Shown: piece after piece, positions 1 through 23,441 of the stretch
How the letters are laid out: each line of letters starts with the position of its first letter
Numbering within the stretch: the stretch's first letter is position 1
IMG/VR virus record: IMGVR_UViG_3300028844_000434
Location: 1 to 23,441 of that record
Reading direction: 5' to 3' (one strand)
DNA length: 23,441 nt
Origin: a virus
Notes under the pieces: generated by a model
Told to the model about the DNA's origin: nothing
Databases searched by the model: none
The model's input: the letters and a program-made list of their open reading frames with translations, nothing else
Program-made: the position numbers and the translations under genes

Positions 1-267
1 AGACTAAAGAATGCGTTTGAAAGATGGCAGAACGGCATTAACAATATGACTGACAACGAAGGTTTAACTAACCCAGTTGACTATCAAGTTGATGCGTTTG
101 TAGATCATTTAGACAGAAACGGTAATACTATAAAATCTTACACATTGAGAGGGGCTTTCCCTACTTCAGTTGGTGGGATTCCATTAGACTACGAAACAAC
201 TGATGCGATTGAAACTTTTGATGTGACTTTTTCATATCAATACTTTGAATCAAATACTACTACTTAA
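1..267 (+). CDS. gp19: Tail tube protein gp19, C-terminal part (5' truncated by window)
   Basis: The reading frame is open from base 1, so the gene starts upstream and only the last 88 residues are visible. The visible part resembles the C-terminal half of T4 gp19, the subunit that stacks into the inner tail tube through which DNA passes. Shared features are an N-P-x-D-Y-x-x-D segment, a K-S-Y stretch, an F-P-x-x-x-x-G-I-x-L-D-x-x-x-x-D segment and the ending F-D-V-T-F-x-Y-x-Y-x-E-S. It is followed by a clear terminator and then by the portal gene, the usual T4-like order 18-19-20. An internal ATG at 46 could be mistaken for a start, but homology continues upstream of it. I am confident of the family; the N-terminus cannot be judged. 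Confidence 0.9.
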   Translation, partial: RLKNAFERWQNGINNMTDNEGLTNPVDYQVDAFVDHLDRNGNTIKSYTLRGAFPTSVGGIPLDYETTDAIETFDVTFSYQYFESNTTT

Positions 268-274
268 CATTTAA

Positions 275-304
275 TTAAGAGGGGGAGTAAAATCCCCCTT
301 TTAA
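275..304 (+). terminator. Rho-independent terminator after gp19
   Basis: A perfect AGGGGGA/TCCCCCT stem (280-286 with 293-299) closes a GTAAAA loop. It is extended outward by A-T and G-T pairs and followed by TTTT. It lies 8 nt after the gp19 stop and separates the tail genes from the portal transcript. Confidence 0.85.
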
Positions 305-311
305 GAACTAG

Positions 312-319
312 TATAAGTA
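312..319 (+). promoter_or_regulatory. Possible late promoter element before gp20 (TATAAGTA)
   Basis: This octamer differs by one base from the T4 late consensus TATAAATA and lies between the gp19 terminator and the portal start at 342. A promoter is expected here because the upstream transcript is terminated. The element itself is weak evidence in such AT-rich DNA. Confidence 0.3.
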
Positions 320-341
320 TTATAAACAAAGGAAATATAAT

Positions 342-1865
342 ATGGCTGAATTATTTGGATTTAGTATCACACGACTAAAACAGAAAGCAGATCCAAAACA
401 AAGTTTTACCACTGCTCAGGCTGATGACGGAACACAAACGGTATCGGCAGGAGGACACTTTGGTTCTTATTTGGATATGGAAGGTACTGCCAAAACAGAG
501 CAGGACTTAATTCGTAGATACAGAGAAATAGCAATACACCCAGAGTGCGATATGGCAATAGAAGATATTGTCAATGAGGCTATTGTTGCGAATGAATTAA
601 AAGATGCTGTAAGAGTACAATTTAATAATTTACCTTATGGAAAAGATGTTAGAAGAAAAATAGAAGACGAATTTAATGAAGTTTTAAGATTAATGAACTT
701 CAACACAAAAGGCCACGACATATTTAGAAGATGGTATGTAGATGGTAGAATATTTTATCAAAAAATTATTGATAGAGATAATCCTAAAAGAGGTATTACA
801 GAGCTTAAGTATATTGACCCTCGTAAAATTAAAAAGATTAGAGAAGTTAGAAAGAAAAGACCTGACGTTCCTAGTCCATCATCTTTAAATAGTTTAGCTG
901 TTGTAGATGAATATGTTGAATACTTTTTATTTAATGAAAGAGGTGTATCAGGAACTACTGGTACTGCAGGTATTAAGATAGCGCCAGATACAATCGCATT
1001 TTGTCCATCTGGTATTATAGATCAAAATAAGAATATGGTATTATCTTATTTACATAAAGCGATTAAACCTACAAATCAATTACGTATGATTGAAGACGCA
1101 GTTGTAATTTATAGAATAGCTAGAGCACCTGAAAGACGTATCTTTAAAATAGACGTAGGTAATTTACCTAAAGCAAAAGCAGAACAATATTTAAGAGACG
1201 TAATGGCGAGATATAGAAACAAATTAGTATATGACGCTGGTACAGGTGAAATAAGAGACGATAGAAATTATATGTCAATGCTTGAAGATTTCTGGTTACC
1301 TAGTAGAGAAGGTGGCAGAGGTACTGACATAACTACTTTACCTGGTGGTCAAAACTTAGGTGAAATGGCAGATGTAGAATACTTTAGAGCGAAACTATAT
1401 CGTTCTTTAAATGTTCCTGTAAGTAGATTAGAAAGCTCACAAGGTTTTAATCTAGGAAGAGCATCTGAAATAACAAGAGACGAACTTAAATTTACAAAGT
1501 TTGTACAAAGATTAAGAAAGAAATTTACAGAGTTGTTTAATGACATTATGAGAACACAGTTAGTGTTAAAAGGTGTCATAGCTGAACAAGACTGGCATGT
1601 AGTTAAAGACTGTATAATGTATGATTTTATACAAGATGGGCATTTTGCTGAACTAAAGAATACTGAGTTATTAAGAGAAAGATTAGCTTTAGCAAATGAA
1701 ATGAGAGACTATGTTGGTAAGTTTTATTCTGTAAGTTATATAAGAAAAAATGTATTGAAACAAAACGACAGAGAAATGGAAGAAATGGATAAACAAATCA
1801 AACAAGAAATTGATGATGGTATTATTCAAAATCCAATGGCTCAAGTCACAGAGGAGAAAAAATAA
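342..1865 (+). CDS. gp20: Portal vertex protein gp20
   Basis: This 507-residue protein is close in length to T4 gp20 (524). It matches the portal family of T4-like marine phages along its length, including the N-terminal M-A-E-L-F-G-F segment and the central region E-L-K-Y-I-D-P-R-K-I-K-K-I-R. The portal forms a dodecameric ring at one capsid vertex, nucleates prohead assembly, and is the channel for DNA packaging and the docking site for terminase and tail. An AAAGGAAA ribosome-binding site sits just before the ATG. Its stop overlaps the next start by one base, so it is probably translationally coupled to the core protein. Identification rests on recalled family features and on synteny with gp19, gp21, gp22 and gp23. 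Confidence 0.95.
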   Translation: MAELFGFSITRLKQKADPKQSFTTAQADDGTQTVSAGGHFGSYLDMEGTAKTEQDLIRRYREIAIHPECDMAIEDIVNEAIVANELKDAVRVQFNNLPYGKDVRRKIEDEFNEVLRLMNFNTKGHDIFRRWYVDGRIFYQKIIDRDNPKRGITELKYIDPRKIKKIREVRKKRPDVPSPSSLNSLAVVDEYVEYFLFNERGVSGTTGTAGIKIAPDTIAFCPSGIIDQNKNMVLSYLHKAIKPTNQLRMIEDAVVIYRIARAPERRIFKIDVGNLPKAKAEQYLRDVMARYRNKLVYDAGTGEIRDDRNYMSMLEDFWLPSREGGRGTDITTLPGGQNLGEMADVEYFRAKLYRSLNVPVSRLESSQGFNLGRASEITRDELKFTKFVQRLRKKFTELFNDIMRTQLVLKGVIAEQDWHVVKDCIMYDFIQDGHFAELKNTELLRERLALANEMRDYVGKFYSVSYIRKNVLKQNDREMEEMDKQIKQEIDDGIIQNPMAQVTEEKK

Positions 1866-2212
1866 TGAGTGAAGAAACAAAAAACTTTATAGACAAACTT
1901 GCGGCAGGCGATAACGCTGGTGCTGGCGAAGCATTTAAAGATGCTTTACGAGTTAAAGTCGGTAATACTTTAGATGCACACAGAAAAGATATGGCAGGTA
2001 ATTTGTTTAATCAAACAGATAACCCTATACCTGAGGCAGAGGCACATAGTGACCCTAAACCAGAAGTAGCTGATCCGGGAACTTTTACAAAAGATGGACA
2101 AGTTGTTGATACGACAGGTAATGATGGTAAAGCAGAACTAGATTTATCTGACAATGGAACACCAGATACTATGGTAGGAGTAGATGTTAATGCAGGTGAG
2201 CAGAATAATTAA
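1865..2212 (+). CDS. gp67: Prohead core protein, gp67-like
   Basis: This is a 115-residue acidic, low-complexity protein. Residues about 5-50 form a predicted amphipathic helical segment (F-I-D-K-L then A-F-K-D-A-L then A-G-N-L-F). Its spacing resembles the N-terminus of T4 gp67, a small internal core protein cleaved by gp21 during head maturation. The rest is rich in Asp, Gly, Pro and Thr and is probably disordered. The start overlaps the gp20 stop by one base (TAATG), and the position between portal and protease is that of gp67 in T4. The sequence match is short, so the assignment leans on position and composition; it could be another core or internal protein. Confidence 0.6.
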   Translation: MSEETKNFIDKLAAGDNAGAGEAFKDALRVKVGNTLDAHRKDMAGNLFNQTDNPIPEAEAHSDPKPEVADPGTFTKDGQVVDTTGNDGKAELDLSDNGTPDTMVGVDVNAGEQNN

Positions 2213-2432
2213 ACAGAATCTTTTTATAGATTCAAAGTCTTATAACAATCTTTCGCCTAGTATGAAAGATGCTGTAAAAGATGTCTTTTCGTTTTATGAG
2301 AATGCGAAAGGTACAATAGTAGAAAAGTTTGAAAGCGCAATTAAAGAAGTTGCCACTATACATAATTTAGAAGTTAAACAAATAGAAGATTACTTTGATA
2401 AGGAAGTAATTGAAAAATTAGGAGAAAAGTAA
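2190..2432 (+). CDS. Small helical prohead-core-like protein (gp68 position)
   Basis: This is an 80-residue, Lys/Glu-rich, probably all-helical protein (S-M-K-D-A-V-K-D-V-F-S-F-Y-E region, then K-F-E-S-A-I-K-E-V). Its composition is typical of head-core or scaffold-associated proteins. An AGGAG at 2176-2180 lies 9 nt before the ATG at 2190 and only 3 nt before an in-frame ATG at 2184, so I chose 2190; the alternative adds two residues. It overlaps the end of the gp67-like gene and abuts the next gene (TAAATG). Position suggests a gp68-like core protein, but I see no distinctive gp68 motif. Confidence 0.7.
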   Translation: MQVSRIIKQNLFIDSKSYNNLSPSMKDAVKDVFSFYENAKGTIVEKFESAIKEVATIHNLEVKQIEDYFDKEVIEKLGEK

Positions 2433-2681
2433 ATGGCACAAACATTTATAGTCAAAGGTGCGGTTATAACAAACCCATCTGCCAATGACATAGGAAGAGC
2501 ACAATTCGTAAGAATTACAGCTACTGGTGATGTGACTGGTACAATTGTAGATTCTGCTGATGCAGCAATAGGTTCTTTTTATTTAGAAGACGGTAATACT
2601 ATTATTATAGAAAAAGCACCAGGCGATAAAATTAGTTGCGGTACATCTAAAGCATCAGCTGTTGGATCACCAAGAAGTTAA
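2433..2681 (+). CDS. Small hypothetical protein in head module
   Basis: This 82-residue protein is rich in Ala, Gly, Ile and Thr and alternates hydrophobic and polar residues, suggesting a small beta-rich fold. It has no signal peptide, membrane segment or recognisable motif. A GGAG ribosome-binding site lies inside the end of the preceding gene, and the ATG directly follows the preceding TAA. Its place in the late head block suggests a minor head or decoration component, but this is inference from position only. I do not recognise the family. Confidence 0.7.
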   Translation: MAQTFIVKGAVITNPSANDIGRAQFVRITATGDVTGTIVDSADAAIGSFYLEDGNTIIIEKAPGDKISCGTSKASAVGSPRS

Positions 2682-2683
2682 TT

Positions 2684-3046
2684 ATGATTACGGCTACCAA
2701 GCTAACGGATAATAGTTTTAACATTATAGTTAAAGCGAATGGAGTTGGAAGTGAAGATGAACAGACTTTGGTAGATGTAGTTAATTCAAATCAAGCGACT
2801 TCGGAACCAAAAGTTTCAATCGCAGATATACATTATGAAATATTAGGCACTGGTAAGTGTACAATATTTTTTAAAAACGATATAGAAAAAAAGGTAGAGA
2901 TTACGGGTAGAGGAAACTACGGATTGAAACCAAGTGAAGATAGAATTAAAGATGCAATAGGTGATATTTTACTAACAAGCGACTCTAATGTTACAAGTTA
3001 TAATGTAGTAATAGAAGCGCAAAAAGAATCAGGATATACAAATTAA
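2684..3046 (+). CDS. Hypothetical head-module protein, paralogue of the next gene
   Basis: This is a 120-residue probable beta-rich protein of unknown function. It shares an ordered set of segments with the gene that follows: a [EQ]-T-L-V motif near residue 28, a strand-forming I-A-x-[IV]-x-Y stretch, a Gly-rich middle, and a G-D-[IV]-L-L-[ST] segment followed by a Y-x-[IV]-[IV]-[IV]-E strand near the C-terminus. This suggests tandem duplication of a small structural protein. The ribosome-binding site is weak (AAGAAG). Its stop overlaps the next ATG by one base, so the two are probably co-translated. A minor capsid or decoration role is inferred from position between the core genes and the protease. 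Confidence 0.7.
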   Translation: MITATKLTDNSFNIIVKANGVGSEDEQTLVDVVNSNQATSEPKVSIADIHYEILGTGKCTIFFKNDIEKKVEITGRGNYGLKPSEDRIKDAIGDILLTSDSNVTSYNVVIEAQKESGYTN

Positions 3047-3438
3047 TGGCTGACACAGTAACAACACAAACAATATCAGATACTTCAGGTGTCAAATTTG
3101 TAGCTAAACTTACAAATTTCTCTGACGGAACTGGTGAAACTTTAGTTAAAAAAATTGATGCTTCTGAACTAACATTTATGTCAGAAGATGGTAATAGATT
3201 AATCGCAAGAGTATATTATTCTGTTAATACATCAGATAGTAAATCAGCTGTAGAATTAATATGGGACGGTGAAACAAATGCGACTGCTTTATTGTTATCT
3301 GGTCAAGGTTTTATGGACTTTAGAACAGATGGTAATAGTATTCCAAACAATTCTACAACACCAACAGGTGATGTATTATTGTCAACTAAAAACTTCGCTA
3401 GTGGCGATAATTATACAATAATTGTCGAGTTTAGATAA
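3046..3438 (+). CDS. Hypothetical head-module protein, second tandem paralogue
   Basis: This 130-residue probable beta-sandwich-like protein overlaps the preceding stop by one base (TAATG). It contains G-E-T-L-V-K-K, R-L-I-A-R-V-Y-Y-S-V, S-G-Q-G-F-M-D-F and a G-D-V-L-L-S-T segment leading into Y-T-I-I-V-E-F. These correspond in order to segments of the 2684-3046 protein. There are no cysteines, membrane segments or catalytic motifs. The gene is the last before a late promoter and gp21, so it closes the portal transcript. I do not recognise the family; a virion or head-assembly role is the simplest reading. Confidence 0.7.
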   Translation: MADTVTTQTISDTSGVKFVAKLTNFSDGTGETLVKKIDASELTFMSEDGNRLIARVYYSVNTSDSKSAVELIWDGETNATALLLSGQGFMDFRTDGNSIPNNSTTPTGDVLLSTKNFASGDNYTIIVEFR

Positions 3439-3445
3439 AAAATTG

Positions 3446-3453
3446 TATAAATA
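3446..3453 (+). promoter_or_regulatory. T4-type late promoter TATAAATA before gp21
   Basis: This is an exact match to the T4 late consensus octamer recognised by the gp55 sigma factor. It lies in the short gap between the preceding stop and the gp21 ATG at 3477, leaving room for a leader with the GAGAGA ribosome-binding site. Confidence 0.75.
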
Positions 3454-3476
3454 TATAAGTTAAAGAGAGAGAATTT

Positions 3477-4124
3477 ATGAAACTAATTTCCGAAGAAATA
3501 AACAACGCCGAATATATCGTTGAAGAAAAAGACAACGGTAAAAAAGATTACAAAATCAGAGGTATCTTCTTACAGAGTGATATAAAGAATAGAAATGGAC
3601 GAGTGTACCCTAAAGAGGTACTAATGAAAGAAGTAAAAAGATATAATACAGAGTTTATCAATAAAAAAAGAGCATTTGGTGAGTTAGGGCATCCTGACGG
3701 ACCAACTGTTAATTTAGAGAGAGTTTCTCATATGATTACGAAACTCTATCCAGAAGATAGAAATTTTATTGGTGAAGCAAAAATAATGAACACACCTTAT
3801 GGTAAGATTGTAAAAGGTCTTATTGACGAAGGCGCTCAACTAGGAGTGTCAAGTAGAGGTATGGGTTCGTTAGTCCAACGAGGTGGTTTTAACTATGTAA
3901 AAGATGATTTTTACTTAGCAACTGCTGCCGACATTGTCGCTGATCCGTCAGCCCCTGATGCTTTCGTAGAAGGTATCATGGAAGGTAAAGAATGGGTTTG
4001 GGATAATGGCGTCTTGGTAGAAAAAGATATTGAGGCGTGGAGAATGGAAATTTATAAGGCGAGAAAAAGAAGTTTAGAGGAAAAAAAAGTAAATATCTTT
4101 AAAAACTTCCTTGAAAAACTATAA
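3477..4124 (+). CDS. gp21: Prohead core protease gp21
   Basis: This 215-residue protein is nearly the size of T4 gp21 (212), the serine protease inside the prohead that cleaves scaffold, core proteins and gp23 before DNA packaging. Family features are the N-terminal G-I-F-L-Q-S-D-x-x-N-x-N-G-R-V-Y-P segment (about 29-45), a G-E-L-G-H-P-D segment with candidate catalytic His72, the G-V-S-S-R-G segment with candidate catalytic Ser125, and D-I-V-A-D-P-S-A-P-D (about 152-161). It has its own late promoter and is followed by another before its substrate gp22. The family is certain enough; which of the two adjacent serines is the nucleophile is not decidable here. Confidence 0.93.
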   Translation: MKLISEEINNAEYIVEEKDNGKKDYKIRGIFLQSDIKNRNGRVYPKEVLMKEVKRYNTEFINKKRAFGELGHPDGPTVNLERVSHMITKLYPEDRNFIGEAKIMNTPYGKIVKGLIDEGAQLGVSSRGMGSLVQRGGFNYVKDDFYLATAADIVADPSAPDAFVEGIMEGKEWVWDNGVLVEKDIEAWRMEIYKARKRSLEEKKVNIFKNFLEKL

Positions 4125-4127
4125 TCT

Positions 4128-4135
4128 TATAAATA
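4128..4135 (+). promoter_or_regulatory. T4-type late promoter TATAAATA before gp22
   Basis: An exact late consensus octamer starts 4 nt after the gp21 stop. The leader to the gp22 ATG at 4186 is about 45 nt and contains a GGGAGA ribosome-binding site. A separate late promoter fits the large amount of scaffold and capsid protein needed. Confidence 0.8.
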
Positions 4136-4185
4136 TCCTATAACAAGAAAAAAATAAACGTTTATTTTTATAAAGGGAGATTTCA

Positions 4186-5283
4186 ATGGCCGAAACAGAT
4201 AAAAAGATTGAGGCAATGGAACAGGAAGTTAGTGAAGCGGTAAACCCGCAAGCTGATGCTCCGAAGAAAAACGCTGTAGCGGCTGAACCTACACATCTGA
4301 AAAATGATGCTGAAGATTTAGGTGCGGCTGTTGTTAAACCAACAGACAGCAATCCAGATGCTTCAAAATCTACAAAACCTGTTACTGGTGATGCACCTCA
4401 AAAAAACGCAGGCGCTGCTGATGCAATGCCTAAGTTAAAAGAGGGCTCTAAAGAAACAGAAAAAACTCCTGACGATAAAGAAGAAAAATCCGAAATGATG
4501 CATGACAAAGACGACAAGAAAAAGGAACCAATGAAAGCTGGTTACAAAGAAGAAGTTGATGCGTTAGTAGGAGATGCTGACTTATCTGAAGAGTTTAAAC
4601 AGAAAGCTGCGACAATTTTTGAAACTGCGATTAAAGCAAAAGTCAAAGAAGAATCTCAAAGATTACAAGGCGAGTATGAAACTAAATTAGAAGAAGATAC
4701 TAAAACTCAAAAAGCTGAGCTTGTTGAAAAAGTAGACTCATACCTAAACTACGTTGTTGAGGAATGGATGCAAGAAAACAAGATCGCAATTGAGAGAGGT
4801 ATCAAAGGCGAAATTGCTGAGGACTTTATTGGTGGTTTGAAAAAACTATTTGAAGATCACTACATAGATGTTCCAGATGAAAAATATAATGTGCTTGAAG
4901 ATCAAGCTTCTAAAATTGAAGACCTTGAGAAAAAACTTAACGAAGAAATCGAAAAGAATGTTAATCAAAATAAAGAGATTGGTGAGTTAAAAAGAGAAGA
5001 CATAGCGAAAGCTGTATCTGATGATTTAACTGACACTCAAAAAGAAAAGTTTAACAAACTTGCGGAAGAAGTTGAGTATTCAAACGAGGAAGACTTTACA
5101 GCTAAGGTTAAGACAATTAAAGAGTCTTATTTTGGTGGTAAAGAAGAAGCAAAATCTAATGATATAGATGATGTAGCGGTAGGCGATGGATCGACAGTAG
5201 AACCTGTAGATTTAACAGACAGCATGGCTGCTTATAGCGCCGCTATAAGTAAAACAAAAGACATTAAATTGTCTAACAAATAA
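4186..5283 (+). CDS. gp22: Prohead scaffolding core protein gp22
   Basis: This 365-residue protein is highly charged and Lys/Glu-rich. Residues about 110-330 are predicted helical coiled coil, the expected architecture for the main T4 scaffold gp22 (269 residues), which fills the prohead and is destroyed by gp21. The N-terminal ~100 residues are Ala/Pro/Asp-rich and contain an imperfect repeat (DAPKKNA at 24-30, DAPQKNA at 69-75), an extension relative to T4. Several Leu/Ile-x-Glu triplets are possible gp21 cleavage sites. It lies between protease and capsid genes and has its own late promoter. Function is assigned from order, composition and coiled-coil content rather than a sharp motif. Confidence 0.85.
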   Translation: MAETDKKIEAMEQEVSEAVNPQADAPKKNAVAAEPTHLKNDAEDLGAAVVKPTDSNPDASKSTKPVTGDAPQKNAGAADAMPKLKEGSKETEKTPDDKEEKSEMMHDKDDKKKEPMKAGYKEEVDALVGDADLSEEFKQKAATIFETAIKAKVKEESQRLQGEYETKLEEDTKTQKAELVEKVDSYLNYVVEEWMQENKIAIERGIKGEIAEDFIGGLKKLFEDHYIDVPDEKYNVLEDQASKIEDLEKKLNEEIEKNVNQNKEIGELKREDIAKAVSDDLTDTQKEKFNKLAEEVEYSNEEDFTAKVKTIKESYFGGKEEAKSNDIDDVAVGDGSTVEPVDLTDSMAAYSAAISKTKDIKLSNK

Positions 5284-5306
5284 TACTAATAGGGAGAGAA
5301 GACGAT

Positions 5307-6656
5307 ATGTACTTATCTGAAACTTACGAGAAAAAATGGCAGCCAGTCCTAGAACACCCTGATTTACCAAAAATCACGGATTCTTACAGACGTGCCGTTA
5401 CAGCTACTATCTTGGAAAACCAAGAAAGAGCACAAAAAGAAGACAATGCTTTTATGACAGAAGCAGCTCCTACTAACTCAACAGCTGGAACATCAAATTG
5501 GGATCCAATTTTGATCAGCTTAGTTAGAAGAGCAATGCCAAATCTAATTGCATACGACATTGCAGGCGTTCAACCAATGACCGGTCCAACTGGTCTTATA
5601 TTTGCTATGAGAAGCAGATACACTTCAGCATCAGGTAACGAAGCGTTATTTGATGAAGCGGATACTGATTTCTCAGCAAGAAACGCTGCTGGTGATTCAA
5701 CTTCAGGTCAATCTGCAGGTGGTCACACTGGAACTAACCCAGCACTATTAAACGATAGTCCAGCGGGTGCTTTCAGAAAAGGCGAAGCAATGACAACAGC
5801 TACTGCTGAAGCATTAGGAGACTCATCAAACAACGCATTTGCTGAAATGGCTTTCTCAATTGAGAAATCTACAGTAACTGCTAGATCAAGAGCTCTTAAA
5901 GCAGAATACACTATGGAACTTGCTCAAGATTTAAAAGCAATCCACGGTTTAGATGCTGAAACAGAATTAGCAAACATTTTATCTGCTGAGATCCTTGCGG
6001 AAATCAACAGAGAAGTTGTTAGAACTGTTTACATCAATGCTGAAAAAGGTGCATCTGCTAACACAGGTACAGTAAACACTACTACAGAGGGTATCTTTGA
6101 TTTAGATACAGACTCAAACGGAAGATGGTCAGTTGAGAGATTCAAAGGACTTATGTTCCAAGTAGAAAGAGAAGCTAACGTTATAGCACAGAGAACAAGA
6201 AGAGGAAAAGGTAACATGATTATCTGTTCTTCAGATGTTGCCTCTGCGTTACAAATGGCTGGTGTACTTGATTATGCTCCTGCATTAAACAATAACCTAA
6301 ACGTTGATGACACAGGCAATACTTTTGCTGGTGTATTAAACGGTAGATTTAAAGTGTACATAGATCCATACAGTGCAAACAACACAGCGAAGCAATACTT
6401 CGTAGTTGGTTATAAAGGTACTTCACCTTATGACGCAGGTATGTTCTATTGTCCATACGTACCTCTACAAATGGTTAGAGCAGTTGGTCAGGATACATTC
6501 CAACCAAAAATTGGTTTCAAAACTAGATACGGTTTAGTTGCTAACCCATTCGCAGAAACAGGCGCTTTGTCTGGTGCTGCTTCAGCGGTTAACAATGCTG
6601 GATCTGCTAACGCAAACAGATACTACAGAAGAGTCCAAGTGGCTAATCTTATGTAA
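5307..6656 (+). CDS. gp23: Major capsid protein gp23
   Basis: This 449-residue protein forms the hexameric capsid lattice. A clear signature is the segment V-R-R-A-M-P-N-L-I-A-Y-D-I-A-G-V-Q-P-M (about 69-87), nearly identical to the T4 gp23 region that follows maturation cleavage. The likely gp21 cleavage site is after Met-Thr-Glu52, which fits the [I/L]-x-E rule with Met in the first position and would remove a 52-residue propeptide (T4 removes 65). A GGGAGAG ribosome-binding site precedes the ATG, and the gene is followed directly by a strong terminator, consistent with very high late expression. Codon use is somewhat richer in GCT/GCA than in the neighbours, as expected for an abundant protein. 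Confidence 0.97.
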   Translation: MYLSETYEKKWQPVLEHPDLPKITDSYRRAVTATILENQERAQKEDNAFMTEAAPTNSTAGTSNWDPILISLVRRAMPNLIAYDIAGVQPMTGPTGLIFAMRSRYTSASGNEALFDEADTDFSARNAAGDSTSGQSAGGHTGTNPALLNDSPAGAFRKGEAMTTATAEALGDSSNNAFAEMAFSIEKSTVTARSRALKAEYTMELAQDLKAIHGLDAETELANILSAEILAEINREVVRTVYINAEKGASANTGTVNTTTEGIFDLDTDSNGRWSVERFKGLMFQVEREANVIAQRTRRGKGNMIICSSDVASALQMAGVLDYAPALNNNLNVDDTGNTFAGVLNGRFKVYIDPYSANNTAKQYFVVGYKGTSPYDAGMFYCPYVPLQMVRAVGQDTFQPKIGFKTRYGLVANPFAETGALSGAASAVNNAGSANANRYYRRVQVANLM

Positions 6657-6678
6657 TCTTTGGGTTATATACCAAATC

Positions 6679-6710
6679 AAAAAAGGCGGGCCTCAAAGCT
6701 CGCCTTTTTT
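6679..6710 (+). terminator. Strong Rho-independent terminator after gp23
   Basis: GGCGGGC (6685-6691) pairs with GCTCGCC (6698-6704), with one G-T pair, around a CTCAAA loop. An A6 tract flanks the stem upstream and a T6 tract downstream. It ends the head-gene transcript 22 nt after the gp23 stop, and the matching A/T tracts might make it work in both directions. Confidence 0.93.
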
Positions 6711-6716
6711 ATTTCT

Positions 6717-6724
6717 ACTAAATA
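6717..6724 (+). promoter_or_regulatory. Late-promoter-like ACTAAATA before the 76-residue membrane protein
   Basis: The octamer sits between the gp23 terminator and an ATG only 5 nt downstream. It differs from NATAAATA at one position. A new promoter is needed after the strong terminator, which supports the reading, but the motif is weak on its own. Confidence 0.4.
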
Positions 6725-6729
6725 GTAAT

Positions 6730-6960
6730 ATGAAAGCAGAAGAAATGTTAATACAATATGTTTGGATTATTGTCCTAGGGTTATTCTTAGCTTTGGCAGG
6801 CGCATATGTATGGCCAGACAAGAAAATTAGACTAGAGTTTATAGAAGATAGAATGGAAGACGTACAAAAACAAAGAAAAGTATTAACTCAAAAAGAAAAA
6901 GAATTAGAAAAACTAGCCACTGAAAAAGACTGGGAAGAAGTAGATAAAGATAATAAATAG
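6730..6960 (+). CDS. Small single-pass membrane protein with coiled-coil tail
   Basis: This 76-residue protein has a hydrophobic segment at about 8-28 (Val, Ile, Leu, Ala and Gly rich, with two Trp), followed by a highly charged Lys/Glu/Gln helix (about 30-76) likely to form a coiled coil. The same frame is open further upstream inside gp23, but the gp23 terminator at 6679-6710 lies between, so the ATG at 6730 is the credible start. No Shine-Dalgarno sequence precedes it. I do not recognise the family. The layout (membrane anchor plus charged helix) would fit a spanin-like, holin-associated or membrane-tethered assembly protein; none of these is supported by a specific motif. Confidence 0.7.
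   Translation: MKAEEMLIQYVWIIVLGLFLALAGAYVWPDKKIRLEFIEDRMEDVQKQRKVLTQKEKELEKLATEKDWEEVDKDNK
6952..6959 (+). promoter_or_regulatory. Late-promoter-like AATAAATA before the tail-tube-like gene
   Basis: The octamer matches the NATAAATA form of the late element and overlaps the stop codon of the preceding gene. The next ATG (6965) starts 5 nt after it, where transcription from a late element would be expected to begin. Confidence 0.4.
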
Positions 6961-6964
6961 TATT

Positions 6965-7591
6965 ATGACTACCACAAACTCATATTTAAGACAACCCACA
7001 AAACTAGATTACGCTAGTCCTACACAATTTAAGTTTAGTATTATTAAGTTACCTAAAGTAGAATATTTTTGTACTGCAGTAAATATACCTGGTGTTAATC
7101 TAGGTGAAACTACACAAGCAACTCCACTAAAAAAGATACCTGTACCTGGCGATACATTAACTTACGAACCATTACAAATGACTTTTTTAGTAGATGAAAA
7201 TTTAGAGAACTTCCAAGAGATACATGGGTGGTTAGTTGGTTTAGGCTTTCCTAGAGATCACAGAGAGTTTCAAAATTTATTATCTTCTGGTAGTGATAGA
7301 TTTCCTACTAGAAATGCGTCAAACATATCCAGCGAGGCTGGTAAAACAAAATTCGCTGCGGCAGATACAGGCCCAATATTATCTGACGCAACATTGACTG
7401 TATTGTCAAGTAAAAACAATGCCCAAGTAGAGGTAAGATTTAGAGATTTATACCCAACAGGTCTTACTGGATTGGGTTATAATCAACAAGCTGGTGATGT
7501 AGATTATCTAACAGCGACTGTATCATTTAGTTATTTAATATATGATTTTGCGAATGTAGGGTCATCAACAACAACAGTAACCACATCATAG
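6965..7591 (+). CDS. Tail-tube-like structural protein (gp19-fold; possible tail completion or baseplate tube protein)
   Basis: This 208-residue protein looks like a member of the T4 tail-tube superfamily. It has an F-x-F-S-I-x-K-L-P start, a V-N-I-P-G-V-N-L-G segment (about 41-49), a P-G-D-T-L-x-Y-E-P-L-x-M-T-F-L-V-D-E stretch (about 58-76), an E-I-H-G-W-L helix, and a C-terminal strand T-A-T-V-S-F-S-Y. These echo gp19 and the tube-initiator and terminator proteins that cap the tail. In cyanophage gene orders I recall, a gp3-type tail completion protein lies between gp23 and uvsY, which fits this place. No ribosome-binding site is visible. Exact identity (gp3, gp54-like or another tube-like protein) is not resolved from sequence alone. 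Confidence 0.7.
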   Translation: MTTTNSYLRQPTKLDYASPTQFKFSIIKLPKVEYFCTAVNIPGVNLGETTQATPLKKIPVPGDTLTYEPLQMTFLVDENLENFQEIHGWLVGLGFPRDHREFQNLLSSGSDRFPTRNASNISSEAGKTKFAAADTGPILSDATLTVLSSKNNAQVEVRFRDLYPTGLTGLGYNQQAGDVDYLTATVSFSYLIYDFANVGSSTTTVTTS

Positions 7592-7593
7592 AC

Positions 7594-7622
7594 TTTACAA
7601 AACAAGGTTTTTGTGGTATACT
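7594..7622 (+). promoter_or_regulatory. Sigma70-type early promoter for uvsY
   Basis: The -35 box is TTTACA (7594-7599), the spacer is exactly 17 bp and the -10 box is TATACT (7617-7622), preceded by TGG as an extended -10. Transcription should start near 7629, giving a short leader with GGAG before the ATG at 7641. Confidence 0.85.
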
Positions 7623-7640
7623 ATATATTATGGAGTTATT

Positions 7641-8069
7641 ATGGATTTAGAACAATTACAAGATTTGGCTGAAAAGAAACTAAAGATTAACGATACAGAG
7701 TTAGATTTAGAATCACTTAAAACGCCTCAATTACACAATGAATTTTTAAAGCACTTAACAAAGTTTAAGTTGTTATTAAGTAAAGCACAAATAGAATATT
7801 ACACACAAAGACGAGAAAAATGGGAATACTATACTGGTAAAGCGCCAGCACAAGTATATGCTGAAAAACCATTTAACTTAAAGTTATTAAAAACTGATGT
7901 TGACAAATATCTGGATTCCGATCCTGAACTAGCAAAATATAAACAAAAAGTAGATTACATACAAACAGTCGTAGATTTTTTAGATAAAACAATTAAGCAA
8001 ATATCAAATCGTGGTTTTCAAATTAAGAATGCTATTGACTGGAGAAAGTTTACTAGTGGCGCTATCTAA
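7641..8069 (+). CDS. uvsY: Recombination mediator UvsY
   Basis: This 142-residue protein is close to T4 UvsY (137). UvsY helps load the UvsX recombinase onto gp32-coated single-stranded DNA and so starts recombination-dependent replication. The C-terminus, S-R-G-F-x-I-K-N-A-x-D-x-R-K-F-x-S-G, matches the T4 ending S-R-G-F-A-I-K-H-I-x-D-M-R-x-F-x-x-G, and the centre has the Y-Y-T-x-R-x-x-K/W-E-Y-Y-T-G-K pattern. The frame is open further upstream, but the ATG at 7641 has a GGAG site (7632-7635) and lies just after a good promoter, so it is the start. UvsW follows after 2 nt, so the two are probably co-transcribed. Confidence 0.9.
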   Translation: MDLEQLQDLAEKKLKINDTELDLESLKTPQLHNEFLKHLTKFKLLLSKAQIEYYTQRREKWEYYTGKAPAQVYAEKPFNLKLLKTDVDKYLDSDPELAKYKQKVDYIQTVVDFLDKTIKQISNRGFQIKNAIDWRKFTSGAI

Positions 8070-8071
8070 AA

Positions 8072-9574
8072 ATGACAACCACACGTTATCTAATCATTGA
8101 TAAACCAAACGAAGTATATCTTAAAATAGAAGCTGAGGCTGATATTCGTAGAGAACTTGGTGAATACTTTACCTTTGAAGTACCAGGGTTTAAATTTATG
8201 CCTCAATATCGTAACAGAGTTTGGGACGGTAAAATTAGATTATTCTCATATGCGACCGGTAAGATATATGCTGGTCTTTATCCTTATATAAAAAACTGGT
8301 GTAAAGAAAATGATGTACATATTGTTGATGGTACAAAGATAAAAGAAAAGACAGTTGATGATGGTAAGATAGACGAGTTAATTAAAGCACTTAAATTACC
8401 ACATGAAGTTAGAGATTATCAAAGAGCAGCTTTTAAGTATTCAATAGAAAAAGATAGATGTTTATTAGTATCGCCTACAGCTAGTGGTAAATCTCTTATA
8501 ATATATCTTATGTTGATATATAATTTATTGCGACTAAAAGATACTAAAGAAGATAAAATCCTTGTTATAGTGCCCACTACATCGCTTGTAGAGCAGTTGT
8601 ACAAAGACTTTAAGGACTATGGTTATAATAGTGAAAGAAACGTACACAGGATATATTCTGGACATGAAAAAGAAACTAATAAAAGAGTTATAATATCTAC
8701 TTGGCAATCAATATACAATCTACCTAAAAAATGGTTTAATCAATTTGGTATGATTGTGGGTGACGAAGCTCATCTGTTTAAAGCTGTGTCGCTCACAAAA
8801 TTGATGACAAAACTAGAAAAGACAAAATATAGAGTTGGATTAACAGGAACTTTAGATGGAAGTAAAACACATAAACTTGTATTAGAAGGTTTATTTGGTG
8901 CTGTAAATAAAGTAGTATCTACAAGTGAACTTATAGAAGAAGGTAAGCTGGCAGAACTAAAGATTATATGTTTAGTATTACAACACGATACGACAGCTAG
9001 ACATTTTTTAAAAGATAAGACTTACCAAGAAGAAATGGACTATTTGGTGTCAAATGAAAAAAGGAATAAATATATAAGAAACTTGACTACATCTATAAAT
9101 GGTAATACACTATGCCTATTTCAGTATGTAGAAAAACACGGAAAAAAATTATATGAATCTATACGAGAACGAGCAGAAAGCAATAAAAAAGTCTTCTACG
9201 TTTACGGAGGCGTTGAGGCAGAAGCAAGAGAACAAATTAGAGAAATTACAGAAAAGTCTGACAACGCTATTATCGTTGCAAGTTATGGGACTTTCAGTAC
9301 GGGCATTAATATACGGAACTTGCATAACATTATCTTTTCTAGTCCTAGCAAATCCCGGATAAGAAATCTACAAAGTATTGGTAGAGGGTTACGATTAAAA
9401 GACGACAATAGTGCAGCCACCTTATACGACTTGGCTGACGATATATCTTATAATGGTAAAGAAAATTATACTTTACAACACTTTAAAGAAAGAATAAATA
9501 TATACAACAGCGAGGATTTTAATTACGAAATCCATAATGTGGAGTTAGCCAATGGTTCAAAAAGTAACAAATAA
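8072..9574 (+). CDS. uvsW: DNA/RNA helicase UvsW
   Basis: This 500-residue superfamily 2 helicase has nearly the length of T4 UvsW (503). UvsW unwinds R-loops and branched DNA and, in T4, switches replication from origin-dependent to recombination-dependent. The N-terminal domain carries F-x-P-x-x-R-x-x-x-W-D-G-K-I-R-L. Walker A is S-P-T-A-S-G-K-S (134-141), and the Walker B/DEAH box is D231-E-A-H. A T-G-T-L-D-G segment follows, as do an A-S-Y-G-x-F-S-T-G-I segment and the Q-S-I-G-R-G-L-R motif VI near the C-terminus. It starts 2 nt after uvsY without an obvious ribosome-binding site, and its end overlaps the Sm-like gene by 23 nt. Confidence 0.95.
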   Translation: MTTTRYLIIDKPNEVYLKIEAEADIRRELGEYFTFEVPGFKFMPQYRNRVWDGKIRLFSYATGKIYAGLYPYIKNWCKENDVHIVDGTKIKEKTVDDGKIDELIKALKLPHEVRDYQRAAFKYSIEKDRCLLVSPTASGKSLIIYLMLIYNLLRLKDTKEDKILVIVPTTSLVEQLYKDFKDYGYNSERNVHRIYSGHEKETNKRVIISTWQSIYNLPKKWFNQFGMIVGDEAHLFKAVSLTKLMTKLEKTKYRVGLTGTLDGSKTHKLVLEGLFGAVNKVVSTSELIEEGKLAELKIICLVLQHDTTARHFLKDKTYQEEMDYLVSNEKRNKYIRNLTTSINGNTLCLFQYVEKHGKKLYESIRERAESNKKVFYVYGGVEAEAREQIREITEKSDNAIIVASYGTFSTGINIRNLHNIIFSSPSKSRIRNLQSIGRGLRLKDDNSAATLYDLADDISYNGKENYTLQHFKERINIYNSEDFNYEIHNVELANGSKSNK

Positions 9575-10007
9575 AGTCAGCCCCATAAAGATTATAAAAC
9601 TCATCAATGGCGATGATATAGTCTGCGCATTGCCGGCTGAACAGCTTGGTGATAAATCGCCAATGTTAAGATTAAGTAAACCTCTATTAGTTAAGTATGT
9701 ACCTCAGTTTTTGCCTGGTGGTGGATTAAAAGATTATGTGGCCCTTATCAAATGGAGCCCCTATACAAAAGATATGATTATAACTATTCCAAAAGACAAA
9801 ATAATGTCAATTGTAAATGCTAATATTGATATGAGTAAAAGTTATAACCATATGATGATAAGTTATGATAAACCTGTGCCGATTGTAAAGAAAGAAACAA
9901 AAGAGTCTTACCAAAGAGAAAGATTTAGTGACGAAGATAATGATAAAGTAAATGAGATATTTGATGAACTTGATGATGATTTTATTCCTAAAAAGACTAT
10001 ACACTAA
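9552..10007 (+). CDS. Sm-like (LSm/Hfq-fold) protein of T4-like marine phages
   Basis: This is a 151-residue protein. Residues about 10-95 look like an Sm fold: an Sm1-like strand set (I-K-I-I-K-L-I-N-G-D-D-I-V-C), a central L-R-L-S-K-P-L-L-V-K-Y segment, then I-T-I-P-K-D-K-I-M-S-I-V-N-A-N. The C-terminal 45 residues are acidic and probably disordered. I recall a structurally characterised Sm-like protein of putative cyanophage origin with this type of sequence; that link is from memory and unverified. Sm proteins form rings that bind U-rich RNA. The gene overlaps uvsW (GGAG at 9541-9544 before the ATG) and precedes the gp55 promoter. An RNA-chaperone role is inferred from the fold. Confidence 0.65.
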   Translation: MVQKVTNKVSPIKIIKLINGDDIVCALPAEQLGDKSPMLRLSKPLLVKYVPQFLPGGGLKDYVALIKWSPYTKDMIITIPKDKIMSIVNANIDMSKSYNHMMISYDKPVPIVKKETKESYQRERFSDEDNDKVNEIFDELDDDFIPKKTIH

Positions 10008-10041
10008 TAGACTCTATTCCTCTGATCGCTCTACAAGCTCT

Positions 10042-10069
10042 ATTATACACAAAAATTTGAAAAAGTCAA
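10042..10069 (-). promoter_or_regulatory. Possible antisense sigma70-type promoter
   Basis: Read on the minus strand, TTGACT (10069-10064) is followed after 16 bp by a perfect TATAAT (10047-10042). Transcription would start near 10035 and run leftwards, antisense to the Sm-like gene and the end of uvsW. No credible minus-strand gene lies downstream. Confidence 0.45.
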
Positions 10070-10114
10070 TACTGATTTGAGGTAAAATAAAAAGAATAAA
10101 AACTGCTTAAAACA

Positions 10115-10143
10115 TTGACAAAACATAGGAAAAATGGTATATT
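10115..10143 (+). promoter_or_regulatory. Sigma70-type early promoter for gp55 (apparently leaderless)
   Basis: TTGACA (10115-10120), a 17-bp spacer and TATATT (10138-10143) with an extended TGG. The gp55 ATG at 10150 begins 7 bases after the last base of the -10 box, which is where transcription would normally start. Confidence 0.88.
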
Positions 10144-10149
10144 AGTATT

Positions 10150-10692
10150 ATGAATAAAACAAAAAAAGCAAAAGAACATTACGTTAATAACAAAGAATTT
10201 TTAGAGGCAATGAAAGCCTACAAGAAAAACGTAAATAAAGCGATACGAGCAAAAGAAGATAAACCACCTGTAACAGACTATATAGGTAGTTGTTTTTTAA
10301 AGATAGCGAATCACTTATCTTATAGACCAAATTTTATTAATTATACGTTTAGAGACGATATGGTTAGTGATGGTATAGAAAACTGCTTACAATACCTTGA
10401 TAATTTTAACCCTAAAAAATCAAACAATCCTTTCGCATATTTTACACAAATAATTTATTACGCCTTTGTAAGAAGAATACAAAAAGAAAAGAAACAAACA
10501 ACTATCAAACATAGACTTATTATGGATAACAACTATGATGATATTGCTCTTCAACCAGGTGAAGATAGAGAATTTAAAAATCAATTTAAAGAGTTTTTAC
10601 AAAAAAATATTCGTATGGAAGAACCTGTCAAAAAAGAAAAAAAGGTTAAGAAAAAACGAGTTAAAAAATCTACATCTAAATTGTTTCACTAA
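10150..10692 (+). CDS. gp55: Late-transcription sigma factor gp55
   Basis: This 180-residue protein is close to T4 gp55 (185), the small divergent sigma factor that directs host RNA polymerase to TATAAATA late promoters, activated by the sliding clamp gp45. The N-terminal Y-V-N-N-K-E-F-L-E-A aligns with T4 Y-V-N-N-K-E-L-L-Q-A. The core has D-D-M-V-S-D-G-I-E-N (T4 Q-E-M-I-A-D-G-I-E-A), N-N-P-F-A-Y-F-T-Q and F-V-R-R-I-Q-K-E-K-K. The C-terminus is very Lys-rich. The N-terminal match fixes the start at 10150, where there is no ribosome-binding site and the promoter places transcription start at the ATG. gp47 follows 3 nt after the stop. Confidence 0.93.
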   Translation: MNKTKKAKEHYVNNKEFLEAMKAYKKNVNKAIRAKEDKPPVTDYIGSCFLKIANHLSYRPNFINYTFRDDMVSDGIENCLQYLDNFNPKKSNNPFAYFTQIIYYAFVRRIQKEKKQTTIKHRLIMDNNYDDIALQPGEDREFKNQFKEFLQKNIRMEEPVKKEKKVKKKRVKKSTSKLFH

Positions 10693-10695
10693 CGT

Positions 10696-11760
10696 ATGAA
10701 AATAGCATTACTAAACGATACGCACTTTGGTGCGAGAAACGATAGTCCAGCTTTTCTGGATTATTTTATGCGTTTTTATAACGAGATATTTTTTCCATAT
10801 CTAAAAGAAAACAACATAACAACACTTATACATTTAGGTGATGTTGTTGATAGAAGAAAGTTTATCAACTTTAAAACAGCTCATACATTCAGAGAAAACT
10901 TTATGCACAGATTGTATAAAGAAGGAATTGATACTCACATTATATTAGGTAACCATGATACTTATTATAAAAACACAAATGAAGTAAATGCGATTAGAGA
11001 ATTATGTACCACTTATGATGGAATAAAAGAACCTTGGATATACGAAAAGGCAACTACTGTAAATTTTGATGGTACAGATATTTGTCTTATACCTTGGATA
11101 TGTGATGATAACTATGAGCATTCTATCAATGAAATAGAAACTAGTAAAGCTCAACTTGCTTTAGGTCATTTAGAAATCAAAGGCTTTGAAATGCATAGTG
11201 GTCATATGAATTTACAAGGTTTAGAAAAGTCTATGTTTCATAGATTCGAAAAAGTATTATCTGGTCACTTTCATAAGAAATCAGATGATGGTCAAGTTTA
11301 TTATCTTGGCACACAATATGAAATTACTTGGTCAGATTATAAATGTCCAAAAGGCTTTCATATATTAGATACGGAAACAAGAGAAATAACTAGGATACCT
11401 AATCCTATGAGAATACATAAAAAGTTAATTTACAATGATAAAGAGAATGACTATGTAAATATGGACTTATCACATTTTAAAGACACCTTTGTAAAAGTTT
11501 TTGTATCAAACAAAACAAACGAAGAAATGTTTAATAACTTAATTGATAGATTACACAATACAATAGATACACACGAGGTAAACATAATAGAAGATTTAAA
11601 TACAGATATTACAGCATCTGTTAAAGAAGACATACTAGATCAAGGAGAGGACACACTTACATTTTTAGGAAACTATGTTGAACAAATAGATAGTGATTTA
11701 GACAAACATAAACTTAAAAATGTAATTAAAGATTTATATACTGAAGCAAGTGAAAGGTAA
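10696..11760 (+). CDS. gp47: Recombination nuclease subunit gp47 (SbcD/Mre11-like)
   Basis: This 354-residue protein (T4 gp47 339) is a metallophosphoesterase nuclease. Metal-binding motifs are in order: N-D-T-H (D8, H10), L-G-D-V-V-D-R (D49), G-N-H-D (85-88) and S-G-H-F-H (H191, H193). With the gp46 ATPase it resects double-strand ends to make the 3' single strands used by UvsX/UvsY, and it helps degrade host DNA. It starts 3 nt after gp55 with no clear ribosome-binding site, suggesting translational coupling. It is separated from gp46 by one small oxygenase-like gene. Confidence 0.95.
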   Translation: MKIALLNDTHFGARNDSPAFLDYFMRFYNEIFFPYLKENNITTLIHLGDVVDRRKFINFKTAHTFRENFMHRLYKEGIDTHIILGNHDTYYKNTNEVNAIRELCTTYDGIKEPWIYEKATTVNFDGTDICLIPWICDDNYEHSINEIETSKAQLALGHLEIKGFEMHSGHMNLQGLEKSMFHRFEKVLSGHFHKKSDDGQVYYLGTQYEITWSDYKCPKGFHILDTETREITRIPNPMRIHKKLIYNDKENDYVNMDLSHFKDTFVKVFVSNKTNEEMFNNLIDRLHNTIDTHEVNIIEDLNTDITASVKEDILDQGEDTLTFLGNYVEQIDSDLDKHKLKNVIKDLYTEASER

Positions 11761-11762
11761 AA

Positions 11763-12356
11763 GTGGAAATAACATATCTCGGTCAACATTTTTGTTGTGA
11801 AAAAATTAGTCTTGGTTTAATAGAAAAAATAAACAAACTTATAGACGAAGACTCAAACTTAATTAATGTAAGCAATACTCTTTCGGGTAAGATTAAAAAA
11901 GAGTATGATGTTCACAAACACTTAAAACAAGCAGACACGGAAGAAGAAATACCTAACTTTATTTCTAGAGCTAATGATACCTATGAAAAAGATAGTGCAT
12001 TTAAATGGGACGTCAAATTTTATAATGCTTGGGGAAACGATCAAAAAGAAGGCGAATATCAAATAGTACATCAACACAGTGGTAAATCTATTATTGGTTA
12101 TTCATCAATCTTGTTTTTAAAAGTACCTGATTTTGGTCCTGAGTTTACAGAAACAGCGTTACCAACAAATGGTCGTACGGTATTACTAGGAAAAGCTGGT
12201 GGGTCACTTAACAACACATGCCACACAATAAATCCTGTGGTTGGTGATATGTATGTTTTTCCATATGATATGGAACACCTTGTTTATCCTTTTATAGGTA
12301 GTGGTATAAGAAGAACTATAAGCATGAACTTTGATTTACTTTATGAGAAAGCTTAA
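11763..12356 (+). CDS. 2OG-Fe(II)-oxygenase-like protein between gp47 and gp46
   Basis: This 197-residue protein starts with GTG, preceded by GAAAGG. The C-terminal half looks like a double-stranded beta-helix of the 2-oxoglutarate/Fe(II) oxygenase type: W-x-V-K-F-Y-N-A-W-G (82-91), an H-x-H-S-G pair (H103, H105), a G-D-M-Y-V-F-P-Y-D-M-E-H-L-V-Y-P-F segment with distal His172, and R-R-T-I-S-M-N-F with a candidate 2OG-binding Arg. The usual HxD is not plain, since the pair is H-x-H, so metal ligation is uncertain. The substrate is unknown. It is embedded between the two SbcCD-type subunits and overlaps gp46 by one base, so all three are probably co-expressed. Confidence 0.65.
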   Translation: MEITYLGQHFCCEKISLGLIEKINKLIDEDSNLINVSNTLSGKIKKEYDVHKHLKQADTEEEIPNFISRANDTYEKDSAFKWDVKFYNAWGNDQKEGEYQIVHQHSGKSIIGYSSILFLKVPDFGPEFTETALPTNGRTVLLGKAGGSLNNTCHTINPVVGDMYVFPYDMEHLVYPFIGSGIRRTISMNFDLLYEKA

Positions 12357-14071
12357 TGATATTATTTAAAAAAATTAGATGGAAGAACTTTCTATCCACT
12401 GGAAATACTTTTGTTGAAATAGACTTAAACAAGTCACAAATGACTTTGATGATTGGCGCCAATGGTTCTGGTAAATCAACAATGTTAGACGCATTAACCT
12501 TTGCGTTATTTAATCGACCATTTAGATTAATCAAAAAAGAGCAAATAGTAAACACAATCAATAATGCCGATACTTTGGTAGAGGTAGAATTTCAAATAGG
12601 TACAAAATATTTTAAAGTTATAAGAGGTATTAAACCAAATATATTTGAAATATACAGCGATGGCGTATTACAGAACCAAGACGCATCTAGTGTAGATTAT
12701 CAAAAAATATTAGAAGATCAAATATTAAGATTAAACTACAGAGCGTTTAAACAGATCGCTGTGCTAGGTTCCTCATCATATCAACCATTTATGCAAATGA
12801 GACCTAGACACAGACGAGAAGTTGTTGAAGAAATATTGGACATAAGAGTATTGACACACATGGATATTCTTACAAGAAATCAACAAACAGATTTAGGTAA
12901 ACAAATTGTAAATGCTAGACACCAATGTGATCTAATCGAATCAAAACACGAACTACAAACAAAACATTATAATGAATTAAAAAATAGAAGTACAGGTGAC
13001 ATTGATATTAAGAAACAAAAACTACAAGAAAACGAAGACGCAACAGAACAATATTTAAGGAAGACAAAGAAATTAGAAGAAGATTATAAACAATATGAAA
13101 CTCAAATAGCAGATAAACCAAAATATGAAACTAAACTAAAACAGTTAGAAAAGTTAGAAACAAAAATAGAACAAAATTTAGAAACACATAAAAAGAGTTT
13201 AGACTTCTTTGAACAAAATGACAACTGTCCTGTATGTACACAAAAGATAGAAGAAAAATTTAGAGACGAAAAGATAGACAAAGAGAGAACTAAAGTAATT
13301 ACATTAAATCAAGGCATGAAAGATTTAGTTACAGAGTTATCTAAAGTAGAAAACAAGATTACAGAATTTAATGGTATATCAGATAAACTATATGAAAACA
13401 AAATACAAATGTCAAAAGTAGAGTCTTCACTAAAAGAACTAAAAAGATTTACAGATACTTTACATAATGAGATATTATTATTAGAAGGTAAAGATGAAGA
13501 CGATAAAGATATTGTTAAAAACTTGGTGGATTTAAAAGACCAATTAGAAGCAACAAAAGTTGAATTAAATACAATTACTGAAGAAAAGAAATATATTGAT
13601 ATTGCTAGAGAGATACTATCTGACAGAGGTGCTAAAGCTAAAATTATTAAGAAGTATTTACCTATTATGAATACATTAATTAATCAACATCTACAATCTA
13701 TGGATTTCTTTGTATCATTTCATTTAGACGAAGAATTTAAAGAGACTGTAAAGAGCAGACATAGAGACACCTTTGACTACAATAACTTTAGTGAGGGTGA
13801 AAAGATGAGAATAGATTTGGCATTAGTATTTACTTGGCGTGCTATTGCTAAAATGAAAAACAGCGCCAATACAAACTTAATGGTACTTGATGAAATATTT
13901 GATAGCTCATTAGATGGACAAGGTACAGATGACTTCTTTAAGATTGTAAATAAAATGGGCAAAGAGAATATCTTTATTATATCACACAAAGGCGATATAC
14001 TATTTGATAAATTCACAAATATTATTAAATTCGAAAAAGAACATAATTTTACAAAACTTCAAAATGTATAA
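12356..14071 (+). CDS. gp46: Recombination ATPase subunit gp46 (SbcC/Rad50-like)
   Basis: This 571-residue protein (T4 gp46 560) is an SMC-like ATPase. Walker A is G-A-N-G-S-G-K-S-T (34-42). A long coiled coil of about 170-420 is broken by a C-P-V-C zinc hook (291-294). The ABC signature is S-E-G-E-K-M-R-I-D-L-A-L (from 479), and Walker B is L-M-V-L-D-E with D512/E513. It partners gp47 in end resection. The ATG overlaps the stop of the preceding oxygenase-like gene by one base. A late-type promoter and the deformylase gene follow. Confidence 0.95.
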   Translation: MILFKKIRWKNFLSTGNTFVEIDLNKSQMTLMIGANGSGKSTMLDALTFALFNRPFRLIKKEQIVNTINNADTLVEVEFQIGTKYFKVIRGIKPNIFEIYSDGVLQNQDASSVDYQKILEDQILRLNYRAFKQIAVLGSSSYQPFMQMRPRHRREVVEEILDIRVLTHMDILTRNQQTDLGKQIVNARHQCDLIESKHELQTKHYNELKNRSTGDIDIKKQKLQENEDATEQYLRKTKKLEEDYKQYETQIADKPKYETKLKQLEKLETKIEQNLETHKKSLDFFEQNDNCPVCTQKIEEKFRDEKIDKERTKVITLNQGMKDLVTELSKVENKITEFNGISDKLYENKIQMSKVESSLKELKRFTDTLHNEILLLEGKDEDDKDIVKNLVDLKDQLEATKVELNTITEEKKYIDIAREILSDRGAKAKIIKKYLPIMNTLINQHLQSMDFFVSFHLDEEFKETVKSRHRDTFDYNNFSEGEKMRIDLALVFTWRAIAKMKNSANTNLMVLDEIFDSSLDGQGTDDFFKIVNKMGKENIFIISHKGDILFDKFTNIIKFEKEHNFTKLQNV

Positions 14072-14091
14072 GATATACCTATAAGACGAAA

Positions 14092-14099
14092 CATAAATA
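14092..14099 (+). promoter_or_regulatory. Late-promoter-like CATAAATA before peptide deformylase
   Basis: This matches the NATAAATA variant described for T4-like cyanophages. It lies 20 nt after the gp46 stop region and 19 nt before the def ATG, whose leader contains AAGGAAA. Confidence 0.5.
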
Positions 14100-14118
14100 T
14101 CAACTTTAAGGAAATACA

Positions 14119-14679
14119 ATGACAAAAGAACTAAAACTAATACCACCAAGTGATCCAAGAGTACAATCAGCAATCGCACCGTTTAGTGATGAAATGCTAA
14201 AAGAACATAGCTTTAAAGACCGAAAAGAGCTAACAAATGCTATGTTTGCTACTATGAAAAAATATGGCGGAATTGGTTTAACTTGTAATCAAGTAGGTTT
14301 GCCTTACAATATGTTTGTACTTGGCGATCACATAGGCTTAGAAAATGGTTTAAAAATGGCTTGTTTTAATCCTATGATAATATCAAGTAGTGAAGAAACA
14401 ACTGTGATGAAAGAAGGTTGTTTAACATTTCCATTTGTATTTTTATCAATCACTAGACCTAGAAAAATAGTTGTAAAATACGAAGATGAAAATGGCGACT
14501 TACAAGAAGGTAATTTAGACGGTATGTTTTCTCGTATATTTCAACATGAATACGACCACACAGTAGGTAAAAATTTTACTGACTATGCATCAAAATTAAA
14601 GTTAGATCGTGCTTATAATAAAGCAGAAAAACAAATGGATAGAGCAAGAAAATTACGTGCCGAGACTCAAAGTAAATAA
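14119..14679 (+). CDS. def: Peptide deformylase
   Basis: This 186-residue protein removes the formyl group from the N-terminal Met of new proteins. All three family motifs are present: motif 1 G-I-G-L-T-C-N-Q (51-58, with T-C replacing the usual A-A), motif 2 E-G-C-L-T-F-P (99-105, metal ligand Cys101) and motif 3 Q-H-E-Y-D-H (142-147, ligands His143 and His147, catalytic Glu144). Length and completeness suggest an active enzyme. Deformylases are known in marine T4-like phages and are thought to support host protein processing late in infection. It has an AAGGAAA site and a possible late promoter, and its end overlaps the next gene. Confidence 0.93.
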   Translation: MTKELKLIPPSDPRVQSAIAPFSDEMLKEHSFKDRKELTNAMFATMKKYGGIGLTCNQVGLPYNMFVLGDHIGLENGLKMACFNPMIISSSEETTVMKEGCLTFPFVFLSITRPRKIVVKYEDENGDLQEGNLDGMFSRIFQHEYDHTVGKNFTDYASKLKLDRAYNKAEKQMDRARKLRAETQSK

Positions 14680-15223
14680 TTACGTTTTTTATAGAGAATT
14701 AGAAGCTTCAAAAGAAGAAATACGCTATGATAATTGGCGTGCTGGTTCTTTTAATAAAGAAAATCTAGTTAAAGATATAGAAGAAGAATTTAAAGTAAAT
14801 GGTGCTAGTGATAAAGTACCACCCTTTCAAACTAAAGTAAATCTATATGATAGAGTAAAACATAAGAAACATTGGAGTGATCTTTATAAGAAAATACAAC
14901 ACTGTTTAATGAGATATTATGTTAGAGACTTTGAACTAAAAGAAAGTTGGGCAAACAAGGCAGTAGAAAACAGCGCCTTTGGTTTTCATACACACGATAG
15001 AGATATTACTGTTGTTTATTATGTGAAAAACAACTATCCTGAATTTGGTACAAATATAGATGAACAAGTCATCATACCAGGTATTGAAGATTCGTTATTA
15101 ATATTTGACGGAAAGATACGTCACCAACTATGTAATATGCCCTTTGAACTAGCTGTGCACCCTCATAATCATAGATATTCCATAGTATTTGATTTCAACA
15201 TTGACAAATCAAAGGCAACCTGA
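14657..15223 (+). CDS. Second 2OG-Fe(II)-oxygenase-like (cupin-fold) protein
   Basis: This is a 188-residue protein from a GTG at 14657, overlapping def by 23 nt; an in-frame GTG at 14609 would add 16 residues but overlap def by 71 nt. Neither start has a good ribosome-binding site, so the start is uncertain. Oxygenase-like features are G-F-H-T-H-D-R-D (H111, H113, D114), a run of strands T-V-V-Y-Y-V, an I-P-G-x-E-D-S-L-L-I-F-D-G segment with distal His156 in R-H-Q-L, and H-R-Y-S-I-V-F-D-F-N with candidate Arg173. An HxD-like arrangement is present, so this is the better oxygenase candidate of the two. The substrate is unknown. The promoter of the methyltransferase lies inside its last codons. 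Confidence 0.6.
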   Translation: MPRLKVNNYVFYRELEASKEEIRYDNWRAGSFNKENLVKDIEEEFKVNGASDKVPPFQTKVNLYDRVKHKKHWSDLYKKIQHCLMRYYVRDFELKESWANKAVENSAFGFHTHDRDITVVYYVKNNYPEFGTNIDEQVIIPGIEDSLLIFDGKIRHQLCNMPFELAVHPHNHRYSIVFDFNIDKSKAT

Positions 15224-15229
15224 TATATT
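15201..15229 (+). promoter_or_regulatory. Sigma70-type promoter for the DNA methyltransferase (apparently leaderless)
   Basis: TTGACA (15201-15206), a 17-bp spacer and TATATT (15224-15229) with an extended TGA. It overlaps the end of the preceding gene. The ATG at 15236 begins 7 bases after the -10 box, and an in-frame TAA lies directly before it. Confidence 0.88.
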
Positions 15230-15235
15230 AATTAA

Positions 15236-16372
15236 ATGACATATAAACCTTATTTTATGAAAGATGTAATAGACAACTCTAATAAAGAGTTATTTAATGT
15301 TATATCTACTTTTGCTGGTGGTGGTGGTTCTTCTACTGGTTATAGACTAGCTGGTGGTAAGATATTATGTGTAAACGAATTTGTAGAAGCCGCAATAGAT
15401 ACTTACAAATCTAACTATCCAAACACACCTGTTCTACCAGATGATATAAAGAAACTTACAGGCGAAGACTTTTTAAAGATCGCTGGTATCAAAAAAGGTG
15501 AGTTAGATATACTAGATGGTTCGCCACCTTGTTCTGCGTTTAGTATCGCAGGCAAAAGAGAAAAGGGTTGGGACCAAGAAAAGATATATTCAGATGGTAA
15601 AAAGGTAGAGAATATAGAAGACTTATTTTTTGAGTTTACTCGTATCACAGCAGATATAATGCCTAAAGTAGTTATTGGTGAAAACGTTGCTGGTATTACA
15701 ATGGGTGAAGCGACAGAATATAGAAATAGAATAATCAATGAGTTTGATAAACTAGGATATGAAACTGTATATAAAGTAATGAGTGCCGCTGATTTTGAGA
15801 CACCACAAGATAGAAAAAGATGTTTCTTTGTTGCTGTAAGAAGTGATATAATGGATAAGGCAGGTCTTAACTTTATGACACTAGAAAGTGAAATATATCC
15901 AGACCCAGTAACACCAAAACATATAGGTGTAAAAGAAGCCATTGAGGATTGTGTAAATGACCCAGAGCAAGAAAAAGAACTATTTGATTATGTACAAAAC
16001 GGCTTTCAAAAGAAGTGGATAGAACTATTAGAATTTAACCCAAAGAAACATAGAAAACCTAGTGATCCTGACTTTATAGACATTAACCCAAAGAGATCAA
16101 TGTTTAATATGATTAGACCTGCGCCACATCTACCTTGTCCAACACTTACTCAAAGAGGTCAACAGATGAGTGTATCAGGTGTATTTCATTATGCGAAGAA
16201 TAGAAAGTTTACTATACCAGAATTAAAAAGACTTATGGGTTTACCAGAAGATTTTAAGTTAGAGGGTAAGTTTGATAAACAAGCTGAGAGAATCGGTAGA
16301 ATGGTAGCACCCTTAATGATGAAGAATCTAGTGTCAAATATATACGAAAAAGTGTTAAAAAGAACAAAGTAA
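15236..16372 (+). CDS. DNA (cytosine-5) methyltransferase
   Basis: This 378-residue C5-methyltransferase transfers a methyl group from S-adenosylmethionine to cytosine in a specific DNA site. Motif I is S-T-F-A-G-G-G-G-S-S-T-G-Y (24-36), and motif IV is G-S-P-P-C-S-A-F-S with catalytic Cys99. Motif VI is G-E-N-V-A-G (148-153), motif VIII is Q-D-R-K-R (191-195) and motif X is R-I-G-R-M-V-A-P (352-359). The target-recognition region between VIII and X is about 150 residues. No restriction enzyme gene is nearby, so protection of phage DNA or marking of its own DNA is more likely than a restriction-modification pair. It has its own promoter and no ribosome-binding site. The recognised sequence cannot be read from the protein. 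Confidence 0.95.
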   Translation: MTYKPYFMKDVIDNSNKELFNVISTFAGGGGSSTGYRLAGGKILCVNEFVEAAIDTYKSNYPNTPVLPDDIKKLTGEDFLKIAGIKKGELDILDGSPPCSAFSIAGKREKGWDQEKIYSDGKKVENIEDLFFEFTRITADIMPKVVIGENVAGITMGEATEYRNRIINEFDKLGYETVYKVMSAADFETPQDRKRCFFVAVRSDIMDKAGLNFMTLESEIYPDPVTPKHIGVKEAIEDCVNDPEQEKELFDYVQNGFQKKWIELLEFNPKKHRKPSDPDFIDINPKRSMFNMIRPAPHLPCPTLTQRGQQMSVSGVFHYAKNRKFTIPELKRLMGLPEDFKLEGKFDKQAERIGRMVAPLMMKNLVSNIYEKVLKRTK

Positions 16373-16392
16373 GAACATCTACCCACAATAAT

Positions 16393-16428
16393 ACTAGTAA
16401 AATCAACGCAAAATAAAGGGTTGACTTT
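16393..16428 (+). repeat. Duplicated promoter module, copy 1
   Basis: This 36-bp stretch starts with ACTAGTAAAATCAA and ends with the -35 region GGGTTGACTTT. It matches 18736-18771 at 31 of 36 positions without gaps. The five differences are all in the middle. It lies in front of the VWA-protein gene. Confidence 0.85.
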
Positions 16429-16449
16429 TTGAAAGCGACCTGATACATT
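16421..16449 (+). promoter_or_regulatory. Sigma70-type promoter for the VWA protein (apparently leaderless)
   Basis: TTGACT (16421-16426), a 17-bp spacer and TACATT (16444-16449) with an extended TGA. The ATG at 16457 begins 8 bases after the -10 box. Its ACCTGATACATTA core is nearly the same as the ACCTGATATATTA of the methyltransferase promoter. Confidence 0.85.
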
Positions 16450-16456
16450 AGCTAGT

Positions 16457-18733
16457 ATGGACACACAAAAACAATCACTAATAAATTTTGACACTAAAAG
16501 TCAACTCGCTAAATTAATCGCAACAGAGAATATTGAAGTACAACACAATAAAGTAAAGACCGCTTCATTTGATACTCTAAACAGAATTTTAACTCTCCCT
16601 TTGTTTAAACAACAATCTGGTGACGTTTATGATATGTTGATAGCACATGAATGTTCTCACGCATTATGGACGCCAACAGATGGTTGGGCTAAACTAAAAG
16701 ATGATAACGAATTAAGATCATACGTAAATGTATTAGAAGACTGCAGAATTGATAAAATGATACAAAAGAAATACCCTGGTGTAGTTAAAAACTATATCAA
16801 TGGTTTTGATATTTTAGATAAACAAAATTTCTTTGGCATTAAAGATAAAGATATTAATAAAGACTTAATGTTAATAGATAAGATTAACTTATTTTATAAG
16901 TCTTCAAAAAGATTACCAATCAATTTTTCCTTTGTTGATAAGAAGTGGTTAGGTAAGATTGACAATTTGAAATCATTTGATGATGTTGTTGATCTTGCCA
17001 AGTCATTATTAAATTGGCAAAAGAAACAAGTTGAACAAATGAAAAAATTACCTGATTTTGATAATCACTCTATATCTAAAATTTACAAATTACTTGATGA
17101 TGAGGATATGGATAATGATATTCAGTCAGATGAAGATGCAGATAAGATTGACGAAAAAAATATAGATGAGTTATCAGACAAAATATCTGGTGACTATAAA
17201 GAGTCAGAAGATAATGGTGAAGATAAAAAAGATACTGATGTTAAACAAAAGACAAATCCAGAGGCACAAGAAGGTGGTGGTTCAGGTGTTGCGCCAGATA
17301 AACTAAAAGCTATTACAAACGATACATACGAAAAAGAAATACAAAATTTATTTGACACTGGCGATAATGCTAGAGAATATAACTATTTTGATTTACCTAC
17401 TCCAATGTTAGATAAGGCAGTTGTTTCAAATAAAAAGTTTTTAAAAGATATGAGAACTTATGCTGCCAATGAGTGTAAAAAATATTCTATGAGTAGAGAT
17501 TATTACAACTGGTTAACAGAAGCATACAAAAAATTTAAAAATGAAAACAAAAAAACTGTAATGTATTTGGTCAAAGAATTTGAAATGAAAAAATCTGCGA
17601 CTGCGTATAAGAGAGCGACTACAGATAAAACTGGTATTATTGACCCTCTTAAATTAAAAGAATACAAATATAGTGACGACATATTTAAAAAATTAACTAT
17701 CTTACCAGACGCTAAAAACCACGGTATGATGATGTTGTTAGATTGGTCAGGTTCAATGTGTGATACTATACAACAGACTACAGAACAACTTATGAATCTA
17801 GTTTGGTTCTGTCAAAAAGTAAACATACCTTTTGAAGTGTATGCGTTTTCAAGTGAATATAAAATTGAAAGATATAAGAAAAACTCTGGTGATGAAACTT
17901 TTAAATATAAATCAGGTAATGGTATTATGTCAGATGTTAGATTAATATGTCTTGCAAATAGTAATTGTAAGAAAAAAGAACTAGATGAGTCTTTAATGCA
18001 TTTATGGCATATGTCTCAATGTTATACAGAGAGATATACTAGATTTGATAGTGAAAGAAATTACAGAGGTGAAAGATACCATATGCCAACTGAATATTAT
18101 TTAGGTTCTACACCACTTAATGAGGCATTAGTAGTCTTAAATAAAATGGTACCAATGTTTAAAGCAAGAAACAAAATAGAAAAAATGTCTCTTATTACTT
18201 TAACAGATGGTGGTGCCAATCATGCATTTAATGAAAAAATGATGATGGGTGATAAAGGTTTAAACAATGTTAATATGGGTTATAACCCACCAGTTATTAA
18301 AGTAGGTAAAAGACAATACACGTTTAAACATAGTAAACATTTTTATAGATCACATAATACTACTGGTTTATTATTAGATATAATAAGAAAAACACACAAT
18401 ATTTCAACAGTTGGTTTTTATGTAACTAAAAGATTTAAACAGTATCAATTAGCTGGTTTAATACCAGAAGATATGAATTATGAACAGAGAGATCAATGGT
18501 TAGCTAAATTAAGAGTATCAATGAATAAACAAAGATATGCAGACGTAGGTCAAGCTGGTTACGACAAATACTTTTTATTAAATGGTAAAAAGTTAAATGT
18601 TGAGAATACTGATTTGTCTAGTATTAATGACAATATGAAGACTGGTGGTATAAAACGAATCTTCTTAAAATCTATGAAAAACAGACTACAAAGTAGAACA
18701 CTATTGAACAAATTTATCGAGGAGGTGGCGTAA
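16457..18733 (+). CDS. Metallopeptidase-like / von Willebrand factor A protein (CobT/DUF2201-like)
   Basis: This 758-residue protein has three recognisable parts. Near the N-terminus is A-H-E-C-S-H-A-L-W with an HEXXH zinc-protease motif (H64, E65, H68), followed by N-V-L-E-D-C-R-I-D (91-99), a likely further ligand segment. Residues about 205-280 are a very acidic linker. From about 420 there is a VWA domain with MIDAS motif D429-W-S-G-S and a later T-D-G (D584). The combination recalls families where a putative metallopeptidase domain joins a VWA domain and works with a MoxR AAA+ ATPase. Such an ATPase is encoded just downstream. CobT annotations are common for these phage proteins, but no other cobalamin gene is here. 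The start has its own promoter and no ribosome-binding site. Confidence 0.85.
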   Translation: MDTQKQSLINFDTKSQLAKLIATENIEVQHNKVKTASFDTLNRILTLPLFKQQSGDVYDMLIAHECSHALWTPTDGWAKLKDDNELRSYVNVLEDCRIDKMIQKKYPGVVKNYINGFDILDKQNFFGIKDKDINKDLMLIDKINLFYKSSKRLPINFSFVDKKWLGKIDNLKSFDDVVDLAKSLLNWQKKQVEQMKKLPDFDNHSISKIYKLLDDEDMDNDIQSDEDADKIDEKNIDELSDKISGDYKESEDNGEDKKDTDVKQKTNPEAQEGGGSGVAPDKLKAITNDTYEKEIQNLFDTGDNAREYNYFDLPTPMLDKAVVSNKKFLKDMRTYAANECKKYSMSRDYYNWLTEAYKKFKNENKKTVMYLVKEFEMKKSATAYKRATTDKTGIIDPLKLKEYKYSDDIFKKLTILPDAKNHGMMMLLDWSGSMCDTIQQTTEQLMNLVWFCQKVNIPFEVYAFSSEYKIERYKKNSGDETFKYKSGNGIMSDVRLICLANSNCKKKELDESLMHLWHMSQCYTERYTRFDSERNYRGERYHMPTEYYLGSTPLNEALVVLNKMVPMFKARNKIEKMSLITLTDGGANHAFNEKMMMGDKGLNNVNMGYNPPVIKVGKRQYTFKHSKHFYRSHNTTGLLLDIIRKTHNISTVGFYVTKRFKQYQLAGLIPEDMNYEQRDQWLAKLRVSMNKQRYADVGQAGYDKYFLLNGKKLNVENTDLSSINDNMKTGGIKRIFLKSMKNRLQSRTLLNKFIEEVA

Positions 18734-18822
18734 TGACTAGTAAAATCAAGGCAATTTTATGGGTTGACTTTACGCTAAATCCTGATATTATTAATAATAT
18801 AAACTATGAAAAAAAGGAGTAA
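18733..18822 (+). CDS. Possible 29-residue small protein between the VWA and ATPase genes
   Basis: The ATG overlaps the upstream stop (TAATG). A strong GGAGG (18721-18725) lies 7 nt upstream, inside the last codons of the VWA gene. The frame runs 29 codons to a TAA that overlaps the ribosome-binding region of the next gene (AAGGAG at 18814-18819), an arrangement typical of translational coupling. The product starts M-T-S-K-I-K-A-I-L-W and ends K-K-E, and matches nothing I know. Against it: the frame also contains a promoter and copy 2 of the 36-bp repeat, and copy 1 does not keep the frame open. It may be a real microprotein, a coupling device or chance. Confidence 0.4.
   Translation: MTSKIKAILWVDFTLNPDIINNINYEKKE
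18736..18771 (+). repeat. Duplicated promoter module, copy 2
   Basis: This matches 16393-16428 at 31 of 36 positions, with ACTAGTAAAATCAA and GGGTTGACTTT unchanged. It stands in front of the AAA+ ATPase gene, so both members of the pair share the element. Confidence 0.85.
18764..18791 (+). promoter_or_regulatory. Sigma70-type promoter for the AAA+ ATPase gene
   Basis: TTGACT (18764-18769) and TATTAT (18786-18791) are 16 bp apart, with CCTGA directly before the -10 as in the two upstream promoters. Transcription would start near 18798 and give a leader of about 29 nt that contains AAGGAG, unlike the leaderless set. Confidence 0.7.
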
Positions 18823-18826
18823 CACT

Positions 18827-20038
18827 ATGATTGATTTGACTACAGATCAAAAAACTTTTGTTGAAGCCGCTTACAAGCACTTCAATAAAGATATTTTGAC
18901 TAGAGGTGAGATTAACTCTTTCTATGAAAAGAAAGGTTTTAAAAATCCCTCTTGGTTAAAAAAAGACAAGTACAAGGTTGAGAGAGGTACTTATAAATTA
19001 CCTTTAGATAATCAACCAACCGAGAATGAAAAGATTATGGACACAGGCGAGTCTAAAAAGACAGAGGCCGCTTATGTAGTATCTTCTCTAACAGGTAATA
19101 TTGTTCCAAACAAAGATAAGGTGTTTGTACCATTTGGTAATTATTCAGATGTTAAGTCTATTATTTCATCTGGTAAATTTTATCCTATCTTTATTACTGG
19201 TTTATCTGGTAATGGTAAAACAATGTCAGTTACACAAGCCTGTGCTCAATTGAAAAAAGAATTGATTAGGGTAAACATCACTATTGAAACTGATGAGGAC
19301 GATCTATTAGGTGGTTATAGACTTAAAGACGGTCAAACAGTTTGGCAGAATGGTCCAGTTATTGAGGCTATGGAAAGAGGTGCAACTCTTTTATTAGATG
19401 AAATAGATTTGGCTTCTAATAAGATAATGTGTTTACAACCGATATTAGAAGGTTCTGGTGTCTTTGTTAAAAAGATTAACAAGTTTATCAAACCTCAATC
19501 TGGCTTTAACGTAATCGCTACAGCGAATACTAAAGGTCAAGGTTCCGAAGACGGTAAGTTTATCGGTACTAATGTTTTGAACGAGGCTTTCCTAGAGAGA
19601 TTTCCTGTGACTTTTGAACAGAGTTATCCTCAAAGTAAAGTTGAGAAAAAGATATTAACCAACACATTAAAAGCCGCTGGTAAGTCAGATGTTAAGTTTA
19701 TTGACAAGTTGACTACTTGGGCAGACGTTATCAGAAAAACTTATTTTGATGGCGGTGTTGATGAGATTATCAGTACTAGAAGACTAGTGCACATCACTCA
19801 AGCGTATGCAATATTTGATGATAAGATGAAGGCGATCAAAATGTGTACAAACAGATTTGATGACGATACAAAAAATTCTTTTGTTGAGTTATATACTAAA
19901 GTTGACTCTGGCGCCAATGCTGAAAGCATTATGGAAGATCAGAGAAAAGCTGATGTAGATTCTCAATTAAAAGATGACAATGATAGTGAGTCGGACGATG
20001 AGCAGGAAGAGGAATACTCTAATGGCTACAACGCCTAA
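18827..20038 (+). CDS. MoxR/CobS-like AAA+ ATPase
   Basis: This 403-residue protein starts at the ATG at 18827, 7 nt after the AAGGAG site; an ATG at 18806 lies upstream of that site and is less likely. An N-terminal ~95 residues precede the AAA+ core. Walker A is G-L-S-G-N-G-K-T (125-132), followed by D-D-L-L-G-G-Y (158-164), Walker B L-L-L-D-E-I-D (188-194), A-T-A-N-T sensor-like motif and L-N-E-A-F-L-E-R-F-P with the likely Arg finger. The C-terminus is very acidic. It is called cobS in many marine phages, but the paired VWA gene points to a MoxR-type remodelling ATPase acting with that protein. The target is unknown. Confidence 0.9.
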   Translation: MIDLTTDQKTFVEAAYKHFNKDILTRGEINSFYEKKGFKNPSWLKKDKYKVERGTYKLPLDNQPTENEKIMDTGESKKTEAAYVVSSLTGNIVPNKDKVFVPFGNYSDVKSIISSGKFYPIFITGLSGNGKTMSVTQACAQLKKELIRVNITIETDEDDLLGGYRLKDGQTVWQNGPVIEAMERGATLLLDEIDLASNKIMCLQPILEGSGVFVKKINKFIKPQSGFNVIATANTKGQGSEDGKFIGTNVLNEAFLERFPVTFEQSYPQSKVEKKILTNTLKAAGKSDVKFIDKLTTWADVIRKTYFDGGVDEIISTRRLVHITQAYAIFDDKMKAIKMCTNRFDDDTKNSFVELYTKVDSGANAESIMEDQRKADVDSQLKDDNDSESDDEQEEEYSNGYNA

Positions 20039-20063
20039 TCTATCAAATCATAGTGTAGTCCTA

Positions 20064-20090
20064 GAGGGCGCTGTAGTGGCGCCCTCCTTT
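20064..20090 (+). terminator. Terminator or attenuator between the ATPase and S21 genes
   Basis: GAGGGCGC (20064-20071) pairs perfectly with GCGCCCTC (20079-20086) around a TGTAGTG loop, followed by CTTTT. The T-tract is short, and I see no promoter between it and the S21 ATG at 20117. Partial read-through may therefore set S21 expression. Confidence 0.75.
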
Positions 20091-20116
20091 TACACTAAAA
20101 GAGGGGAGGTAAATTT

Positions 20117-20326
20117 ATGAGTATTACAGTTCAAGTTAGAAATGGTAATTTAGAACAAGCCATGAGAGTCTTAAAAAAGAAAGTACAAAAAGAAGGTATC
20201 ATAAAAGAATTTAGAGCAAAATCAGTTTTTGAAAAGCCATCTGAAAGAAAGAGACGTAAGAAAAAAGAAGGTATTGCTGCTGCTAAAATTAAGCAGAAAA
20301 AACTATTGAGATTAAGAGGTTACTAG
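20117..20326 (+). CDS. rpsU: Ribosomal protein bS21
   Basis: This 69-residue basic protein is a clear member of the bS21 family of the small ribosomal subunit. It has V-x-V-R-N-G-N-L-E-Q-A-M-R-V-L-K-K-K-V-Q-K-E-G-I, then E-K-P-S-E-R-K-R-R-K-K-K-E and a basic C-terminal helix, at full family length. bS21 sits near the 3' end of 16S rRNA and the anti-Shine-Dalgarno region and helps initiation. A phage copy could replace or compete with the host protein; S21 genes have been reported in pelagiphages. It has the strongest ribosome-binding site in the window (GGAGGT at 20105-20110). It follows a terminator or attenuator and precedes the folded RNA candidate. Confidence 0.93.
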   Translation: MSITVQVRNGNLEQAMRVLKKKVQKEGIIKEFRAKSVFEKPSERKRRKKKEGIAAAKIKQKKLLRLRGY

Positions 20327-20328
20327 AT

Positions 20329-20357
20329 TTTACACTATACGTTGATGTATATATATT
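20329..20357 (+). promoter_or_regulatory. Sigma70-type promoter driving the structured RNA region
   Basis: TTTACA (20329-20334), exactly 17 bp and TATATT (20352-20357). It starts 3 nt after the S21 stop. Transcription should begin near 20363, at the base of the first predicted hairpin rather than near a gene; the next gene starts about 190 nt later. Confidence 0.75.
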
Positions 20358-20360
20358 ATG

Positions 20361-20461
20361 GTCAGGCAGTTCATAAGTCCTTGACGGTGTAAAAGCCCGA
20401 GATTTATCTCGGTGTCGCAAAACGCAGGTTTGCCACTTACTGCGAGAACAAAAAAGTGGCA
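20361..20461 (+). ncRNA. Candidate structured RNA with H-type pseudoknot (small RNA or 5' leader element)
   Basis: Three folded units follow the promoter. Hairpin 1 is GTCAGG with CCTTGAC (20361-20366/20379-20385, one bulged T). Hairpin 2 is CCGAGA-TTTA-TCTCGG (20397-20412). Then comes a pseudoknot: TCGCA (20415-20419) pairs with TGCGA (20441-20445), while TGCCACTT (20431-20438) pairs with AAGTGGCA (20454-20461), and the last connecting loop is A-rich. No plausible gene is encoded. It resembles no riboswitch, tRNA, tmRNA or ribozyme consensus that I can recall. No U-rich terminator ends it, so it may be the leader of the hsp20 transcript. Boundaries are approximate. Confidence 0.55.
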
Positions 20462-20486
20462 CTTGTAATTATTAATATAATGATTA

Positions 20487-20494
20487 TATAAATA
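20487..20494 (+). promoter_or_regulatory. T4-type late promoter TATAAATA before hsp20
   Basis: This is an exact late consensus octamer 60 nt before the hsp20 ATG. A late transcript would skip the pseudoknot region and begin just before a small hairpin (20499-20504 with 20515-20520). Confidence 0.65.
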
Positions 20495-20498
20495 AATG

Positions 20499-20520
20499 TA
20501 GAACGCCATAATGGGTTCTA
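20499..20520 (+). other. Hairpin in the hsp20 leader
   Basis: TAGAAC pairs with GTTCTA, and CCA with TGG inside after one bulged G, leaving a three-base loop. It would stand at the 5' end of a transcript from the late promoter and might stabilise that mRNA. There is no T-tract, so it is not a terminator. Confidence 0.5.
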
Positions 20521-20553
20521 TTTAAATAAACTTGCTTAACAAAAGGAGTTATA

Positions 20554-21003
20554 ATGACTAATAAAGCAATTTCAATTTTCAATCAATTAAGACCGTTATC
20601 AGTAGGGTATGATGATGTATTTGACCATTTTGAGTCAATGTTTAATCACCAATACGATTCGATTAACGTACCTAATTACCCACCTTACAATATTGTAAAG
20701 ACTGGTAAGTACACTTATGATATACAAGTAGCACTTGCTGGTTATGGTAAAAAAGACGTTGATGTATCTTTTGAGAATAATGTATTAACAATCAAATCTA
20801 TTAAAGATAAAGACGAGGAAGAGGTTGAAGATAACGAGGGTGTACTTCATAAAGGTATCGCCAAAAGAATGTTCACAAAGTCTTTTACAATCGCTGAAGA
20901 TGTAGAAATCAAAGGTGCAGAGTTAAAAGATGGTCTTTTAAATGTGACTATGGAAAAAGTAATACCAGAACACAAAAAAGCTAGAACAATAGAGATTAAA
21001 TAA
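20554..21003 (+). CDS. hsp20: Small heat-shock protein Hsp20 (IbpA-like)
   Basis: This 149-residue alpha-crystallin family chaperone binds unfolding proteins without ATP. The N-terminal S-I-F-N-Q-L-R-P-L-S-V-G-Y-D-D-V-F resembles IbpA. The crystallin domain runs from about 45 to 140 (Y-D-I-Q-V-A-L-A-G-Y, L-T-I-K, G-I-A-K-R-M-F-T-K-S-F-T-I, L-K-D-G-L-L-N-V-T) and the C-terminal I-E-I gives the usual I-x-I anchor. Hsp20 genes are common in marine T4-like phages, where they are thought to assist capsid assembly. It has an AAGGAG site and can be made from a late promoter at 20487 or from the upstream early-type promoter through the folded leader. Confidence 0.95.
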   Translation: MTNKAISIFNQLRPLSVGYDDVFDHFESMFNHQYDSINVPNYPPYNIVKTGKYTYDIQVALAGYGKKDVDVSFENNVLTIKSIKDKDEEEVEDNEGVLHKGIAKRMFTKSFTIAEDVEIKGAELKDGLLNVTMEKVIPEHKKARTIEIK

Positions 21004-21013
21004 TCTTAAACGA

Positions 21014-21046
21014 GAAAGCGCTGAGACTTGACATCTTGGCGCTTTC
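21014..21046 (+). terminator. Hairpin after hsp20 that encloses the next promoter's -35 box
   Basis: GAAAGCGC (21014-21021) pairs perfectly with GCGCTTTC (21039-21046). The 17-base loop contains TTGACA of the following promoter. There is no proper T-tract, so termination would be weak; it may mark the end of the hsp20 transcript. Confidence 0.5.
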
Positions 21047-21056
21047 CGTGTATTAT
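21028..21056 (+). promoter_or_regulatory. Sigma70-type promoter for the peroxiredoxin gene
   Basis: TTGACA (21028-21033), exactly 17 bp and TATTAT (21051-21056). The leader to the ATG at 21088 is about 25 nt and carries AGGAG. Confidence 0.85.
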
Positions 21057-21087
21057 GAGTATATAAAAATTATAGGAGTTTTATATT

Positions 21088-21618
21088 ATGGACAAGTGGG
21101 AATTAATAGATCACACATTTAAATTTAGAGTTGGCGACAGCGAAGAAAAAGGCGGTTGTACTCTTATTGGTGGTACATGGAAAGATGTAACCACTAACGA
21201 TTTATTCAAAAATAAGAAAGTTGTATTGTTTAGTTTACCAGGTGCGTTTACGCCAACCTGTTCTGGACAAGAGCTACCAACTTATGATGATATGCATCAG
21301 CAATTTAAAGATAAAGGAATTGATGCTGTGTATTGTATATCTGTAAACGATGCGTTTGTTATGAATGCTTGGGCTAGAGATTTACAAATAAAAAATGTAG
21401 TAATGATACCTGATGGCTGTGGTACATTTACTAGATCAATGGGTATGTTAGTAAACAAACCTAAACAAGGCTTTGGTATGAGAAGCTGGAGATATTCAGC
21501 GATTATTAATGATGGTGTAGTAGAACAGTTTTTTGAAGAACCAGGATTTAATAATGAAAGTAATGATGATGACCCTTACACGGTGTCAGCGCCAGAGCAT
21601 GTTATTAAACAGCTGTAA
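21088..21618 (+). CDS. Peroxiredoxin (Prx5 type)
   Basis: This 176-residue thiol peroxidase reduces hydrogen peroxide or organic peroxides. The active-site segment P-G-A-F-T-P-T-C-S (51-59) has Pro51, Thr55 and peroxidatic Cys58. The conserved Arg lies in M-R-S-W-R-Y-S (R135). Other cysteines are C24, C83 and C111, any of which might act in resolution. The fold order (V-V-L-F-S-L-P-G-A-F, I-x-S-V-N-D-A-F-V-M-N-A-W) fits the AhpC/Prx5 family. It is host-like in sequence and is probably an acquired gene that protects the infected cell from oxidative damage. It has its own promoter and ribosome-binding site and is followed at once by the gp45 promoter. Confidence 0.93.
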   Translation: MDKWELIDHTFKFRVGDSEEKGGCTLIGGTWKDVTTNDLFKNKKVVLFSLPGAFTPTCSGQELPTYDDMHQQFKDKGIDAVYCISVNDAFVMNAWARDLQIKNVVMIPDGCGTFTRSMGMLVNKPKQGFGMRSWRYSAIINDGVVEQFFEEPGFNNESNDDDPYTVSAPEHVIKQL

Positions 21619-21620
21619 CA

Positions 21621-21649
21621 TTGACAAAAATACTAAACTATGATAAACT
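21621..21649 (+). promoter_or_regulatory. Sigma70-type promoter for gp45-gp44
   Basis: TTGACA (21621-21626), a 17-bp spacer and TAAACT (21644-21649) with an extended TGA. It starts 2 nt after the peroxiredoxin stop. AAGGAG at 21666-21671 sets the ATG at 21677 as the start rather than the GTG at 21671. Confidence 0.85.
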
Positions 21650-21676
21650 TATATTATATTATGAAAAGGAGTGAAT

Positions 21677-22336
21677 ATGAACCTATCAAGTGACACAGTT
21701 GCTGTGTTAAAAAACTTCTCTGATATTAATCAAAACATTTTGGTTAAACCAGGGAATAAAGTACAAACTATTTCTACTATGAAAAACATCTTGGCAGAGG
21801 CTACGGTGAGTGAAAAGTTTGAAGACGAGTTTGCGATATATAACCTACCAGAGTTTTTAAGATCAGTTGAACTATTTGAGAAGCCTGAACTTAAATTTAA
21901 TGGTGGTGGACACGTAAAAATATCACAAAATAAACAATCAATCAAATATTTCTTTGCTGACAAATCTGTTATTGTTGCGCCTACTAAAGGTATTACAATG
22001 CCAGACAAGCATGTCACATTTACACTTACAAAAGACAATTTTGCTAGATTAATGAAAGGTGCAATTACATTAAATCTACCAGATGTTGCTGTAACAAGTG
22101 ATGGCGCTAAGATCAAAATGATTGCAACAGATAAGAAAAACAAATCATCTAATGAATATTCTATTGATGTTGGTGAAACAGATCAGAAGTTTACTGCATA
22201 TTTTAGAACAGAAAACTTTAAACAGATTGTTGATGATTATGATGTTGCGATTTCAAAAGCAAAGATTTCTCATTTTGTAAATAGAAACAAATCTGTACAA
22301 TATTGGATAGCGTTAGAACCTGACTCTGAATTTTAA
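21677..22336 (+). CDS. gp45: DNA polymerase sliding clamp gp45
   Basis: This 219-residue protein (T4 gp45 228) forms the trimeric ring that tethers the DNA polymerase and also activates gp55-directed late transcription. The N-terminus M-N-L-S-S-D-T-V-A-V-L-K-N-F matches T4 M-K-L-S-K-D-T-T-A-L-L-K-N-F, which fixes the start at 21677. The middle V-I-V-A-P-T-K and the C-terminal Y-W-I-A-L-E-P-D-S-E-F (T4 Y-V-V-A-L-E-A-D-S) also fit. It is followed by gp44, as in T4 (45-44-62). It is the functional link between replication and the late promoters found elsewhere in the window. Confidence 0.95.
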   Translation: MNLSSDTVAVLKNFSDINQNILVKPGNKVQTISTMKNILAEATVSEKFEDEFAIYNLPEFLRSVELFEKPELKFNGGGHVKISQNKQSIKYFFADKSVIVAPTKGITMPDKHVTFTLTKDNFARLMKGAITLNLPDVAVTSDGAKIKMIATDKKNKSSNEYSIDVGETDQKFTAYFRTENFKQIVDDYDVAISKAKISHFVNRNKSVQYWIALEPDSEF

Positions 22337-22348
22337 GGGGGGTTTTAA

Positions 22349-23293
22349 ATGTCTGATTTTCTATGGGTTGAAAAATACCGACCAAAAAAGATTAGTGAGT
22401 GTATTCTAACAGAAGACTTAAAGAAAACATTTACTGAATTTCTAAAACAAAAAGAGATACCAAATCTATTACTATCAGGTTCTGCTGGTACAGGTAAGAC
22501 TACTGTTGCCAGAGCTTTATGTGAAGAACTAGGTAGTGATTACATTATCATTAATGGTAGTGACGAAGGTAGACAGATTGATACTGTAAGAAGTAAAATC
22601 AAAAACTTTGCCTCTACTGTTTCTCTTACCGAAGACGCCAATCATAAAGTTGTTATAATAGACGAGGCTGATTACATGAATGCTGATAGTGTTCAACCAG
22701 CGCTTCGTAATTTTATAGAAACCTTTTATAAGAATTGTCGTTTTATCTTTACCTGTAATTACAAAAACAAAATTATACCAGCTCTACATAGTAGATGTAC
22801 TGTTATTGATTTCAAAATTGTAAATGGTCAAAGAGTTAAAACTGCTACTGCCTTTCTTAAAAGACTAGAGGGTGTGCTTGAAGATGAGAATATAGGGTTT
22901 GATAAGAAGGTACTAGCAGAGTTAATTCAAAAGTATTATCCTGATTTTAGAAGAACAATAAACGAACTACAAAGATATTCCGTAAGAGGTAAAATTGATA
23001 GTGGTATATTATTTAATTTAGGTGAGGCGAATACTAAAGAACTTGTTAAAATACTCAAAGACAAGAGGTTTAATGACATGAGAAAGTGGGTGGTACAAAA
23101 CCTAGATAAAGAGGCGTCTTCCTTGTTTAAGACGCTCTATGACACGCTATATACCACACTAGATACGAAGTCTATACCTCAAGCGATATTGATTATTGCT
23201 GGGTATCAATACAAGTCTGCGTTTGTCGCTGACCAAGAGATCAACATGGTCGCTTGTTTAACAGAGATAATGGCAGGTTGTAAATTTAAATAA
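22349..23293 (+). CDS. gp44: Clamp loader large subunit gp44
   Basis: This 314-residue AAA+ ATPase (T4 gp44 319) loads the gp45 ring onto primer-template DNA together with gp62. It opens with L-W-V-E-K-Y-R-P-K-K. Walker A is G-S-A-G-T-G-K-T (44-51), the Walker B DEAD box is D105-E-A-D and the S-R-C motif (148-150) carries the trans Arg finger. A G-rich ribosome-binding stretch (22337-22342) lies between the gp45 stop and this ATG, so the two are co-transcribed. gp62 should follow, but the next visible start does not look like it. Confidence 0.95.
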   Translation: MSDFLWVEKYRPKKISECILTEDLKKTFTEFLKQKEIPNLLLSGSAGTGKTTVARALCEELGSDYIIINGSDEGRQIDTVRSKIKNFASTVSLTEDANHKVVIIDEADYMNADSVQPALRNFIETFYKNCRFIFTCNYKNKIIPALHSRCTVIDFKIVNGQRVKTATAFLKRLEGVLEDENIGFDKKVLAELIQKYYPDFRRTINELQRYSVRGKIDSGILFNLGEANTKELVKILKDKRFNDMRKWVVQNLDKEASSLFKTLYDTLYTTLDTKSIPQAILIIAGYQYKSAFVADQEINMVACLTEIMAGCKFK

Positions 23294-23319
23294 ACTAAAT
23301 AGAACAAACGAAGAACATT

Positions 23320-23441
23320 ATGCCAGGTAAGTGGGACGGTAGAAGTAGATTATCAAATGACAAGTACAGGGAAAGTTGGGATAGAATATTCAAAACCAAT
23401 CCTGTTGCCAAAGAAGTAAGAACTCCGAAGTTTAAACCTAG
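23320..23441 (+). CDS. Hypothetical protein, N-terminal part (3' truncated by window)
   Basis: The ATG at 23320 opens a frame that stays open to the window end (40 complete codons). The visible part starts M-P-G-K-W-D-G-R-S-R and contains several Trp, Arg and Lys; no known domain is seen. A weak GAAG lies before the ATG, and an ACTAAATA late-promoter-like octamer is at 23294-23301. It occupies the place where gp62 might be expected but does not resemble what I recall of gp62. I do not recognise it. Confidence 0.6.
   Translation, partial: MPGKWDGRSRLSNDKYRESWDRIFKTNPVAKEVRTPKFKP

Follow-up and report, generated by a model that had tools for sequence, protein, structure and literature searches.

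The 227-nt gap between rps21 and hsp20 in this SAR11 phage (20327-20553 by direct reading of the window, and of the length originally given for it) is, on comparative grounds, made up of two distinct conserved RNA elements. Element A (20328-20461, about 134 nt) is a pseudoknotted RNA that follows rps21, and element B (20499-20553) is a two-hairpin leader lying directly after the hsp20 promoter, a separate unit from element A. The window, by which we mean the whole 23,441-nt stretch analysed, belongs to the pelagimyophage group, and its closest annotated relatives are the Pelagibacter phages Mosig EXVC030M and HTVC008M. Relatives were collected by an S21 protein search, which gave 80 viral loci. 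In 79 of these hsp20 follows, and the gaps reduce to 60 distinct sequences, the window's own among them. These comparisons established the fold and gene linkage of both elements, and from them we infer what each might do. Our best overall explanation, to which we assign a probability of about 0.55, joins the anatomy of element A with a role for it as a stable, ribosome-directed RNA and with an RNA thermometer in front of hsp20. The features are listed in Table 1.

Table 1. Coordinates of the genes, RNA helices and promoter features in and around the rps21-hsp20 gap
Feature	Position	Strand	Evidence and remarks
rps21 (bS21, 69 aa)	20117-20326	+	ORF; relatives annotated 30S ribosomal protein S21; 3' end carries the pseudoknot RNA
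P1 5' strand, TTTTACAC	20328-20335	+	Partner 20387-20394; core 99.3% paired (67 sequences), double changes at every core pair
AU-rich conserved bulge between P1 and P2, TATATATA	20348-20355	+	One mismatch from the T4-late box TATAAATA; possible second promoter
P2 hairpin	20361-20385	+	Conserved 12-nt loop CNNYUCRUAAGW (20367-20378); invariant columns in alignment A1; covariation
P1 3' strand, GTGTAAAA	20387-20394	+	Pairs with 20328-20335; covariation
P3 hairpin, CCGAG-ATTTAT-CTCGG	20397-20412	+	Six strand-pair variants, all paired (anchored rows)
UGUCGC 3' of P3	20413-20418	+	Near-invariant (alignment A1)
Pseudoknot stem S1 5' strand, CGCAG	20423-20427	+	Partner 20440-20444; nine strand-pair variants
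Pseudoknot stem S2 5' strand, TGCCACTT	20431-20438	+	Eight variants; 7-bp core 100% paired
Pseudoknot stem S1 3' strand, CTGCG	20440-20444	+	Anchored pair count with 20423-20427
Pseudoknot third loop, A-rich	20445-20453	+	Sequence; A-richness kept in relatives
Pseudoknot stem S2 3' strand, AAGTGGCA	20454-20461	+	3' end of the conserved RNA; covariation
Putative hsp20 promoter, TTGTAA-N16-TATATAAATA	20463-20494	+	Late box TATAAATA at 20487-20494
ROSE-like hairpin I, TAGAACGCCATAATGGGTTCTA, bulged G	20499-20520	+	57 distinct variants; match to Rfam ROSE_3
ROSE-like hairpin II, anti-SD AACUUGCUU / SD AAGGAGUU, bulged G	20529-20550	+	U(U/C)GCU before GGAG in relatives
hsp20 (149 aa)	20554-21003	+	ORF; relatives annotated small heat shock protein; gene of the ROSE-like leader

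Fold and gene linkage of element A

Element A is built from a helix, P1, that encloses the P2 hairpin and is followed by the P3 hairpin, a near-invariant GUCGC and an H-type pseudoknot. Folding the gap as a single sequence gave no significant signal (z = -1.47, with 15 of 200 shuffles folding equally well), so the fold was examined in relatives. In the R1 alignment of 67 distinct rows, which leans towards the structure because it was fitted to it, 90.2% of element A cells were paired, compared with 70.9 ± 0.6% after shuffling and 35-48% when slid. None of 500 shuffles reached the observed pairing. Compensated double changes numbered 338 cells against 100 in shuffled alignments, and compensatory changes with G-U intermediates were found in P1, P2 and S2. 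The anchored pair count, whose anchors are conserved sequence and which is less dependent on the structure, agreed with the count from the R1 alignment. In the anchored rows, P1 occurred as TTTTACAC/GTGTAAAA, TTTTGCGT/ACGCAAAA and TTTTACGC/GCGTAAAA, and S1 as CGCAG/CTGCG, CGGAG/CTCCG, CGCTG/CAGCG, CGAAG/CTTCG and TGCAG/CTGCA. S2 varied likewise (GCCACTT/AAGTGGC, GCTACTT/AAGTAGC, GGCACTT/AAGTGCC, GGCAGTT/AACTGCC, GGTAGTT/AACTACC). Support for P3 was weaker in the covariance model alignment because the length of its loop varies.

The original prediction had placed two hairpins and an H-type pseudoknot in the gap and had proposed to test whether related phages keep the stems. All helices passed that test once the register of S1 had been corrected. 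The pseudoknot is real, with two interleaved stems and compensatory change in both; the 8-bp stem with its A-rich last loop and the hairpin with the TTTA loop (P3) were confirmed. The 5-bp stem TCGCA/TGCGA was in the wrong register, and only 5 of 39 relatives have it in full. The first hairpin exists as P2, while the 8-bp P1 helix around it had been overlooked. That interleaved stems of this kind are unlikely by chance could not be argued from one sequence, at a z-score of about -1.5, but follows from the covariation. The insignificant fold of the single sequence would also suit an AT-rich gap that folds by chance, or an inverted repeat acting at the DNA level; the compensatory changes and the shuffling result refute such an origin, and we give it practically no credence.

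Of 81 distinct regions, 80 have element A immediately 3' of the end of rps21, and the P2 motif is found 18-102 nt past the stop codon in 79 of the 81. Of the two others, L152 carries a P2 motif that differs by one base, and HTVC008M has a reduced RNA, shifted to the far side of a small gene. Six distinct regions have hsp20 1.1-1.6 kb off, and in some regions a different gene lies downstream; element A remains with rps21 in all of these. A covariance model of element A (R1) recovered 69 of 69 rps21-type loci, distant and long forms included, with one significant copy per phage record. R1 found no copy in three cyanophage records (P-SSM3, Syn33, S-CREM1) or in pelagiphage HTVC115P. S21 genes from other phage lineages (Kolga, Melnitz and Deifobo) also had no such RNA next to them, and S21 function in general can therefore do without it. 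A pattern search of bacterial genomes returned 41 scattered matches, about the chance expectation estimated for 257 Gb, none of them titled SAR11. Taken together, the sequence comparisons make the anatomy of element A and its linkage to rps21 nearly certain, and show an evolutionarily constrained RNA so far confined to the pelagimyophage lineage.

The size of the RNA varies widely. Long forms with extra conserved segments, which can exceed 400 nt, were found in seven loci (L023, L034, L036, L042, L045, L065 and L066) and in Mosig; by eye, the inserted segments look like tandem pseudoknots. Recurrent segments are UUGGYCUUCGUAGC..GGGUGAGRCCUACC and GGCANUUGCGCC..CUUAAGCUGCG (L023, L034, L036, L065, L066 and L081). 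The gaps measure 377-542 nt in L023, L034, L036, L065 and L066, and the stretch in Mosig (L081) is 1033-1400. Two hypothetical genes of about 39 codons each, Mosig_00015 and Mosig_00014 (L081 1099-1218 and 1231-1347), lie inside the long RNA; both ORF calls are probably spurious. The reduced version in HTVC008M (L082 2420-2510) comprises two hairpins with YUCGUAAAU loops and then a small pseudoknot, behind another gene. A further hairpin module of about 58 nt, CTTATAGATATTCACTAGG..CCTAGTGAATTTCTATAAG, occurs 3' of the last pseudoknot in L030, L061, L076, L078, L021, L024 and L037 and in 54 contigs (L270-L323). Its 38-nt core is identical across otherwise divergent phages, and the module stays 3' of the pseudoknot even where the next gene is not hsp20.

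Promoters and the hsp20 leader

The late promoter proposed at 20487 has its box, TATAAATA, on the coding strand upstream of hsp20; the -35 of this putative promoter had been overlooked. The combination TTGNNA-N16-TATATAAATA is present in the aligned relatives and in HTVC008M. Exact TATAAATA occurs three times in the window, always on the + strand and upstream of genes: two sites precede the capsid-module genes 3477 and 4186, and the third precedes hsp20. This number is not above chance (mean of 5.1 in shuffles) and it is the placement that is telling. In many relatives (L002, L006, L016, L022, L065 and L066) the hsp20 promoter lies within an imperfect inverted repeat, AAGTGCGACAGAATT..AATTCTATAAATCGTACTT, which is perhaps a phage operator. 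Downstream of hsp20, a terminator-like hairpin (GAAAGCGC..GCGCTTTC, 21014-21056 of the window) overlaps a consensus promoter of the next gene, TTGACA-17-TATTAT.

The sigma-70 promoter originally read at the start of the gap (TTTACA-17-TATATT) did not stand. Its "-35" (20329-20334) belongs to the 5' strand of P1 and covaries with the partner strand; TTTACA is not a conserved -35 because it changes together with that partner (TTTTACAC/GTGTAAAA, TTTTGCGT/ACGCAAAA). A late-type box lies nearby: TATAAATA with at most one mismatch is found upstream of P2 in 58 of 60 distinct gaps and exactly in 15, and the window's copy in the P1-P2 bulge, TATATATA, is possibly a late-type promoter. A late start there would yield an RNA without P1, whilst read-through from rps21 would yield one with P1. 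Since P1 covaries, the read-through form probably matters.

hsp20 does have a putative switch-type leader of its own; it occupies element B, which the original prediction had passed over. This 5' UTR of a small heat shock gene holds at least two hairpins with the Shine-Dalgarno sequence in the last. At a relaxed threshold (281 bases searched), Rfam matched ROSE_3 (RF02523) to 20497-20559 with 30.5 bits and E = 1.1e-4; as this is below the gathering cut-off of 43, we call the leader ROSE-like and do not file it as RF02523. Hairpin I together with a U(U/C)GCU..GGAG hairpin II with bulged G was found in 138 parsed phage hsp20 leaders, Deifobo having a UUGCG variant. The carriers are pelagiphages including HTVC115P, cyanophages of many genera, a methylophage and the Pseudomonas jumbo phage Deifobo; S-TIM5 is a clear exception. 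In Deifobo (L269 1577-3108), S21 and hsp20 are about 0.9 kb apart, and the UUGCG leader is present without a pseudoknot RNA.

Across the 138 parsed leaders hairpin I had 57 variants and paired in 98.5% of cells (71% when shuffled); the former figure is somewhat favourable because the parser takes the best-pairing candidate. In 40 pelagiphage leaders aligned by sequence, hairpin I was paired in 97.4% and hairpin II in 83.0%. These data point to covariation in hairpin I, with weaker support for hairpin II. Run on 21 phage loci of this wider set, with cyanophages, HTVC115P and Deifobo, a model trained on pelagiphage leaders only (R2) recovered in 15 of them a leader that ends at the start codon of hsp20 (E <= 0.02). 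The hsp20 leader was its best whole-genome hit in Syn33, S-CREM1, Melnitz and Deifobo, all outside the training set, and in the training phages Mosig and HTVC008M; R2 had no hit in the P-SSM3 or S-CAM1 genomes.

Its resemblance to the ROSE class makes it probable that the leader is an RNA thermometer. At low temperature UUGCU would pair with the Shine-Dalgarno sequence around a bulged G; hairpin II would open on warming or in a heat-shock-like state and allow Hsp20 to be made, mainly late in infection. In the energy model, hairpin II alone had a Shine-Dalgarno accessibility of 0.13 at 15 °C, compared with 0.38 in shuffled controls. With the full leader and hsp20 start, a nearest-neighbour model gave a weak response, from 0.44 at 4 °C to 0.52 at 37 °C. 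Such calculations are not decisive because standard models miss the non-canonical pairs of ROSE elements. The weak predicted melting and the ROSE_3 score under the cut-off would fit a stable 5' hairpin followed by an ordinary Shine-Dalgarno sequence, with no thermometer; the U(U/C)GCU motif with bulged G facing the Shine-Dalgarno sequence throughout the parsed leaders, and the hiding of that sequence by hairpin II alone, make this rather unlikely.

Possible roles of element A

Element A would be co-transcribed with rps21 and possibly also made from the TATATATA box in the bulge. Its pseudoknotted end would shield it from 3' exonucleases. The stable RNA, with its exposed conserved loops UUCRUAAGU and GUCGC, may then act on or with ribosomes bearing phage S21. 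We favour a stable ribosome-acting RNA because of the tie to rps21, the conserved loops left exposed and the growth of element A to more than 400 nt, yet a role in trans or directed at the ribosome is put forward only tentatively. E. coli ribosomes with the viral bS21 of HTVC008M had about 5% activity, for which the authors suggested that extra virus- or host-encoded factors may be required or that the phage protein is unsuited to E. coli ribosomes (PMC6375957). Against a ribosomal role, HTVC008M, from which the assayed bS21 came, has just the displaced, reduced RNA, S21 genes of other phage lineages lack element A, and a constant place after one gene would suit a role in cis equally well. In the most specific form of the proposal, element A is an RNA cofactor of specialised ribosomes that is made along with phage S21, binds S21-bearing 30S subunits and steers them to phage mRNAs. 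We consider this improbable; if true, element A would be the missing factor to which the inactivity of E. coli ribosomes carrying phage S21 points.

The original prediction had left three roles open. A 3' element of the S21 mRNA and a phage small RNA are both supported by the way the RNA hugs the rps21 stop codon. A purely cis-acting rps21 3'-UTR, which would block 3'-5' exonucleases, separate the downstream unit and raise the yield of S21, is nearly as likely as a ribosome-directed role. The RNA starts almost at the stop codon in nearly all regions, terminates in a stable pseudoknot or long hairpin and persists when the next gene changes. Its conserved single-stranded loops and large modular expansions, however, go beyond the needs of a plain stabiliser and support a further role, and no intrinsic terminator was detected at element A in the window. 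The strict pairing with rps21 could also mark a site to which phage S21 itself binds, for autoregulation or assembly, and many ribosomal proteins regulate their own mRNA. Such sites usually lie 5' of the gene, however, and other phage S21 genes have no such RNA, so that we regard this as unlikely. The third suggestion, a riboswitch-like leader of hsp20, fits the position of element A upstream of hsp20 in most loci but is contradicted by the genomic context. The RNA keeps to rps21 where hsp20 is displaced, replaced or absent, a promoter and a ROSE-like leader belonging to hsp20 lie between element A and that gene, and cyanophage hsp20 genes occur without element A; we hold this role to be very improbable. 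A stable RNA acting on or with phage-S21 ribosomes remains the reading that we prefer.

Comparison with known RNAs

No match to element A, the window or the long relatives was found among the 4227 Rfam families at gathering and relaxed thresholds, the sole relaxed hit below E = 1 being ROSE_3, outside element A. The original view that the pseudoknot RNA belongs to no known family thus holds. ARAGORN found no tRNA or tmRNA in the window or in the gaps of the long-form relatives; its only match in long-form loci was a tRNA upstream of rps21 in HTVC008M. A programmed frameshift element was rejected, as the structure is wholly 3' of the rps21 stop codon. The topology S1-L1-S2-L2-S1'-L3-S2' with an A-rich third loop is common to element A, the SAM-II, SAM-V and preQ1 riboswitches and viral RNA pseudoknots. 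Element A differs from these riboswitch families in lacking any family match and in sitting after a gene instead of before it. GOLLD and ROOL are phage-associated, modular, pseudoknotted non-coding RNAs, traits that they have in common with element A. Unlike these large ornate RNAs (PMC12286853), element A is much smaller, linked to rps21 and without an Rfam match. The literature searched, which left many subscription papers outside its reach, described no pelagiphage non-coding RNA. As no described family matches it, element A represents a new RNA family in a widespread marine phage group; its tie to a phage ribosomal protein makes it a concrete candidate for a missing factor in phage translation control.

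The word new refers to the element A family, the leader alone being a fresh instance of a known RNA class. For element B the step from sequence to predicted function rests on a well-studied class, whereas that for element A does not. Phage RNA thermometers have been described in lambda cIII, in SPbeta blyA and in the sigma70-gene leader of a Caudoviricetes phage; the blyA and sigma70 leaders are of the fourU type and none is described as ROSE-like or as controlling hsp20 (PMC11182007). The hsp20 leader would share with them its predicted nature as a temperature-sensing leader in a phage. In the literature searched, again with many subscription papers outside it, no paper on a phage ROSE element, a cyanophage thermometer or a cyanophage or pelagiphage hsp20 leader was found, and as far as that search shows these would be the first phage ROSE-type thermometers. 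Since ROSE-like leaders precede hsp20 in both cyanophages and pelagiphages, a temperature reporter could directly test why T4-like marine phages have this gene. The closest parallel is Pseudomonas ibpA, whose short ROSE-like leaders of 61-62 nt with two hairpins confer thermoregulation (Krajewski 2013, PMC3669281). The phage leader differs in being phage-borne, in its late-type promoter, in its AU-rich hairpin II and in scoring below the curated cut-off. In common with ibpA (RF02523, PMC3669281), it is the leader of a small heat shock gene with two hairpins and has U(U/C)GCU imperfectly paired to the Shine-Dalgarno sequence in hairpin II, and its hairpin I also aligns to the ROSE_3 model with a GCC..GGGUC core.
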